This document shows, one piece after another, positions 1 through 64,000 of a stretch of 64,000 nt of DNA. The stretch lies in the NCBI RefSeq assembly GCF_000020325.1, contig NC_010730.1:1509501-1573500 (forward strand), read 5' to 3'. Position 1 is the stretch's first letter, and every line of letters starts with the position of its first letter. The translations under genes were made by a program, and so were the position numbers. The notes below the pieces were generated by a model, which had not been told where the DNA came from, ran no database searches, and worked only from the letters and a program-made list of their open reading frames with translations. Origin of the DNA: Sulfurihydrogenibium sp. YO3AOP1 (lineage in GTDB: Bacteria > Aquificota > Aquificia > Aquificales > Hydrogenothermaceae).

Positions 1-492
1 TCTTTATGTTTAAATCTGCATTTTCTTCTATGTTCTTGACTAAAAATTCACCATTCTTTATGTTTGCTGATACATAGTTAGTGATTAGGTAAGTGTAAAA
101 AATTCCATCAATCTTTTTAGATGGAGGAGCTTTTAAATCATTTATGTATGTGCCTTTTAGGTTTTCAATGTTTAAATCTAAAATAGGTTCTGTGTTGAAT
201 AAACTTTTTAGATTAAATGTTCCGCTGACTTTTTCTAAGTTAACGTCAAATTCTTTTTTGTCTGTTATTTTTATATAATTACAATAAAATTGATTTTTTG
301 ATAAATTACAATCATCTTCTATGAAAATTCCAAACTGATTAAGAATTAACCTATAGTTAGAAATCACATACAAAGAAATTAAGATTATGATTGATAAAAA
401 AATAAATACTGAAGTAAGATTTAGAAAAACTTTTATAGCAAACTTTACATATTTATTATCTTTTATGATTTTTATCACTTTTTTCATCATTA
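1..492 (-). CDS. Membrane-anchored protein, 5' part only, frame break near the start
   Basis: A long open frame on the minus strand runs off the window edge. It begins with a basic stretch, then one membrane segment (about residues 20-45), then a hydrophilic beta-rich region with no recognised motif. This architecture fits the N-terminus of an AsmA/TamB-like envelope protein, but that is a guess. ATG codons at 489 and 492 are out of frame with the rest because the A tract after them (T8 at 479-486 on the plus strand) is one base short. The alternative in-frame start is GTG at 478, which has no clear Shine-Dalgarno site. A TATAAT-like box lies just upstream near 505-511. It is divergent from the TPR gene at 546. 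Confidence 0.6.
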
Positions 493-545
493 TTTTTAAA
501 AAAGCATTATAATAAATAGTATCATAAATTTTAGAGGTATTTAAA

Positions 546-1535
546 ATGAGTGTTGCAAGCGAAGCTTACCACCTATTAAACAAAGCTATTTATCATTACG
601 AAAATGAAAATTTTGAGATGGCAATTACTTTATTAGACGAAGCTATTTTGTTAGACCCAGAAATTCCAGAGGTTCATTATTGGAGAGGTAAAGTTGCAAC
701 CCATGACCTAAACCAAGAAAGTTTGGAAGTTGCAATTGTTGAACTATCAGAAGCAATTAGATTAAAACCAGATTATGCAGATGCCTATTTTGAAAGAGGT
801 AGAGTCTATATACAAAAAGGAGAGTTTGAAGAGGCCAAAAAAGATTTAGAAAAAGCAATCCAGTTAAATCCAAAACTAAAAGAAGCGTATTCTCTTCTTG
901 CACAGATAGAGCTTATATCTGGAAATGATGAGAAAGCAATGAAATATCTTGAAAAAGTTTCTCATCAAGAAGGGGATGATAGATACTATTACTCTCTTGG
1001 TAAAATCTTTTATAACGCCGGTAAATATCAGCCAGCTATTGAACAATTTAATAGGACTATAGAAAAAAATAAGTATTTCGTGGATGCTTATGTTTATAAA
1101 GCTCATGCCTTGGCAAATATTGGAAATTATCAAGAAGCAATAGAAAATTTGAAAAAGGCAATAATTTTAGTTCCAGAAGAGATTAGTTATTTTATTGATA
1201 TGGCAAAATACTATTTTGAGATAGGAAAGCAAAAAGCTAAGGAAGGTAATAATATTGAAGCAGCAGAGAATTTTATAAAAGGTCTACAGATTGATTACAA
1301 TCTCAAAATAGAAAAAGAATACATTCCGGTTATCATGAAAGCTGTTAAAGAACTTTTAGAAAATAAAAATTATAAAGAAGCCTTAGAATTGATAGACCAA
1401 TTAGAGCTTATTGTAAAAGAGTTAGAGTATGCAGAATTTAAAGAAGATTTTGATAAACTAAAAAAAGAAGTAATGAAATCTTTACCATTGAAGGAGAAAA
1501 TTGTAAAGTTTGTGATGGATATATACACTAAATAA
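546..1535 (+). CDS. TPR-repeat protein
   Basis: 329-aa soluble protein made almost entirely of tetratricopeptide repeats. The pattern of A-x-Y-x-R-G and A-I-x-x-x-x-x-A-I-x-L-x-P recurs about every 34 residues between roughly 8 and 240, including the units around AIRLKPDYADAYFERG and AIQLNPKLKEAYSLL. The C-terminal 90 residues are charged and helical without clear repeats. There is no signal peptide or membrane segment. TPR proteins act as scaffolds for protein-protein contacts; the partner cannot be read from sequence. The start ATG follows an AGAGG site at good spacing. It stands alone between a divergent membrane protein and a repeat element. Confidence 0.9.
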   Translation: MSVASEAYHLLNKAIYHYENENFEMAITLLDEAILLDPEIPEVHYWRGKVATHDLNQESLEVAIVELSEAIRLKPDYADAYFERGRVYIQKGEFEEAKKDLEKAIQLNPKLKEAYSLLAQIELISGNDEKAMKYLEKVSHQEGDDRYYYSLGKIFYNAGKYQPAIEQFNRTIEKNKYFVDAYVYKAHALANIGNYQEAIENLKKAIILVPEEISYFIDMAKYYFEIGKQKAKEGNNIEAAENFIKGLQIDYNLKIEKEYIPVIMKAVKELLENKNYKEALELIDQLELIVKELEYAEFKEDFDKLKKEVMKSLPLKEKIVKFVMDIYTK

Positions 1536-1640
1536 GCGAGATGTAAGATGTGATGATTTTTTAAAGTTTTATACACTTCACACGTCATGCGTCATATTGT
1601 TTGTCATTTTTGACATTCTGTAGTAAAGGCGACATTAAAT

Positions 1641-1785
1641 GACTTGGATGAGAAATTAGCGATTTTCATAAAATTTAAAGAGGAGATCCTTCGGACTAAA
1701 GTCCTCAGGATGGCAAGGAAAACTTGATAATCAAGCATATGAAAGAAGAATCTCATATTTTTATTGAATTTCTCACACAGGGTAT
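1641..1785. repeat. Family 1 palindromic mobile element, copy 1
   Basis: Left end resembles GGTGAGAAATTAG (here GGATGAGAAATTAGCG) and right end is AATTTCTCAC, forming terminal inverted repeats. Inside is the hairpin core: GGAGATCCTTCGGAC, then AAAGTCCTCAGGATGGC. The second half of the core is degenerate here, ending in AAGAATCTCATATTT. The gap 1536-1904 holds nothing else except the hemN promoter. Confidence 0.7.
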
Positions 1786-1850
1786 TTCTAAATATACGCA
1801 TAGATATTTAACTCTTAACTTTTTCACTCCTTTACATCCACCATAAAAAT

Positions 1851-1877
1851 TTGACAAGAATAAATTTAAATTATAAT
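1851..1877 (+). promoter_or_regulatory. Promoter of the hemN operon
   Basis: Perfect -35 TTGACA at 1851-1856 and perfect -10 TATAAT at 1872-1877, with a slightly short 15-bp spacer. It lies 37 bases before the hemN ATG at 1914 and is the closest match to a sigma-70 consensus seen in the window. Confidence 0.75.
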
Positions 1878-1913
1878 ATGTTAAATAATTAGCATCAAAA
1901 AGGAGTGATAAAT

Positions 1914-3302
1914 ATGGAATTTTTATCTCAAAAAGTAGAGTTCGATATTGATATGATAAAGAAATACGATAAGCCAGCACCAAGATATACCAGTTATCCA
2001 CCGGCTACAGAATTTACACCAGATATAGATAAAGCTGAGTATGTAAAGAAAATAATCCAATCTAATGAAAGAAAAACGCCATTATCTCTATATTTCCATA
2101 TACCTTTTTGTGAAAATGCTTGTCATTTTTGTGGCTGTAATGTAATCATTACAAGAAGAAAAGAAGTAGTTAAGCCTTATTTAGACCATATTTATAAAGA
2201 GATGGACCTATATAAAACCCTTATTGATGCTAACAATAGAAAAGTTGTTCAGCTTCATTGGGGTGGTGGTACTCCAAACTATCTTTCAGATGAAGAGACA
2301 GTAGAACTTTTTGATGAGATTAAAAAAAGATTTCAAATAGATGAAAAAGCAGAAATATCAATAGAAATAGACCCAAGACATGTTGATAGAGATAGAATTT
2401 TCCTACTGAGAAAGATAGGTTTTAACAGAGCAAGCTTTGGAATTCAAGACTTTAATCCAAAAGTACAACAGGCGGTAAACAGAATCCAGCCAGAAGAGAT
2501 GATTTTAAACGTTATGAAATGGTTCAGAGAAGCAGGCTTTGAAAGTGTAAACATAGATTTAATCTATGGACTACCTTATCAGACACTTGAAACCTTTTCA
2601 GATACAATAGATAAAACAATTAAATTAAACCCGGATAGGATCGCAGTTTTTAACTTTGCATATGTTCCATGGCTTAAAAGATTACAAAGAAATATAGATG
2701 AAAAAACTCTTCCGCCACCGGAGGAAAAACTAAAAATTCTCCAAATGACAATAGAAAAGCTTACAAAATCAGGCTATGTGTTCATCGGTATGGACCACTT
2801 TGCAAAGCCGAATGATGAGTTGGCAATAGCACAAAGAGAAAGAACTCTTCATAGAAACTTCCAAGGATACACAACAAAGGCAGAAGCTGAGCTTTTTGGA
2901 TTTGGAGCTACCTCTATAAGCATGCTTTATGACGCTTACGTTCAAAACTACAAAGTTTTAAGAGAATATTATGAGCCAATAGAAAACAGTCAGCTACCAA
3001 TAGAAAGAGGAGTCTATCTAGCACAAGATGATATTATTAGAAGAGAAGTTATAATGAAGCTCATGTGTCATTTTAGACTAATAAAATCAGAAATAGAAGA
3101 AAAATTCAACATAAAATTTGATGAGTATTTTAAACAAGAATTAGAAAGCTTAAAAGAAATGGAGGAAGATGGACTGTTGATATTATATCCAGGCAGAATA
3201 GACGTGTCGCCTATTGGAAGACTTCTAATCAGAAATATCGCATCTACTTTTGATGTATATTTAAGAAACAAAAAAGAAAGAAGATTTTCAAAGGCTATAT
3301 GA
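1914..3302 (+). CDS. hemN: Oxygen-independent coproporphyrinogen III oxidase
   Basis: Radical SAM enzyme that oxidatively decarboxylates coproporphyrinogen III to protoporphyrinogen IX in haem synthesis without O2. The Fe-S motif C-x3-C-x2-C is at about residues 66, 70 and 73, followed at once by GC, as in HemN. The N-terminal RYTSYPPA block and the HWGGGTPNYL stretch are typical of HemN rather than the shorter HemW. Length of 462 aa fits the family. An upstream GTG at 1905 lies inside the Shine-Dalgarno site AGGAG (1901-1905), so the ATG at 1914 is the better start. It heads a tightly packed operon up to 8058, preceded by a consensus promoter. Confidence 0.95.
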   Translation: MEFLSQKVEFDIDMIKKYDKPAPRYTSYPPATEFTPDIDKAEYVKKIIQSNERKTPLSLYFHIPFCENACHFCGCNVIITRRKEVVKPYLDHIYKEMDLYKTLIDANNRKVVQLHWGGGTPNYLSDEETVELFDEIKKRFQIDEKAEISIEIDPRHVDRDRIFLLRKIGFNRASFGIQDFNPKVQQAVNRIQPEEMILNVMKWFREAGFESVNIDLIYGLPYQTLETFSDTIDKTIKLNPDRIAVFNFAYVPWLKRLQRNIDEKTLPPPEEKLKILQMTIEKLTKSGYVFIGMDHFAKPNDELAIAQRERTLHRNFQGYTTKAEAELFGFGATSISMLYDAYVQNYKVLREYYEPIENSQLPIERGVYLAQDDIIRREVIMKLMCHFRLIKSEIEEKFNIKFDEYFKQELESLKEMEEDGLLILYPGRIDVSPIGRLLIRNIASTFDVYLRNKKERRFSKAI

Positions 3303-4120
3303 GTAAACAGCAGATACTTAACGATATACTAAAAAAGCTTGACCTTATACTGTCAGCTTACATTAAAGAGCCGTTTATTGAAGACTCTTTATTAAAAGAA
3401 TATTCAGCGTTTTTATTTTATAACTCAGCTCTACAGCCAGTTAAATATTATGCAAAAGTAAATATAGATAATCTAATAGGCATAGATTATCAAAAACAAG
3501 AGATAGTTAAAAATACAGAAAAGTTTGTAAAAGGACTGCCGGCAAATAACGTATTACTTTGGGGAGAAAGAGGCACAGGAAAATCTTCCTTAGTAAAGGC
3601 TATGCTTCCAATGTTTGCCGATAAAGGCTTAAAAATCATCCAAGTATTAAAAGAAGATATTTTAAACATATTTAAACTTTATCCTATCATAAAAAATCAA
3701 GATGCTTACTTTATTCTATTTATAGATGACCTTTCGTTTGAAAGTGATGAGAAAGACTTTAAAGAGTTTAAAACAATTCTTGATGGTGGACTTTTTGAAA
3801 TTCCTGAAAATATGCTATTTTATGTCACTTCAAATAAGAAAAATCTAATTCCTATCAAATTTTCAGATAGAGAGGATAGTCAGTACACAAGACAATCAGA
3901 TATATTGGAAGAAAAACTATCTCTTGTGGATAGGTTTGGTTTAAGACTTGGATTTTTTAAATTTGACAAAGAAAATTTTATCAAATTAGTTAAACATTAT
4001 GCCACCATTTACAACATTAACATGGACGAAAGACTACTGATAGAAAAAGCATTAGCCTATGCAATAGAATATGGGACTTACAACGGAAGAACAGCATTAA
4101 ACTTTATAAAGAGTCTGTAA
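3299..4120 (+). CDS. DUF815-family AAA+ ATPase
   Basis: 273-aa P-loop ATPase. Walker A GERGTGKS is at residues 89-96 and Walker B FIDD at about 141-144. The LLWGERGTGKSSLVKA context is characteristic of the DUF815 family, whose cellular role is unknown. The ATG overlaps the hemN stop by four bases (ATGA), so the two are translationally coupled. The N-terminal 60 residues are helical without known motif. Confidence 0.88.
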   Translation: MSKQQILNDILKKLDLILSAYIKEPFIEDSLLKEYSAFLFYNSALQPVKYYAKVNIDNLIGIDYQKQEIVKNTEKFVKGLPANNVLLWGERGTGKSSLVKAMLPMFADKGLKIIQVLKEDILNIFKLYPIIKNQDAYFILFIDDLSFESDEKDFKEFKTILDGGLFEIPENMLFYVTSNKKNLIPIKFSDREDSQYTRQSDILEEKLSLVDRFGLRLGFFKFDKENFIKLVKHYATIYNINMDERLLIEKALAYAIEYGTYNGRTALNFIKSL

Positions 4121-4132
4121 GGAGTTTGTAGA

Positions 4133-4864
4133 TTGAATATTGAGTATAAATTTTTTCTCTCTTATGCTCTTGTACTGATTTCAATGTACATAATCTACAA
4201 AGAGAAGATAGGGTTAGAAAAAGATGTATTAATTAGCAGCATTAGGGCCTTTTTTCAGCTTTTGATACTTGGCTATGCTTTAATATACATTCTAAAGCTT
4301 TCTAATCCATTTGAGCTAACTTTAATATTATTTTTTATGATATTATTTGCAACATTTACAGCACAAAGAACAGTTAAAATTTACGATGGTTACAAAATTG
4401 CGTTTTTATCAATATTTCTGTCTTCATTTATAATTATAGGAATCTTAGTTTTGCTTGGAGTTTTACAGTTAAAGGCCAATGAGATTGTTCCAATCGGTGG
4501 AATGATTATAGGCAATGCTTTGAATGCTTATACTCAAACGATAGAAAGATTTAGAAGTGATGTTAAAAATAATTTAGATTTAATAGAAGCTTTTCTTGCT
4601 ATTGGTGCATCTTTAAAAGAAGCAGAAAAAATTCAGATTAGAAACTCTATTAAAGCAGCAATGATACCTATCTTAAACAATCTTAAAACTCTTGGCATCA
4701 TATGGATACCGGGCATCACAGCAGGTATGGTATTAGCCGGAGCTGATCCATTGCAGGCTGTATTTTTCCAGCTTGTAATTATGTATAGTATGCTAAGCGT
4801 TGCAGTTTTTACTTCTTATTTTGCAACAAATTTATCTTATAAAAAGATACTATGGTCATTGTGA
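4133..4864 (+). CDS. FetB-like (UPF0014) metal exporter permease
   Basis: 243-aa integral membrane protein with about six hydrophobic segments. It matches the UPF0014/FetB family, the permease of the FetAB ABC exporter that relieves iron stress in E. coli. Typical blocks are the ISSIRAFFQLLILGYAL stretch near the N-terminus and the PIGGMIIGNALNA stretch near residue 120. The start is TTG at 4133, supported by AAGGAG eight bases upstream. No FetA-type ATPase is encoded in this window, so the partner must be elsewhere if this is a true ABC system. Two genes downstream is another predicted iron carrier. Confidence 0.85.
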   Translation: MNIEYKFFLSYALVLISMYIIYKEKIGLEKDVLISSIRAFFQLLILGYALIYILKLSNPFELTLILFFMILFATFTAQRTVKIYDGYKIAFLSIFLSSFIIIGILVLLGVLQLKANEIVPIGGMIIGNALNAYTQTIERFRSDVKNNLDLIEAFLAIGASLKEAEKIQIRNSIKAAMIPILNNLKTLGIIWIPGITAGMVLAGADPLQAVFFQLVIMYSMLSVAVFTSYFATNLSYKKILWSL

Positions 4865-4907
4865 TTAATATATTATTTTGTTAGTAATATACACGTGAAG
4901 GTTTGAG

Positions 4908-6104
4908 ATGTTTAAATTGATTTACAGCCTTTTGTATGCATTAGCTTTAATAATTGTCTTACCTGTTTTATACTTATACTACAAAAAGAAAGGATACGAT
5001 TTTCATCTTAAAGAGAGATTTTTACTAAAAAAAATAGATACACAAAAGCCTACAATTTGGATACACTGTGCAAGCGTTGGAGAGATAAAAACAGCTCTGC
5101 CAATAATAAACTATCTAAAAACTTACCAAGACTATGAATTATTAATAACAATCCTTTCAGTTAGAGCTTACGATTTTGCGGTCAAAAATCTAAACGGTAT
5201 AAAAATTACATATCTTCCATTTGATTTATCTTTCTTAATAAAAAAATTTATAAAACACTACAAGCCAAAGATTTTAATCATCCAAGAGGCTGAATTTTGG
5301 TTTAATTTAATTACAACTTCTTGTAAATACATTCCGGTAATTTCAATAAACACAAGCATTTCAGAAAAATCAAAGAGAAATATCACAAGATTTAGATTTT
5401 ACTTTAAGCCTATTTTAAATAGCTTCTCTAAAATTATTGTCAGAACAAAAGAAGATAAGGAATTTTTATCTCAGTTTGTAAATCCTTCTAAAATAAATGT
5501 CTGCGGAAATTTAAAATTATTATCAGAAGTAAGGCATAAAGAAGTAAACTTAGAAAAAGCAAAAAAAATCATTCTTGGAGCAAGTACTCATAGTCCGGAA
5601 GAAGAGATTTTAATCAAAGTTTATAAAGAGATAAAAGATGACCAAACAATGCTTATTCTTGCACCAAGACATTTAGAAAGAATCAATGAGATTATTAATC
5701 TTATTAAAAATCACGGTTTAAGCTATGGTTTAAGAAGTAAAAATAGTAGTTTAGATGCCCAAGTTTATATAATTGATACAATGGGAGAGCTTGCATCATT
5801 TTTTAAATATGCCGATGCTGTATTTGTAGGCGGAACGATTGCAAGCATCGGCGGACATAACATTTTAGAGCCAATTCTAAGCAGAAAAAAAGTTATAATA
5901 GGTAAAAACTACTTTAAAATCAAAGACTTGGTAGAACTTGCCAAAAGCATTGATGCGGTTGATATTATAGAAAACGAAATAGAGCTTAAAAATACAATTT
6001 TAAAACATCTAAAAAATAATAACATTGACATTGACTTAGAGGTTTTAAGAAAAGATATTTATAACTGTTATATCAAATCAATAAAAGAGGTTTTAAATGG
6101 ATAG
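4908..6104 (+). CDS. waaA: 3-deoxy-D-manno-octulosonic acid (Kdo) transferase
   Basis: 398-aa Kdo transferase of GT-B fold that adds Kdo from CMP-Kdo to lipid A precursor at the inner membrane. One N-terminal membrane segment (residues 5-25) is followed by the signature HCASVGEIKTALPII. The C-terminal nucleotide-sugar half contains the FVGGTIASIGGHNILEP block. It indicates that the organism makes lipopolysaccharide, in agreement with bamA at 9958. The next gene starts 8 bases before its stop. Confidence 0.93.
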   Translation: MFKLIYSLLYALALIIVLPVLYLYYKKKGYDFHLKERFLLKKIDTQKPTIWIHCASVGEIKTALPIINYLKTYQDYELLITILSVRAYDFAVKNLNGIKITYLPFDLSFLIKKFIKHYKPKILIIQEAEFWFNLITTSCKYIPVISINTSISEKSKRNITRFRFYFKPILNSFSKIIVRTKEDKEFLSQFVNPSKINVCGNLKLLSEVRHKEVNLEKAKKIILGASTHSPEEEILIKVYKEIKDDQTMLILAPRHLERINEIINLIKNHGLSYGLRSKNSSLDAQVYIIDTMGELASFFKYADAVFVGGTIASIGGHNILEPILSRKKVIIGKNYFKIKDLVELAKSIDAVDIIENEIELKNTILKHLKNNNIDIDLEVLRKDIYNCYIKSIKEVLNG

Positions 6105-7182
6105 TTTAATCAAAATAGCACAAGAGTTTTATATCGGTGAGATAAACGATAAAATTTTATACACAGAACTTGCAAATCTGATTTCTGATAAAGAATTAAA
6201 AGAAAACATATTGAAAATAGCAAAAACTGAAGAAAAGCACGCAAATTTTTGGCAAAAGTTTATTATTTCAAGAGGTGGACAGCTGCCAAAAGAAAAGATA
6301 GATAGAAAAAAGCTATTTCTCTTAAAGTTTTTATCAAAGTTTATAAATCCGATTATTTTTGTATATTTAGCAGAACTTGGAGAAGATAGTGCAGTTAAAA
6401 AGTACTATGATTTTTACAAAAATGCAGATTTGACAGAGTATGAAAGAAACTCTCTTAAAAATATCATCTCAGACGAGATAGAACATGAGACATATTTTTT
6501 AAATCAAGCTGAAAACTTCGGGCTTAGTAATGTTAGAGATTTGATTCTTGGAATGAATGATGGATTGGTAGAAATCTTAGGAGCAGTCGCAGGTTTGACA
6601 GCAGTATACACAACAAATCCACAGATAATTGGAATAAGTGGTATAGTTGTTGGTCTTGCCGGAGCTTTGTCTATGGGAATTGGTGCTTATCTTTCTGTTA
6701 AGTCTCAAAAACAAATCAATATGCATATTAACGAAAGAAACGAAATCCTTTTAAATACAAACATAGAAAAAAGCTATGAACTTTTTGAAGAAAAATTAAA
6801 GGAAGACAACATACCACAAGAAGTAGTAAAGGAAATTATAAATGTTTTAAGAGAAAAGAAAGTAAATTTATCAAGCATTTTTATAAAAGAAACTCATGAA
6901 AACGAAATAAAGTCAGGCTTGCTTACAGGTTTTGCATACCTACTTGGAACAGTCTTTCCAATAACTCCTTTTTTTATCTTTTCAAATTCTTATTATGCTT
7001 TAACAGCATCATTCTTTTTAGCTTTATTAGTTTTATCTATCGTTGGAGTTTTTGTTGCACTATTCTCAGGAATTTCTATAAAGAAAAAAGTTTTAGAAAT
7101 GATAATAGCAAGTTTATCAGCAGCTGCTATTTCTTTTTCCTTTGGTAAAATATTACAGCAATTTTTTAACATTGAAATATAA
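6097..7182 (+). CDS. Rubrerythrin-VIT1 fusion, predicted iron/manganese transporter
   Basis: 361-aa two-domain protein. Residues 1-140 form a ferritin-like di-iron domain with two ExxH motifs (EEKH near 47-50 and EIEH near 129-132). Residues about 145-361 form a VIT1/CCC1 transporter domain starting at LILGMNDGLVEILGAVAGL, with about five membrane segments. A charged helical part between the second and third segments is the usual cytosolic metal-binding region of VIT proteins. The family exports Fe(II) or Mn(II) from the cytoplasm; the ferritin-like domain is thought to sense or deliver metal. It overlaps waaA by 8 bases and lies in the operon that also carries the FetB-like permease and hemN. 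Confidence 0.9.
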   Translation: MDSLIKIAQEFYIGEINDKILYTELANLISDKELKENILKIAKTEEKHANFWQKFIISRGGQLPKEKIDRKKLFLLKFLSKFINPIIFVYLAELGEDSAVKKYYDFYKNADLTEYERNSLKNIISDEIEHETYFLNQAENFGLSNVRDLILGMNDGLVEILGAVAGLTAVYTTNPQIIGISGIVVGLAGALSMGIGAYLSVKSQKQINMHINERNEILLNTNIEKSYELFEEKLKEDNIPQEVVKEIINVLREKKVNLSSIFIKETHENEIKSGLLTGFAYLLGTVFPITPFFIFSNSYYALTASFFLALLVLSIVGVFVALFSGISIKKKVLEMIIASLSAAAISFSFGKILQQFFNIEI

Positions 7183-7194
7183 AGGAGAATTTTT

Positions 7195-8058
7195 ATGCCG
7201 TATAGTATGACAGGATTTGCATTTGTAAAAAAAGTGTTTGATGATTATGAATTAAACATAAAAGTAAAAAGCCTAAACAACAAATCAATCGATATCTCTA
7301 TTAAAGGCGATAAAAACGTTTTGATGTATTTAGACCTTGAGATAAGAAAGTTAGTTCAACAGTATTTTGAAAGGGGAAGCTTTCAGCTTTATATAAATAT
7401 AAACTCTTTAACACCAAAATTTATCGTAGAGCCTGAAAAACTTACTCAGTATGCTAACGTAGTCAGAGAGATAACTAAACAAGCAAGCATCAACCTTTCA
7501 GATGATAAACTTTATGAAGTTACAATCGGAATGATAATGAATAATAACAACTTAGAGGAAGAGCTTGATGATACCCTTAAAGAAAACATTCTAAATACTG
7601 TAAAAGAAGCTTTAAACGCTTTGAAAGAAGAAAGAGAAAGAGAAGGAAAATCTTTAATATTAGATATAGAAAGTAGATTAAATAAGATTGAAGAGATGTT
7701 GAGAGAGATTGAAGAGAAAAAAGAGAAAGTTTTAGAAAGCGTAAAAGAAAAGGTTTATCAAAAAGTTAAACAACTTCTTGGAGAAAACTATTCTGAAAGA
7801 GCTTTTATTGAAGCCACTTTGTTAGCTGATAAGCTTGATATAACAGAAGAGGTTGTAAGACTAAAAACTCATATACAAAGATTTAGAGAGCTACTGAATC
7901 TAAACGAGCCGATAGGTAGGAAACTTGATTTTATGTGTCAAGAGATGCTTAGAGAGATAAACACTCTTGGAAACAAAATGCCTGATTTTAGCAAGTTTAC
8001 CGTAGAAATGAAAACAGAACTTGAAAAAATAAGGCAGCAAGTTCAAAACATTGAGTAA
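7195..8058 (+). CDS. yicC: YicC family endoribonuclease-like protein
   Basis: 287 aa, the usual length of YicC/YloC proteins. The N-terminus MTGFAF after PYS and the C-terminal block GRKLDFMCQEMLREINTLGNK are the family hallmarks. E. coli YicC has been described as an endoribonuclease. The ATG has a strong AAAGGAGA site at good spacing, 12 bases after the VIT gene. Last gene of the hemN operon. Confidence 0.92.
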   Translation: MPYSMTGFAFVKKVFDDYELNIKVKSLNNKSIDISIKGDKNVLMYLDLEIRKLVQQYFERGSFQLYININSLTPKFIVEPEKLTQYANVVREITKQASINLSDDKLYEVTIGMIMNNNNLEEELDDTLKENILNTVKEALNALKEEREREGKSLILDIESRLNKIEEMLREIEEKKEKVLESVKEKVYQKVKQLLGENYSERAFIEATLLADKLDITEEVVRLKTHIQRFRELLNLNEPIGRKLDFMCQEMLREINTLGNKMPDFSKFTVEMKTELEKIRQQVQNIE

Positions 8059-8084
8059 GCAATAGTGTAATTAATGAACTGTCT

Positions 8085-8390
8085 ATATAGAAGGGTATTT
8101 CAAAAAAAATTAATAAGGATATTGTTTGCCTGTCATTCCGAAGCCGGTGAAGAAACTCCGTCTTTATAACTCTCAATTACTTACTTTCTCAACTTTTTAA
8201 AATAAGGAGACCATTCGGACTAAAGTTTTCAGAATGGCAAAGCCACCTAATGCTGTCATTCTGAGCGAAGCGAAGAATCTCCTGTTTTTCTTTTCAAGTC
8301 AAAAAAAATCAAAAGAGGAGATCCTTCGGCTTACAGCCTCAGGACGACACGGAAAGGTAAGCTTACAAAAATTTTAGAACGCTCTCTCCA
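8085..8390. repeat. Family 2 palindromic elements, two units
   Basis: Left end GAAGGGTATTTCAAAAAAAA and right end AAATTTTAGAACGCTCTC are inverted repeats of family 2 type. Between them are two hairpin-core units: one at about 8141-8237 (degenerate, with CGGACTAAAGTTTTCAG) and one at about 8251-8354 (GTCATTCTGAGCGAAGCG, then CGGCTTACAGCCTCAGGA). The remaining gap 8391-8478 shows no feature. Confidence 0.7.
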
Positions 8391-8478
8391 TACATAAGGT
8401 AAAAATCTTCCTGTTTTGTCTCAAGTTATTAAGTGAGGAAGTGACAATTGCTTTGTATTTTGTATTTAATTAAAACCT

Positions 8479-8586
8479 CTAACTTTTAATGTATAAATAA
8501 GCCATTACAGCAAAAAGAATTACAGGAACTATGAATAATACAAACTTTACATTTCTTTCGTATAAAGAATAAATTTTATCTAACAT
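8479..8586 (-). CDS. 35-aa single-pass membrane peptide
   Basis: Short open frame with an ATG at 8586, an AGGAG site seven bases upstream and a stop at 8479-8481. It has a charged N-terminus (MLDKIYSLYERN), one hydrophobic helix of about 18 residues (VKFVLFIVPVILFAVMAY) and a short basic tail. It follows the ferredoxin by 10 bases on the same strand; its ribosome-binding site overlaps the ferredoxin stop. The placement suggests a small membrane anchor or accessory subunit for the redox proteins upstream, which is inference only. Confidence 0.6.
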   Translation of the reverse strand: MLDKIYSLYERNVKFVLFIVPVILFAVMAYLYIKS

Positions 8587-8596
8587 ATTTTAGCTC

Positions 8597-8887
8597 CTAT
8601 GGATACAGTTGTTCTCCAGTTTCTGGATCATATATAAATATTGCTTTTACAGGGCAAGCTTCCGCTGCTCTAAAAATATCCTCTTCTTCATCTATGGTTA
8701 AATCTAATACAGCTTCTTGTCTTTTTAGTTCAGAAACTTTTGCAAAAAGCTCTTCGATGTTATCTCCTGGCTTTACTATTACCGCTTTATGTCTTTTGTC
8801 TAAAACTATATATTTTGGTGCTTCAGGAACGCAGACTCCTATTCCTTCGCATAGTGTCCTATCAACAACAACTTTTAATTTTCCCAT
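8597..8887 (-). CDS. Small ferredoxin with three cluster cysteines
   Basis: 96-aa electron carrier. Cysteines lie at 13, 19 and 78 (followed by Pro). The first motif is C-x5-C with Ile where a 4Fe-4S ferredoxin would have the second Cys of CxxCxxC, so the protein should hold a 3Fe-4S cluster or a 4Fe-4S cluster with one non-Cys ligand. Start: a GTG at 8893 is too close to AGGAGAG, so the ATG at 8887 is preferred. It lies immediately after the molybdoprotein gene and is its likely redox partner. Confidence 0.85.
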   Translation of the reverse strand: MGKLKVVVDRTLCEGIGVCVPEAPKYIVLDKRHKAVIVKPGDNIEELFAKVSELKRQEAVLDLTIDEEEDIFRAAEACPVKAIFIYDPETGEQLYP

Positions 8888-8899
8888 TTTCACTCTCCT

Positions 8900-9496
8900 T
8901 TAATCAGAATATCTTTGCTCTTTCCAAGGGTCGCCTAAAATATGATAACCTCTTTGCTCCCAAAAACCAGGTCTATCTTCAAGCATAAATTCTATTCCAG
9001 CTACAAATTTAGCACTCTTCCAAGAATAAAGCTTAGGCACTATCAATCGCAGTGGATAACCATTATCAGCCGGAATCGGTCCGTTAAATAATTCATAAGC
9101 AAAAATTACATCTTCATCAAAAAAATACTCAATCGGAACATTGGTTGTATATCCATCTAAGGAATGAATCATTACAGATTTTACGTTCGGATTTATTTTT
9201 ACAAGATTTTTTAATTCATTTACATGAAAGCCTCTCCAAACAACATCTTTACAACTCCATCTTGTAACACAATGAAAATCCGCTACAAGCTCAACCTTTT
9301 CAAGAGAGAGTATATCATCCCATGTTAATACTTCTGACTCTTCTACTTCTCCAAATATTTTTAACCTATAAGATTTTAAATCTACTTCTGGAGGGTCAGA
9401 TATTCCAAGAATGATTAACCTATCCGTCCAATGCTGACCCGGTGGAAGTCTATCTTCTCTAAGGTTTATTGGGCTAATTATCCTTTTCACGTTCAT
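8900..9496 (-). CDS. Sulfite-oxidase-like molybdopterin-dependent oxidoreductase
   Basis: 198-aa single-domain member of the oxidoreductase molybdopterin-binding (SUOX/YedY/YuiH) family. The likely Mo ligand is C76 in the HCVTRWSC block, followed by the DNGYPLRLIVP and YSWKSAKFV blocks of the family. It has no Tat or Sec signal, so unlike MsrP it should be cytoplasmic. The substrate is unknown. It overlaps the regulator gene upstream by 23 bases and is followed four bases later by a ferredoxin, so it probably exchanges electrons with that protein. Confidence 0.88.
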   Translation of the reverse strand: MNVKRIISPINLREDRLPPGQHWTDRLIILGISDPPEVDLKSYRLKIFGEVEESEVLTWDDILSLEKVELVADFHCVTRWSCKDVVWRGFHVNELKNLVKINPNVKSVMIHSLDGYTTNVPIEYFFDEDVIFAYELFNGPIPADNGYPLRLIVPKLYSWKSAKFVAGIEFMLEDRPGFWEQRGYHILGDPWKEQRYSD

Positions 9497-9869
9497 CTCC
9501 TATACATTTTGGACACACTCCATTTAAAACAATATCAACACTTTTTACATCAAAAACGTCTAAAATTTTATCATTAATTTGTAAACTAATAGCGTTGAAA
9601 TCTATATCATAAATACTGTTGCATATTTCACACTTAAAATGAAGGTGATTATCCGTTCTCGCGTCAAATCTGCTTTGTTTTCCATCATTTAATTCTAATA
9701 TTAAACCTTCGTCTTTTAGTATTTTTAAGTTTCTATAAACTGTCCCAAGACTTATGTTTGGTATAATTTTCCTTGCTCTTTCGTAAATCCAATCTGCTGT
9801 TGGATGTATATCTGTAGATTTTAATATTTCATATACAACTTTTCTTTGGTTGGTACTTCTTCTTTGCAA
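9474..9869 (-). CDS. Fur/PerR family transcriptional regulator
   Basis: About 131 aa. The N-terminal winged helix (NQRKVVYEILKS, then the ISLGTVYRNLKIL recognition helix) is followed by the dimerisation domain with the metal-site pattern DNHLHFKC. Two CxxC motifs (CEIC and CPKC) would bind structural zinc. The ISLGTVYRNL form with CxxC pairs is closer to PerR/Fur than to NikR. Start: GTG at 9878 lies inside the AGAGG site, so TTG at 9869 is more likely. A palindromic candidate operator lies 29-47 bases upstream, suggesting autoregulation and control of the downstream molybdoprotein and ferredoxin. Confidence 0.88.
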   Translation of the reverse strand: MQRRSTNQRKVVYEILKSTDIHPTADWIYERARKIIPNISLGTVYRNLKILKDEGLILELNDGKQSRFDARTDNHLHFKCEICNSIYDIDFNAISLQINDKILDVFDVKSVDIVLNGVCPKCIGDEREKDN

Positions 9870-9897
9870 TAAAACCACCTCTTTATCCTGAATTAAA

Positions 9898-9916
9898 TAT
9901 AATAATATATGTTATA
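9898..9916. promoter_or_regulatory. Candidate Fur/PerR-type operator
   Basis: Imperfect 19-bp palindrome with half-sites TATAATA and TATAACA, resembling PerR boxes (TTATAAT-N-ATTATAA). It sits in the intergenic space between the divergent Fur-like gene and bamA, where it could control either. Confidence 0.45.
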
Positions 9917-9957
9917 AATTGTTTTCAAATGATTTAAACCATATTTGGAGATAGAAA

Positions 9958-12528
9958 TTGAAAATAAAGATTAAAAAGATTAAATTTTTATTTATCTTGC
10001 TTTTTATATACTTTGCAAAGGCTGAAGAAAGGATAATATCCAATTACCCTTTACCAAAAAATAACGGTGAAGAAATTTTAAGAATAACAAATGACCTAAA
10101 TTATGTGGCTAATCTCTTTGAATTAACAAACGACTTTGAAAAGATAGAAATTAAAGATGATAAGATATTTATTACAAGAAAGCCATTTTTAAAAAGTATA
10201 GACATAAAAGGTAATAAATCTTTTTGGAAAGATGAAATAGTAGGAATTACAGGATTAAGAATAAATAGTGCTTTAGATAGTGAATCCTTAAAAACAATTC
10301 CACTTAGAATTAGACAGTTTTACGCAGAAAAAGGCTATTTGTTTGCAAATGCAAGCATATCAACCAACTTTGATGAAAACGGTAATGCGTTTGTAAGTTT
10401 AAACATAGATGAAGGGAGAAAAATAAAGTTAAATGATGTGATATTTTTATCAGACCAAAAAATCTCAGAAGAAGATAAAAATCAGCTTTTAAAAGTTCTA
10501 AATCTAAAAAAAGGGGATATGATTTATTTTGATAAATTGCAAGAATCTATAGAAAAACTTAACGAGTACTTAAAAAATAATGGATATTTTGAATCCTTTA
10601 TTGTTTTACAAGACATCGAACAAGTGGACAATAATTTTGCCAACATATACATACTCATAGACTTAAGAAGCAGGTATTTTATAAACTTTACCGGTAATAA
10701 CAACTTTGACAATAAACAATTAATGAATCTTTTAACATTTAAAGAAAATGGATTTAATTATAATGAACTTGACCTATCAAAAGAAAATCTTATGAATTTC
10801 TATAAATCTAATGGGTTTTTAGATGTAGATATAATAACTCAGGTAGAAGAGCAGGAGAAAAATCAAGGGTCGGCTGAAAAACCTTATATTAAGATAAATT
10901 TTAATATCAACGAAGGTAAAAGATATAAGGTAGATAAGATTTTTATAGATACAGATTATGAAGAGATAAAATCAGAAATAAGTAAATTTGCAGGCAACTT
11001 TCATGATAAAAACAAGCTTTTAAGCTATTTACAGGAACAAGTAAAAAAACTCTATGATAGTGGATATATTTCGGCAAATTATAAGATTGAAGAAATAAAA
11101 AATGAAGATAAACTTACGTTAAAAGTAGAATTTAAAAAAGGAAAAAAATATATCCTTAAAGAAATAAAACAAAAGAATTATTCAGTCAAAAAGGATTTTA
11201 AACTGCCAAAAATCTATAATCCACAAGAATTATTAAATTTACAAGATGAATTTAAAGAAAAGGCAAGGGAAGATGGATATTTGGATGCTGAGGTATTACT
11301 TCAGACTGATTTGATAGAAAATAACGATAGAATTGATGTTATTGCTACATACGATTATAATCTTGGACAAAGATACAGAAGTGGTTTAACATTTGTTTAT
11401 GGCAGCTTTCATCTTAACCCAAATGTAATTTTAAAACAATTTCCTAAAAGAGAATATTTTGAAAAAGAAAATTTTGATGTTTCGATAATTAGACTATATG
11501 AATCAAGATTATTTGATTATATTAATCCATTAATTCTTCCTCAAGAAGAAAGAAAGACAGTTGACAAAGCAATTTTCGTTCACGATGATAAAAGAGGATT
11601 AGTGCAAGGCAGTGTTGGTTATTCAACAGACCAACAATTTAAAGCTTCTGTTGCTGTTATACTCAGAAACTTATTCAATTACGGTTATGAATTTTCTACT
11701 TATATAGAACGTTCAAACTTTCAAACAAATTATAGACTTTCTCTTGGAAATAGGTTGTTTAAATGGAATTTAAGCGGATTTGCCTCCACATTTCTATTTA
11801 ATCAATATCATAGAAATTATGATTTAAAAAGCTCAGGTTATGACTTGTTTTTTGAAAAAAGAAATAATAAATGGGTTAAAAGTAGTTTTAGATTAGAAAG
11901 GAAATACAACGTCATCACAAATGAAGGAATATTTACACCACTGAAAAATTATAAAGTGATAACTACAAGTTTTGGATTAACAGATGACCATAGAAACAAT
12001 AGAATTAATCCATCAAGCGGGTATTATAGTATTTTAAACTTTAAAACAACGTTTGGAGATATTAATTATCAATCTTTAGAGGGTTCTTTTAGATATTACA
12101 AAGAATTTTTAGACTTTTTTATCTTTAGTCAAAGATTTTCTACTGGTTATTCTTTCAAAAGTATAAACGGGCTTCCTTTGGCTGAAAGATATTTTCTTGG
12201 TGGTATTGCAAATATGAGAGGTTTTGGCTTTGAAGAATTATCAGGAAAGCAAAAAATTGGCGGAAATAGCTATTTATTAATAAACAACGACTTAAGGTTT
12301 CCAATATATCAAAAATATAATTTATATTTCTTAACATTTTTAGACCTTGGAAATGTATATACTAAAAGCAATGAATATAGAAATCCTTATTTTAGAAAAA
12401 CCGCCGGAATAGGTATTTACGTTCCAACGCCTGCTGGAAGTTTAATATTTGATTATGCTAAAAAGTTAGACACAAAACCAAATGAAAATAAGCATAGAAT
12501 AGAGTTTAGCATCGGTTTAGATTTCTGA
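9958..12528 (+). CDS. bamA: Outer membrane assembly protein BamA (Omp85)
   Basis: 856-aa Omp85 protein that inserts beta-barrels into the outer membrane. A signal peptide (about 1-22, ending FAKAEE) is followed by several POTRA domains (about 55-480; the KSIDIKGNKSF block opens the first clear one) and a C-terminal barrel ending in F. The L6 loop motif appears as MRGFGFEEL, where VRGF/Y is usual. The start is TTG, supported by a GGAG site. Divergent from the Fur-like regulator; the tat genes follow 24 bases later. Confidence 0.93.
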   Translation: MKIKIKKIKFLFILLFIYFAKAEERIISNYPLPKNNGEEILRITNDLNYVANLFELTNDFEKIEIKDDKIFITRKPFLKSIDIKGNKSFWKDEIVGITGLRINSALDSESLKTIPLRIRQFYAEKGYLFANASISTNFDENGNAFVSLNIDEGRKIKLNDVIFLSDQKISEEDKNQLLKVLNLKKGDMIYFDKLQESIEKLNEYLKNNGYFESFIVLQDIEQVDNNFANIYILIDLRSRYFINFTGNNNFDNKQLMNLLTFKENGFNYNELDLSKENLMNFYKSNGFLDVDIITQVEEQEKNQGSAEKPYIKINFNINEGKRYKVDKIFIDTDYEEIKSEISKFAGNFHDKNKLLSYLQEQVKKLYDSGYISANYKIEEIKNEDKLTLKVEFKKGKKYILKEIKQKNYSVKKDFKLPKIYNPQELLNLQDEFKEKAREDGYLDAEVLLQTDLIENNDRIDVIATYDYNLGQRYRSGLTFVYGSFHLNPNVILKQFPKREYFEKENFDVSIIRLYESRLFDYINPLILPQEERKTVDKAIFVHDDKRGLVQGSVGYSTDQQFKASVAVILRNLFNYGYEFSTYIERSNFQTNYRLSLGNRLFKWNLSGFASTFLFNQYHRNYDLKSSGYDLFFEKRNNKWVKSSFRLERKYNVITNEGIFTPLKNYKVITTSFGLTDDHRNNRINPSSGYYSILNFKTTFGDINYQSLEGSFRYYKEFLDFFIFSQRFSTGYSFKSINGLPLAERYFLGGIANMRGFGFEELSGKQKIGGNSYLLINNDLRFPIYQKYNLYFLTFLDLGNVYTKSNEYRNPYFRKTAGIGIYVPTPAGSLIFDYAKKLDTKPNENKHRIEFSIGLDF

Positions 12529-12551
12529 TAAAATATAATTGGAGGCTAAAA

Positions 12552-12902
12552 ATGTTTGGCATAGGATTCCAAGAGTTATTAGTCATATTAGTCGTAGCTT
12601 TAATAGTTTTAGGACCCCAAAGACTTCCGGAAGTAGCAAAGTCTTTAGGTAAGTTTTACAGAGAGTTGAAATCTGCCGTTGATGATGTAAAATCTTCAGT
12701 TGCAACCGACCTTAAATCTGTTAAAGAAATAGAATACGACATAAAATCTGATATAACAAAAAAGTTAGAAGAGCCGGTAAAAATTGATTTTGAAAAAGAG
12801 TTTGAAAAAGAAATAAAAAAATCAGAGCCGGTAAAAACTGTTGAAAGAGAGAAGATAACTTTCAAAAGAGAAAAGAATAACGAGGATAATATAAATGGAT
12901 AA
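12552..12902 (+). CDS. tatB: Sec-independent translocase subunit TatB
   Basis: 116 aa with a short N-terminal membrane helix, then an amphipathic helix and a charged tail. Glu at residue 8 and the LGPQRLPEVAKSLGK hinge favour TatB over TatA, which usually has Gln 8 and an FG hinge. It recognises folded substrates with TatC. Good GGAGG site upstream. It overlaps tatC by 8 bases. Confidence 0.88.
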   Translation: MFGIGFQELLVILVVALIVLGPQRLPEVAKSLGKFYRELKSAVDDVKSSVATDLKSVKEIEYDIKSDITKKLEEPVKIDFEKEFEKEIKKSEPVKTVEREKITFKREKNNEDNING

Positions 12903-13674
12903 CCAGCTTCCTGAAGCACCACTAACAGAGCATTTAGCAGAGCTAAGAACAAGGTTAATTAGAATTGTTTTAGCTGTCATTATTGGAACGGTAGTAGCCT
13001 TTACAAAAGCAAATTATTTATTTGAAATTTTAAAAATGCCACTACTGAAAGTTAACCCAAACTTAAAATTATACTTTTTATCTCCAACTGAGCCATTTTT
13101 TACTGCATTTAAAATTTCATTTCTTGCAGGATTTATTTTAGTTTCTCCCTTCGTTTTTTATCAAATTTGGAAATTTATAGAACCTGCATTGTATGAGCAT
13201 GAAAAAAAACTTGTTTTTCCTTTTGTCATTTTTACTACGCTATTTTTTATTATAGGCTGTTTATTTTCATTTTATTTGGTCCTACCTGTCGCAATTGGAT
13301 TTTTTATTAACTTTGGTAATATCCAACTTGGAGCAGAAGCTATCTTTTCAGTTAAGGAATATATATCCTTTGTCCTTAGAATGATTTTAGCTTTCGGATT
13401 AACTTTTGAACTGCCGGTTATATTATCTTTATTAGCAAGACTAGGATTAGTAACTCCGGAATTTTTGATGAAGTCTCGTCCTTATTTTATAGTTTTAGCT
13501 TTTATTATTGCAGCAATAATTACACCTACACCGGATGCAATCAGCCAATTGATGCTTGCCATACCTTTGATATTATTTTATGAAATTTCCATTCTTATGG
13601 CAAAATATTTATATCCAAAAAGTATGAAGTATAAAGAGGAAATAGTTTCTGTTAAAGAAAAAATAGAGGCGTAA
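12895..13674 (+). CDS. tatC: Sec-independent translocase subunit TatC
   Basis: 259-aa protein with six membrane segments. Family blocks include HLAELRTRL near residue 13, LSPTEPFF near 62 and the PFVFYQIWKFIEPALYEHE stretch near residue 86. TatC binds the twin-arginine signal. It overlaps tatB, as expected for a functional pair. Confidence 0.95.
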   Translation: MDNQLPEAPLTEHLAELRTRLIRIVLAVIIGTVVAFTKANYLFEILKMPLLKVNPNLKLYFLSPTEPFFTAFKISFLAGFILVSPFVFYQIWKFIEPALYEHEKKLVFPFVIFTTLFFIIGCLFSFYLVLPVAIGFFINFGNIQLGAEAIFSVKEYISFVLRMILAFGLTFELPVILSLLARLGLVTPEFLMKSRPYFIVLAFIIAAIITPTPDAISQLMLAIPLILFYEISILMAKYLYPKSMKYKEEIVSVKEKIEA

Positions 13675-13690
13675 ATATAGGAGGGAAAAT

Positions 13691-14902
13691 ATGGAAAACA
13701 TATACTTATGTAAAGTTCCCATATTTGACAAAAATCAAAATTTAGTTGCATATGAAATAAAGTATGATTATGAAAATGAAGATTTTAAGCAAACGGTTAA
13801 AAAATTATATTCGTTAATCTCGGATATAGATATTGTATCAATTTTGTCTGGAAAAGAAGCTTTTATAAAAGTAACTTCAGATATCTTAATTTTTACAGAG
13901 TTTTTAAATTTAATACCAAAAGAGATATTTACTATTATGATTGATTATACAAATCTTAAATCCAAAAATGTTCAAGAGAAAGTTAAAGAATACAAAAATG
14001 ATGGATATAGATATGCAATAGATTTAAATAGTTTAGAAGATATTGATATTAATTTTTTAATATCTTTTTCAGGTTTGTTTAACTTTATATTTATTGACGT
14101 TTCAAACCTCTCTGATAAAAAAATAAATTTAATTCATGATTTATGTCAACTCCCATTTACATTGATAGCTAAAAATGTAGATAGTTTACATGATTTTAAT
14201 AAAGCAAAAGATCTTGGATTTGAATTATTTGAAGGGGAGTTTTTTAAAGAACCAGAAAAATTAGAGTCGGATACTGATATTTTTAACAAAATAGATACTT
14301 TAAAAATAATTAGGTATGTACACGAAGAAGATGATTTAAATGAAGTTGCAGAAGTAATTAAAGCTAACCCTGAAATAAGTGTAGCATTATTAAAATATGT
14401 AAACTCTTCATTTTTTTATTTAAGAAACCCTATAACATCAGTCAATAGAGCAGTTATATACTTAGGAAAGAAAAACCTTATAAATTGGTTGATGTTAATA
14501 TCTATGATGTCAGTATCTAATAAAGATACAGATAGGGAGGTAGTAAAAGCTACACTTTTTAGAGGAAAATTTATGGAATTATTAAGTAAAGAAATAAATG
14601 AAGATATAAACATAGCTGAAACCGCTTTTTTAATTGGAATTTTATCCTTTGCAGAAAGAATCTTCAAAGCTCCGCTTTCAACAATTCTAAGACATCTAAA
14701 TTTAAGTGAGGAGTTAGAAAAAGATATAAAGGAGGGTAAAGGTTACTATGGAGAGCTACTTTTTTTAGTTAAAGCCATAGAAAAAAATGATAGAAGTAAA
14801 ATAGATGAATTTATAACTATTTTTAATATTCCTAAAAATAAAATATCTGAACTTACTGTTGAAAGCTACAAATGGGTTGAAAACCTTTCAAAATTAATTT
14901 AG
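13691..14902 (+). CDS. Degenerate EAL plus HDOD signalling protein
   Basis: 403-aa protein of YuxH type. The N-terminal half (1-195) has an EAL-like fold opening at PIFDKNQNLVAYEIKY, but the catalytic E-A-L signature is replaced, so phosphodiesterase activity is unlikely. The C-terminal half (about 200-403) is an HDOD domain, with the AEVIKANPEISVALLKYVN and INSVNRAVIYLG-like blocks. Such proteins act as signalling scaffolds that may sense c-di-GMP. The next gene is an intact diguanylate cyclase 10 bases downstream. Confidence 0.85.
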   Translation: MENIYLCKVPIFDKNQNLVAYEIKYDYENEDFKQTVKKLYSLISDIDIVSILSGKEAFIKVTSDILIFTEFLNLIPKEIFTIMIDYTNLKSKNVQEKVKEYKNDGYRYAIDLNSLEDIDINFLISFSGLFNFIFIDVSNLSDKKINLIHDLCQLPFTLIAKNVDSLHDFNKAKDLGFELFEGEFFKEPEKLESDTDIFNKIDTLKIIRYVHEEDDLNEVAEVIKANPEISVALLKYVNSSFFYLRNPITSVNRAVIYLGKKNLINWLMLISMMSVSNKDTDREVVKATLFRGKFMELLSKEINEDINIAETAFLIGILSFAERIFKAPLSTILRHLNLSEELEKDIKEGKGYYGELLFLVKAIEKNDRSKIDEFITIFNIPKNKISELTVESYKWVENLSKLI

Positions 14903-14912
14903 AGGGTAACAA

Positions 14913-16148
14913 ATGGAATTTGAATTTTCAGAAGAAAAAATTGATACTATATTTGTTAGGCTACTAAAATATGCAGAGAAAAATTTTAAATCTGCAATAT
15001 GTAAAGAAACATTTTTAAAAATTAAATACTTGGTAAAAGATGTACTGAGAAATAAAAATAAAATTTCAGAATTCCAGCAATTAGGCTGTGACCTTTTTAA
15101 ATTAGGAATTATTTTTAATGAAGCTATATCAATTTTTGATTTTTTGAGAAAAAACTTTATAGCACACCTACCAAACGCTATCGATTTAAGAGAAGCAAAA
15201 AGAATTGAAAGGTTATACGAAGAAATGGAAAATCATTTGGCAATAGGGTATTTAAAAAATGAGGTAATTTTGTTAAAGAATAGATTAGAATTTTTAGAAG
15301 AGTACATTATTTCCAAAGATATCCATTTACTTCTTGCAAACCCTTTTAAAGCTCATATTAATTATTTCAAAGATTTTTTAAACTCCATTTTGGATGGTGG
15401 AATATTTAGTAATATATCGCATCAATCTTGTGCTTTTGGTATATGGTTAAAAGAAAAAGGGAAAGAATACATAGATGAAGAACATATTTTAAAAGATTTG
15501 AAACACTTGCATAAAGATTTTCATAATCTAATTGAAATTGCAGAAAGTTATAAGAAAAACAAAAAATTTAAGGACCTTTACTTTATGATTTTAAATATTC
15601 AAAATATAATGATTTGGATAGGAAACGAATTTTTGTATTTAAATACAAAATTCATAAAATTAGAAATGTCGATAGACCCTTTAACAGGAGCTTTTAATAG
15701 AAGAGGTTTTGAAATAATTATTCAAAAACTTTTAGAAATTTCCCAAATAACCGATGCTCCCATTACACTTGCCATGGCTGATTTAGATTACTTTAAAAAA
15801 ATTAACGATACTTTTGGTCATCTTGCTGGAGATGAAGCTTTAAAACATTTTGTAAATATTATAAAAAGAAATTTAAGAAAATCTGATTATGTATTTAGAA
15901 TTGGTGGAGAAGAATTTTTAATTTTACTTCCAAATACAGAATTAAAAGATGCTGTAGAAATTGTAGAAAGAATTAGGAAAGACCTTGAAGAAAACTCGCT
16001 ACATTACGATGGTAAAGAAATAAAAATAACTGCAAGCTTTGGCTTAGCTGAAGTAGATAAAGAAAAATATATTAATGAGATCATAAAAAAAGCAGATGAA
16101 AAGCTCTATAAAGCAAAAGAGTCCGGAAGAAATAAGGTAGTAGTTTAA
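14913..16148 (+). CDS. Diguanylate cyclase with zinc-sensing CZB domain
   Basis: 411 aa. Residues 1-140 are helical with no known motif. Residues about 145-225 fit a chemoreceptor zinc-binding (CZB) domain: a first His in AHINYF, the signature CAFGIW (C-x-F-G-x-W) and a late HKDFH. Residues 250-411 are a GGDEF domain with an intact GGEEF active site, the SIDPLTGAFNRRGF start block and an inhibitory I-site RKSD five residues before GGEEF. E. coli DgcZ uses CZB-bound zinc to inhibit c-di-GMP synthesis; the same logic is likely here. No membrane segments. Confidence 0.9.
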   Translation: MEFEFSEEKIDTIFVRLLKYAEKNFKSAICKETFLKIKYLVKDVLRNKNKISEFQQLGCDLFKLGIIFNEAISIFDFLRKNFIAHLPNAIDLREAKRIERLYEEMENHLAIGYLKNEVILLKNRLEFLEEYIISKDIHLLLANPFKAHINYFKDFLNSILDGGIFSNISHQSCAFGIWLKEKGKEYIDEEHILKDLKHLHKDFHNLIEIAESYKKNKKFKDLYFMILNIQNIMIWIGNEFLYLNTKFIKLEMSIDPLTGAFNRRGFEIIIQKLLEISQITDAPITLAMADLDYFKKINDTFGHLAGDEALKHFVNIIKRNLRKSDYVFRIGGEEFLILLPNTELKDAVEIVERIRKDLEENSLHYDGKEIKITASFGLAEVDKEKYINEIIKKADEKLYKAKESGRNKVVV

Positions 16149-16166
16149 AAATTAAATTTGTTCATA

Positions 16167-16397
16167 ACTTGGGTGAGAAATCCAAAAGATTACAAGATTC
16201 TTGGGCAGCTATAGAGTGTTAAAATTGAGAAAGTAGAGGATTAATGGATGTTGGGCAGTTCATGAACTGCCCGTACATAAAGGTAAGGAGCGAGAGGTAA
16301 AAGGCGAGAAGTAAGGCACCTATTTAATTTGTTATATATCGCTTTTCACTTATTCTAAAGGCTTTAGTATTATCAAAATTCCCAATTTCTCACTCAA
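16167..16397. repeat. Family 1 element, divergent copy with a different interior
   Basis: Ends ACTTGGGTGAGAAAT and AATTTCTCACTCAATG form the family 1 terminal inverted repeats, but the usual hairpin core is missing. Instead the interior carries a perfect 20-bp palindrome (16253-16272) and a GAG-rich stretch. The right end reaches within 16 bases of the histidine kinase stop. Confidence 0.55.
16253..16272. repeat. Perfect 20-bp palindrome GGGCAGTTCATGAACTGCCC
   Basis: Perfect dyad symmetry over 20 bases. A second copy at 53302-53321 differs by a matched G-to-A and C-to-T pair, so its symmetry is preserved. No T-run follows, so it is not an obvious rho-independent terminator. Confidence 0.9.
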
Positions 16398-16412
16398 TGC
16401 GTAGCTTATTTA

Positions 16413-17297
16413 TCAAAACTTGATTATGAAATTATTCATGTTATCTCTAAAGCTATAGCTTATTTTAAAACCATACTTTTCACATATTTTTTTAACTATA
16501 GATAATCCTAAACCGAGACCTTCTGTAGTTCCAGCATCGTTTTCTCTGTAAAATTTTTCAAATATTTTTTTAGGTTTATTTATAGATTTCCCTGTATTTT
16601 TGATCTTAACTATTGATTTATCAAATTCAATCTCTATTATTCCATTTTTTTCGTTATATTTTATTGCATTTTCAATTAAGTTAGAAAAACATACTTCAAT
16701 ATCAATATAATTGGCGTTAATCTTTATATGGTCTTTTTCGCTAAATACTATCCTTAAATTTTTTTCTTGAATCTTATTTTCAAACTTAGCTAAAACATCT
16801 TTTACGAGATGATTTATATTAATTTCCTCAATCTCTTTTTTATCAACAGATTTTAAAGCTTCTATGTTTGTTAGTATATTTTGAACATAATTAAGATTTT
16901 TTTCTATCTGATTTATATTATTTTCAATATTTTGAAAATTTTTTGCTTTCATCAAATAAAAATTAGTTTTGATAATAGTTATAGGTGTTCTTAAATCATG
17001 AGAGATTATATTCAAAACGTTTTCAAGGTTTTCTTTATTTTTCTTGATTGGCTCTAAAAGTCTTCCAGAAACTGAGTAAGCTAAAAAGCTTGATAGCATT
17101 ATTACAAGGACGATTGAATAAAAAATCGATTTTTTTAGCTTTTCCAAATCATTTTTAAGATAACCTTCATCTTTGCCAATCACTATAAAATATTCTTTTT
17201 GAGATTTGTATTTATAACCATACAAAATTAAACTTCCAGATTGATTTCTTCCTTCAAAAATTTTAATATTTTCTGGATTTATTGATTTTTTTTTTTT
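16413..17297 (-). CDS. Sensor histidine kinase, C-terminal part (split gene)
   Basis: Kinase half of a membrane histidine kinase. The open frame extends upstream to the A12 tract at 17286-17297; the first ATG (17225) lies inside the sensor region and is not a true start. In order: end of the extracytoplasmic sensor, second membrane helix (SIVLVIMLSSFLAYSVSG), H-box SHDLRTPI with the phospho-accepting His, N-box NLIENAIKYN, and G-boxes ending GLGLGLSIVKKI. All catalytic motifs are intact. One more A (or two fewer) in the tract would join it in frame to the part at 17279-17614. Confidence 0.85.
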   Translation of the reverse strand, partial: KKKKSINPENIKIFEGRNQSGSLILYGYKYKSQKEYFIVIGKDEGYLKNDLEKLKKSIFYSIVLVIMLSSFLAYSVSGRLLEPIKKNKENLENVLNIISHDLRTPITIIKTNFYLMKAKNFQNIENNINQIEKNLNYVQNILTNIEALKSVDKKEIEEININHLVKDVLAKFENKIQEKNLRIVFSEKDHIKINANYIDIEVCFSNLIENAIKYNEKNGIIEIEFDKSIVKIKNTGKSINKPKKIFEKFYRENDAGTTEGLGLGLSIVKKICEKYGFKISYSFRDNMNNFIIKF

Positions 17298-17614
17298 ATG
17301 TGAAAGTTATTTAAGTTATTTATGCAGAGTTTTTGATAGTCTGTCAAATTGTATAGACAAATAAAAGTATTTTCTTCCGTAGATAATTTAAATATTTGAG
17401 AAATATCTTTATCGATGGCATCAATAACCTGAATTAGTTTTGACCTAATATCATCTTCAATCTCAACTAATTTTTGATTTTCATAAGAAAGATATATAGA
17501 GTATGAAAGAATAACTGCAATCAAGGATATAATAAAGGTAAGTAAAAGAGTTATCTTTATTCTTACAGCTTGGAATTCATCTAAATGAAATTTATTCAAT
17601 TCTATATCCAACAC
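17279..17614 (-). CDS. Sensor histidine kinase, N-terminal part (split gene)
   Basis: 111-residue frame encoding a cytoplasmic N-terminus, a first membrane helix (about 22-44) and most of an extracytoplasmic sensor region. It ends just after the A12 tract, in HIKKKNQ. It overlaps the response regulator gene by 23 bases; an alternative TTG start nearer the regulator stop is possible. Together with 16413-17297 it makes a normal-sized two-helix histidine kinase of OmpR-partner type. Confidence 0.75.
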   Translation of the reverse strand: MLDIELNKFHLDEFQAVRIKITLLLTFIISLIAVILSYSIYLSYENQKLVEIEDDIRSKLIQVIDAIDKDISQIFKLSTEENTFICLYNLTDYQKLCINNLNNFHIKKKNQ

Positions 17615-18251
17615 CTTCTATTGTCTTTATAATTTTCTTGTCTGGGTCTATCAATTTTCTTAAATTTTTTATATTTGCTCTCATTGTCTCTCTTGAAGGT
17701 ACTTCCGTTATTTCCCAGCATTTACTTAATAGAGTTTCATAACTTACAATTTTCCCTCTATTCCTTACTAATTGCTCTAAAATACAATAAAGCTTTGGAG
17801 TTAGTTCTACGAATTTTCCAGATTTTTTAACAACTTTGTTTTTTAAATCTATTTCTAAATTATCTATTAAAACTATATCCTTTTTTTCAGCAGACACTCT
17901 TCTTCCAATGGCTCTTATTCTTGCAAGAAGTTCATCAACATCGAAAGGTTTTGTAATATAATCATCTGCTCCTAAATCAAGTCCTGTTATTTTATCTTTT
18001 GTTTGGTTTTTTGCAGTAAGAATTATAACTGGCGTATCTATTCCTTTATTTCTAATAGTTTTTAATACTTCTAATCCATCAATATCCGGAAGCATTAAAT
18101 CTAATATAATTACATCATAACTTGAATTCTCTATAAAATTTAAAGCTTCTTTTCCGTCAAAAGCTGAATCTACTACATAACCGTTTAATTCTAAAACCTC
18201 TCTAATTGTATTATTTAAATCTAAATTATCTTCAACTAAAAGTATCTTCAT
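17592..18251 (-). CDS. OmpR-family response regulator
   Basis: 219 aa. The receiver domain (1-120) has the acidic pocket ED at 7-8, the phospho-accepting Asp in DLMLPDIDG (about residue 51), the T of ILTAK and the K of TKPF. The C-terminal winged helix (about 130-219) contains the ELTPKLYCILEQL and SRETMRANIKNLRKL blocks. It overlaps the CCA-enzyme gene upstream by 4 bases and the kinase gene downstream by 23, so all three are co-transcribed. The kinase is its partner. Confidence 0.93.
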   Translation of the reverse strand: MKILLVEDNLDLNNTIREVLELNGYVVDSAFDGKEALNFIENSSYDVIILDLMLPDIDGLEVLKTIRNKGIDTPVIILTAKNQTKDKITGLDLGADDYITKPFDVDELLARIRAIGRRVSAEKKDIVLIDNLEIDLKNKVVKKSGKFVELTPKLYCILEQLVRNRGKIVSYETLLSKCWEITEVPSRETMRANIKNLRKLIDPDKKIIKTIEGVGYRIE

Positions 18252-20791
18252 ATTATCCTCTCTAAATATTTACTTTTTATATATTTTATAGCATCATCTT
18301 TATTTTTAAACTCTTCTTTTAACTGTTTTTCAAATACGTCTTCCAAAATATTCTTAAACAGCTTTGATGGTTTTAAGCCAAGTTCTATTAAATCTTCTCC
18401 TTTGATTAACGGTTTTTTCTCTACTTCAAAAATTTTTATTATTTTTTTATATCTGTCTTCATCTACCAAAGTTAAAATAGCCGGTAAGTATTCTAAATTT
18501 ATTTTCTTCAAAATTTTGTAAATCTGAAAAATGTCTTCAAGCTTCAAAATCTCATTAAAATCTTGAACAAATTTATCGCATAGCTTAGCTTCTTTATCAA
18601 AATGATACAGTTTAAGATTTTCATATATAAGCTCTGTTGGTAAGTGAGATAAAAGGACATATAAAAAGTTTGTTGTTTTGCTGTAATTGTAAGGTTTTAT
18701 ATGCTGTAGTAAAACTAAATTATCTGTAAGTTTTTGTAATAATATTTCTTTTTTTAAGTCAATATGTGTCTGAGTAAATATTTTATTTAAGACTTTATAC
18801 TTATCATAAAGCTTTAGTATCTCGATAGCTTTCTCTTCTTCAAAGGCAAGATTTAATTCTAAATTTATTCTTCCTCTTGGTGCAACTGACAACAATCCTT
18901 TTTCAACACTGTAAGTTAAAAGTTTTTCAGTGTTTTTTTCTAACTTAAAGTTAAACCTTCCTGCAAATCTCAATGCTCTAAGAATCCTAATTGGGTCTTC
19001 TACAAAACTTAAAGAGTGTAAGATTCTAATTCGTTTTTCTTTAATATCTTTTATTGCGTTAAAGTAATCAATTAAAATTCCATAGTTTGAGGATGTGATT
19101 TCTATGGCAAGGGTGTTTATTGTAAAATCTCTTCTGTATAAGTCTTCAAAAAGTGTTGCTTTCTCAACTTTTGGATATGCTCCCGGTGATTGGTATTCTT
19201 CTTTTCTTGCTGTTGAAAAGTCAAGCTTTAAACCATTTTCAATTACTACCTGCCCTGTCATAAATTCGTTGTAAATATAAAAAGTATAGTTTTTATCTTT
19301 TACATACTCTTTTATTAAAGTAGGTGCATCACCCTCAACAATGATATCTACATCAAGATTTGGACGATTTAAAATAATATCTCTAACAACTCCGCCGATT
19401 ATAAAGCTTCTATATCCAAGTTTTTGCGATAGCTCTCCAATCTCTTTAAACTTTTCTATTAGTATTTTTGGAAAGAATTTCTCAAGCTTTTGTTTGAAAT
19501 TGTATGTTTTTAGATGATAATGGGTTAAATTTTCTTCCGGAATATCTTTTAAAAGCTGTTTAATTATGTCTTTTTTGTAAATAACACCTATATATTTACC
19601 GTCTTTTATCACCGGGAAAATTTCGCTATTTATCTCCATCAATTTTTTTAACTTTAAAATGTTTAGGTCTGAGCAATTTACAACATACCAATCTTCGGCA
19701 AAAGTTATTGCTTTTTCTTCTGTTAATCCATGTTTTAATCCAAGTTTAACGGATTGGCTTGTCAAAACTCCTGCATATTTTTCGTTTTTGTCTAAAACAA
19801 TCATATATTTGTAAGTTTTTGCTAAATTCTCTAAGTCTTTAAATTTAGTATCAAAGTTTATCTTAGGTAAGTCATCTTTTATCAGATTTTCAAAACTGAA
19901 TGATTCCTTTTCTAAAAAAAATATCAAGATTGATTTTATATCCTCGTAGGAAAAGCCTGTTATTTGGGTTGATGCGGCGTATTTATGACCCCCACCGTCA
20001 AAATGTTTTAAAATTTTATTAACATCAATATTTTCATTAACAGACCTACCAATTATGGTTTTTTTGTTCTTTTGATTAATAACGACAAAGTAAGCATCGG
20101 CGTCTTCAAAGACTTTTACATACTTTAATATACCTGCTACATCATAGTTATATCCTTTGGAAGTTTGTGAGATGTAAATTTTAAAATCTTTTATAGGTAA
20201 AGATTCTGCATTTACTTGTAGTTCTTTTAAAAGTTCCAACTCTGGTAAATCAAATCTATCTTGAATAACTTTCGTAAATCTGTTTATATCTATCCCAACT
20301 TCAAAAAGATACTGATAAGCTTTTATATCTCTAATTGTTGTGCCTTTGTACTTAAATCCTCCTGTATCTTCATATATCCCAAGGGCTAAGATTGTTGCAT
20401 CTATGTTGTCAATCTTGATTTTTTCTTTTTTTAATTTTTCTACAAAAATAGTTGTTAAGGCTCCGGTTTTATAAAGATGAGTTTTATATTTTTTTGAGTA
20501 TGCTTTTTTTGGATGGTGGTCGTATATCTCTACCTCTACATTTTCAGGAAGTGTTATATCTAAGGTTTGATGGTCTGTTATTATGGCTTTTGTTATTTTA
20601 GATATATCCAATTGATCTATTTTTATTATTTTATCTTTAAATTTTTCTGAGAATACATCAAGCGTTTTCTTTACTTTTAATTCATAACTGTTTGGTAAAA
20701 GGATTTTAAAATCTGGATTAAGTAAAGTTATAGCGTAAGCTGAGGAAAGCTCGTCTAAATCTGCTCCGTTTTGAAGTATTACTACTTGCAA
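18248..20791 (-). CDS. DHH-CBS-tRNA nucleotidyltransferase fusion (CCA- or A-adding)
   Basis: 847-aa multidomain enzyme. Residues 1-300 are a DHH/DHHA1 phosphoesterase (TDHQTLD, YDHHPK and GGGHKYAAS). Residues about 305-430 are a CBS pair. Residues about 450-600 are a class II nucleotidyltransferase with GGVVRDIIL, DVDIIVEG, RRDFTINTLAIE and PIRILRALRFAGRF, followed by the tRNA-binding helical part. In Aquifex, CC-adding and A-adding activities are split between two proteins, and the larger one has this architecture, so this may add only the terminal A. The tRNA-Leu gene next to it lacks an encoded CCA. The start is TTG with a GAGAGG site. Confidence 0.88.
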   Translation of the reverse strand: MQVVILQNGADLDELSSAYAITLLNPDFKILLPNSYELKVKKTLDVFSEKFKDKIIKIDQLDISKITKAIITDHQTLDITLPENVEVEIYDHHPKKAYSKKYKTHLYKTGALTTIFVEKLKKEKIKIDNIDATILALGIYEDTGGFKYKGTTIRDIKAYQYLFEVGIDINRFTKVIQDRFDLPELELLKELQVNAESLPIKDFKIYISQTSKGYNYDVAGILKYVKVFEDADAYFVVINQKNKKTIIGRSVNENIDVNKILKHFDGGGHKYAASTQITGFSYEDIKSILIFFLEKESFSFENLIKDDLPKINFDTKFKDLENLAKTYKYMIVLDKNEKYAGVLTSQSVKLGLKHGLTEEKAITFAEDWYVVNCSDLNILKLKKLMEINSEIFPVIKDGKYIGVIYKKDIIKQLLKDIPEENLTHYHLKTYNFKQKLEKFFPKILIEKFKEIGELSQKLGYRSFIIGGVVRDIILNRPNLDVDIIVEGDAPTLIKEYVKDKNYTFYIYNEFMTGQVVIENGLKLDFSTARKEEYQSPGAYPKVEKATLFEDLYRRDFTINTLAIEITSSNYGILIDYFNAIKDIKEKRIRILHSLSFVEDPIRILRALRFAGRFNFKLEKNTEKLLTYSVEKGLLSVAPRGRINLELNLAFEEEKAIEILKLYDKYKVLNKIFTQTHIDLKKEILLQKLTDNLVLLQHIKPYNYSKTTNFLYVLLSHLPTELIYENLKLYHFDKEAKLCDKFVQDFNEILKLEDIFQIYKILKKINLEYLPAILTLVDEDRYKKIIKIFEVEKKPLIKGEDLIELGLKPSKLFKNILEDVFEKQLKEEFKNKDDAIKYIKSKYLERII

Positions 20792-20813
20792 TTTTTCCTC
20801 TCTGTGATATAAT
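20786..20813 (+). promoter_or_regulatory. Promoter of tRNA-Leu
   Basis: -35 TTGCAA at 20786-20791 and -10 TATAAT at 20808-20813, spacer 16, placed 16 bases before the tRNA. The hexamer TTGCAA is its own reverse complement and on the minus strand forms the first two codons (TTG CAA) of the tRNA nucleotidyltransferase gene. Confidence 0.75.
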
Positions 20814-20828
20814 ATTTATCTCTGAATT

Positions 20829-20912
20829 GCCCAGGTGGCGAAACTGGCAGACGCGCTATCTTGAGGGGGTAGTGCCCGAGAGGGCGTGTGGGTTCAAATC
20901 CCACCCTGGGCA
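20829..20912 (+). tRNA. tRNA-Leu (anticodon GAG)
   Basis: 84-nt class II tRNA. The acceptor stem pairs GCCCAGG with CCTGGGC and the discriminator is A. The anticodon stem is CTATC/GGTAG with loop TTGAGGG, giving anticodon GAG. The long variable arm is TGCCCGAGAGGGCGT and the T arm is GTGGG-TTCAAAT-CCCAC. The 3' CCA is not encoded. Confidence 0.97.
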
Positions 20913-20919
20913 CTTTATC

Positions 20920-22248
20920 TTATTCTCCTCCTACTGTGATATTTTCAACTATCAATGAAGGGCTGCCAAGAATTCCATAAAACCTTAAATCATTTCCTAC
21001 AAGAACAATGTTATTTAGTATATCTAAGATATTTCCGGCTATTGTAACACCTCTTACAGACTTAACGATTTCACCTTTATGATAGATAATTCCGGAAGCT
21101 CCAAGAGAGAAATCACCGGATATTGGGTCTGCTGTATGAAGTCCCATTAAATCTATTATATAAAATACTTCATCTGCGTTGTCTAAAAATGCTTTAATAT
21201 CATCTTTACCATTTTCTATATAAAAGTTTGTTATTCCAACAGATGGTAAAGTCCTAAAATCAGACCTTACAGCGTTTCCAGTAGATTTTAAGCCTGTTTT
21301 TTTAGCTGTATAGTTGTTGTGTAAAAATCCTTTGAAAATACCATTTTCTATTAAAACTGTCTTTCCTTTTAAGTTCCCTTCTCCGTCGTATGTGGAACTA
21401 CTAAATCCTTTTGGAAGTCTTCCGTTGTCTACAAGCGTAAACTTTTCCTTTGCTACTTTTTTATTTATTTTATCTTTAAACAAAGTTTTATTTTTAATCA
21501 TAGCATCTGCTGTAAATGCTGATGAGAATGTGTCAAGAATTTCAACTGCTACATGTGGTGGTAGCATTATTGTCATGTTTTTAGTAGTTATTGGTTTTGA
21601 GTTTAAAAGAGATACTGCATGAAAAACTGCCTCTTGTGCTATTTTGTCTAAATCAAGGTCTGATAAAAATCTTGTAGCGTTAAAACTCCATGATATCTGA
21701 CTGTCTTCACCTTCTTGTGCAACAGCTGACACCATGGCTGAGTAAAATGTGCCCTTTTCTTTTATTTCTACTCCAAAAGAATTTATTAAGACTGTTTCAA
21801 CAATATTTTCTACAAAGGTTGAGCTTCTAACCGCTTTAATTCTTTCATCTTTTTGTCTTACAAGCCTTTCTAATTCAATAGATTTTTCTACTTTTTCTGA
21901 GTATGGAAGATTTACTGCAAAAGTGTCAAAGTATTCTATCTTTTCTGATTCTTCAAGCTTTTCAACAAATCCGTTAGCCTCATCTTCAGAAGTAATCTCA
22001 GCAAGCTCTTTTGCTGCTTTAATACAATCAGCTATATCTTTTTCTTCAAAAGATGTAGAGTATGCAAATCCTTGAGACTTTCCAAATAATACTCTAACAG
22101 AAAATCCGGCATCTTCTGAAACTGATACTTTATCAAGTTTAAGGTCGTTAGATTGAGATTTTAACTTTTTATTTTTCAGATAAAAAATCTCCCACCCATA
22201 GCCTTTTAACTCTTTTTTTGCTATATCTATAACTTTTTCTAAACTCAT
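20920..22248 (-). CDS. TldD/PmbA family metallopeptidase subunit (TldE/PmbA-like)
   Basis: 442 aa, PmbA/TldE length. The N-terminal helical domain is followed by the core with the DNGRLPKGFSSSTYDGEG stretch and the C-terminal ADPISGDFSLGASG block typical of PmbA/TldE. TldD and TldE together form a protease that matures modified peptides such as microcins and CcdA; TldE itself lacks the HExxxH motif, which is also absent here. The TldD partner is not in this window. It converges on the tRNA-Leu gene, whose end is eight bases away. Confidence 0.88.
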   Translation of the reverse strand: MSLEKVIDIAKKELKGYGWEIFYLKNKKLKSQSNDLKLDKVSVSEDAGFSVRVLFGKSQGFAYSTSFEEKDIADCIKAAKELAEITSEDEANGFVEKLEESEKIEYFDTFAVNLPYSEKVEKSIELERLVRQKDERIKAVRSSTFVENIVETVLINSFGVEIKEKGTFYSAMVSAVAQEGEDSQISWSFNATRFLSDLDLDKIAQEAVFHAVSLLNSKPITTKNMTIMLPPHVAVEILDTFSSAFTADAMIKNKTLFKDKINKKVAKEKFTLVDNGRLPKGFSSSTYDGEGNLKGKTVLIENGIFKGFLHNNYTAKKTGLKSTGNAVRSDFRTLPSVGITNFYIENGKDDIKAFLDNADEVFYIIDLMGLHTADPISGDFSLGASGIIYHKGEIVKSVRGVTIAGNILDILNNIVLVGNDLRFYGILGSPSLIVENITVGGE

Positions 22249-22388
22249 ATTAGCCTACTCCAAACAAAATTTTGTTATTAATATCTTATCATGTATGCCA
22301 TATTTAAATTTTACCTTGATTAGAGAAAGTAAAGAAAATTAAGAAATTCTGAAAAATTAAATAAACAGACTAAAAATAATAATATCAT

Positions 22389-22535
22389 ACGTCGGGTGAG
22401 AAATTCGGTAAAAGTAGGAGATTCTTCGCTTCGCTCAGAATGACAAATAAGGTTATCCTTTTTCTGACGCTTATCATTCAACCTTTGACCGTCATCCTGA
22501 GGACTTTAGTCCGAAGGATCTCCTCTTTTAAATAA
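22389..22535. repeat. Family 1 element, inverted orientation
   Basis: Left end ACGTCGGGTGAGAAATTC. The interior has GAGATTCTTCGCTTCGCTC then AGAATGAC, a conserved linker including CTTATCATTCAACCTTTGAC, and then GTCATCCTGAGGAC and TTTAGTCCGAAGGATCTCC. The right inverted repeat is not clear. The rest of the gap to 22747 shows no gene; a degenerate GGCAATTCATAAAGTTGC near 22553 resembles the 20-bp palindrome family. Confidence 0.7.
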
Positions 22536-22747
22536 GGTGAGAAAGTGATTAGAGGCAATTCATAAAGTTGCATTACGTAAAAGGGGCCAGCAGGAAAAAA
22601 GACACTAATTTAATCTGTTTTTCAATAAGCCTGCATTCAATTTGGAGATTTCAGTCTAAAAGGGGAGGTATCTTTTTAATTTTATCTAGATTTCCGATAT
22701 CTAACCTGATGTATAAAACTTCCTAAATGTATCTGTAATCTAAGAAT

Positions 22748-23143
22748 TTACACCATTCTCTCGTATAGAATTTGTGGAATTTTAATTATTTTTCTTGTAT
22801 CTCTATTTAGACAGCAGTGTTTCGTCTCTCCAACTGTCTTTAATTCTTCATTTGAAAAAACTTCATATTTAAATTTAAAGAAAAATTTATCTTTTTCTAT
22901 GATAGAGAATCTGATTTCTAACTCCTCGCCAAAATAGACTGGTTTTAGATATTGGACGTTTAAAGACAGAAGAACGACATCGACTCTTAACTCTTCTCTT
23001 AATTTGTGATAAGGAAAACCTATATGTTCTAAATAATATCCCCTTGCTTCCTCAAAATACCGGGGATAGTTTGAGTGATGTACTATCCCCTGGGCGTCTG
23101 TTTCATAAAAATTAACTTTTCTTTTATAGATTAACTTACTCAT
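22748..23143 (-). CDS. Acyl-CoA thioesterase, YbgC/4HBT family
   Basis: About 131-136 aa hot-dog fold enzyme. The motif YETDAQGIVHHSNYPRYFEEAR contains the catalytic Asp and the His-Ser-Asn-Tyr block of YbgC-type thioesterases. It hydrolyses acyl-CoA, and in many bacteria sits with Tol-Pal genes; not so here. Two ATG codons are possible (23158 and 23143). The latter overlaps the stop of the previous gene and gives the usual short N-terminus. Last gene of a seven-gene operon starting at 26689. Confidence 0.88.
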   Translation of the reverse strand: MSKLIYKRKVNFYETDAQGIVHHSNYPRYFEEARGYYLEHIGFPYHKLREELRVDVVLLSLNVQYLKPVYFGEELEIRFSIIEKDKFFFKFKYEVFSNEELKTVGETKHCCLNRDTRKIIKIPQILYERMV

Positions 23144-23549
23144 CTGAAAAAATTTCATTCATTCTTAGAAATCCTTCAACAAATCCTTTTTGTTTATCAC
23201 TTAAAAATATCTTACCCATAGGAATAAGTTTATTACTCCTTTTTTCATAATCTTCTTTAGATAAAAATCCTATGACTATATATCCTCTTTCTAATAGCTT
23301 ATAAATCATCTCTCCATATGCAATAGGAATTATAAACGCTGCTTCATCAGTCATGACTAAAAAAACTAAAGTTGGTCCGGCTTCTTCATAGGATGCGATT
23401 ATTTCCAGCTCATACATAAGCTTATCTTTAACAAGTTTATCAACTACCTTCTTCTTATACTCAAATAAAGCATAAACATTTCCATCTTCTGCTAAAAATG
23501 TATCAAATGGACCTGTAATATCTTCTACTGACCAAATTCCGATTTTCAT
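23136..23549 (-). CDS. Unknown protein, member of a local paralogous pair
   Basis: 137 aa, soluble and acidic, with no known motif. It shares a layout with the protein at 23694-24116: PFDTFLAEDGNVYALFE against PFEILLTEEGEIVVLVE, then an IAYGE/LPYGE block, then an aligned FLSKEDYEK/FISETDFEK, and a GFVEG near the C-terminus. The two are therefore diverged duplicates. An upstream TTG at 23573 is possible, but the ATG at 23549 is preferred. Function unknown. Confidence 0.75.
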   Translation of the reverse strand: MKIGIWSVEDITGPFDTFLAEDGNVYALFEYKKKVVDKLVKDKLMYELEIIASYEEAGPTLVFLVMTDEAAFIIPIAYGEMIYKLLERGYIVIGFLSKEDYEKRSNKLIPMGKIFLSDKQKGFVEGFLRMNEIFSDE

Positions 23550-23580
23550 CTTAAATAACCCCCATTTAAACAATCAAAAT

Positions 23581-23693
23581 AAGAGATTATTCACCGGTTG
23601 TAGAATGACATATAAGATTATCTTTCCTCTAATGCCTTGTCGTTCAACCTTTGACTGCCATCCTGAGGACTTTGATCCGAAGAATCTTCGAAA
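23581..23693. repeat. Partial family 1 element between the paralogous pair
   Basis: Contains the element interior (GTAGAATGACATATAAG, GTCGTTCAACCTTTGAC, CATCCTGAGGACTTTGATCC) without clear terminal inverted repeats. It separates two duplicated genes of one operon, and the stop codon of the upstream gene lies at its edge. Confidence 0.65.
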
Positions 23694-24116
23694 TTAATCT
23701 CTTTCTTCAAGCTCTTCCGATTCTCCAAGTAAGACTTCGGCTGTTCTTTGACATCCTTCTACAAATCCAATTAATAAATCATCTAATTGAATTGTCATTG
23801 TAGGTGTGTTGTCTAAGTTGCCTTTTTCAAAGTCAGTTTCAGAAATGAATGCCACTGTAAAAGCTCCTTTTTCTGCCAATACTTCCCAGCTTTCACCATA
23901 AGGCAGTGCAAAGAAAATTTCTGCACCATCTATATATGCAGTTATCAGCAGATAAAGCTCTTCATCTTCATCATCATAATCTACATCAATATCCACTTCT
24001 ACGTTTAGAGATTCTTTTTGTAATAGAGGTATTAAATTTTTCTCCGGCTCTACTAAAACTACAATCTCTCCTTCTTCTGTTAATAAAATTTCAAATGGTT
24101 GATACATTTCTTCCAT
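23694..24116 (-). CDS. Unknown acidic protein, second member of the paralogous pair
   Basis: 140 aa, strongly acidic (a run of Asp/Glu around residues 45-53 and an acidic C-terminus). Aligns along its length with the protein at 23136-23549, most clearly at the PYGE block and the C-terminal GFVEG. No catalytic motif or membrane segment is visible. It follows the phosphohexomutase gene by 12 bases. Function unknown. Confidence 0.8.
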   Translation of the reverse strand: MEEMYQPFEILLTEEGEIVVLVEPEKNLIPLLQKESLNVEVDIDVDYDDEDEELYLLITAYIDGAEIFFALPYGESWEVLAEKGAFTVAFISETDFEKGNLDNTPTMTIQLDDLLIGFVEGCQRTAEVLLGESEELEERD

Positions 24117-24128
24117 AGCTACTCTCCT

Positions 24129-25502
24129 TTATAAAATTAATTGTTTTCCTTCGTTTAATACTCTTTCTGTAAGCTCTAATTTTGGAGTTTCTACGTATAT
24201 TCTTAAAACTGGCTCTGTTCCTGATGCTCTAAATAGTATCCAGCTATCATCTTCAAAAATAAGTTTAACGCCATCTGTTAAATCTTTCTCTCTAATTTTT
24301 AAGCCTGCAAATTCTTTTATTTCTTTATTTTTCAAATCTTCTACAAGCTTTATACCTTTATCTCCTTCCACTTTTAGGTCTTCTCTCTTATAGTAGGATT
24401 CTCCAAATTCTTCAAATAGGTCTTTTATTATTTCTGTTAGCGGTTTTCCGTAAAGCATCATCATCTCCAAAAATAACATACCAGACAGTATGCCGTCCCT
24501 TTCTGGAATATGAAATCCAAAACCATATCCACCGGATTCTTCTCCACCAAAGGCTACTTGTTCTTTCAGCATTATATCAGCTACGTATTTAAAGCCAACA
24601 GGTGTTTTGTGAAGTTTTATATTTTCTTTTTTTGCTATTCTGTCAACCAAATATGTTGTTGATACAGTTTTTACTACACTACCTTTAGTTTTTCTATTTC
24701 TAACTGTATGCAATAAAAGCAAAGCATATGCTATCTGCGTATTTACAAACTCTCCATCCTCTGCAACAACTCCAACTCTGTCAGAGTCTCCATCGTTTGC
24801 AACGCCAATATCTGCTTCTGTGGCTATCACCTTAGCTTTTAATAAAGATAAATTTTTATCTATCGGTTCCGGGTGATGAAATCCAAAGTACGGGTCTCTA
24901 ATATGATTAATCTGGATTACATCAATAAATGTATCTTCAAGAAGTTTATTATACATACCTATGGAAGTTGCAAACATTGGGTCATGGACAAGCTTTAGCT
25001 CTTTTTGTTTAAAAATTGAATAATCAAAATAAGATTTTATTGTATTTAAATATAAATTCTTTACATCAAAAAGCTGCCAATCTTTTTTACCTGTTTTAAC
25101 TTCATTCTTTCCGATTCTATCTTCTACACTTTTTATAATCTCAGGTGTTGCCGGACCACCGTAGCTACCTTTTATTTTGTATCCATTGTACTTGTATCCA
25201 TTATGAGATGCTGTAATCATAACTCCTTCATCTGCTTTTAAATGTTTGGCTGCGTAAGATAAAGCCGGTGTTGTACAGACAGAATTTGACAAAATTACTT
25301 CAAAGTCATTAGAAGAAAAAACTTCCGCAACAAGTTCTGCATAATCAGAAGACATAAAGCGAGTATCATATCCGATGATTATTTTTTTGCCGTTTCTTTC
25401 TTTGAGAGAGTCTGCATGAGCTTGTGCTATTTTGCTTACGACTTCAAAAGTAAAATCTTTTCCGATGATAGCTCTATATCCATCCGTTCCAAACTTTATC
25501 AT
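24129..25502 (-). CDS. Phosphoglucomutase/phosphomannomutase family protein
   Basis: 457-aa alpha-D-phosphohexomutase. The phosphoserine loop is ITASHNGYKYNG, the metal loop DGDSDRVG, the sugar-specificity loop GEESGG, and the phosphate-binding loop RASGTEPVLRIY. It interconverts hexose 1- and 6-phosphates, feeding nucleotide-sugar and LPS synthesis. The exact substrate cannot be decided; the loop GEESGG is common in phosphoglucomutases. Sits in an operon between membrane proteins and the acidic paralogues. Confidence 0.92.
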   Translation of the reverse strand: MIKFGTDGYRAIIGKDFTFEVVSKIAQAHADSLKERNGKKIIIGYDTRFMSSDYAELVAEVFSSNDFEVILSNSVCTTPALSYAAKHLKADEGVMITASHNGYKYNGYKIKGSYGGPATPEIIKSVEDRIGKNEVKTGKKDWQLFDVKNLYLNTIKSYFDYSIFKQKELKLVHDPMFATSIGMYNKLLEDTFIDVIQINHIRDPYFGFHHPEPIDKNLSLLKAKVIATEADIGVANDGDSDRVGVVAEDGEFVNTQIAYALLLLHTVRNRKTKGSVVKTVSTTYLVDRIAKKENIKLHKTPVGFKYVADIMLKEQVAFGGEESGGYGFGFHIPERDGILSGMLFLEMMMLYGKPLTEIIKDLFEEFGESYYKREDLKVEGDKGIKLVEDLKNKEIKEFAGLKIREKDLTDGVKLIFEDDSWILFRASGTEPVLRIYVETPKLELTERVLNEGKQLIL

Positions 25503-25512
25503 TACATCCCCT

Positions 25513-26016
25513 TTATAGTTTCTTTTTCTTTTCTTTTAGAGAATAGTATACATCATTAAGCATCAAATCTACAAGCTCATAATATTCTTTTGCTAAGGAG
25601 TCCGAGGCTTTTCCTTCTACCAAAATTCTCCATAAATATGGATTGTTCCCTACAACTGCAGTTCCATCTCCAAGGTCATAGATAGATAGCGTAATGACTG
25701 TCATGGGTGGAAGCGATAATGATACATTTTTAGCTTTTTCTATATAGTTTTTAGAATAAAGCTGAATTAAAAAATAATTTGTATCTGTTTGAATATCTAA
25801 AACTGTAAAGCCATTTTTTGATGCAATGTTCTTTAGCTCATAGTAGTACTCTTGAGGTTTTACCTTTGGATATGCTCTTTCCATTATTGCTTTTTCTCTA
25901 ACTGTAGAGACAGATTTTTGATAAACAAAGATGAATAAGAAAATAAGCGTAGCTATAATTCCAAATCCTGTTAAGACAATAAATGGATAGTTAGGAGTTT
26001 TGGTTTGATTGTTCAT
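25513..26016 (-). CDS. Unknown protein with one N-terminal membrane anchor
   Basis: 167 aa. A single hydrophobic helix (about 12-32) anchors a mostly beta-rich extracytoplasmic domain with no recognised motif. The ATG lies inside the 3' end of the 55-aa gene upstream (26-base overlap), so the two are translationally coupled. Function unknown. Confidence 0.75.
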   Translation of the reverse strand: MNNQTKTPNYPFIVLTGFGIIATLIFLFIFVYQKSVSTVREKAIMERAYPKVKPQEYYYELKNIASKNGFTVLDIQTDTNYFLIQLYSKNYIEKAKNVSLSLPPMTVITLSIYDLGDGTAVVGNNPYLWRILVEGKASDSLAKEYYELVDLMLNDVYYSLKEKKKKL

Positions 26017-26158
26017 CTTTTAACTCTTGCTTTTGCTTTTGTTTTTCTTCATTATAGCTTGCTTTTATTGAAAGTCCCCATAACAATCCAACTATTATAA
26101 CCATCCATGTAAAAAAGATTATACCGCCAAGCTCTATCCAACTGCTTTCTGTTTCCAT
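25991..26158 (-). CDS. 55-aa single-pass membrane protein
   Basis: Short open frame with ATG at 26158 and stop at 25991-25993. The N-terminus is acidic; one Trp-containing hydrophobic helix (about 11-31) is followed by a Lys/Gln/Glu-rich tail of about 20 residues. An AGAGG site precedes the ATG. It overlaps the next gene by 26 bases in another frame. The composition and coupling suggest a small membrane partner of the 167-aa protein; no family recognised. Confidence 0.65.
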   Translation of the reverse strand: METESSWIELGGIIFFTWMVIIVGLLWGLSIKASYNEEKQKQKQELKDEQSNQNS

Positions 26159-26197
26159 TTTAAAGACCTCTGATTACAATAATAATTATTAATTTTA

Positions 26198-26689
26198 TCA
26201 CATTTGAGTTTCTATTTTTTTAACTCCTTTTGTTTTTATTTTTTTCTGATTTTTCTTTAGTTTAAAATCTTTCTCTGATATAAATATATACTTAGGAATA
26301 TAATACATTGAACCAAGAACAGCCAAAAGAATAGATATTCCTATGTAATCATAGAATTTTAAATAAGGTGCTTTAATAATTATTTCTCTTAAAACTGCTA
26401 TTAACGTTGTTTTAACGATTAAAGATGTATCTACTCTTCTTTCTGTCAGATAAACAATCATTAATCTAAAAAGCTCGGTTAGAATAAATACATACAGGAA
26501 TTTTGGTATTAGTTCAATAAAACTGTATTTTTCAGAGAATAAAGCTGACCCGATATCAAATAAAGCGTTGATACTTAAAATAAAAAGTAAAATTGTTAGC
26601 AAAACAATTATTATGTCTTCAAAAAGCTCAAAAATATCCCCGAGTTTTTCATGTAGAAATTGATTTTTTAATATATCTTTAAATTTCAT
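26198..26689 (-). CDS. PsiE family membrane protein
   Basis: 163 aa with four hydrophobic segments. The block PKFLYVFILTELFRLMIVYL and the following RRVDTSLIVKTTLIAVLREII stretch match the phosphate-starvation-inducible PsiE family. The biochemical role of the family is unknown. First gene of the operon that runs down to the thioesterase; divergent from the prenyltransferase gene. Confidence 0.82.
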   Translation of the reverse strand: MKFKDILKNQFLHEKLGDIFELFEDIIIVLLTILLFILSINALFDIGSALFSEKYSFIELIPKFLYVFILTELFRLMIVYLTERRVDTSLIVKTTLIAVLREIIIKAPYLKFYDYIGISILLAVLGSMYYIPKYIFISEKDFKLKKNQKKIKTKGVKKIETQM

Positions 26690-26763
26690 GTTTTCTCCTA
26701 ATTTTTTATTTCAAATATAGTTTATAATTTATTATAAATTTCATAACGAGGTTTTGCAAACAA

Positions 26764-27621
26764 GTGATAAATAAAATTAAAACCTATTTAGAGTTAGTAA
26801 AGTTTTCCCATACAATCTTTGCCATTCCTTTTGGGTTATCAGCGGTATTTATAATAGAAAAAGGATTTCCATCTTGGGAAAAGATATTTTGGATTTTAGT
26901 AGCTTTAGTTTCTGCAAGAACCGCCGGAATGGCTTTTAACAGATTTGTTGATAGACCAATAGATGCCAAGAACCCAAGGACAAAGAACTGGCCATCCGCA
27001 AAAGGTGAAGTTAGACCAAACGAGATAATGGCTCTTGGACTTATATCATCAATTATATTTATATTTTCTGCTTATAAATTAAACATGCTTGCATTTTGGT
27101 TGTCTCCAATGGTGATTTTACTTTTATTATTGTATCCTGCCGGGAAAAGATTTACTTATTACGTTCATCTTATTCTTGGGTTAGTTTATTTTTTAATCCC
27201 GATTGCTGTTTCCATAGCTTTAAGAGGCAGTATTGAAATATCTGCAATATTTCTTGGTATAGGTATGGCTTTTTGGGTAGCAGGTTTTGATATTCTTTAT
27301 GCTTTACAAGATTATGAGTTTGACAAATCTTTTGGACTTTACTCTATCCCTGTAAAATATGGTATTAAAAATGCAATATTAATATCAAGAACTTTCCATT
27401 TTATAACATTCATTTGTCTGATTTTAACAGGATTTTTTGCAAATTTATCGTACATATATTTTGCAGGATTATTTATTTTGAGTGGATTTTTGGTCTATGA
27501 GCATTTACTTATAAAAGAAAATGATTTGTCAAAGATAAATAAAGCTTTTTTCACAGTTAATGGTTTTATTAGTATAATATTTAGCATAATCGTTTTATTA
27601 GATGTCTTTATCGGAGGTTGA
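26764..27621 (+). CDS. UbiA family prenyltransferase, probably menaquinone (MqnP-type)
   Basis: 285-aa integral membrane enzyme with about eight helices. Both Asp-rich motifs of UbiA are present: NRFVDRPID near residue 60 and LQDYEFD near 180, which bind the prenyl diphosphate through Mg2+. UbiA and MqnP cannot be separated by motif alone. The presence of mqnE at 35343 implies the futalosine route, so the likely acceptor is 1,4-dihydroxy-6-naphthoate. Start is GTG. The fabZ gene follows within two bases. Confidence 0.88.
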   Translation: MINKIKTYLELVKFSHTIFAIPFGLSAVFIIEKGFPSWEKIFWILVALVSARTAGMAFNRFVDRPIDAKNPRTKNWPSAKGEVRPNEIMALGLISSIIFIFSAYKLNMLAFWLSPMVILLLLLYPAGKRFTYYVHLILGLVYFLIPIAVSIALRGSIEISAIFLGIGMAFWVAGFDILYALQDYEFDKSFGLYSIPVKYGIKNAILISRTFHFITFICLILTGFFANLSYIYFAGLFILSGFLVYEHLLIKENDLSKINKAFFTVNGFISIIFSIIVLLDVFIGG

Positions 27622-27623
27622 AA

Positions 27624-28055
27624 ATGGAAGATGTATTAAAAATAATGGAAGTTTTACCACACAGATATCCATTTTTACTTGTTGATAGAATTTTGGAGAT
27701 TGATGTAGAAAACATGAAAATCAAAGCTTTAAAAAATGTAACTATAAACGAGCCGTTTTTTATGGGACATTTTCCTGGAAATCCGGTAATGCCAGGGGTA
27801 TTAATAATAGAAGCAATGGCACAGGTTGGAGCATATTTAATGCTTAAAAAAGCAGGCATAGAAGATGGGATAGTTTTATTTGCAAGTATAGAAGAAGCAA
27901 AATTTAGAAAGCCGGTTGTTCCAGGAGACCAAATCATATTTGAAGTTGAAGGCATCAATATAAAAAAATCTATGGGAAAGATTAAAGCCATTGCAAAGGT
28001 TGACGACCAGGTAGTTTGTGAGGCGATCTTAATGGCAGCAGTTAAGAAGAAATAA
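27624..28055 (+). CDS. fabZ: 3-hydroxyacyl-[ACP] dehydratase FabZ
   Basis: 143-aa hot-dog dehydratase of fatty acid synthesis. The catalytic His is in GHFPGNPVMPGV and the Glu in IIEAMAQ; the N-terminal PHRYPFLLVDRILE block is typical. An upstream in-frame TTG overlaps the ribosome site, so the ATG at 27624 (GGAGG six bases upstream) is preferred. Confidence 0.95.
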   Translation: MEDVLKIMEVLPHRYPFLLVDRILEIDVENMKIKALKNVTINEPFFMGHFPGNPVMPGVLIIEAMAQVGAYLMLKKAGIEDGIVLFASIEEAKFRKPVVPGDQIIFEVEGINIKKSMGKIKAIAKVDDQVVCEAILMAAVKKK

Positions 28056-28128
28056 GGTTAAGAATTTTAAAATTTGAAAGAGTTCTTAAAACATTTAACA
28101 ATTATCCTTTCTATAATGCCAAAAATAT

Positions 28129-28350
28129 GAGGGTGCTTTAAACTTTAATTAAGTCTAAAAATTAACTAACTTTTTATCGTCATTCTGCAGCCGGCGAAGA
28201 ATCTCTATATTTGTACCTCTAAAATATCGTTCTGCAGCTGGCGAAGAATCTCATTTTTTCGCTCTTTCTTAAAAAAGAGATCTTTCGGCTTTGCAGCCTC
28301 AGGATGACAAAAAGGCAAACTTGCAAAAATTTTAGAACACTCTTACTCAT
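28129..28350. repeat. Family 2 element with a duplicated left half
   Basis: Left end GAGGGTGCTTTAAACTTTAA, right end AAATTTTAGAACACTC. The left hairpin occurs twice (TCATTCTGCAGCCGGCGAAG and CGTTCTGCAGCTGGCGAAG); the right half carries CGGCTTTGCAGCCTCAGG. The rest of the gap 28056-28431 shows nothing else. Confidence 0.75.
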
Positions 28351-28431
28351 TTTACATATACATTTATACAACTTACAGGAATTTAGAATAACCTCAGAAA
28401 AAGTAAACTTAAAAAAAATCTTAGAATATTG

Positions 28432-29424
28432 TTAAACAATCTCTTGTAATACTTGCATTTTCTCTAAATTATCAATACTTTCCGCTATTGCCTCAACCAA
28501 CTTAGATTTTACATCTTCATAATAACCAACAACTCTACATCCTGATGCATCTTTATGTCCGCCACCACCAAATTTACGAGCTATTTTCTGAACATCGACC
28601 TCGCCCTTTCCTCTCATAGAAATTCTCCACGTTTTTAAATCTTCTCTTTGAATCATCAAAACAGCAACTTTAACCGTATCTATACTTCTTGCAAAATTTA
28701 CAAAACCTTCTGTATCTTCTTCTTTTGTATTTGTTTCGTTTAAAAAATCTCTAAATACTGTCAGAACCGCTATTTGGTCATTATGATAAAGTTCCAATGT
28801 AGAAAGTGCTTTTGTCAATAACTTTAAAACATTGACTTTATTCCTTTCAAACAGCATTTTTGAAATGTGGTGCGGATTTGCGCCTTTTTTGACTAAAAAT
28901 TCTGCTATTTCAAAGGTTTTGTCTGTTGTATTGTTGTATCTAAAAGAACCCGTATCTGTTATCAAACCCGCATATAATGCAGTAGCTATTTTTTCATCTA
29001 TCAAATTTTCATCCCAATTTCTTAATACATAAGTCATTACAGCAGTTGTGGAAGGACTAAAATCATCTACGATATCATAAATACTTTCAAACTCTCCGCC
29101 GATGTGATGGTCTATTCTGATAACTTCATCTGCACAAATTTCTACACCGGCACGTTTTTTGCTTGACGCATCTACTAAAATAGCAACAGAAAATTTATGA
29201 TTTATTGGTAGTTTTTTTATTTCATTTACTTCAGGCATAAAATCGCAAACAAAAGGAAAATCGTCTTTCATAGCCATTGTAACGTTCTTACCAAGTTTTT
29301 TCAAGAAAAGATAAAGGGCTATCATGCTACCGATTCCATCGCAATCGGGGTTTTCATGTGTAAATAGAAGAATATCTTTTTCCTCTCTTTTGAGTCTTTC
29401 TATTATTGGAATTGACATTTCCAT
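28432..29424 (-). CDS. DHH/DHHA1 phosphoesterase, NrnA-like
   Basis: 330 aa. The DHH motifs are ENPDCDGIGS (metal site), VDASSKKR and RIDHHIGG; the C-terminal DHHA1 domain contains FGGGGHKDASG. NrnA-type enzymes degrade short oligoribonucleotides and dephosphorylate pAp; the length and arrangement fit. It is distinct from the DHH domain of the CCA-enzyme fusion at 18248. Last gene of the rsmE-led operon. Confidence 0.88.
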   Translation of the reverse strand: MEMSIPIIERLKREEKDILLFTHENPDCDGIGSMIALYLFLKKLGKNVTMAMKDDFPFVCDFMPEVNEIKKLPINHKFSVAILVDASSKKRAGVEICADEVIRIDHHIGGEFESIYDIVDDFSPSTTAVMTYVLRNWDENLIDEKIATALYAGLITDTGSFRYNNTTDKTFEIAEFLVKKGANPHHISKMLFERNKVNVLKLLTKALSTLELYHNDQIAVLTVFRDFLNETNTKEEDTEGFVNFARSIDTVKVAVLMIQREDLKTWRISMRGKGEVDVQKIARKFGGGGHKDASGCRVVGYYEDVKSKLVEAIAESIDNLEKMQVLQEIV

Positions 29425-29432
29425 CTTTTACC

Positions 29433-30062
29433 TCACAAGTTCTTTTTTTCATAAGGACAGATATCAGAAACATAGCATTCTTTACATTTTGGTTTGTTTG
29501 CAGTACAAATGTATCTACCAAATAACACTAAGGCATTTGAGATATAAACCCAATTTTCTTTTGAAAAGAATTTAGTTAAATCTTTCTCTACTTTTTCTGG
29601 ACTAGTTTGATTAGTTATTTTTAATCTTTTTGCAACTCTCTTAACATGTGTATCTACTACAATTGCAGGAATTTTATAAGCATTTACAAGTAATGCCGAT
29701 GCTGTTTTTCTCCCAACGCCAGGAAGAGATGTTAATTCTTCTAATGTTTTTGGAATTTGTCCGCTGAATTTTTCTAAAATTGCTTTAGCACATTCTTTTA
29801 TAAGTTTTGCTTTTCTTTTATAAAAACCAAGTGGCTTTATTATTTCTTCAAGATCTTTTAAATCTGCGTTTGCAAGGGCTTGGGGGGTTGGATATTTTTT
29901 GAATAAAATTGGAGAAACCTGATTGACTTTTTTATCAGTAGTCTGTGCTGACAGAATGATGACAATCAATAGTTGAAATTCATTTTCATAATTTAACTCT
30001 ATCTTTGGGTCAGGAAAATGTTTTTTTAATCGTTCTATTAACTGCTGCTGTGTAAATGCCAT
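29433..30062 (-). CDS. nth: Endonuclease III
   Basis: 209-aa DNA glycosylase/AP lyase for oxidised pyrimidines. The helix-hairpin-helix is LPGVGRKTASALL with the catalytic Lys immediately after Arg; the catalytic Asp is in VVDTHVKRVA. The C-terminal iron-sulfur loop C-x6-C-x2-C-x5-C is complete. Its ATG overlaps the stop of the 5' nuclease gene by one base. Confidence 0.95.
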   Translation of the reverse strand: MAFTQQQLIERLKKHFPDPKIELNYENEFQLLIVIILSAQTTDKKVNQVSPILFKKYPTPQALANADLKDLEEIIKPLGFYKRKAKLIKECAKAILEKFSGQIPKTLEELTSLPGVGRKTASALLVNAYKIPAIVVDTHVKRVAKRLKITNQTSPEKVEKDLTKFFSKENWVYISNALVLFGRYICTANKPKCKECYVSDICPYEKKNL

Positions 30063-30961
30063 CAGAATAAACTCTTTTGTTCTATCTTATCTTCTTTAAT
30101 TTTTAAATTACTTTTTTCTACATCTTTTAACAATGATTTAAATCCTAATTCTTGAAAGATTTGTTTTAGCTTTTCTAAGTCTGGTTTTGATTTTTTTAGG
30201 TCTTCTATTTTTATATTTATCTCAATGTTGGCATCTAATTTTATTATTTCTTTCATTCTTTGAAGCTGCTCTTTGTCTAATTCTTTGAAAGATTCTTTTA
30301 ATTTACCTTTTAATTTATCTACATTTTCTAATATATTCTCTAAACTTCCAAATTCTTGCAGTAAAGCAGCAGCAGTCTTTGGACCAATTCCTTTTATACC
30401 GGGAATATTATCTACAGCATCGCCAATCATTGTAAGATAGTCTATAAACTGCTGTGGATGGATTCCGTATTTTTCTTTGATTTTTTCTTTATCTAAAAGC
30501 TCTTCTTTTACTGGATTAAAGATTTTTATATTGTCTGAAATTAGCTGGTTCATATCTTTGTCAGGGGTAACTATAATAGCTTCGTAGCCTTCTTTTTCTG
30601 CTTTTTTTGACAATGTAGCGATGATATCGTCAGCTTCATAGCCGGGTATTTCAAGAATTTTTATTCCAAGAAGCTGGATTATTTCTTTTAATATTGGGAT
30701 TTGTTGTTTCAATGGGTCAGGAGTCTCTTTTCTTGTTGCTTTATACTCACTGAATTTTTCATGGCGAAGAGTTTTTCCGGGAAGGTCAAATGCAACGGCT
30801 ACGTATGGAGTGTTAAAGACTGATAATGTTTTTAAAAGCATTCTTATAAAGCCATACACTGCACCTGTTGGTCTTCCATCCGGAGCAGTTAGAGGTGGCA
30901 GTGCATAGTATGCTCTGTACAAATAAGATGAGCCGTCTATTAATAAAACTTTATTTTTCAT
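30062..30961 (-). CDS. Stand-alone 5'-3' exonuclease (DNA polymerase I N-terminal type)
   Basis: 299-aa flap endonuclease equal to the N-terminal domain of PolA, without a polymerase domain. The N-terminal [13 protein letters not shown], the acidic residues around [10 protein letters not shown] and TPDKDM, and the helix-3-turn-helix [18 protein letters not shown] are present. It removes RNA primers and flaps. It lies directly upstream of nth, and overlaps hemB by 11 bases. Confidence 0.92.
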
Positions 30962-31928
30962 TTTTCAGTATCTTAGCAACCTCTTTTGCAAAGTATGTGA
31001 TTATTATATCTGCTCCGGCTCTTTTCATAGAGATAAGAGTTTCAAGCATAACCTTTTTTTCATCAATCCATCCAAGCTTGCCGGCTGCTTTTATCATTGA
31101 ATACTCACCGCTAACGTTGTAAGCTGCGATAGGCACGTTAAATGTATTTCTTAAATCTCTTATGATATCAAGATAAGACAATGCTGGTTTAACCATAACA
31201 ATGTCCGCACCTTCCTCTATATCGATGGCTACTTCTCTTAACGCTTCTCTTCTGTTTGCCGGGTCCATTTGGTAGGTTCTTCTATCTCCAAATGCAGGTG
31301 TTGAATCTGCTGCCTCTCTAAATGGTCCATAGTAAGAAGATGCATACTTAGCCGAGTAAGCCATTATTGGGATGTGTTTATACCCTGCTTCGTCCAAAGC
31401 TTCTCTTATGGTTTTAACAACCCCGTCCATCATACCGGATGGAGCTACCATATCCGCTCCGGCTTTTGCATGAGATACTACTTGTTTTTTTGTATTTTCA
31501 AGAGTAAGATCATTGTCTACATCATGGTCATGTAGTACTCCGCAATGTCCATGTGATGTGTATTCACAAAAACAAACATCTGTTATTACATACAGATTTG
31601 GATAATGTTTTTTAATATGCCTTATAGCTCTTTGGATTATTCCCTCTTCATTCCAAGTGTCCGAGCCAACTTCATCTTTATGGGAAGGGATTCCAAACAA
31701 AAGCACTGCCGGAATCCCAAGGTTTACCACTTCATCAAGCTCTTCATTGACTCTATCTAACGACCATCTATATATTCCCGGCATAGATGGTATTTCTTTT
31801 TTAATATCTTTCCCGTCTTCTATAAAGATTGGATATATTAGGTCATCAACCAAAAGGTAATTTTCTCTTACAAGCCTTCTTATATTTTCATTTTTTCTTA
31901 ACCTTCTTAATCTATTGACCGGGAACAT
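30951..31928 (-). CDS. hemB: Porphobilinogen synthase
   Basis: 325-aa enzyme joining two 5-aminolevulinate molecules in tetrapyrrole synthesis. The two Schiff-base lysines are in [15 protein letters not shown] and [12 protein letters not shown]. The Cys-rich metal site [13 protein letters not shown] indicates a zinc-dependent form. Lies in the same operon as rsmE, a lipoprotein and DNA repair genes. Confidence 0.96.
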
Positions 31929-31940
31929 TTTCTCTCCTAA

Positions 31941-32369
31941 TTAATAATTTCTTTCTGTTTTTTCAGACTCACAAACTTCCTTAATTTGGTCTTTAACTAA
32001 TTTTCCATTTTCATAAATTTTCTCATGGACTTTATGACACTTTGTTTTTGCATCATATCCAGCCGGTTCTGCCTGATATACAACCTTTCCATCTTCAGTT
32101 TGATATCTTACTGGTTGGTTAGTTTGAACTGCCTCTACAGCTCCTCTTTTTGATATTTCTGCTATTGTAGCTCCAGCTATGGCACCAATTACACCACCAA
32201 TTACACCACCTTTCCATTTGTTCCCACTAGTTAAGATTGCTCCCGCTGTAGCTCCTGTAACTGCTCCAATTAAACCACCTTCATAAGTTGATTGAGAAGG
32301 TCTGTAAGTTTCTGCACAGCTTGTAATCATAAACGCTATAAGTACTCCGAGTGCTATTAATTTTTTCAT
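31941..32369 (-). CDS. Glycine-zipper lipoprotein
   Basis: 142 aa. A lipoprotein signal ends at a lipobox (ITSC, Cys 18). Residues about 35-75 contain two Gly-rich stretches (GGLIGAVTGATAG and GGVIGGVIGAIAG) typical of glycine-zipper outer-membrane lipoproteins of the 17-kDa antigen/SlyB type. The C-terminal part is charged with two Cys. Start ATG at 32369 has GGAGG upstream; the longer frame overlapping rsmE is not used. It probably lies in the outer membrane. Confidence 0.82.
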   Translation of the reverse strand: MKKLIALGVLIAFMITSCAETYRPSQSTYEGGLIGAVTGATAGAILTSGNKWKGGVIGGVIGAIAGATIAEISKRGAVEAVQTNQPVRYQTEDGKVVYQAEPAGYDAKTKCHKVHEKIYENGKLVKDQIKEVCESEKTERNY

Positions 32370-32386
32370 CTTTATTACCTCCAAAT

Positions 32387-33097
32387 TTAATTTTCTAAAA
32401 TACACTTAATTTGACATATTCCAATTATTATAGCAGTTTCCATTTTTAAAATGTAGTCTCCTAAGGATAATGGAATAAAACCTTCTTTTTTAAGATATTC
32501 AATCTCCTCTTCTTTAAATCCGCCTTCATTTCCTATAAAAACTGACGCAGTTTTGAAATTATTATTCATAAGCATTTTAACTTTATTTTGCTGCTCTTTT
32601 TCATAAAATACAACTTTTAAATCATCATTACATTTAATATTATATAGTTTTATAGGTTTTTCAATAATCAATGGAAATGGTCTTTTACACTGTTTTATTG
32701 AGTTAAGGGCTATTCTTTGCCATTTTTCAAGTTTTTTGGTTACGTCTTGCTCTTTTACTGCTGAGTTTTTGGATATTACAGGGATTAGTTTGTAAACTCC
32801 AAGCTGTGACAATGGCTCTATAATTTCATCTATCTTTGAAAGTTGGTTTGGCATACATTGATATAACGTTATTTTAAATTCTTCTTCTTTAACGGGGATT
32901 TTTTCTATTGGCAGGGCTATAAGCTGATTTTTAGTAACATCCTCCACCTTAGCAAGATAAACATTCCCATCTAATGTATTGATTTCTATTAAATCGTTTT
33001 GTTTAATTCTTAAAACTTTAACAGCATGATTGTATTCTTGGTCTTTTAAAACTAAGTAATCACCTTCTTTTTCTCCTATAAATCTCGGTAAGCTCAT
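32387..33097 (-). CDS. rsmE: 16S rRNA (uracil(1498)-N3)-methyltransferase
   Basis: 236-aa SPOUT methyltransferase. The SAM-binding knot is formed by FIGNEGGFKEEEIE and PLSLGDYILKMETA near the C-terminus; the N-terminal PUA-like domain carries the HAVKVLRIKQND block. It methylates U1498 in helix 44 of 16S rRNA. First gene of a six-gene operon. Confidence 0.93.
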   Translation of the reverse strand: MSLPRFIGEKEGDYLVLKDQEYNHAVKVLRIKQNDLIEINTLDGNVYLAKVEDVTKNQLIALPIEKIPVKEEEFKITLYQCMPNQLSKIDEIIEPLSQLGVYKLIPVISKNSAVKEQDVTKKLEKWQRIALNSIKQCKRPFPLIIEKPIKLYNIKCNDDLKVVFYEKEQQNKVKMLMNNNFKTASVFIGNEGGFKEEEIEYLKKEGFIPLSLGDYILKMETAIIIGICQIKCILEN

Positions 33098-33206
33098 TTT
33101 TAATTCATCCCTTAACTAAGCAATGTATGAAATTTCTTAAATCGTATGAACTTAAGCTTAAAACTAAATTTTCTATTCTTACAATCTTATTTACCTTCAT
33201 ATCATT

Positions 33207-33432
33207 GAGGGTGCTTAAAATTTTGACTAAGTCTAAGAATTAATTAACCTTTTAATCGTCATTCTGAGCGAAGCGAAGAATCTCCGCCTTTTAACTCTCA
33301 CTTATTCACTTTCTCACTTTCTCACCTTCTTTAAAAGAGGAAATCCTTCAACTTACAGCCTCAGGATGACGAACAAAGGTAAAGTTATATTTACATGCAC
33401 ATTCTGCAACTGCAAAAATTTTAGAACATTTT
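33207..33432. repeat. Family 2 element
   Basis: Left end GAGGGTGCTTAAAATTTTGA, right end AAATTTTAGAACATTTTCTC. Contains GTCATTCTGAGCGAAGCG, a pyrimidine tract of repeated CACTTTCT-like units (33291-33330) and the right half CAACTTACAGCCTCAGGATG. The surrounding gap 33098-33484 has no gene. Confidence 0.75.
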
Positions 33433-33484
33433 CTCGTATCATTTAATTTCATATATAACTAATAACCTTTTTGCAAACTATTTA

Positions 33485-34654
33485 CTAATCCCTATAAAAA
33501 ACATCTCTTGTGTAAACCTTTTCTCTCACATCATCTAAATCAGAGCTATATCTGTTAGCAAGGATAATGTCAGATTCTTTTTTTAATCTCTCTAAGGATA
33601 CAACATCAAAATCCATAAACTTACTTTCTTTTAGTAAAGGTTCGAAAATTATAACTTGAACATCTTTTGCCCTTAAATACTCAATTATATCTATAATTGC
33701 AGCTTCTCTAAAATTATCTGAATCCGATTTCATTGTAAGTCTATAAACGCCAACGATTTTTGGGTTTAAGCTTATAATCTTTTCTGCTATATAGTATTTC
33801 CTTGCAATGTTTGATTCAACTGTAGCCTTGATTAAAAAGTGTGGTATTCCTTTTTCTAAGTAGTTAGCCATTAATTGTTTTGTATCTTTTGGCAAGCAGT
33901 AGCCTCCAAATCCAAAAGATGGATTATTATAATGCATGCCTATTCTTGGGTCTAAACATACCCCTTCAATAATTTCTTTAGAATTTAATCCATGGCTTTC
34001 AGCAAAAGTATCAAGCTCATTAAAAAATGCAACTCTCATGGCTAAATATGTATTTGCAAAAAGCTTTATACTTTCTGCTTCAGTAGAGCCTGTAAATAAA
34101 ACCGGAACATCTTTTTTTATAGCACCTTCTAACAACAGATTTGCAAACTCCTTTGCCCTCTCACTTTTTTCACCAACTACAACCCTTGAAGGATAGAGAT
34201 TATCGTATAAAGCTTTACCTTCTCTTAAAAACTCAGGAGAAAAAATAATATTTTCTGTATTAAATTTTTTCTTTATGCTTTCTGTGTATCCAATAGGAAT
34301 AGTAGATTTAATGACCATTACAGCATCAGGATTTACTGTTAAAACTTCTTTTATGACAGATTCTACTGATTTTGTATTAAAGTAGTTTGTAATAGGATCA
34401 TAATCTGTAGGAGTTGCGATTATTACATACTTTGCATCTTTGTAAGCTTCCTGCGGGTCTAAGGTAGCCTTTATGTTTAAATTTTTAGTTGCTAAGTATT
34501 CTTGAATATCTTTATCTATAATTGGAGATTTTTTTTCATTGATCAGCTTGACTTTTTGAGGGTCTATGTCTTTAATTACAACTTGATGGTTTTGGGCAAG
34601 CAAGATAGCATTAGATAATCCAACATAACCAGCACCTGCAACGGCTATTTTCAT
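33485..34654 (-). CDS. ugd: UDP-glucose 6-dehydrogenase
   Basis: 389 aa, the length of the short enterobacterial Ugd form. N-terminal Rossmann motif [10 protein letters not shown], central block [19 protein letters not shown] and active-site Cys in [12 protein letters not shown]. Oxidises UDP-glucose to UDP-glucuronate for surface polysaccharide; other nucleotide-sugar dehydrogenases are possible, but the short form and FLREG block favour UDP-glucose. Flanked on both sides by repeat elements, so it is probably a single-gene unit. Confidence 0.9.
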
Positions 34655-34710
34655 TAAATTTTTATCTCCTTTTTGTTTATAACGTAATATAATTATAACA
34701 AATTCGAATT

Positions 34711-35124
34711 TATAATCATGAGAGTGTTTAAAAAAAAATTGATAAAGATATTATCTTGTCTGACATTCTGCAGCCGACGAAGAATCTTCGCCTTCATGTC
34801 CCTGTTCTGTCATTCTGAGCGAAGAATCTCCTTTTTCCTCAATTTTTAAAAAAGGAGATCCTTCGGACTAAAGTCCTCAGGATGACGGACAAAAATAAAC
34901 TCGTTTTACACATACATTATAAAACTTGCAGGAATTTTGGAACACTCTCTCTATAATCATGAGCCTGTTCCAAAAAACCAACATCGTCATTCTGAGCGAA
35001 GCGAAGAATCTCATATTTTTCTTTTCAAATCAAAAATCAGAAGAGGAGATCCTTCGGCTTACAGCCTCAGGATGACACGGAAAGGTAAACTTACTAGAAT
35101 TTTGGAACACCCTTCTATAATCAT
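34711..35124. repeat. Two tandem family 2 elements framed by three 9-bp direct repeats
   Basis: TATAATCAT occurs at 34711-34719, 34952-34960 and 35116-35124. Between the first two is one element (34720-34951: GAGAGTGTTTAAAA to TTTTGGAACACTCTC); between the last two a second (34961-35115: GAGCCTGTTCCAAAA to TTTTGGAACACCC). Each carries the hairpin core. The arrangement is that of two insertions, the second in the duplicated target of the first. Confidence 0.85.
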
Positions 35125-35159
35125 TGCAAAATATTTATTCTTTGCTATAATATCAAAAT

Positions 35160-35307
35160 GCCTTGGGTGAGAAATTAGCAGTTTTTATAAAATTTAAAAA
35201 GGAGATCCTTCGGACTTACGTCCTCAGGATGACGAGGAACTTCCGAATGATGTCATTCTGAGCGAAGCGAAGAATCTCCTACTTTTATTGAATTTCTCAC
35301 CCGACAT
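35160..35307. repeat. Family 1 element with 10-bp flanking direct repeat
   Basis: Cleanest family 1 copy: left end CCTTGGGTGAGAAATTAG, right end AATTTCTCACCCGACAT. The flanks ATATCAAAAT (35150-35159 and 35308-35317) are identical. The core has CGGACTTACGTCCTCAGGAT and CATTCTGAGCGAAGCGAAG. It lies 35 bases before mqnE and may have displaced its promoter. Confidence 0.85.
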
Positions 35308-35342
35308 ATATCAAAATCTCATGAAATAAAGGAGCTTGGAAT

Positions 35343-36464
35343 ATGAACCTAACAACTGAAGAGTTTTTATCCTTAGCCCAAGATAAAGAGCTTTTTCCTA
35401 TTATAGATAAAGTTTTCAGCGAAAAAAGACTAACTTCTGACGATGCTTTAAAGCTTTTTAATTCTACCGATATATTGACAATTGGATTTCTTGCAAATTA
35501 CGTGACAGAAAAGAAAAACGGGAAATATACTTACTTTGTAATAAATAGGCAGATAAATCCAACAAATATCTGCGTTCTTGATTGTAAATTCTGCGCATTT
35601 GCTCAGATGGATAAAAATGACCCAAAGGCTTATGAGATGAGTTATGAACAGATTTTAGAAAAAGCTAAACATGCGGTTGAAAATGGAGCATCAGAAGTTC
35701 ATATAGTTGGCGGTCTTCATCCAGATTGGGATTTTGAAAAATACTTGAATATAGTGTCGTTGATAAAGAAGAGTTTTCCAAGACTACATATAAAGGCGTT
35801 TACTGCTGTTGAGATAGATTATTTTTCTAAATTATCCGGTTTAAACTATGAAGAAGTTTTAATAAAACTTAAAGAAGCCGGACTTGGTAGCCTTCCGGGT
35901 GGCGGGGCAGAAATTTTTTCTCCAGATGTAAGAAGAATTATTGCACCTAAAAAATTAGGATACAAAAAATATTTAGAAATTCATAAAATAGCTCATAGGC
36001 TTGGATTACATTCTACAACAACAATGCTGTACGGACATGTAGAAAATTATAAAGATAGAGTTGACCATATGGAAAAAATAAGGCAGCTCCAAGACGAAAC
36101 AGGCGGTTTTACCTGCTTTATACCTCTTGCATATCAACCTGAAAACAATGATTTACCGGTAAGTGATTACACTACAGGTATTGATGATTTAAAAACAATT
36201 GCGGTTGCAAGACTGTTTTTAGACAATATCTCACATATAAAGGCTTACTGGGTTATGATAGGAGAAAAAACGGCTCAGATAGCCTTAAACTTTGGAGCTG
36301 ATGATATGGATGGAACTGTAATGGAAGAGAAGATAGCCCACTTTGCAGGTGCAAAATCTCCTACCCAGCAGCAAAAAGAAAAATTAATAAGACTTATTAA
36401 AGAAGCCGGAAAAATTCCTGTAGAGAGAGACACGCTGTATAACCATGTCAGAGTTTACGACTAA
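35343..36464 (+). CDS. mqnE: Aminofutalosine synthase
   Basis: 373-aa radical SAM enzyme of the futalosine pathway to menaquinone. The cluster motif C-x3-C-x2-C is in NICVLDCKFCAF. The HIVGGLHPD block, HIKAFTAVEI and SLPGGGAEIF identify MqnE rather than MqnC. It joins enolpyruvyl-benzoate with the adenosyl radical. Strong AAAGGAG site. A family 1 element lies immediately upstream. Other pathway genes are not in the window apart from the UbiA-type prenyltransferase at 26764. Confidence 0.93.
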   Translation: MNLTTEEFLSLAQDKELFPIIDKVFSEKRLTSDDALKLFNSTDILTIGFLANYVTEKKNGKYTYFVINRQINPTNICVLDCKFCAFAQMDKNDPKAYEMSYEQILEKAKHAVENGASEVHIVGGLHPDWDFEKYLNIVSLIKKSFPRLHIKAFTAVEIDYFSKLSGLNYEEVLIKLKEAGLGSLPGGGAEIFSPDVRRIIAPKKLGYKKYLEIHKIAHRLGLHSTTTMLYGHVENYKDRVDHMEKIRQLQDETGGFTCFIPLAYQPENNDLPVSDYTTGIDDLKTIAVARLFLDNISHIKAYWVMIGEKTAQIALNFGADDMDGTVMEEKIAHFAGAKSPTQQQKEKLIRLIKEAGKIPVERDTLYNHVRVYD

Positions 36465-36684
36465 AAAATTAACTTTAAAGAATTATCTTATAGCATTTTT
36501 TGTTTTTATTTTAACGGCTGTTGTTTTTATTATTTCAATAGTTGCGATCCCATATTTGTTATTTCTAATACTAAAAATATTTTTTCTTAGCTTAGAATTT
36601 ACAGTTTTATTTGTTGTTTTCTTTTGGATTGTAGCCATTGGTATAGTTACAATTTTAAGGCTTTTGGAATATAGTGAGAGATAG
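36445..36684 (+). CDS. 79-aa two-helix membrane protein
   Basis: Short protein with about two long hydrophobic helices (about 15-45 and 48-70) and a charged N-terminus. It overlaps mqnE by 20 bases in another frame and has no clear ribosome site of its own, suggesting translational coupling. No family recognised. Confidence 0.55.
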   Translation: MSEFTTKKLTLKNYLIAFFVFILTAVVFIISIVAIPYLLFLILKIFFLSLEFTVLFVVFFWIVAIGIVTILRLLEYSER

Positions 36685-36694
36685 AAAGTTAGAT

Positions 36695-36838
36695 AAGGCT
36701 GCTTACAAAAATCAACATTGTCATTCTACAGCCGGCGAAGAATCTCTTTTTTCCCCCGTTTTTTAAAAAGAGATCCTTCGGACCTACGTCCTCAGGATGA
36801 CAAAAAAGGTAAACTTGCAAAAATTTTAGAACACCTTC
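36695..36838. repeat. Family 2 element
   Basis: Left end GGCTGCTTACAAAAATCAAC, right end AAATTTTAGAACACCTTC. Core halves GTCATTCTACAGCCGGCGAAG (cut to TACAGCCGGCGAAG in its hairpin) and CGGACCTACGTCCTCAGG. Lies between the convergent 79-aa gene and slyD. Confidence 0.75.
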
Positions 36839-36882
36839 GAGCTGAGATTTTAAATACTTCTCACTTCCTCACTTATTCACAT

Positions 36883-37365
36883 TTAGTGATGATGACCACC
36901 TGCTCCGTGAGCGTGTCCGTGTAAAATTTCATCCGGTGTTGCTTCTCTTACATTAACAACTTCTACTTCAAATACAAGGTCTACACCAGCTAATGGATGG
37001 TTTAAATCTACAGTAACAGTGTTATCATCAAAATCTACAACTACCATATTGATGATTTGACCTTCTGGTGTTTGAGCTTGGAGTGGCAAACCTCTCTCAA
37101 GTTGAATACCTTGGAAGTATTCTCTTGGAACTTTTTGGATTAAGTTAGGGTCTGATGGACCATAAGCTTCTTCTGCTAAAACTTCAATCGTTCTTTTTTC
37201 TCCCTCTTTCATGCCATACATTCTGCTTTCAAGACCTGGGATTATCTCTCCTACACCAGTTAAAAACGTTAGTGGTTGTCCTGCGCTTGCATCAATCACT
37301 TCTCCGGTTTCTTTGTCTTTGAGTGTGTACTCAAAAGAAACTACCTTTCTGTCTCCTACTTCCAT
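36883..37365 (-). CDS. slyD: FKBP-type peptidyl-prolyl isomerase SlyD-like
   Basis: 160 aa. The FKBP fold is interrupted by an insert-in-flap domain (about residues 70-125), as in SlyD. The C-terminus HGHAHGAGGHHH is a metal-binding tail, usual for SlyD and linked to nickel delivery for hydrogenase. It acts as a folding helper in the cytoplasm. A hairpin lies between it and the upstream hisZ-like gene. Confidence 0.92.
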   Translation of the reverse strand: MEVGDRKVVSFEYTLKDKETGEVIDASAGQPLTFLTGVGEIIPGLESRMYGMKEGEKRTIEVLAEEAYGPSDPNLIQKVPREYFQGIQLERGLPLQAQTPEGQIINMVVVDFDDNTVTVDLNHPLAGVDLVFEVEVVNVREATPDEILHGHAHGAGGHHH

Positions 37366-37390
37366 ACTGAAACTCCTTAAAAAAATATTT

Positions 37391-37406
37391 AGTACCTTTT
37401 GGTACT
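37391..37406 (-). terminator. Hairpin with T-run between hisZ and slyD
   Basis: On the minus strand AGTACC-AAAA-GGTACT folds into a 6-bp stem and is followed by AAATATTTTTTT. This fits a weak rho-independent terminator or attenuator after hisZ. The stem is short, so termination would be partial. Confidence 0.4.
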
Positions 37407-37452
37407 ATATGGCAATTCTTAAATACAGACGAACTTTATTATTTCCCCGTCT

Positions 37453-38700
37453 TTACTTAAGAATCTCCTCTAAGCTTGCTTCTTCTTTTTTATTTTTGTC
37501 CTTTAAAATATATACCTTTTTTTCTGAATTTTCAACTGTAATTAAAATTACGTTTTTGTATCCATTTCTAAAGGCGAAATCTATTGATAAATCAATATCT
37601 CTTTTTATTATATCCCTTGCTACCGTATATCCTTTTGTTCTTAAGTTTTTAGCTATATTATACGCAAGTTTTTTATCTTCCGTTGTGTCAATTATGTAAA
37701 AGTCTTTTTCATTTTTTATTTCCGTTGTCTTTGTGATATAGTCATAAATAGCTAACAAATCAAAAGCAAAACCTGTGGCTGGATGACTGCCGTTATAGTT
37801 GCTTAAAAGATTATCATATCTTCCACCGTATCCAATTATCTTTGGAAAGTCTTTAATAAAGATTTCAAAAACGATTCCGGTATAGTAGCTAAACTCTCTT
37901 GGCTCACAAAGGTCAAAAACTATGTACTCATCAAGCTGGTATTCCTTAAGTATTTCATAAATTACTATCAATTCTTTTAAAGCATTTGAAATATCTTCTA
38001 TGTCTTCATATTCCTCTGCTAACTCTTTGAGTTTATCAGCTTTTATGTTTAATTTTGGTAGGTTTAAGATAAAACCTTTTATCTTGTTATTTACATCAAA
38101 ATCTTTTAAAAATGCTTGTATATTATAGATTTCTCGATTTTTTAGACATAAAAACAACTCTTTTGTTTGGTTTTGCGAAAGGTTTAGGATTTTCGTGATC
38201 GCTTTAAATATCTTTACGTTGTTTACATCAATCTGAAAATTTTCTATGGAAAGTTTTTTTAAAGATGAGATAGCAATGGCTATTATTTCTGCGTCCGCTT
38301 CTATCTTATCAACGCCTATTAGCTCTACACCTATCTGTTTTTTTTCATAAAGATTGTCACCTTTTGGAACTACGTACCGAAAAACATCCCCAGTGTAGTA
38401 AAGTCTGATTGGAAATTCTTTTTCTTGCAAGGAAGCTATGTATCTTGCAATCTGAACTGTAAAGTCCGGTCTCAGAATTAAGGTTTCACCTTCGTATCTA
38501 TCTACTAATCTAAAAGTATTTTTGAGTATTTCTTCATTTAAAACGTTTTTATGTGCATCATAGTATTCAAGAAGCGGAAGTATTACTTTTTCATACCCCC
38601 AAAGCTTAAAATTATCTTCTATATTTTTTTCAATCCAGCTTAAGATGAAACTTTCTTTTGGATTAAAAGTCCTTACGCCTTTTGGTAAGTCTATTTTCAA
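37453..38700 (-). CDS. hisZ: ATP phosphoribosyltransferase regulatory subunit HisZ
   Basis: 415-aa histidyl-tRNA-synthetase-like protein. Class II motif remnants are present (the PLLEYYD block, LRPDFTVQIAR, VFRYVV and GYGGRYDNLL), but the HisS-specific histidine A-box is changed and the anticodon-binding domain is atypical. HisZ activates the short form of HisG in histidine synthesis. A true HisS cannot be fully excluded. Third gene of an operon with an aminotransferase and a phosphatase. Confidence 0.85.
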   Translation of the reverse strand: MKIDLPKGVRTFNPKESFILSWIEKNIEDNFKLWGYEKVILPLLEYYDAHKNVLNEEILKNTFRLVDRYEGETLILRPDFTVQIARYIASLQEKEFPIRLYYTGDVFRYVVPKGDNLYEKKQIGVELIGVDKIEADAEIIAIAISSLKKLSIENFQIDVNNVKIFKAITKILNLSQNQTKELFLCLKNREIYNIQAFLKDFDVNNKIKGFILNLPKLNIKADKLKELAEEYEDIEDISNALKELIVIYEILKEYQLDEYIVFDLCEPREFSYYTGIVFEIFIKDFPKIIGYGGRYDNLLSNYNGSHPATGFAFDLLAIYDYITKTTEIKNEKDFYIIDTTEDKKLAYNIAKNLRTKGYTVARDIIKRDIDLSIDFAFRNGYKNVILITVENSEKKVYILKDKNKKEEASLEEILK

Positions 38701-38718
38701 ATCTTAAATCCTCTCTTT

Positions 38719-39354
38719 TTAAAGTGCATCTAATGCTGGAACGAAGTAATCTCCAAGATAATAAGTATTATTAAGCTTGTAGAGTATAGGTCTTACTGTG
38801 TCGTAATCTAAAATTGAGTAGGAAGCATTATCGCATCCAAAAATCCAAAACTTATCCATATCTAAATTTAATCCGGCCGTAAGACTTGCTCTAATTGGTA
38901 CAGTGTGAGATACGACTACAATCGTCTGATTTTCATGTTTTTCTAATGCATATTTTAAGAATTTTTTTACTCTGTTAAATACATCCTCTAAAGATTCACC
39001 ATTTGGAAATTTGACTAAATGTGGCTCAAAAAGCCATTGTCTAAACATTTCCGGATATTTTTCTTTTACTTCTTCAACCAACAATCCAGACCAATCTCCA
39101 TGGTCTATTTCTATTATATCTTCATTTTTGACGATTGGCAGGTTTAACTCTTTGCTTATATACTCAGCTGTTTGGTAAGTTCTTTTTAATGGACTTGAGT
39201 ATAAAACTGTTGGATTGTATTTTTTTAAAGCATTTGCTATCAATTTTGCTTGGTTATGTCCTCTTTCGCTAAGCTCTGGGTCTAATCTTCCTTGATATCT
39301 TCCTATTGGATTCCATAAACTTTCTGCATGTCTAACAAAAATAATTCTTACCAC
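38719..39354 (-). CDS. Histidine-phosphatase superfamily protein, probable phosphoserine phosphatase
   Basis: 211 aa with the catalytic FVRHAESLWN motif and the late VVSHTVPIRA block. The dPGM-like superfamily includes phosphoglycerate mutases and, in Hydrogenobacter thermophilus, metal-independent phosphoserine phosphatases of the same length. The gene directly follows a class V aminotransferase in the same operon, which supports a serine-synthesis role; the alternative is a phosphoglycerate mutase or a general phosphatase. Confidence 0.82.
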   Translation of the reverse strand: MVRIIFVRHAESLWNPIGRYQGRLDPELSERGHNQAKLIANALKKYNPTVLYSSPLKRTYQTAEYISKELNLPIVKNEDIIEIDHGDWSGLLVEEVKEKYPEMFRQWLFEPHLVKFPNGESLEDVFNRVKKFLKYALEKHENQTIVVVSHTVPIRASLTAGLNLDMDKFWIFGCDNASYSILDYDTVRPILYKLNNTYYLGDYFVPALDAL

Positions 39355-39369
39355 TTTGTTAGCTCCTTG

Positions 39370-40509
39370 TTATATGTTATTTAAATAAACTTCCTGTGCT
39401 TTTCTAACACCTTTTCCAAGCTCTACTTTGTAGCCCATTTTATTTAGTGTAATTTCAACAGCTGCGATAACTTCTATTATGTCAAGATAATCAAAGTATC
39501 CCATATGTGCCACTCTAAAAATCTTTCCTTTTAGATGGTCTTGTCCACCTGCAACTCTGATTCCTATTTTTAAAAGCTCTTTTCTAAATACATCAGCATC
39601 TAAACCTTCCGGTGTAAATACAGCAGTTGCAGAGTTTGAAGGGCTTTCTGAAAGAAGCTTTAATCCAATCTCTTGTAATCCTTGTCTTGTCATCTCTGCA
39701 AGTATGTGATGTCTTTTCTCTAAATTATCTAAACCTTCATTTAAGATTAAATCTAAGCTTTCATTTAAAGCAATGATAAGATTTATAGCAGGCGTGTAAG
39801 CTGTTTGTCCTTTTGCTTGTTTTTTGCTTTCTGCTTTTACAGAGAAGTAATATTTTGGTAATTTGCTACTTTCAAGTCTTTTTTCTGCTTTTTCACTGTA
39901 GTATAAAACAGATAAACCCGGTGGAAGCATTAGTGCTTTTTGACTACCTGTTATAAGAATATCAACCCCTATCTCTTCAGGATATACTTTATAAACACCT
40001 ACAGAAGTAATTCCGTCAACTACCAATAAACAGTCTTCTAATGAATTGCTAACCTGTGCTAAAAATTTTAGGTCATGGACTGTTGCTGTTGATGTTTCTG
40101 AATGCTGAACCAAAATTCCTTTTATGTCTGGATTTTTTTCTACTATTTTTTTTAGCTCTTCTTTATCGTAAGTTTTACCCCATTGGATTTGATAGTCTAT
40201 AACATTTAAACCAAATGTATTTCCTAAGTCTCTCCATCGTTCCCCAAACTTTCCAGCATTTATAACTAAAACTTTATCTCCTTCATTGAAAAAGTTAACG
40301 ATAGATGCCTCCATTGCTCCAGTTCCAGAAGAGGCAAACATTAAAACATCTCTTTGTGTATTAAAAAGTTTTTGAAGTTTTTCTCTTGTTTGTAAAAATA
40401 TATTTGTAAACTCTGGTGTTCTATGGTGGATTATTTGCTGTCCTAATGCTTTGATAACTTGCGGTGGAAGTGGCACAGGTCCGGGTGTAAAAAGTCTTTC
40501 TTTAATCAA
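39370..40509 (-). CDS. Class V aminotransferase (serine/alanine-glyoxylate type)
   Basis: 379-aa PLP enzyme. The N-terminal FTPGPVPLPP and HHRTPEF blocks define the serine-glyoxylate/alanine-glyoxylate aminotransferase branch. The PLP lysine is in TGSQKALMLPPGLS. Members of this branch in autotrophic Aquificota may act as phosphoserine aminotransferase; the adjacent phosphatase gene agrees with that. First gene of the operon reaching slyD. Confidence 0.85.
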   Translation of the reverse strand: MIKERLFTPGPVPLPPQVIKALGQQIIHHRTPEFTNIFLQTREKLQKLFNTQRDVLMFASSGTGAMEASIVNFFNEGDKVLVINAGKFGERWRDLGNTFGLNVIDYQIQWGKTYDKEELKKIVEKNPDIKGILVQHSETSTATVHDLKFLAQVSNSLEDCLLVVDGITSVGVYKVYPEEIGVDILITGSQKALMLPPGLSVLYYSEKAEKRLESSKLPKYYFSVKAESKKQAKGQTAYTPAINLIIALNESLDLILNEGLDNLEKRHHILAEMTRQGLQEIGLKLLSESPSNSATAVFTPEGLDADVFRKELLKIGIRVAGGQDHLKGKIFRVAHMGYFDYLDIIEVIAAVEITLNKMGYKVELGKGVRKAQEVYLNNI

Positions 40510-40585
40510 TCAATTCCTCCAAGAAAGTTTTAATAATATTTTAACACATACCCATGTAGTTTATATCAGGACTTAAATTTTAGAG

Positions 40586-40633
40586 TGTATAAGCTAAAAG
40601 AAGTATGGGATAATATAATATAAGAATTTAAAA
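40586..40633 (+). mobile_element. Relic of an insertion sequence left end
   Basis: TGTATAAGCTAAAAGAAGTA and the following bases up to AGAATTTAAAA match the left end of the insertion sequence at 51010 with only two or three differences over about 48 bases. No transposase remains here. A family 1 repeat element begins where the match stops. Confidence 0.75.
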
Positions 40634-40817
40634 ATATACCTTGAGTGAGAAATTGGGTAGAAGTAAGAGATTCTTCGCTTCGCTCAGAATGACATCTGAG
40701 GCTACCTTTCCTTTATGCTTATCATTCAACCTTTCGCTGTCATCCTGAGGACGTAAGTCCGAAGGATCTCCTTTTTAAATTTTATAAAAACCACTAATTT
40801 TTCACCCCAAGGTATAT
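40634..40817. repeat. Family 1 element with long inverted repeats
   Basis: Left end ATATACCTTGAGTGAGAAAT and right end ATTTTTCACCCCAAGGTATA are inverted repeats over about 22 bases. Interior as in the 22389 copy, with CTTATCATTCAACCTTTCGC linking the two hairpins. The gap 40510-40865 holds this, the relic above and a short AT-rich leader to the TtuB-like gene. Confidence 0.8.
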
Positions 40818-40865
40818 TAAGTTATAATAAATTATTTTAAAAATCATGAGTAGGAGCTTTAAAAC

Positions 40866-41075
40866 TTGAAAATAACAGTTGAGTATAGAAACAACAAAAT
40901 AGAGCTTGAGTTTGAAAGCAGTAAAGTAAAAGCAAAAGATATTCTAAAAAAGTTAAATCTATCAAGAGATTATGCATTTGTAGTCAAAAACGATGAAATA
41001 GTTGATTTAGATGAGTATATAACACCGTCGGACAAAGTTAAAGTTATTAACGCAATTTCTGGAGGAAAGTTTTGA
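40866..41075 (+). CDS. Ubiquitin-like sulfur carrier, TtuB/ThiS-like
   Basis: 69-aa beta-grasp protein. The C-terminus is SGGKF: the diglycine needed for thiocarboxylate formation is present but followed by two extra residues, so maturation would be needed. The adjacent tRNA thiolation enzyme TtuA points to TtuB, the sulfur donor for 2-thiouridine at tRNA position 54; ThiS or MoaD are alternatives. The start is TTG with AGGAG upstream. Codons of the two glycines (GGAGGA) double as the ribosome site of ttuA. Confidence 0.8.
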   Translation: MKITVEYRNNKIELEFESSKVKAKDILKKLNLSRDYAFVVKNDEIVDLDEYITPSDKVKVINAISGGKF

Positions 41076-41986
41076 GAAAATGTTATAAATGTGATAAAAA
41101 AGCACAGGTTTATCTTCCACAGCATAGATTAGCATTCTGTAAAGACCACTATTCAGAATGGTTTGACAACAGAGTTGAGAAAACAATCAAAGAATTTAAA
41201 ATGTTTGATAAAAACAGTAAAATCTTAGTAGCTGTATCAGGTGGTAAAGATAGTTTGTCTTTATGGAATGCTCTTGCAAAGCTTGGATACAACGTAGATG
41301 GTTTTTATATAAATCTTGGAATAGGAGATTATTCTCAAAAGTCTAAGGAATTGGCTTTAAAATTCGCAGAAAAGATAGGAAAAACTCTTCATATTGTTGA
41401 GCTTAAAGATGAGATAGCAACCATTCCGGAGATGAAAACATACGACAACAGACCAGCCTGCTCCATCTGTGGAACGATCAAAAGATACTTTATGAACAAA
41501 AAAGCCAAAGAGCTTGGATATGACATAATAGCAACAGGACACAACTTAGATGATGAAGCAGCAGTTTTGTTTTCTAACACTTTAAATTGGAGCGTTGAAT
41601 ACCTAAAAAGACAGTATCCTGTATTAAAAGAAGAAAACGGATTTATAAGAAAAGTAAAGCCTTTATGTAAAATATCAGAGAAAGAAAGTGCCATGTATGC
41701 TATTTTATCAGGCATTGAGTATATAGAAGAAGAATGTCCATACTCAGTAGGAGCAACTTCTATTGACTATAAGTTATTTTTATCACAGCTTGAAGAAAAA
41801 AGTCCAGGCACAAAATTAAGATTTTATTCAGAATTTTTAAGAAAAATGTATCCAATCCTTCAAAGTTATGAAGAAAAAGTAGAGCTTGGAAGGTGTGAAA
41901 TCTGCGGAGAGCCGTCTATGAATAGAATTTGTTCATATTGCAGTTTAAAGATGAAACTACAGGCAAAAAAGGAGAAAACTGTATGA
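41072..41986 (+). CDS. ttuA: tRNA 2-thiolation enzyme TtuA-like
   Basis: 304-aa N-type PP-loop ATPase. The PP-loop is VAVSGGKDSLSL. Two zinc fingers frame the protein (CYKC with FCKDH at the N-terminus; CEIC and CSYC at the C-terminus). Catalytic/iron-sulfur cysteines are in PACSICGT and EECPYS. The GHNLDDEA block is typical. Start is TTG at 41072, overlapping the stop of the sulfur carrier gene by three bases. Thiolates T54 of tRNA, a heat-stability modification in thermophiles. Confidence 0.9.
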   Translation: MRKCYKCDKKAQVYLPQHRLAFCKDHYSEWFDNRVEKTIKEFKMFDKNSKILVAVSGGKDSLSLWNALAKLGYNVDGFYINLGIGDYSQKSKELALKFAEKIGKTLHIVELKDEIATIPEMKTYDNRPACSICGTIKRYFMNKKAKELGYDIIATGHNLDDEAAVLFSNTLNWSVEYLKRQYPVLKEENGFIRKVKPLCKISEKESAMYAILSGIEYIEEECPYSVGATSIDYKLFLSQLEEKSPGTKLRFYSEFLRKMYPILQSYEEKVELGRCEICGEPSMNRICSYCSLKMKLQAKKEKTV

Positions 41987-42645
41987 AACTATTGGCACCA
42001 TCTATTTTATCTGCTGATTTTTCTATCCTTGGACAGCAAATAAAAGAAGTAGAAGAAGCAGGAGCTGATATAATTCATTTAGATATAATGGATGGTCGCT
42101 ACGTTCCAAACATAACATTTGGACCACCGGTGGTTGAATCTATCAGGAAAATAACAGACCTACCATTTGATGCACATCTCATGATAGTTGAGCCGGAAAA
42201 ATACATACCAGATTTTATAAAAGCGGGAGTAAATATGATCTCTTTTCACATGGATGCAACCATACATGCCCATAGAGTTGTTGATATGATTAAATCTAAC
42301 GATGTAAAAGCCGGAGTAGTTTTAAATCCAGCAACACCTGTAAACACTTTAGAAGAAATTATTTATTACATAGATTATGTTCTTATTATGTCAGTTAATC
42401 CAGGTTTTGGTGGTCAAAAGTTTATTCCACAAACAGCAGAAAAGGTTAAAAAATTAAAACTACTGATGGAAGAGACAAACAGAACAGATATATTAATCGA
42501 AATAGACGGCGGAGTTAATCAAGATAATATAAACTATTTATCTATGCTTGGAGTAAATATTTTTGTAGCCGGAAATGCTGTATTTAAAGGAAATATTAAA
42601 GAGAATGTTGTTAATTTAAAAAGAAAAATGGAAATATGCGTTTAA
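41983..42645 (+). CDS. rpe: Ribulose-phosphate 3-epimerase
   Basis: 220-aa TIM barrel. N-terminal LAPSILSADF, metal ligands in HLDIMDGRYVPNITFGP and HMDA, and MSVNPGFGGQKFIP, IEIDGGV and AGNAVFKG are all family blocks. The ATG at 41983 overlaps the ttuA stop (ATGA) and has AAAGGAG upstream; a longer frame starting within ttuA is unlikely. Confidence 0.96.
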   Translation: MKLLAPSILSADFSILGQQIKEVEEAGADIIHLDIMDGRYVPNITFGPPVVESIRKITDLPFDAHLMIVEPEKYIPDFIKAGVNMISFHMDATIHAHRVVDMIKSNDVKAGVVLNPATPVNTLEEIIYYIDYVLIMSVNPGFGGQKFIPQTAEKVKKLKLLMEETNRTDILIEIDGGVNQDNINYLSMLGVNIFVAGNAVFKGNIKENVVNLKRKMEICV

Positions 42646-42656
42646 AGGAGTTAAAA

Positions 42657-43190
42657 ATGGATTATAAAATCAGAACATGGCCAGATCCAATTTTAAAAGA
42701 GCCAACAAAAGAAGTAGATTTTTTTGATGAAAGATTACAAGAGTATATAAATAAAATGTGGGAATTTATGTATAAAGAAGAAGGCGTTGGACTTGCTGCA
42801 AATCAAATTGGCATTCCATATCAAATTTTAGTTATCGATACATCTTTAAGAGAAAAAAGAAGCGAAGAAGAAGCAGAACCACCGGTAAAGATGGTTTTGA
42901 TAAATCCAAAAATTGTCGAAAAAGAAGGAGAAGTCCAATCAACAGAAGGGTGTTTAAGCTTTCCAGGTGTTCAAATTACAATCCCAAGAGCGAAAAGGGT
43001 TAAAGTAGTTGGCAAAAATGAAAAAGGTGAAGATGTAGAAATAGAAAGCTCGGAGTTTTTAGCCATCGTACTTCAGCATGAGATAGACCATCTAAACGGT
43101 ATCCCATTTATAAATTATCTTTCACCATTAAAAAGAAAGCTTGTGTTAGATAAATACTTAAAATCTTTGAAAGAGCTTGAAAAAGCTTAA
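42657..43190 (+). CDS. def: Peptide deformylase
   Basis: 177-aa metalloenzyme removing the formyl group of nascent proteins. Motif 1 EGVGLAANQIG, motif 2 EGCLSFPG (metal Cys) and motif 3 LQHEIDHLNG (metal His pair and Glu) are intact. The ATG at 42657 has GGAG upstream; the longer frame overlaps rpe and is unlikely. Confidence 0.96.
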   Translation: MDYKIRTWPDPILKEPTKEVDFFDERLQEYINKMWEFMYKEEGVGLAANQIGIPYQILVIDTSLREKRSEEEAEPPVKMVLINPKIVEKEGEVQSTEGCLSFPGVQITIPRAKRVKVVGKNEKGEDVEIESSEFLAIVLQHEIDHLNGIPFINYLSPLKRKLVLDKYLKSLKELEKA

Positions 43191-43199
43191 GGAGAGATT

Positions 43200-43982
43200 A
43201 TGTTTCCAGACTTAATCAGTATTGGTGGTATCACTATACATACATACGGCGTTTTGACAGCTATTGGCCTTATAGTTGGTTTTTATGTTGGACTTTATCA
43301 TGCTAAAAAAGAAGGTATAAATGAGAAAGATTATGAAAATGCTTTTATTTTTATAGTCTTAGGTGGTATTATAGGAGCAAGAATTGCTTATATAATAGAG
43401 CACAGTGAAGATTTTACTTCATTTTTAGATTTTTTCGCAATTTGGAATGGTGGAATTGATTGGTTTGGCGGTTTTTTAGGTGGTTTAGCAGCAGCTATAT
43501 TGTATTTAAAATATAAAAACATATCAATACTAAAGCTTGGTGATGTGGCGGGTGTTTCTATACCAATAGGACACTTTTTTGGAAGGCTTGGATGTACATC
43601 TGCAGGTTGTTGCTATGGAAAACCAGTTCCACCGGATTCACCATTAAGAGATATTGCAATCATTTTTCCAAATGATCCACACTGTTTAGCACCAAAAGGC
43701 ATACCACTTTATCCAACTCAGCCGGCGGAAGCAATAGGAAATCTCTTAATCTTTGCCATTTTATTTTTCACATACAGAAAAAAAACTTTTGACGGACAGA
43801 TTTTATCTTTATATCTTATACTTTATGGATTTTTAAGATTCTTATTAGAATTTTGGCGTGGAGTAACACCACCTTTGCCATACATTGGTTTAACTTGGAA
43901 TCAGATAATCACTTTATCAATGGTGTTATCAGGAATAGCTTTATTTTTTTATATGAAGAAAAGATATGCAAAACCTGTATGA
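43200..43982 (+). CDS. lgt: Prolipoprotein diacylglyceryl transferase
   Basis: 260-aa membrane enzyme with about seven helices, transferring diacylglycerol to the lipobox Cys of prolipoproteins. The signature GRLGC(T)SAGCCYGKP and the later RFLLEFWRG block are present; the usual HGRxGxF block starts here at FFGRLGC. Overlaps folC by 17 bases. Confidence 0.95.
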   Translation: MFPDLISIGGITIHTYGVLTAIGLIVGFYVGLYHAKKEGINEKDYENAFIFIVLGGIIGARIAYIIEHSEDFTSFLDFFAIWNGGIDWFGGFLGGLAAAILYLKYKNISILKLGDVAGVSIPIGHFFGRLGCTSAGCCYGKPVPPDSPLRDIAIIFPNDPHCLAPKGIPLYPTQPAEAIGNLLIFAILFFTYRKKTFDGQILSLYLILYGFLRFLLEFWRGVTPPLPYIGLTWNQIITLSMVLSGIALFFYMKKRYAKPV

Positions 43983-45207
43983 CCTTTTTCAAAAAAAAGC
44001 ATTTAACATCGAGCCAGGATTAGAAAGAATAAGGTCAGCGTTAAAAGAACTTAATAATCCGGAGAAAAATTTTAAATCTATTCTTGTAGCAGGGACTAAC
44101 GGCAAAGGTTCAACATCAGCATACTTGGAGAGTTTACTTAGACACTATGGCTACAAAACAGGACTGTTTACATCTCCGCATCTGATAAGAGAAAACGAAA
44201 GATGGCAGATAGACAGAAAGGAGATTGACGATAAAAAATTACAAAATTACATCAATGAATTAAAACCAATCATAGAAAAATACAATCTTACATATTTTGA
44301 AGCATGCACACTTTTAGCTTTTAAATACTTTTCTGATAAAAAGGTGGATATTGCGGTTGTAGAGGTTGGTCTTGGTGGAAGGTGGGACTCGACAAATGTT
44401 TTAGAGCCGGAGACTTCAGTTATTACAAATGTATCCTTTGACCATATGCACATGCTCGGAAACACACTTTTAGATATAGCCTATGAAAAAACAGGCATTA
44501 CAAGGCAAGATAAACCAGCTGTAATAGGAAGAAACCAACCAGAAATTATCCATTGGCTTAAAGAAAGAAAGATAAAAGAGTATTACATCAAAGATATAGA
44601 TTACTTTGTTAAAGAGATAGATTTTAATAAATACAACTACAAATTTAAAGAGCATATCTTTGAAAATTTAGAAATATCAATGCTTGGAAAAAGACAGATA
44701 GAAAATTCAAGCTTAGCGCTAACAACTTTCCTGCTATTTTTAGACAAGAACAACCAACCGGTTGTTGAAAACATAATAAGAAAAGCACTCTACAATACAA
44801 AATGGAAAGGAAGGATGGAAATTATTAGCAAAAATCCTTTTATCATAATTGACGGAGCACATAACGAAGAGGGGCTTATAAAAACATTTCAAGAAATAAA
44901 GGAAATCTTTCCAAATAAAAAGATTTTCACTATCTTCTCATTCATGAAAGACAAAGACACAGAAAAAATGATAAATATAATCAAGCAAAATAGTGATTTC
45001 TACATAGCTACAGTTATGCCATTTTCTAGAGCAATGACAGCAGAAGATTTTAAAAATCTTGGCATTGAAAATGTAAAAGAAAATCATTTAGAGGCAGTTA
45101 AAGAGCTTAAAAACAGTGTAGATAAAGATACAATAATATTAATCACAGGTTCGTTATACTTAATAGGAGAGATCTTGAAAGATGGATGGAATACTTTTAG
45201 TAAATAA
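43966..45207 (+). CDS. folC: Folylpolyglutamate/dihydrofolate synthase
   Basis: 413-aa Mur-ligase-fold enzyme. The P-loop is VAGTNGKGSTSAYL, followed by GLFTSPHL, the VEVGLGGRWDSTN block and the DGAHNEEGL block of the C-terminal domain. It adds glutamate to dihydropteroate or folate. It overlaps lgt and truB, so it is translationally coupled to both. Confidence 0.94.
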   Translation: MQNLYDLFQKKAFNIEPGLERIRSALKELNNPEKNFKSILVAGTNGKGSTSAYLESLLRHYGYKTGLFTSPHLIRENERWQIDRKEIDDKKLQNYINELKPIIEKYNLTYFEACTLLAFKYFSDKKVDIAVVEVGLGGRWDSTNVLEPETSVITNVSFDHMHMLGNTLLDIAYEKTGITRQDKPAVIGRNQPEIIHWLKERKIKEYYIKDIDYFVKEIDFNKYNYKFKEHIFENLEISMLGKRQIENSSLALTTFLLFLDKNNQPVVENIIRKALYNTKWKGRMEIISKNPFIIIDGAHNEEGLIKTFQEIKEIFPNKKIFTIFSFMKDKDTEKMINIIKQNSDFYIATVMPFSRAMTAEDFKNLGIENVKENHLEAVKELKNSVDKDTIILITGSLYLIGEILKDGWNTFSK

Positions 45208-46033
45208 ACCAAAGTTTATAACTTCAAACGATTTGGTGATAAAGATAAAGAAACATCTTAATGAAAAAATGGGTCACACAGGCACACTTGATTATGCAGC
45301 ATCGGGCTTGATGGTTTTAACAGTAGGGCAAGGGACAAAAATAACTCAGTATTTACAAAAACTTGATAAGCAGTACATAGCAGAGGGAAAACTTGGAGAA
45401 ATTACAGACACATACGATAGCCAAGGCAAAATTATACAAACAAAACCTGTTGAGATTGATGAAGAAAAGTTAAAAGAGATAATTTTTTCTTTTGTAGGAG
45501 AATACTATCAGACACCGCCGCCGTATTCGTCAAAAAGGATAGGTGGAACAAGGGCTTATAAACTTGCAAAAAAAGGAGTAGAAGTTCAGCTAAAACCTGT
45601 ATTAATAAAAATATACGGCATAGAAATCTTAGAGATAAATCTACCATACTTTAAAATAAAAGTTGACTGTTCTTCAGGTACTTATATTAGAAGCTTGATA
45701 AAGGATATTGGAGACAAAGCAGACTGCGGAGCTTACATGACAGATTTAGTTAGAACTAAAATAGGACAGTTTGATTTAAAAGATGCTTTATCTTTTGAAG
45801 AAATATTAAAGAAAAATCCAAACGAGATAAAGCTAATCAGCCTAAAAGATGCGTTATACTTCTTACCGGAAATTAAACTAAATCAAGATTATGAAAAAAG
45901 ATTTAAACATGGACAAAAAATAAAAGTTGACTGTATAGAATCAAAAGATATAAAGGTTTTAAATGAAAACCACGAGCTGATAGGAATAGGAGAGATAAAA
46001 GACTGTATTTTAAAGCCAAAAATAGTTTTGTAA
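45182..46033 (+). CDS. truB: tRNA pseudouridine(55) synthase
   Basis: 283 aa. The catalytic Asp is in KMGHTGTLDYAASGLM; the later blocks YQTPPPYSSKRIGGTRAY and SSGTYIRSLIKDIG are family hallmarks. A short C-terminal PUA-like part follows. With ttuA at the other end of the operon, two T-loop modifications (54 and 55) are encoded together. Confidence 0.95.
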   Translation: MDGILLVNKPKFITSNDLVIKIKKHLNEKMGHTGTLDYAASGLMVLTVGQGTKITQYLQKLDKQYIAEGKLGEITDTYDSQGKIIQTKPVEIDEEKLKEIIFSFVGEYYQTPPPYSSKRIGGTRAYKLAKKGVEVQLKPVLIKIYGIEILEINLPYFKIKVDCSSGTYIRSLIKDIGDKADCGAYMTDLVRTKIGQFDLKDALSFEEILKKNPNEIKLISLKDALYFLPEIKLNQDYEKRFKHGQKIKVDCIESKDIKVLNENHELIGIGEIKDCILKPKIVL

Positions 46034-46035
46034 AT

Positions 46036-46286
46036 ACGTCGGGTGAGAAGTGAGAGTTAAGGAGGATGTTCCAAATTTTTAACTAAGTCTAAAAATTAAT
46101 TAACCTTTTGATCGTCATTCTGCAGCTGGCGAAGAATCTCCTCCCTTTCTTACCTATTACTTCTTATTTTCTCATTTTTTAAAAGAGGAGATCCTTCAGA
46201 CTAAAGTCCTCAGGATAACTGGCAAAGGTAAAGTTATACCTACGTAAACACTCTACAACTTAAAAAATTTCAGAACGCCCTCCCTA
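46036..46286. repeat. Solo family 1 end plus a complete family 2 element
   Basis: 46036-46050 carries only the family 1 end ACGTCGGGTGAGAAG. From 46060 a family 2 element follows: GGAGGATGTTCCAAATTTTT to AAATTTCAGAACGCCCTCC, with halves CATTCTGCAGCTGGCGAAG and CAGACTAAAGTCCTCAGGAT. The rest of the gap to 46351 is a short AT-rich leader. Confidence 0.7.
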
Positions 46287-46351
46287 TACACAGGCTTATT
46301 TTTTATGTAAAATAAATAAAGCCATTCAAATACCAATCAAGGACACTAAAG

Positions 46352-47488
46352 ATGAGAGTTGAACTTTTAGAAAAAATCTTAAAAAAGAAAGATAAAATTA
46401 GAGAGTATTTACAACAAAATATAGAAAAAATCAACGAAGAAGAGATAAAATCAAAATGGACAGCATACAATCCAAATCCTAAACCAATTCATCATTTAGC
46501 AGCCGATGGGTCTTTTTATCAAAAATCTTACTTAGGCTTTAGTCTAATCGTATTTGCCGGGTATGCAGAAAATACAAATCTAAATAGTGAAAATATAAGC
46601 AGTTTTACAATTGGAGATATATTTCCAACTGTAATTAAAAAAACAGAGCATGTTAAAACCTTAGCAACTCTTTTTATGTTTTTGTGTGAAGCAAAAGCAT
46701 TGCTTTACCTTGCTAAAAAAGAAAAACCAGATTTTATAATCTTTGACGGAACCATTACATCAAGATTTATCATACCATTTCCACTTTCTAATTGGTTTAC
46801 CGATAATGAAGTAGAAAGTCAAATTAACACTATCGTTAACGAGCTTTTTAAAGAAAACTTAGAAAAAATAAAAGAAACAGATTTGTATTTTTTAAGAGAT
46901 GATATTATCAAATCAATTTTTACAAAGTTAGAAAGTCCAAGAAAAGATTATATAGAAGCCATAGTCTCAAAATTTGCATATTATGAATATCTCTTTACAC
47001 TTTACAACATTTTCAAATTAGAACATAAACCATTAATCATAGGATTGGCTAAAACTTCCACCGGAACAGACATGTTAAATCATTCTCTGCCGGACATAAA
47101 GTTATTTTTAAACTACATTAACGAACTTGGATATTCTGAAAGCGTTGAGCAGAACTTAGAAAAACTAAAAACAAGCCTTGGAGAACTTCAGCTAATAGAT
47201 GATAAAATCTTTAGCTTTTTATATGAGCTAAACATCGAGTCTTTTTATGCAAAATATACTTTAAAAAATGCTATAAATCTTATAGAAGTTTATCAAAATC
47301 CAGATTTTGGAACAATAAGAAAAGAGGATATATTAGACTACTTAGCAGATATGGACTACTTAGGCTACAACTATCCCTTTAAGCTTAAAAAAGTTGACAA
47401 CGAAGTTAGAATTACATCATCAGATTTTGAGTTTATAGAAAAACAGCTTGGACTTGAATTTTCAATCACAGGCAGAGAAGCACTATGA
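46352..47488 (+). CDS. nurA: NurA-domain 5'-3' nuclease
   Basis: 378 aa. The RNase-H-like NurA core has the acidic motif AADGSFYQ near residue 52, FDGTITSR near 132, and a C-terminal acidic region. NurA works with the HerA translocase in end resection; HerA is not in this window. First gene of an operon that ends with nuoF. Confidence 0.85.
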   Translation: MRVELLEKILKKKDKIREYLQQNIEKINEEEIKSKWTAYNPNPKPIHHLAADGSFYQKSYLGFSLIVFAGYAENTNLNSENISSFTIGDIFPTVIKKTEHVKTLATLFMFLCEAKALLYLAKKEKPDFIIFDGTITSRFIIPFPLSNWFTDNEVESQINTIVNELFKENLEKIKETDLYFLRDDIIKSIFTKLESPRKDYIEAIVSKFAYYEYLFTLYNIFKLEHKPLIIGLAKTSTGTDMLNHSLPDIKLFLNYINELGYSESVEQNLEKLKTSLGELQLIDDKIFSFLYELNIESFYAKYTLKNAINLIEVYQNPDFGTIRKEDILDYLADMDYLGYNYPFKLKKVDNEVRITSSDFEFIEKQLGLEFSITGREAL

Positions 47489-47805
47489 AAATAAACCAAG
47501 AGCTTTTATCATTCCAAAGCTTAATAATCGGATTGTTAATTTTATTCCTATTTACTTTAAAATCTATTAACATAAATCCAAAGCCAAAGTTTACAGAAAA
47601 TGATTTAAAAATAGATATAAACACCGCAGACATTATCACTCTTCAAAGAATTCCTTACATCGGAGAAAAAACAGCCGAGCTTATAATTAAAGACAGAAAG
47701 ATAAGAGGCGGTTATACAGATATAAATCAGTTAAAATGGGTAAAGAACTTTGATAAAATAAAACCATACATTAAAATAAGCGAGGAAGCAAAATGGACAG
47801 AATAG
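47485..47805 (+). CDS. ComEA-like helix-hairpin-helix protein
   Basis: 106 aa. One N-terminal membrane helix (about 10-27) is followed by a tandem helix-hairpin-helix: DINTADIITLQRIPYIGEKTA, GGYTDINQLKWV. This is the ComEA architecture, a DNA-binding protein of the uptake machinery, although short versions occur in non-competent bacteria. Overlaps nurA by 4 bases and the TPR gene by 13. Confidence 0.85.
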   Translation: MKINQELLSFQSLIIGLLILFLFTLKSININPKPKFTENDLKIDINTADIITLQRIPYIGEKTAELIIKDRKIRGGYTDINQLKWVKNFDKIKPYIKISEEAKWTE

Positions 47806-48110
47806 AGCAGTTAAAAAAGGCATTAGAAAAAGACCCAAATAATCCACTTGGATTATACGGATTAGCGTTAGAGTTATACAAACAAGGTTTATATGAAGAT
47901 GCTATTGTATACTTTAAAAAATATCTAAGTTTGTACGAAGACCAAGGAGCAGCATACAGAACGTTGGCACAATGCTACATAAACATTGGAGATATTGAGC
48001 AGGCTATAGAGACATACGAAAGAGGAATAGAAAAGGCAAGAAAGTATAACCACCCAACAATGGTAGAAGAGTTTAAACAGGAGATTGAAAGATTAAAAAC
48101 AATGATTTAA
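47793..48110 (+). CDS. Small TPR protein
   Basis: 105 aa with about three tetratricopeptide units (LGLYGLALELYKQGLYEDA, AAYRTLAQCYINIGDIEQA). No signal or membrane segment. Embedded in the operon between ComEA-like and glycosyltransferase genes; function unknown. Confidence 0.85.
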   Translation: MDRIEQLKKALEKDPNNPLGLYGLALELYKQGLYEDAIVYFKKYLSLYEDQGAAYRTLAQCYINIGDIEQAIETYERGIEKARKYNHPTMVEEFKQEIERLKTMI

Positions 48111-48121
48111 AAAAAATTTTA

Positions 48122-49069
48122 GTGATAAGATTTTCATCTCTTGGAGATGTTATCCTATCTTCTGTCGTTTTAGACCCTTTATATGAAAAAGATTACAATG
48201 TAGATTTTTTGACGTTTAAACCATTTAGCGATGTGTTTGAAAAAGACTATAGAATAAAAAATCTGATTGCTGTCGATAAATCAAGACTTAAAAGCATCTC
48301 AGATATTTACAGTTTTACCAAATCCTTAGATAAATACGATTATGTTTTAGACCTGCATTCTAACCTACGGTCTTATTTGATTGGGTTTTTCTTAAAGCTG
48401 AGATACAATCCAAAAATTCTAAGATATAAAAAACAGTCTTTAAAAAGAAGATTAAAGATTTTAGACCCAAACTTCAATGTTTTAAAAGTATATCTTGAGC
48501 CACTAAAAAAACTTGGTATAGAAAATTTAAATTACAGACCAAAAGTAATTATCACAAACCAAGAAGTTGAAAAAGTAAAAACCTTTTTGCCACAAAAATT
48601 TATATCTCTTGGAACAGGTGCAAGGTATAAAAGTAAGGTTTATCCGTACTACAAAGAGTTATCTGAGATTTTACTTGAAAATGGATTTAATGTTGTTTTG
48701 GTTGGTTCTAAAGAAGATTTAGAGATGGATAAAAGCATCTATCCAAAAGAAGTTTTAGATTTAAGAGGAAAAATAACCTTAAGAGAAACCATTACTGTAA
48801 TATCACAAGGATTGGCAACTATAAGCAACGACTCAGCCATAGCCCATATGTCAAGAGCTGTTGGCATTAAAGTTTTGATGATATACGGCTCAACTCATCC
48901 ATACTTTGGATTTGCACCATTAAAAGATGAAGGAGATTATATCTTTAAAAATCTACCATGTCAGCCTTGTTCGCTTCACGGACAAAACAGCTGTAAGTAT
49001 AAAACTTTTGAATGTTTAACATCCATCTCTCCCCAAGAAGTTTATAATAAGCTGAAAAATTTGATATAA
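48122..49069 (+). CDS. Glycosyltransferase family 9 (heptosyltransferase-like)
   Basis: 315 aa. The N-terminus IRFSSLGDVILSS and the C-terminal SNDSAIAHMSRAVGIKVLMIYGST block are typical of ADP-heptose:LPS heptosyltransferases. A CQPC-x-C-type Cys cluster near the C-terminus is common in the family. The GTG at 48122 has no ribosome site, and the frame stays open upstream, coding for the usual KKILV lead-in; the only good AGGAG site would serve an ATT codon at 48092. The true start is therefore uncertain and may be ATT. Confidence 0.85.
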   Translation: MIRFSSLGDVILSSVVLDPLYEKDYNVDFLTFKPFSDVFEKDYRIKNLIAVDKSRLKSISDIYSFTKSLDKYDYVLDLHSNLRSYLIGFFLKLRYNPKILRYKKQSLKRRLKILDPNFNVLKVYLEPLKKLGIENLNYRPKVIITNQEVEKVKTFLPQKFISLGTGARYKSKVYPYYKELSEILLENGFNVVLVGSKEDLEMDKSIYPKEVLDLRGKITLRETITVISQGLATISNDSAIAHMSRAVGIKVLMIYGSTHPYFGFAPLKDEGDYIFKNLPCQPCSLHGQNSCKYKTFECLTSISPQEVYNKLKNLI

Positions 49070-49103
49070 TAAAACAGTGTTTTATTAATTTTGAGGAAAC
49101 AGC

Positions 49104-49586
49104 TTGGAATATACATACTTAACACCGGAAATTATAAATAAGATTGAAGAGTATAAAAAAGAATTTTTGACAAAAGAGCAGGTTATCATACAAGCACTGC
49201 ATTTGATATACTCTAAGTCTAGAGACATAAGCTTAGACCATATGTTAGAGCTTTCCAACTATCTTGAAGTTCCTTTAAATCAGATTGAAAGAATCGTTAG
49301 TTTTTATGATATGTTTAGAGTTAAAAGAAATGCAAGGCATCATATTAGAGTTTGCAAAAATCTGCCTTGCCATATCATGGGATGTAAAAAACTTATAGAA
49401 CTTTTTGAAAAACTAACATGTGAAGAAAGAAATCAAGAAAGTAAAAACGGTAGATTTTACATAGAAACTGTTGAGTGTATAGGTGCATGTAGCGTTGCAC
49501 CAGCATTTATGATAGATGATGATTTATACGATGGAACAAAGATTACAGAGGAAAAGTTGAATGAAATCCTATCCAAATATACCTAA
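49104..49586 (+). CDS. nuoE: NADH-quinone oxidoreductase subunit E
   Basis: 160-aa thioredoxin-fold protein with the 2Fe-2S ligands CKNLPC and CIGAC. The N-terminal helical part is as in NuoE. Start is TTG, supported by GAGGA. It overlaps nuoF by 26 bases. Only the E and F subunits are present here, so the membrane and quinone modules of complex I must be elsewhere, or the pair serves another NAD-linked enzyme. Confidence 0.93.
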   Translation: MEYTYLTPEIINKIEEYKKEFLTKEQVIIQALHLIYSKSRDISLDHMLELSNYLEVPLNQIERIVSFYDMFRVKRNARHHIRVCKNLPCHIMGCKKLIELFEKLTCEERNQESKNGRFYIETVECIGACSVAPAFMIDDDLYDGTKITEEKLNEILSKYT

Positions 49587-50844
49587 TTTTCATACATACA
49601 GCAGCGTAAACTTACTCCTTAGAAGATGTAAGGAACCAAGAACTGTGGACATAGAAGAGTATATTACAACTGGCGGATACTCTGCACTAAAAAAAGCTTT
49701 AAATAGATTTACACCGGAAGATATTATTGTCCTTGTAGAAGAAAGCACACTTAGAGGAAGAGGTGGAGCAGGATTTCCAACAGGTAGAAAATGGCGTTTT
49801 GCTATATCAAATCCAAAGCCAAGATATTTAGTTTGTAATGCTGACGAAAGCGAGCCAGGAACGTTTAAAGATAGAATAATCATAGAAAGAGACCCACATC
49901 TTTTGATAGAAGGTATGATTATTTCAGCCTATGCCATCGGTGCAGAAAGAGGATTTATTTATATAAGAGGAGAATATCCGGCAGGGGCAAAAATCCTTGA
50001 AAATGCGATAAAAGAGGCAAGAGAAAGAGGTTTTCTTGGTAAAAATATACTTGGAACAGATTTTTCTTTTGATATAAGCGTTTACAGAGGGGCAGGAGCA
50101 TATATCTGCGGAGAAGAAACAGCATTAATAGAAAGCTTAGAAGGAAAAAGAGGACATCCAAGATTAAAACCACCTTATCCAGTTTCAGAAGGACTTTTTG
50201 GAAAGCCTACTGTTGTAAATAACGTTGAAACATTGGCAAACATTCCTATCATCATAACTTATGAGAGCTATTATATGAACATAGGACCAGCCGGATATTA
50301 TGGACCAAAATTATTTCCAATTAGCGGAAAAGTAAATAAACCCGGTGTTTATGAGCTTACGATGGATATTACACTTAGAGAGTTGATTGATATAGCCGGT
50401 GGAATGAAAGATGGAAAAAAATTTAAAGCTGTTTTTGCAGGAGCACTTGGCGTATACTCTGAAAGAGACCTTGACATTCCAATGGACTACTCTCCGAAAG
50501 GTTTTGGTGGCACAGGAACAACTATAGTTCTTGCAGAAGACGATTGTATCATAGATAGTTTGATTGTAATAGCTGAATTTTTTCATCATGAAAGCTGTGG
50601 GAAATGTACACCTTGCAGAATTGGAACTTATGAACTTTTAAACATTCTTAAAAAATTTCAGGAAGGAATAGCAACAGAAAAAGATTTGCAATATCTTGAA
50701 CACTTGGGAAGAAACATACCAGTTGGCTCCATATGTGGTCTTGGATACTCTGCACCAAACGCATTAATGGATGCTTTAAGAAAATTCAAAGATGAATTTA
50801 TAGCACACATTAACAAACAATGCCCAGCAGGTGCGTGTTTTTAG
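49561..50844 (+). CDS. nuoF: NADH-quinone oxidoreductase subunit F
   Basis: 427-aa flavoprotein. NADH site GRGGAGFPTGRKW, FMN site near NADESEPGTFKDR, and the 4Fe-4S site ESCGKCTPCRIGT with the last Cys in GSICGLG. It accepts hydride from NADH and passes electrons to NuoE. Length and motifs are standard. A homologous role as diaphorase of an NAD-linked hydrogenase is possible. Confidence 0.95.
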   Translation: MKSYPNIPNFHTYSSVNLLLRRCKEPRTVDIEEYITTGGYSALKKALNRFTPEDIIVLVEESTLRGRGGAGFPTGRKWRFAISNPKPRYLVCNADESEPGTFKDRIIIERDPHLLIEGMIISAYAIGAERGFIYIRGEYPAGAKILENAIKEARERGFLGKNILGTDFSFDISVYRGAGAYICGEETALIESLEGKRGHPRLKPPYPVSEGLFGKPTVVNNVETLANIPIIITYESYYMNIGPAGYYGPKLFPISGKVNKPGVYELTMDITLRELIDIAGGMKDGKKFKAVFAGALGVYSERDLDIPMDYSPKGFGGTGTTIVLAEDDCIIDSLIVIAEFFHHESCGKCTPCRIGTYELLNILKKFQEGIATEKDLQYLEHLGRNIPVGSICGLGYSAPNALMDALRKFKDEFIAHINKQCPAGACF

Positions 50845-50860
50845 ATATTATTTTTCTGCT

Positions 50861-51000
50861 TAGAGTGTTTCAAAAATCCACACTGTCATTCTGCAGCCGG
50901 CGAAGAATCTCATGTTTACAAAAAACATTAAAAAATGAGATCCTTCACTACGTTCAGGATGGCGTAAAGGTAAGTTTACAAGAATCCTTAAACAGTCTTA
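50861..51000. repeat. Family 2 element downstream of nuoF
   Basis: Left end AGAGTGTTTCAAAAATCCAC, right end AAGAATCCTTAAACAGTCTT. Core halves CATTCTGCAGCCGGCGAAG and CCTTCACTACGTTCAGGATG. It ends about ten bases before the insertion sequence. Confidence 0.7.
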
Positions 51001-51009
51001 ATTTTTCGC

Positions 51010-52194
51010 TGTATAAGCTAAAAGAAATATGGGAAAATATAATATAAGAATTTAAAATTATGAAAATCGGGGGATAAAGATGAGAAAGAAAGTAGGAACA
51101 TCTACCTACATTCAGAGAATTAATACACTTGAAAGAAAGCTTTTAAAACAAGTAAAAGAATTAGATGATGTTATGGAAAAACATCCAGAAATAATCTTTA
51201 GATTGCAAGTAGTAGAATTTGCTTTAAAACATTCAGTGAAGGTTGCAGTTGAAGCTTTTGGTGTATCAAAATCTACCATATACAGATGGATTAAAGAGTA
51301 TGAAAGCAGTAATAACAATCCTGTATCTCTTAAAAATCGTTATATATCAAAAAAGGAATGAAATTAGAAAAATTACAAAAAATAACAGAAAAACATAAAC
51401 AATTAGTTTTAGAAATAAGAAAGAAACATCCTAAGCTTGGGAAAGAAAAAATAAAGGTTTTACTTGATAAACTCTGCAAGCAGCACAATATTCCTACGAT
51501 ATCTGCAAGTTCAATTGGAAATATAATAAAAATGCTTAAAGAGGAAAGGAAGTTAAATCATGAGTACGCCAGGCAAAGAATCACAATCAACGGAAGAACT
51601 GGAAAGCTAATAGTGAAAGAAGATAAAAAGAAAACAAAGAAAGATAGATATAAAGACAAAAAACCAACAAAACCAGGAGAATTGGTACAAATAGATACAA
51701 AGCATGAATATGTAAATGGTAGAAAAGTTTATATATTTGTAGCCAAGGATGTAAAAACAAGAATCTCTTTTACTTTTGCATATGACAGGCTAAACAGTAA
51801 AAACGCAAAGGACTTTTTAGAGAAATTAATAAAAGCAATACCATTTGAGATAAAAGGTATACAAACAGATAATGGCAGTGAATTCTTGGGTGAGTTTAGC
51901 AAGGCATTAAAGAAAAAAGATATAAAACATTATTTTAACTATCCAAGATATCCAAAAGGACAAGCATATGTAGAGAGAATGAATAGGACATTACAGGATG
52001 AATTTATCATGTACTACGAAGATTATGAATTAAAAGATGTTTATGAGTTTAATAAAAAAATGATGGAGTATATGCTATGGTATAACATAGAAAGACCTCA
52101 TCATAGTTTAAACAAAAAATCACCTATTGCATACTTTTGTGATATTATAAATTCAAGAAAACCGGAATTTTCCCAAACTGGTATGACCTATACA
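51010..52194 (+). mobile_element. Insertion sequence with two-ORF DDE transposase
   Basis: 1185-bp element starting TGTATAAGC and ending GACCTATACA. Ends 51010-51038 and 52167-52194 are imperfect inverted repeats of 28-29 bases, strongest at the tips (TGTATA) and at the inner block TGGGAAAAT. The TG/CA termini suit an rve-type transposase. No target duplication is visible. The transposase frame reads through the right end for seven more codons and stops in flanking DNA at 52215. The left end has a TATAAT box at about 51039. Confidence 0.75.
51080..51361 (+). CDS. Transposase OrfA (helix-turn-helix)
   Basis: 93 aa with a coiled N-terminus and a helix-turn-helix (VKVAVEAFGVSKSTIYRWIKEYE) near residues 53-75 for binding the element ends. 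It ends with the heptamer A-AAA-AAG (51349-51355) read in the zero frame, then GAA TGA. A minus-1 slip there would fuse it to OrfB, as in IS3-family elements. Its stop overlaps the OrfB ATG (ATGA). Confidence 0.85.
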   Translation: MRKKVGTSTYIQRINTLERKLLKQVKELDDVMEKHPEIIFRLQVVEFALKHSVKVAVEAFGVSKSTIYRWIKEYESSNNNPVSLKNRYISKKE

Positions 52195-52215
52195 TCAACT
52201 TGCGGATTTTTTTAA
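51358..52215 (+). CDS. Transposase OrfB, DDE integrase core
   Basis: 285 aa. The catalytic triad is Asp in LVQIDTKHEY, Asp in IQTDNGSEF and Glu in GQAYVERMNRTL (rve fold). The N-terminal part is helical and DNA-binding. The last residues (STCGFF) are encoded by DNA outside the element. Related to the IS3/IS481 group. All three catalytic residues are intact, so the element may still be active. Confidence 0.88.
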   Translation: MKLEKLQKITEKHKQLVLEIRKKHPKLGKEKIKVLLDKLCKQHNIPTISASSIGNIIKMLKEERKLNHEYARQRITINGRTGKLIVKEDKKKTKKDRYKDKKPTKPGELVQIDTKHEYVNGRKVYIFVAKDVKTRISFTFAYDRLNSKNAKDFLEKLIKAIPFEIKGIQTDNGSEFLGEFSKALKKKDIKHYFNYPRYPKGQAYVERMNRTLQDEFIMYYEDYELKDVYEFNKKMMEYMLWYNIERPHHSLNKKSPIAYFCDIINSRKPEFSQTGMTYTSTCGFF

Positions 52216-52228
52216 AATTTGGTATAAT
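52200..52228 (+). promoter_or_regulatory. Candidate promoter of the CRISPR array
   Basis: TTGCGG at 52200-52205 and TATAAT at 52223-52228 with an ideal 17-bp spacer. It overlaps the last codons of the transposase and points into the CRISPR leader. Transcription would start about 55 bases before the first repeat. Confidence 0.6.
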
Positions 52229-52290
52229 GTTTTATACATTGTTAATTGAATAAGGTTTTTACGAATTTACTTTTGAGTTAAAAGTTGACG

Positions 52291-52587
52291 GGTTACATCT
52301 GAACCGTGTGGGTTATAAAGCATCAAAAGCTACAATGACATATTCACCAATATCTGGGTTACATCTGAACCGTGTGGGTTATAAAGGCTTGATACATCGC
52401 CCGCATAAACTACGTTTGTGCCTGGTTACATCTGAACCGTGTGGGTTATAAAGTCTTTATTTTCTCAACAATTTCTTCATAATCTTCTCTGGGTTACATC
52501 TGAACCGTGTGGGTTATAAAGTCCAAATCACTTTTTTTCTCTTTTCATCTCCTTCTTCGTTATATCTGAACCGTGCAGGTTATAAAG
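52291..52587 (+). CRISPR. CRISPR array, 5 repeats and 4 spacers
   Basis: 30-bp repeats beginning GGTTACATCTGAACC and ending GTGTGGGTTATAAAG at 52291, 52357, 52424, 52492 and 52558. The first four are identical; the last differs at four positions, which marks the distal end, so the leader is on the left. Spacers are 36, 37, 38 and 36 bp and all different. No cas gene is present in the window. The AT-rich stretch 52229-52290 is the likely leader. Repeat type cannot be assigned from the sequence alone. Confidence 0.92.
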
Positions 52588-52687
52588 ACAACTTTAAAGT
52601 CAGTCTAAAAAGTCAGATTTTTTATAAAAAACTGTTTACAAAATTAAGAAGACAATTTAAATTTATAAAAAGGAGGGAAAAATTAAA

Positions 52688-53233
52688 ATGGAGCTAATAA
52701 TTGGTTTAATCGCATTGATAGCTTTAATTTTAATGATTAGAAAAGTTGGAGTTATTGAGCCTAATAGAAATGTAGCTTCTAATATGCAACCACCACAAGA
52801 TATTCCACAACATACATCAACTACGCAAAATATTTCACAGAATACACCGCCACAGAATAATTCAGATATATTAAACGACATAGCAAAAGCCGGATTAATT
52901 GGAACTGCGGCAGGCTTGGGAATGGTTGGATCAGGAATGCTTTTTGGTAGAAATTATTACAACTACTATTATCCTCGTGAACCTGACACAGCACTTGCAG
53001 AACATCTTCATGATTTAATATTGAATGATGACTGTAATAAATGTGATAACGATGTAATTTATAATATTTTTTCAAGCTGTGACGATACAGGCTCTGATAA
53101 CTCAGACTCTTCATGTAGTAGCTCATGGGATGATAACTATGACAATAACAACTATGACGATAATGGTTATTCTTGGAATTCGTGGGACAGCGGAGATGAT
53201 AGCTCCTGGTTAAAATACCCTGGTGAGAAATAA
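52688..53233 (+). CDS. Membrane-anchored Asp/Ser/Asn/Trp-rich protein
   Basis: 181 aa. One N-terminal membrane helix (2-20), a Pro/Gln/Thr-rich linker (about 30-58), a Gly-rich hydrophobic stretch (GLIGTAAGLGMVGSGMLFG), a YYNYYY block and a low-complexity tail of Asp, Ser, Asn, Trp and Cys. Strong AAGGAGGG ribosome site. The last residues KYPGEK and the stop come from a family 1 repeat element; on the far side of that element (53413-53433) a copy of the gene end reads G-D-D-S-F-W-stop, probably the ancestral terminus. No known family. Likely exposed at the cell surface or periplasm. Confidence 0.7.
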   Translation: MELIIGLIALIALILMIRKVGVIEPNRNVASNMQPPQDIPQHTSTTQNISQNTPPQNNSDILNDIAKAGLIGTAAGLGMVGSGMLFGRNYYNYYYPREPDTALAEHLHDLILNDDCNKCDNDVIYNIFSSCDDTGSDNSDSSCSSSWDDNYDNNNYDDNGYSWNSWDSGDDSSWLKYPGEK

Positions 53234-53412
53234 GCGATCTTTATAGAATTTAAAAGGAGATCCTTCGGCCTTGCGGCCTCAGGATGACAAGGTAAGGGTA
53301 GGGGCAATTCATGAATTGCCCTTACACATCATACGTTTATAGTCGCCTTATTTGTCATTCTGCAGCCGTGGGAAGAATCTCACAATTTTATTGAATTTCT
53401 CGCCCTACATAT
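53213..53412. mobile_element. Family 1 element inserted at the 3' end of a gene
   Basis: Ends CCTGGTGAGAAATAAGCGAT and AATTTCTCGCCCTACAT. Contains CGGCCTTGCGGCCTCAGGAT, the 20-bp palindrome at 53302-53321 and CATTCTGCAGCCGTGGGAAG. It is flanked by an imperfect direct repeat of about 22 bases beginning GGAGATGATAGCT (53192 and 53413). It separates the two Asp/Ser/Trp-rich genes. Confidence 0.75.
53302..53321. repeat. Perfect 20-bp palindrome GGGCAATTCATGAATTGCCC
   Basis: Second copy of the palindrome at 16253-16272. It carries paired A and T where the first has G and C, so both arms changed together. Flanking bases extend the pairing partly (GTAG outside one arm, TTAC outside the other). Confidence 0.9.
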
Positions 53413-53456
53413 GGAGATGATAGCTTTTGGTAAAAAGTTAAAGGGAGGTGGCTGAG

Positions 53457-53890
53457 ATGGATTTAACACCTTTATTCACTATAATCGGATTATTCATATT
53501 AATTTTAGTAGCTTTAATAGTTAAAGGTATCACATCATCTGATAGTACTGTATCATCCGATTCTTTTTATTCTTACGATGATTCAAGAAATTTTTATCAT
53601 CTTACCGATTACTCATCAGACTGGTATCAGACGATAATTCAGACTCTTCAAAAAGCTCATCTTTAATTTCAGGTAGTGACGATTATTTAAATTCAAACTC
53701 TTCAGACTATCTTACAGACCCTGCTTATGCTTGTCTACCCGGGAATATTTACCATGATACAATTTGCGAAAGTTCTTTTTCAAGTTCAAGTTTTGATGAC
53801 TCTTTTAGCTCATCTTGGAGTTCTTGGGACAGCTCATGGGATAGCTCCTCTTGGGATTCTTGGAGTAGTTCAAGCAGTAGTGATTGGTAA
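53457..53890 (+). pseudogene. Second membrane-anchored Asp/Ser/Trp-rich gene, frameshifted
   Basis: Starts at ATG 53457 (GGGAGG site eight bases upstream; a GTG at 53448 lies in that site). One membrane helix is followed by a Ser/Asp/Tyr-rich region. The frame closes at 53664-53666, but the same composition continues in the minus-1 frame from about 53621 to the stop at 53888-53890, ending in repeated SSWDS units and SDW. One missing base near 53618-53627 explains this. No homopolymer lies at the break, so it looks like a real frameshift; an AAAAA run at 53650-53654 could allow slippage in translation. Confidence 0.7.
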
Positions 53891-53892
53891 AA

Positions 53893-55788
53893 TTATAATT
53901 TTTCTATCATCTTTTTTAATCTCTCATAATCAGCCTTGCTTAATTTTTTATCTTTATATACATAACTTTCAAGCTCTCTTGCAAATGTTAAAAGTTTTTG
54001 CTTAAGCTCTGCATTCTCTACTCTTGAGATAAACTCTTCCAATCCTTCGTTTCCCTTTCTTTCATAGCCATACTTTTTTAATCTTTTATTTAATATATTT
54101 AGCAATCTTTTTTCATAAGGTTGTTTTAAGTATTTGATAGATAAAAATATTAAATAGCCTGCCAATAGCAAAATTATTGTAAAAATGAGATAGTTTTTGT
54201 TAAAGTTAAACTCTATCTTTTTAGAGTCTCTAATATTAGAAAAGCTTTTTTTAACTTTATTGAAAAGTTCAACTTGCTTAGAAAAATCATAGTTTACGAT
54301 AAAGGTTGTGTAGTAGTAATTTATAGTATCAAGCCAAAGTTTAAATTTGTTTAGCTTTTTCTCTCTTTCTATGATTGCATTTCTTGCTGCCGGTGTAGGG
54401 TCAAATCTTATCCAATGCTTGTTTATGTATGCTTCAGCCCAAACGTGTACATCTTTTTGTTTAACTATGTAGTAGTTGGCTGTTTGGTTGTAAGTAGCTG
54501 TCTTATAACCACCTACAAGCCTTGCAGGTATGCCGTTTAACCTAAGCAGTATAACCATTGATGATGCAAAATATTCACAGTTTCCTTGCTTTTTTACAAA
54601 CAGAAAGTCATAAATAGGGTCTTGGCTAACAGATAGGTTTTGTAATGAGTATGTATAACTTTTTAAAAACTTCTCTATGTTTTTTGCCGTTTCTTCTTTG
54701 TCATTTCCATTTAAATCTTTGGCTAATTTGATTATAGATTCATTTAATTTCGGAAGCTGTAAGTATTCATCCATAGACTTTAACTCTTCATAGTATCTAT
54801 CATTGATAAAAGAAATACCCGAGTATTTAATTTTGTTAAATATAGGTTTATCAACAACGTATGTTTTATCCATTCTTGGAGTAATAAAATAGCCGCTTAT
54901 CTGTGATATTGCATACGGATATTCGACAGTAAATAAATAAATATCTGAATGTGGTTCTAAGTAAACTGTGTATTCATATTTTTTACCAAACAATCTTCTT
55001 GCTTTAACTGCTGAAAATAAATCCTTAGACATCCACTGTTTTCCATCAAAGTAATTCCAAGTTAAACCCCTTAAGTAAATTTCTCCGATATTCTCTCCCG
55101 AAACTCTCATTACGACAGAATCATCTTCTTGAATGTTGGAAACATCACCAAGTTTTACATCTTGAGAAAATCCGGTTGAAGCTTTTCCTTGACCTTGTAG
55201 AAAGTTTAAGAATGGATAATTACTTCTTGGTAGTGTAAAAAATAGAAAAATCATGAAAGGAATAGAAAGTAGTGGAATAATAGCTGTTTTTATCAAAATT
55301 CTTTTTATTACGCTAATATCTAACTCTATCTCTTTATTCTGCTGGTAGTATGTTAAAAGTATTACTGATGCGTTTATAAAAAAGATTAATATCAAAAGAT
55401 ATAGTAAAAATATCATGCTGGTTGAAAGAATTGTGTATCCTGCAAAAAGCAGAATAATTAACAAATATATCTGCATGTAATCTCTGAATGCTTTTTCTTC
55501 AAGAAGTTTTAAACCAAGTAAGACTAGAAGAGTTTCCACCGAAGGCTGAACGATATTGTCAGGATTTATTCTTAAAACCAATAATATTACAAATAAAATA
55601 CCGGTAATGTTTATAAACGTTCTATTTATGTTTAAAGGCTTTTTAAAATCTTTGTAGGCTGAAAGTGCATATAAAGCTATAAAAATAAAGCTGTATGCTA
55701 GACTAACTTCTTTAAAAATTAAAAGAAAAATAAATAGACTTCCTACGTAAGCATTTATCTTAACTATGTTTTCAACCGATAGCTTCAT
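53893..55788 (-). CDS. Transglutaminase-like membrane protein (TgpA/DUF3488 type)
   Basis: 631 aa. About five to six membrane helices (1-190) precede an extracytoplasmic transglutaminase-core domain with the catalytic Cys in KQGNCEYFASSMV, His in VHVWAEAYI and Asp in WIRFDPTPAA. A last membrane helix (about 525-545) and a cytoplasmic tail (DUF4129-like) follow. Third member of the common MoxR-DUF58-TgpA set. It converges on the Asp/Ser/Trp-rich gene, leaving only two bases between stops. Confidence 0.92.
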   Translation of the reverse strand: MKLSVENIVKINAYVGSLFIFLLIFKEVSLAYSFIFIALYALSAYKDFKKPLNINRTFINITGILFVILLVLRINPDNIVQPSVETLLVLLGLKLLEEKAFRDYMQIYLLIILLFAGYTILSTSMIFLLYLLILIFFINASVILLTYYQQNKEIELDISVIKRILIKTAIIPLLSIPFMIFLFFTLPRSNYPFLNFLQGQGKASTGFSQDVKLGDVSNIQEDDSVVMRVSGENIGEIYLRGLTWNYFDGKQWMSKDLFSAVKARRLFGKKYEYTVYLEPHSDIYLFTVEYPYAISQISGYFITPRMDKTYVVDKPIFNKIKYSGISFINDRYYEELKSMDEYLQLPKLNESIIKLAKDLNGNDKEETAKNIEKFLKSYTYSLQNLSVSQDPIYDFLFVKKQGNCEYFASSMVILLRLNGIPARLVGGYKTATYNQTANYYIVKQKDVHVWAEAYINKHWIRFDPTPAARNAIIEREKKLNKFKLWLDTINYYYTTFIVNYDFSKQVELFNKVKKSFSNIRDSKKIEFNFNKNYLIFTIILLLAGYLIFLSIKYLKQPYEKRLLNILNKRLKKYGYERKGNEGLEEFISRVENAELKQKLLTFARELESYVYKDKKLSKADYERLKKMIEKL

Positions 55789-56653
55789 CTTTCATTCCGT
55801 ATAATGCAAGCTTTGTAAGAAGTTTATGTCTATCTGATTTATCTTGTAGATTATAGGTTGTATTTTCTACTTTTACAAATATGTTTTCAAACTTTTTATG
55901 ATTTACTGCTAAGTAAGTGATGCAGGATATTTTTGATTCTAAATCTATGTTTATCTTTTCAAATTCTATTATGGTTGGCGTTGATTGGATGGATGACAGG
56001 ACTTTTTCTTTTAGATTTTCCGATTTCGTCGAAGCCTTCCAATCTATGTACTTAACCGGCGTTCCAAAATTGTAATCTCTAAGTCCTAAAAAGTCTCCTT
56101 CGTATCCTTGCTTTTCTATAACCTGACCTTCTGATTTTTGCTTAGCTTTAAATTTGTAGTCTGATATTTGAAATAAATTGCATTCTTTTGGCTCCGGAAA
56201 AACTACTTTTTTAGCATCTACTTTTACAGTAAAACATCTTTCAAAAAAGTTAAAAGGAAAAACTGAACAGGCTTTGGCTTCTTTTATGATAAAAATACCT
56301 CTTTGAACAACTGATATTTTTAGCTTTCCTTCTCCGTATTTTTCTGCATACGGAATTAGCACACTTTTATTGTTTATTGATACTTTAATCAAAAACATTG
56401 GCATAAAGGCTTTTTTGTTTATTGCTTTAACGGTTAGATAAAACTCTTTTTTTGCAAAAACTTCCTCCGGAAATTCTACCCATATGTCTATTTTAGATAT
56501 ATTTCTCTTTCCAAAATATCCTGAAATTCCCATAAAGCTAAGTAAGGTCGAAACTATCAAAAATAGTAAGTTGTTTCCTGTGTTTACAGCAGCAATACCA
56601 AGAACTATGGTAATGAGGATATAAAGCCAACCTGCTTTTGTTATCTTTATCAT
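55772..56653 (-). CDS. DUF58 domain protein
   Basis: 293 aa. Two membrane helices near the N-terminus (about 8-45) and a DUF58 block DFLGLRDYNFGTPVKYIDWKASTKSENL, the family hallmark (usually R-x-Y-x-x-G-D-x-x-R-x-I-x-W). Works with MoxR and a TgpA-type protein; the complex is poorly understood. It overlaps both neighbours (4 and 17 bases). Confidence 0.92.
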   Translation of the reverse strand: MIKITKAGWLYILITIVLGIAAVNTGNNLLFLIVSTLLSFMGISGYFGKRNISKIDIWVEFPEEVFAKKEFYLTVKAINKKAFMPMFLIKVSINNKSVLIPYAEKYGEGKLKISVVQRGIFIIKEAKACSVFPFNFFERCFTVKVDAKKVVFPEPKECNLFQISDYKFKAKQKSEGQVIEKQGYEGDFLGLRDYNFGTPVKYIDWKASTKSENLKEKVLSSIQSTPTIIEFEKINIDLESKISCITYLAVNHKKFENIFVKVENTTYNLQDKSDRHKLLTKLALYGMKDEAIG

Positions 56654-57567
56654 ATAGGTGTTGGAATGCTTTCAACGATTGTTTTTATAATCTCTTCTTT
56701 TTGAGATTCATACTCTGGTTTGAAGATTACTCTGTGTGGAATTACATATTTATAAAGTTTTTTAATATCTTCAGGAATGATAAAATCTCTACCTTCCATG
56801 TACGCGTTTGTTTTGGCAGTGTTTACGATTGCAAGAGTTCCCCTTGTTGACAAACCGGACTCAAGATATTTACTCTCCCTGGTAGCCCATACAATATCAA
56901 GGATGTAGTCAGCTATTTTATCTGACACATAAACGTTTTTAATCTCTTCTTGAATTTTTATAATCTCTTCTTTTGTTATGAAAGGCTGTATTTTATAAAG
57001 TTCTTCTCTTTTACTACCACCTTTGATAATCTCTTTTTCTGCCTCTCTTGATGGGTATCCGATGGAGATTTTCATTAAAAATCTGTCTAACTGAGATTCT
57101 GGAAGGGGAAATGTTCCATACTGTTCTACCGGGTTTTGTGTTGCTATTACAAAAAATGGCTGTGGTAATTTATAAGTTTTTCCATCTACTGTAACCTGCT
57201 TTTCTCCCATTGCCTCAAGAAGTGCTGACTGAGTTTTTGGCGTTGCCCTGTTTATCTCATCAACAAGAATGATGTTATTGAAAATAGGACCGGGTTTAAA
57301 CTCAAACTCGTTTGCGTTTTTGTTATATATGGAAACTCCGATTATATCAGATGGTAGTAAGTCGGAAGTAGCTTGTACTCTTCCATAATCCAGCCCTAAG
57401 GTTTTAGCTATTCCTATAGCAAGGGTTGTTTTGCCAAGGCCGGGCAAGTCTTCTATCAAAAGATGTCCTTTTGAAAATAAACATATTAATGTAAGCTCAA
57501 TGGCTTTTTCTTTCCCGTGAAGATAGCTTGATAAAAAGTCTATTATGTTTTTAAACTCAAATCTCAT
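56650..57567 (-). CDS. MoxR-type AAA+ ATPase
   Basis: 305 aa. Walker A is LPGLGKTTLA, Walker B ILVDEINRA, followed by the QSALLEAMGEKQVT and ATQNPVEQYGTFPLPE blocks typical of MoxR. Acts as a chaperone-like ATPase for maturation of complexes, often with von Willebrand or DUF58 partners, the latter directly downstream here. Confidence 0.95.
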   Translation of the reverse strand: MRFEFKNIIDFLSSYLHGKEKAIELTLICLFSKGHLLIEDLPGLGKTTLAIGIAKTLGLDYGRVQATSDLLPSDIIGVSIYNKNANEFEFKPGPIFNNIILVDEINRATPKTQSALLEAMGEKQVTVDGKTYKLPQPFFVIATQNPVEQYGTFPLPESQLDRFLMKISIGYPSREAEKEIIKGGSKREELYKIQPFITKEEIIKIQEEIKNVYVSDKIADYILDIVWATRESKYLESGLSTRGTLAIVNTAKTNAYMEGRDFIIPEDIKKLYKYVIPHRVIFKPEYESQKEEIIKTIVESIPTPI

Positions 57568-57576
57568 AAATCACCT

Positions 57577-58422
57577 TTAAAATTCAATATTATCAATAAG
57601 CCTTGTATTTCCTATATATACCGCTACTGCCAACACGTCCGATTTTTTTACTTTATCTACCGGCTTTAATGTATTGCTATCAACGATTTCTACATACTGA
57701 ATTTCTTTTAGATGTTTTGCTTGGGATATTATCTGTCTTACTCTTTCTTTTATAAGATTTGGGTCTGTTATTCCATCTTCAAACATTCTTTTTGCTTCAA
57801 ACAATGCTTTGCTAATATTGAGTGCCGATTCTCTTTCTTCATCGGATAGATATTTATTTCGTGAAGACATAGCTAAACCATCCGGCTCTCTTACAACCGG
57901 ACAGCCAACTACATTGACCGGAAAGTTTAAATCTTTGACCATCCTTTGAATAACTTTAAGTTGCTGAAAATCTTTTTTTCCAAAGTATACATTGTCCGGA
58001 CAGACTATGTTAAAAAGCTTTGCTACAACTGTTGCTACACCTTTAAAATGACCCGGTCTAAAATCTCCACACAAACCTTTTGAAAGCTCTGCAACTTCAA
58101 CATAAGTTTGAAACCCGTCAGGGTACATTTCTTCATAGCTTGGATAGAATATATAATCTACATTTTCTTTTTCACAAAGACTTTTATCTCTTTCAAAGTC
58201 TCTTGGATATCTTCCGAAATCCTCGTTGGCTCCAAACTGTATTGGATTTACAAATATACTAACGACTGTAATATCGTTTTCTTTTTTGCTGCATCTGATT
58301 AAAGATAGATGCCCTTCATGAAGATAGCCCATGGTTGGAACAAAGCCTATTTTTTTACCTTGCTTTTTTAAAGATAGCATCAAAGTTTGCATTTGGCCTG
58401 GATTTGTAATTACTTCCATCAC
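57577..58422 (-). CDS. panC: Pantothenate synthetase
   Basis: 281-aa ATP-dependent ligase joining pantoate and beta-alanine. The HIGH-like motif is PTMGYLHEGHLSL, followed by VSIFVNPIQF, YFGKKDFQQL and the AMSSRNKYL (KMSKS-like) block. Overlaps the Spy-like gene by four bases (ATGA-type coupling). Confidence 0.96.
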   Translation of the reverse strand: MMEVITNPGQMQTLMLSLKKQGKKIGFVPTMGYLHEGHLSLIRCSKKENDITVVSIFVNPIQFGANEDFGRYPRDFERDKSLCEKENVDYIFYPSYEEMYPDGFQTYVEVAELSKGLCGDFRPGHFKGVATVVAKLFNIVCPDNVYFGKKDFQQLKVIQRMVKDLNFPVNVVGCPVVREPDGLAMSSRNKYLSDEERESALNISKALFEAKRMFEDGITDPNLIKERVRQIISQAKHLKEIQYVEIVDSNTLKPVDKVKKSDVLAVAVYIGNTRLIDNIEF

Positions 58423-58856
58423 ATACTGCCGGATGTTAAGTATTTGATAAACTTTTCGTTTTGACTTTTGTTTAGTATAGATTGAATTGCTTTAAATAAA
58501 TTTATATCTAAAACTGTAAGCTCTGTTTTTAACTTTGCTATTTCGATAATAAGATTTTTTATTTTCTGTGGGTCGTTAGATTTATAAACTGCATCTGTAA
58601 GTTCTGCCTCTTTGTCTTTTAAAATTCTTGCTTTTCCAAGCATTATTGGAAAGTATTTATCATACTCAGCTTTTATAAGTTCAATCTGTTTTGGAGATAA
58701 TTCCAAATCCATTTTTTGAAGTAAAGATGGATCATATGGTGTAAATCTCGCTACAAGATAGTATTTATCCATCCAAGCATAATCATTTTGAGAAGAGCTG
58801 AAAGATGGGCTTATCAATGTTAATAAAAACCCAAATCCAAAAATAAATTTTTTCAT
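58419..58856 (-). CDS. Spy/CpxP-like periplasmic LTxxQ protein
   Basis: 145 aa. A Sec signal peptide (about 1-21, ending SPSFSSS) is followed by an all-helical domain with an LTxxQ-type motif LSPKQIELI near residue 53. Such periplasmic proteins serve in envelope stress or metal resistance as chaperones. No Cys or His-rich metal site. Confidence 0.75.
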   Translation of the reverse strand: MKKFIFGFGFLLTLISPSFSSSQNDYAWMDKYYLVARFTPYDPSLLQKMDLELSPKQIELIKAEYDKYFPIMLGKARILKDKEAELTDAVYKSNDPQKIKNLIIEIAKLKTELTVLDINLFKAIQSILNKSQNEKFIKYLTSGSM

Positions 58857-58861
58857 TGTTT

Positions 58862-59527
58862 TTACCTCGTATATATCACAAATTTTTTAGCTCTTGGGTA
58901 TAGATTATCTATTAGATACCAACCTGCAAGAAATCCACCAATATGGGCATACCAAGCTACACCGCCAAGAGATGTTGGAATAAACATGGCTGATAAAACT
59001 TGAATAACAAACCAATAGCCTATAAAAAACCAAGCAGGAAGAGCAAAAATGAAGAATATAAACGGTGGAATAAATGCATAAACTCTTGCAAAGGGATAAA
59101 GCTTTCCGTAAGCCGCTATTATACCGCTAATTGCTCCGGATGCTCCAACCATAGGTATGTTTATATCTCCCATTAATATAGCAACTGCAGATTGAAGTAT
59201 TGCAGCAGCAAATCCGGACAAAAAATATAAAATTAAAAATCTAAATTTTCCAAGTGCATCTTCAACATTATTGCCAAAAATCCATAAAAATAGCATGTTT
59301 CCAAAAATATGTGCAATATCTCCATGAATAAACATATGTGTTATAAAATTTAAAAGATTAAAATGAATAAGGTCAAGAGGAAGAAGCCCATAAGTCCTAA
59401 CGAATATTTCAAGCTCTTCATCGGATAAACTCATTTCATGAAGAAAAACACCTACATTAACACCTATCAAAAGTAAAGTTATTAATGGGAATGACCTTGT
59501 AGGTACATCATCTTTAATTGGTATCAT
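58862..59527 (-). CDS. Rhomboid family intramembrane serine protease
   Basis: 221 aa with six to seven helices. The catalytic Ser is in GASGAISGII and the His in WYAHIGGFLAGW; a conserved HMFIHGDIAHIFGNMLFL helix precedes them. Cleaves membrane proteins within the bilayer; the substrate is unknown. Overlaps the MFS gene by 14 bases. Confidence 0.93.
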   Translation of the reverse strand: MIPIKDDVPTRSFPLITLLLIGVNVGVFLHEMSLSDEELEIFVRTYGLLPLDLIHFNLLNFITHMFIHGDIAHIFGNMLFLWIFGNNVEDALGKFRFLILYFLSGFAAAILQSAVAILMGDINIPMVGASGAISGIIAAYGKLYPFARVYAFIPPFIFFIFALPAWFFIGYWFVIQVLSAMFIPTSLGGVAWYAHIGGFLAGWYLIDNLYPRAKKFVIYTR

Positions 59528-60737
59528 TATTTAAAACCTCTTTTTTCTTAGGCATCTCCATTGTAGAAACTAAACCAAGCCAAATAACGGTTAGTATGAT
59601 TAAAAATATAAAATTAAAGTTTGCTGATTCATCTAATTTTAATAAATATCCACCAACAGCACCCCCAACAAAAGCACCAACAAACTGAGCAGTGTTAAAC
59701 ACTCCAGAAGCTGTTCCCTTAACATGCGGTTTTGCATACTTACTCATCAACGATGGCATGATTGGCTCTAACATCATAAATCCGGTAAAGTAGACAACAA
59801 TCGCTAAAACTGTAAGGTAGAAGTTATTTTTAAACATTAAAAACATTATAAATGAAACTATCAATACTAAAATTCCAAGCATTTTAACTTCTTTTATTTT
59901 ATTTTTCTTTTCGGCAATTATTGTAGATGGAACCATTATAGTTAATCCTACAAAAAACATAAGTAAGTAAATTTTCCATAAATCTTTTACATCAATCGTA
60001 TACTGATGGGCAAAGATAATAGGAACTGCTGTAAATACAGCCGTTAAAGTCATATGCAATACAAACATTCCAAAATCCATTTTTAGAAGATTTTTATCTT
60101 TTAAAACAATGCCTAAATATGAAGATGTAAACTCCGCATCATCATGGTGTTTAACTATAGGAGGCTCTTTTATTCCAAAGATTATGTAAGGCAGAGAAAT
60201 TAGACCAAGTATTCCTGTAAATGTAAATACGCCGGCTAAACCAAAATGAGAAGCAATCAGTGGTCCTAATACCATACCAAAAGCAAACGCCATACCAATA
60301 GATGCACCGATAGTAGCCATTGCTCTTGTTCTTATCTCTTCTCTTGTCATATCTGCAAGAAGTGCAATAACTACAGAAGAAACAGCACCTATACCTTGCA
60401 AAAATCTACCAATAATTAAAAGATGTATATTCTCTATACTTGCAGCATAGGCTGATAAAAAGCTGCCAAGAATAAATATTATTGTGCTTGTTATTATGAT
60501 TGGCTTTCTACCAATCTTATCACTCCAAAGCCCGTAAGGTATCTGAAAAATAGCTTGAGTAAGACCATAAGCACCTATTGCAAGACCAGCAAGAAATGCG
60601 TCTGAACCTGGCATATTCTTAGCGTAAATACTTAACACCGGTAAAGCTAAAAATAGCCCAAGCATTCTTAATGCAAAAATAAAAGCTAAACCTAAGGTAA
60701 TCTTCTTTTCTTCTGGTAAAAAATCTTTATCTATCAT
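59514..60737 (-). CDS. Major facilitator superfamily transporter
   Basis: 407 aa with 12 membrane segments. The MFS A-motif is [13 protein letters not shown] between helices 2 and 3. The sequence resembles YfcJ/tetracycline-type drug:proton antiporters, but the substrate cannot be read. Overlaps gpsA by four bases. Confidence 0.88.
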
Positions 60738-61732
60738 TTGTTTTCCTCCATAAATTCAAATTTGTATCCTCTGTTCATAAGCTCCATGGCAGCATCTTTT
60801 GGATTTAGATTCTCATAAAGAACTCTATAAACCTGATAAGATATTGGTAGCTCAATATTGTATTTATTTTTTATGTCATAAACTGCTTTTACTGTTGTAT
60901 AACCTTCTACAACTTGACCTACTTTTTTTAAAGCTTCTTCTACCGAGTATCCTTGACCAATAAGCATTCCAAACGTCCTATTTCTTGATAATTCTCCCGT
61001 TGCAGTCAAGACTAAATCTCCAAGTCCAGATAGTCCGTAAACTGTTTGTGGATTTCCACCATATATTTTTACTATCTTACTGATTTCATACAAGCCTCTT
61101 GTAATTAAACTTGCCCTTGCATTACTCCCAAAACCAAGTCCATCACTAATCCCGGCAGCTATTGCTATCACGTTTTTAATAGCTCCTCCAACTTCTGCAC
61201 CTACCAAATCATCAGAAAGATACACTCTAAAAGTCTTTGTATTTAAATAACTTAAAAGCTTATTACCTATTTCTGTATTTCCGGCCAAGACAACAGCCGT
61301 TGGCAGTCCTTTTATTACTTCCTTTGCAAATGATGGACCGGATAAAGCAAATATATATTTTCTATCAATACCCAGACTTTCTTCCATGATATCAGACACA
61401 AGCTTTAGACTTTCTATTTCTATTCCCTTAGATGCAGAAATTACGGGCTTATTTTCTATCTTTACTTTCGATAGTGTCTGTCTAATATACTGAGTAGGAA
61501 TTACTACGATGAGAATATCGCTTATATTTATCAATTCTTGTAAATCATATATTGGCTTAATGTTTGTATTTAGCTTAATATCCGGATGGTATTTTACATT
61601 TATGTTTGAATTTTTAACACTATCTAAAACTTCTTTATCTATATCCCAAATAAAAACATTTTCAAAATTAACACTAAGAATCTGGGCTAATGCAGTTCCC
61701 CAACTGCCAGCACCAATTACTCCTAAATTCAA
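60734..61732 (-). CDS. gpsA: Glycerol-3-phosphate dehydrogenase [NAD(P)+]
   Basis: 332 aa. Rossmann motif [13 protein letters not shown], catalytic Lys block [21 protein letters not shown] and substrate block [14 protein letters not shown] are intact. Makes sn-glycerol 3-phosphate for phospholipids. First gene of the eight-gene operon down to tgpA; its promoter region is bordered by a family 1 element. Confidence 0.96.
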
Positions 61733-61753
61733 ATTCTCCTCCGTAAAGTAGTC

Positions 61754-61979
61754 TATATAGTATTATATCAATATAACTTGAGTGAGAAATTAGTGATTTT
61801 TATAAAATTTAAAAATGAGATTCTTCGGACTAAAGTCCTCAGAATGACAGGAAAAAAGATTGAATGATAAGCATTAGAGAAAGATTAATCTTATTCGTCA
61901 TTCTGAGCGAAGCGAAGAATCTCCTACTTTTATGGAATTTCTCACCAAACGTGTAGGTTATATAGTATTATATCAATAT
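61754..61979. repeat. Family 1 element framed by a perfect 21-bp direct repeat
   Basis: The element (61775-61958) has ends ACTTGAGTGAGAAATTAG and AATTTCTCACC, both hairpin halves and the linker GATTGAATGATAAGCATTAG. The flanks at 61754-61774 and 61959-61979 are identical over 21 bases (TATATAGTATTATATCAATA then T). The duplicated flank contains TATTATAT, a promoter-like AT block upstream of gpsA. Confidence 0.9.
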
Positions 61980-62020
61980 GATTGCTTGAAAATCATAACC
62001 AAAATTCAATTTTTATCTTC

Positions 62021-63190
62021 TTACATTCCAGGCAATCTTGGAATTTTACCAAGTTTGGAAAGCTTATAATACATTCCCCAACCTTTTTTCATCCAATGTC
62101 CTATGATTGGAAGTGGTATTAGCATAGCTTTTTTATCATCCCTGTATGCAAGACCTCCGCCATTACCCATATCCATAAGACAGAGAATATTAATATGTTC
62201 AATGTAAGTTTTAGGATTTCCTTTTTCTAAACCTTCTTTTAAAGCAATATTATAAGCTGTATTTCTTGCCATAACTTCGGCTAGATGTCCTTGTTTTGCT
62301 TTCCATTCAGGACCTTCTAATGCAGCACTATCTCCAATTGCATAAATATCTTCACAATCTTTGACTTGATTAGTGGGCTCTATAATAATAAATCCGGCGT
62401 TTGTTTGTGGTAAATTTCCGGCTTTTATAGCAGGATGACCATCACCAGCAGGTGTAAATAAAGTTAAATCTGATTCAATTTTAGTTCCATCTTCAAGTAA
62501 AACACCATCAGAAGTAAACTCTACTATTTTCTTTCCAGTAATGGATTTAATATTAAGTTTTTTAAACATAGAATCCATCATTTTTAAAGCTGTTTCTCCA
62601 AGTCTTTCTCCGGGTTTTGGCATAGGAGCAAAAAATGTAAGTTCAAAGTTGTCTCTAATTTTTAACTTTCTCAGATAGTAATCAACATTAAATAAAACTT
62701 CAAATACAGGACCACCTCTTACAGCTTCTTTAGCATTTGGATTGCCGCCAAAACCAAAAGCTAATTTTCCACCCTTTTTCTGATTTATAAGTTCATCAAG
62801 TTTTTTTGTGTATTCTAAGGTTTCTTCAGGGGTCGAGCAAATAGAATAAGTATATTCAATACCTTTATGTTTTAGCTTTTGCTGACCAAGTGCAACAACA
62901 AGATAATCAAAATCCTTTCTTTCTCCGCCATTTTCAAGAGTAAAACTGTCTTTATTTACTTGTACCACCTTGTCTTTTACAAACTTAAATCCATGAGCGT
63001 TTGCTAAATCTTGCATCGGAATAATTACATCTTCAAGTTTTTTCTCTTTCGTTGGAATCCATATGGAAATTGGATAAATGTACAGATAGTCTCTATCTGA
63101 AATAAGCTCAACTTCAAAGTTATACTTTCTTAAGAAAATAGCACATTCAACGCCAGCAATACCGCCACCAAGAATAACAACTTTTTTCAT
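62021..63190 (-). CDS. Sulfide:quinone oxidoreductase-like flavoprotein
   Basis: 389 aa. Two dinucleotide folds: N-terminal ILGGGIAGVECA binds FAD, and the second FAD block is EDIYAIGDSAAL. Cysteines are at 16, 118, 279 and 337. Cys 118 and 337 fit the positions of two redox cysteines of SQR, but the middle Cys of the Aquifex-type enzyme (region of the GGPVFEVLFN block) is missing. The C-terminus has an amphipathic helix suited to membrane contact. It may oxidise sulfide with quinone, or be an FCSD-like or another NDH-2-type enzyme. Confidence 0.8.
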   Translation of the reverse strand: MKKVVILGGGIAGVECAIFLRKYNFEVELISDRDYLYIYPISIWIPTKEKKLEDVIIPMQDLANAHGFKFVKDKVVQVNKDSFTLENGGERKDFDYLVVALGQQKLKHKGIEYTYSICSTPEETLEYTKKLDELINQKKGGKLAFGFGGNPNAKEAVRGGPVFEVLFNVDYYLRKLKIRDNFELTFFAPMPKPGERLGETALKMMDSMFKKLNIKSITGKKIVEFTSDGVLLEDGTKIESDLTLFTPAGDGHPAIKAGNLPQTNAGFIIIEPTNQVKDCEDIYAIGDSAALEGPEWKAKQGHLAEVMARNTAYNIALKEGLEKGNPKTYIEHINILCLMDMGNGGGLAYRDDKKAMLIPLPIIGHWMKKGWGMYYKLSKLGKIPRLPGM

Positions 63191-63283
63191 TACACGTCCC
63201 CCTTTTAGTTAGTAATCATTAACCTAAATTATACCAAATTATACAAAATGCAAAATGATTTAATGCATATGTAATGATTTATT

Positions 63284-63430
63284 CCATTGGGGTGAGAAAT
63301 TAATGATCTTTATAAAATTTAAAAAGAAGGTCCTTCAAACTTACATTCTCGGATGATGAGGAACTTCCAAATGGTGTCATTCTACAGCCGGCGAAGAACC
63401 TCATACTTTTATTGAATTTCTCATCCATAC
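63284..63430. repeat. Family 1 element, degenerate
   Basis: Ends CATTGGGGTGAGAAATTAAT and GAATTTCTCATCC. The right core has drifted (CCTTCAAACTTACATTCTCGG), while the left half CATTCTACAGCCGGCGAAG is kept. The remainder of the gap 63191-63512 holds an AT-rich promoter region for the Nudix gene. Confidence 0.7.
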
Positions 63431-63512
63431 AAAGACTATCCTAAGTTAATATATAAATATGTTATTGGCGAAAAGTTTTTAAACAAAATAACAAAATACA
63501 AAGGAGAGTAAA

Positions 63513-63926
63513 ATGGCTATTCAAACACCTTACGTAGCAGTGGATGGAATAATTAAAGTTTTTGATGAGAATGAAAATTTTAAAGGAATTGTCTTAATCG
63601 AAAGGAAATACCCACCCCATGGCTTAGCCTTACCTGGTGGTTTTGTTGACGTTGGCGAAAGCGTTGAAAATGCTTTAATTAGAGAGATGCAAGAAGAGAC
63701 AAATCTTAACGTACAAATTGTTAGACTTTTTAATGTTTATTCAGACCCAAAAAGAGACCCAAGATTTCATACTGTATCTGTAGTTTTTGTCTGCAAAGCT
63801 TACGGCACTCCTGCAGGTAAAGATGATGCAAAAGAAGCTAAGATTTATAAATTAGAAGAAATACCGTTTGATAGATTAGTCTTTGACCACGAAAAGATTT
63901 TAAGAGATTTTATAAACTTGTTATAA
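63513..63926 (+). CDS. Nudix hydrolase
   Basis: 137 aa. A complete Nudix box [19 protein letters not shown], then EETNL, matches G-x5-E-x7-R-E-U-x-E-E-x-G-U except that Asn replaces the Gly near the end. Hydrolyses a nucleoside diphosphate linked to another group; ADP-ribose or 8-oxo-dGTP are possible. ATG with AAAGGAGAG upstream. Confidence 0.9.
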
Positions 63927-63934
63927 GTAGAAGA

Positions 63935-63990
63935 TGTAACTTATCACTTCTTACTTTCTCACTTTCTCACTTATTCACTCTCTCACTTAA
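63935..63990. repeat. Pyrimidine-rich short tandem repeat
   Basis: Repeated ACTTTCTC, ACTTATTC and ACTCTCTC units follow the Nudix gene up to the window edge. Similar tracts occur at 33291-33330 and 36855-36880. Confidence 0.6.
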
Positions 63991-64000
63991 CTAAAAAAGG

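What the first reader, a model, noticed from the sequence alone, without database searches (positions are those of the whole stretch)
34720..35307. Twin-hairpin core with conserved GA/GA steps and covarying inner stems
Most intergenic elements share two hairpin units. Each has an outer stem ATYCT/AGRAT, a GA dinucleotide on both sides (which could form tandem sheared G-A pairs) and a variable inner stem. Inner stems seen include GGACTTTAGTCC, GGACGTAAGTCC, GGCTGTAAGCC, GGCCGCAAGGCC and GCGAAGC. Several change on both arms together, which is covariation expected from selection for structure. The family occurs at about 17 sites here, nearly always between genes. It could be an RNA element (mRNA 3' end, processing or terminator) or a single-strand DNA substrate for a REP/IS200-like transposase. 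The peptide shadow HSERSEES of the left half may appear in mis-annotated proteins of other genomes (recollection, not checked).
Basis: partly seen in the sequence, partly recalled or inferred. Interest (0 to 1): 0.72.

Follow-up and report, generated by a model that had tools for sequence, protein, structure and literature searches.

The report
CGTC-type REP hairpins riding in MITEs
The paired hairpins are a real, structurally constrained repeat (a CGTC-tagged REP) found nearly unchanged in at least 21 bacterial phyla; in this genome they are not moved by the expected REP transposase but sit inside short inverted-repeat transposon remnants that insert with target-site duplications.

Summary
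The unit GTC-ATYCT-GA-[inner stem]-GA-AGRAT-CT occurs about 650 times in this genome (Sulfurihydrogenibium sp. YO3AOP1, Aquificota, identified by its exact size), almost never inside genes, with essentially no matches in reversed controls. Inner and outer stems covary, in independent lineages too, and the favoured inner hairpins are xCGNAGx/GNNA, known as exceptionally stable single-stranded DNA mini-hairpins. The same 26-mer is multicopy in 50 of 50 tested genomes; the scanned contigs span about 20 other phyla. It fits the CGTC-tagged REP superfamily (Di Nocera 2013).

The IS200/RAYT idea is not supported. Two of three unit-rich Sulfurihydrogenibium genomes and 14 of 50 other carriers lack any Y1 transposase hit, and no Y1 locus examined is flanked by units. 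Instead, 83% of unit clusters here lie next to terminal inverted repeats of two MITE families, M1 and M2. Congeners show empty sites and target-site duplications of about 22-29 bp (M1) and 10-12 bp (M2). M1 ends match a degraded IS982-like transposon. The finding's region is two tandem M2 copies plus one M1 copy. An IS110 element inserts precisely into the units, with a matching bridge RNA. What spreads the units in most other phyla remains unknown.

The parts
34720..34949 (.). M2 composite A (TIR GAGAGTGTT...AACACTCTC, 230 bp) holding REP units 34762-34787(+) and 34856-34886(-)
   Evidence: TIR pair and flanking repeat
34961..35114 (.). M2 composite B (TIR GAGCCTGTTCCAAAA...TTTTGGAACACCCTT) holding REP units 34986-35011(+) and 35047-35076(-)
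34711..34719 (+). direct repeat TATAATCAT, first copy (target-site duplication left of M2 A)
34952..34960 (+). direct repeat TATAATCAT, second copy (between M2 A and M2 B)
35116..35124 (+). direct repeat TATAATCAT, third copy (right of M2 B)
35158..35309 (.). M1 composite (TIR ATGCCTTGGGTGAGAAATT...GAATTTCTCACCCGACATAT) holding REP units 35203-35233(-) and 35252-35277(+); short flanking repeat ATATCAAA at 35150-35157 and 35308-35315
1639..1785 (.). M1 composite with one REP unit (1684-1714 -)
8091..8386 (.). M2-type composite with three REP units
22419..22521 (.). REP pair (- +), heads facing
23657..23687 (+). single REP unit
28129..28344 (.). M2-type composite with three REP units
33207..33433 (.). 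M2-type composite with REP pair
36695..36838 (.). M2-type composite with a REP unit at 36720-36745
40668..40769 (.). REP pair (- +)
46062..46282 (.). M2-type composite with REP pair
50885..50963 (.). REP pair (+ -)
53258..53380 (.). REP pair (- +), inner stem GGCC/GGCC
61773..61954 (.). M1 composite with REP pair; about 27-bp flanking direct repeat
   Evidence: genome 1571273-1571454

Best explanation
The twin hairpins are CGTC-tagged REP units: about 26-31 nt, unpaired GTC tag, 5-bp outer stem starting AT/AT, GA/GA steps, inner GNA or GNNA mini-hairpin. In this genome they are built, at fixed distances from the ends, into two families of non-autonomous transposable elements (MITEs). SHOWN: the units, their covariation, their fixed place inside TIR-bounded composites (M1, M2), long (M1) and 10-12 bp (M2) target-site duplications, empty sites in congeners, co-distribution of the M2 ends with the units, and the match of M1 ends to a degraded IS982-like transposon. 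INFERRED: the composites were multiplied in trans by DDE transposases (IS982-like for M1, unidentified for M2) rather than by a RAYT; the units are selected, or carried, as single-stranded DNA hairpins, because the favoured inner loops are the exceptionally stable d(GCGNAGC)/GNNA type. How the bare units reached about 20 other phyla is not explained by this.
For: 83% of clusters (277/334) have an M1 or M2 end within 150 bp, against 14% (49/358) of REP-free intergenic spots. Nearly all paired composites of 90-420 bp hold units (32/34 M1, 32/32 M2, 16/18 M2b) and the TIR-to-unit distance peaks at 32/45 bp (M1) and 24/38 bp (M2). Direct repeats flank M1 (score >=13: 16/40 against 1.0 expected; commonly 22-29 bp long) and M2 (score >=10: 18/91 against 2.3). 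Empty sites: G002 lacks M1 at G000 1693652 and 600689; G000 lacks elements that G002 has at L687 9250, L689 15971, L694 7987 and L695 7071. M2 end 25-mer: 44, 69 and 48 copies in the three unit-bearing species, 0 in the four without. M1 ends bound an IS982-like ORF in G000 (NF033520 E=1.2e-8); 48 mostly fragmentary matches in G002, many ending at contig ends. No RAYT. GNA loops in 111/149 seven-base inners; d(GCGAAGC) melts at 78 C (PMC4686876).
Against: The IS982-like match is below NCBIfam's cut-off, and 22-29 bp duplications are longer than I recall for IS982, so the M1 family name is uncertain. No autonomous M2 element was found. Most dimers in other phyla (47/54) have no strong outer inverted repeat, so MITE carriage does not explain the pan-bacterial spread. 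A past, now lost RAYT cannot be excluded. The DNA mini-hairpin argument is indirect.
Confidence: 0.75

Rival explanations
1. Classical REPIN: the inverted unit pair itself is the mobile unit, moved as single-stranded DNA by a Y1 (RAYT/TnpA-REP) transposase that reads the GTC tag and hairpin; the MITE ends came later.
For: Tag plus hairpin anatomy and inverted pairs are REPIN-like; structure is conserved; 36 of 50 carriers have some Y1 gene.
Against: No Y1 hit in G002, in G005 (82% complete) and in 14 of 50 carriers, including ones with 101-212 copies; no unit next to any examined Y1 gene; insertions here carry TIRs and target duplications, which IS200-type transposition does not make. Di Nocera 2013 also found no CGTC-transposase association.
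Confidence: 0.15
2. RNA element: transcribed hairpins at gene ends acting as terminators, mRNA stabilisers or RNase sites, kept by host selection.
For: Clusters are relatively more common between convergent genes (84 clusters in 118 gaps, against 165/393 unidirectional and 66/156 divergent); a T-rich stretch follows the units; the dimer folds better than shuffles as RNA (z -4.0).
Against: Also frequent between divergent genes, including the finding's own site; absent from four congeners; flanked by target duplications and empty sites; no Rfam match. Not exclusive with mobility.
Confidence: 0.15
3. The bare units spread between phyla by an unidentified non-Y1 enzyme or host process acting on the hairpin, and various MITEs repeatedly captured them.
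For: Identical 26-mers, multicopy, in 50/50 carriers; 7/54 dimers in other phyla have outer inverted repeats of score >=12 against 0.3 expected in same-contig controls; two unrelated MITE families here carry units in opposite orientation.
Against: No gene family recurs beside units across loci; IS110 is present in only 19/50 carriers; the units are rare on plasmids and viral contigs.
Confidence: 0.3

Closest known systems
CGTC-tagged REPs, families CGTC-1 to -4 (Di Nocera 2013, PMC3733652; include Neisseria dRS3 and Rickettsia RPE-4/RPE-6)
   Same: TGTC/CGTC tag, AT/AT first stem pairs, similar stem size, short loop, inverted dimers, intergenic, no transposase association
   Different: Tail here is mostly C(C) after ATCT, not CCA; Aquificota and many other phyla here are not in their five-phylum list; embedded in MITEs with TIR and TSD; the GNA/GNNA loop rule is not described in the parts of that paper I read
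REPIN/RAYT system (GTAG REPs, TnpA-REP, subclasses 2.1-2.8)
   Same: Short tagged hairpins in inverted pairs, high copy number
   Different: GTC not GTAG tag; no RAYT in several unit-rich genomes; flanking TSDs
Bacterial MITEs (TIR-bounded, non-autonomous)
   Same: TIRs, TSDs, 150-350 bp, non-coding, empty sites in relatives, M1 with a related transposase ORF
   Different: Interior is made of CGTC REP units, in two unrelated TIR families; M1 duplications unusually long
IS110/IS621 bridge-RNA elements that target REPs
   Same: IS110 copies here insert at one position of the unit; the 5' non-coding RNA carries matching left and right target guides
   Different: This concerns an element that uses the units as target, not what the units are; the target is a CGTC REP in Aquificota

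Membership tests
CGTC-tagged REP superfamily | Unpaired CGTC (or TGTC/CCTC) tag at one end | tested here: met
   Base before GTC is T 69%, C 27% in this genome; T 192, C 37 of 239 in other phyla
CGTC-tagged REP superfamily | Stem of 8-9 bp starting with AT/AT, loop 4-5 | tested here: met
   AT/AT pairs nearly invariant; 5 pairs + GA/AG + 2 pairs = 9 if the G-A pairs count, loop 3-4 nt; longer inner stems also occur
CGTC-tagged REP superfamily | Tail fitting CCA (most, not all, families) | tested here: not met
   Position +1 is C 86% and +2 C 62% after ATCT; variable in other phyla. The paper calls CCA usual, not universal, so this is a secondary feature
CGTC-tagged REP superfamily | Mostly head-to-head dimers | tested here: inconclusive
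   Neighbour pairs within 400 bp: +- 145, -+ 128, same strand 56; other phyla +- 60, -+ 17; which end the paper calls head is not stated in the text read
CGTC-tagged REP superfamily | Consensus sequences of families 1-4 | not testable with these tools
   Consensus is in Figure 2, which is not held
REPIN/RAYT | A Y1 (RAYT) gene in the genome flanked by the REPs | tested here: not met
REPIN/RAYT | GT[AG]G tag | tested here: not met
   Tag is [TC]GTC
MITE | Terminal inverted repeats | tested here: met
MITE | Target-site duplication and empty sites in relatives | tested here: met
MITE | Autonomous partner with the same ends | tested here: inconclusive
   M1: IS982-like ORF between M1 ends in G000 and six G002 fragments beside M1 ends, none shown intact; M2: none found
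MITE | Mobilised in trans by that partner | not testable with these tools
   Needs a transposition assay
Known RNA family (Rfam 15) | Match above gathering score | tested here: not met
   Only a tRNA in the window

The most novel reading that the evidence does not exclude
The GTC-tagged GNA hairpin is a pan-bacterial single-stranded DNA module that unrelated DDE elements capture and amplify and IS110 elements use as a bridge-RNA landing site, kept by a conserved non-Y1 host or mobile factor that recognises the hairpin.
Probability: 0.2. Interest if true: 0.82.

Novelty: new variant of a known kind. Interest (0 to 1): 0.6.

Why it matters
CGTC REPs were reported in 2013 in five phyla with no known transposase. 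Here the same hairpin is multicopy in carriers from about 21 phyla, often without any RAYT-type gene, and in one genus it is shown to move inside TIR/TSD elements. That makes the question of how these repeats spread directly testable, and the GNA mini-hairpin loop rule points to single-stranded DNA rather than RNA as the selected form. It also explains a source of spurious predicted peptides (CHSERSEES, CHPERSEGS).

Tried and rejected
RAYT/Y1 as resident mobiliser: rejected for this genus. IS256 (34 copies) as owner of the M2 ends: rejected, its ends are GGGAGTTAAAATAATGTTGTGTC. IS110 as the general mobiliser: in only 19 of 50 carriers. A gene family recurring beside units in other phyla: none; the neighbours look like ordinary genes. 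Carriage by phages or plasmids: rare (39 stretches of viral contigs in a collection of 2.9 million; 12 of 72,556 plasmids). Target-site duplication directly outside bare dimers in other phyla: no consistent signal. Literature search for the sequence or its peptide: no papers.

Full report
WHAT IS THERE. The window lies in a complete 1,838,442-bp genome, which is the size listed for Sulfurihydrogenibium sp. YO3AOP1, Aquificota (PMC4712552); the identification rests on that size. The finding's region holds six hairpin units. Genome-wide the outer sequence GTCAT[CT]CT...AG[AG]ATCT occurs 378 times exactly and 556 times with at most one mismatch, against 0 and 5 in the reversed genome. A curated set has 651 units. 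Only 22 lie in called ORFs, against 566 expected.

STRUCTURE. In 31-nt units, nine pairs are 94.4% paired, with 26 cells changed on both sides against 9.1 in shuffles and a covariation score of 0.290 against 0.154 (0/500 shuffles); sliding the partners destroys it (the 32 rows were picked by me from 87 distinct sequences). Within the genome this rests mainly on a few pairs (third outer pair, two innermost pairs, all units), and copies share ancestry, so the shuffle figure is not a probability. I therefore took independent contigs: 168 distinct inner sequences found by the outer sequence alone have a complementary first pair in 159 (shuffled mean 120.5, max 128), and complementary runs of two or more in 99 against about 24 for shuffled inners. 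Outer stems listed in other genomes also change on both sides (ATTCC/GGAAT, ATGCT/AGCAT, ATTTC/GAAAT, ACCCT/AGGGT) while GA/GA stays. Of 149 seven-base inners, 111 have the loop G-N-A; in this genome the commonest loops are G..A of four and three bases. GNA and GNNA loops closed by at least two G-C pairs are the exceptionally stable DNA mini-hairpins; d(GCGAAGC) melts at 78 C (PMC4686876). This favours a single-stranded DNA form, but does not exclude RNA. The ViennaRNA DNA parameters gave no unusual stability for a single 31-nt stretch with a GCGAAGC unit (z 0.21).

DISTRIBUTION. Many are MAG contigs, so single cases could be binning errors, but 50 of 50 carriers tested have 5-451 copies, reversed controls 0.

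NOT A RESIDENT RAYT. This genome's only Y1 gene is an IS605-type TnpA next to TnpB. Congeners G002 (131 copies, 100% complete) and G005 (119 copies, 82% complete) have none; four other congeners lack the units. Among 50 carriers 14 have no Y1 hit, and the Y1 loci fetched (one per genome) bear no genuine unit within about 1.5 kb; the few pattern hits there look like chance. Several carriers are MAGs of unknown completeness, and not every Y1 copy was fetched.

MITE CARRIAGE. Unit clusters are flanked by two families of inverted ends: M1 (ATACSTYGGGTGAGAAATT) and M2 (GAGAGTGTTCCAAAA and variants). 277 of 334 clusters have such an end within 150 bp, against 49 of 358 REP-free intergenic spots. Distances from TIR to unit are fixed. 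In M1 the GTC tags face inward over a conserved spacer, in M2 they mostly face outward. Flanking direct repeats exceed permuted pairs: M1 16/40 with score >=13 against 1.0 expected, M2 18/91 with score >=10 against 2.3. Comparison with partial G002 and G004 sequence shows empty sites both ways, with duplications of about 23-28 bp (M1) and 10 bp (M2). The M2 end 25-mer occurs in exactly the three species that carry units. M1 ends bound an IS982-like ORF in G000 (NF033520 E=1.2e-8, under the family cut-off), and six related fragments in G002 lie next to an M1 end; G002 has 48 mostly fragmentary matches, many ending at contig ends, as expected of a multicopy element. Only more distant homologues (about 51-53% identical) are in the unit-free G004 and G006. 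In the finding's region the repeat TATAATCAT occurs three times, around two tandem M2 copies.

IS110 LANDING SITE. About 25 IS110 copies (PF01548/PF02371) end against a unit remainder: 25 of 25 right ends continue CAT[CT]CT, and 26 left ends follow GTCA. The 5' non-coding stretch folds with two loops; its 5' side TTCTGTCATT equals the unit's tag strand and its 3' side GATCAGGATG is the complement of CATCCTGA, the rule described for IS621 (PMC11208160). Some copies carry GCTGTAGAATG instead, complementary to the GCAGCC-type unit, although their own insertion sites are CTGAG-type: unexplained.

OTHER PHYLA. 7 of 54 dimers have outer inverted repeats of score >=12 against 0.3 in same-contig controls, so TIR composites recur, but most dimers have none. 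No neighbouring gene family recurs.

VERDICT. A real, structure-constrained CGTC REP; a new variant in being the interior of two MITE families, with a much wider distribution than reported. The mobiliser of bare units elsewhere stays open.

Noticed in passing
genome 12873-14177 and about 24 further IS110 copies (L002, L032-L111); outside the window coordinates: IS110 element inserts exactly at GTCAT^YCTGAG of the REP units; its predicted bridge RNA carries guides matching the unit, with guide variants (GATCAGGATG, GCTCAGGATG, GCTGTAGAATG).
   Followed up: yes
IS110 copies at genome 112164, 1307080, 1380516, 1814753: Right target guide GCTGTAGAATG complements the GCAGCC-type unit, yet these copies sit in CTGAG-type units.
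   Followed up: partly
M1 composites, e.g. genome 1711616-1711794, 622688-622887: Direct repeats of 22-29 bp flank M1 elements, unusually long for a DDE element.
   Followed up: partly
flanks and spacers of composites genome-wide: Another palindrome, core AATTCATGAATT (102 12-mer counts over both strands, in contexts like GGCAATTCATGAATTGCCC), recurs in spacers.
   Followed up: no
genome 652877-654173 and others: IS256-family element in 34 clustered copies, several inserted inside IS110 copies.
   Followed up: partly
L223 1180-1252, L156 5132-5202, L203 4278-4352: REP dimers in Bacteroidota, Ignavibacteria and Cyanobacteria-labelled contigs enclosed by outer inverted repeats of their own.
   Followed up: partly
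genome 354605, 749945, 822144: Three near-identical 112-aa ORFs, probably spurious ORFs in the three rRNA operons.
   Followed up: no
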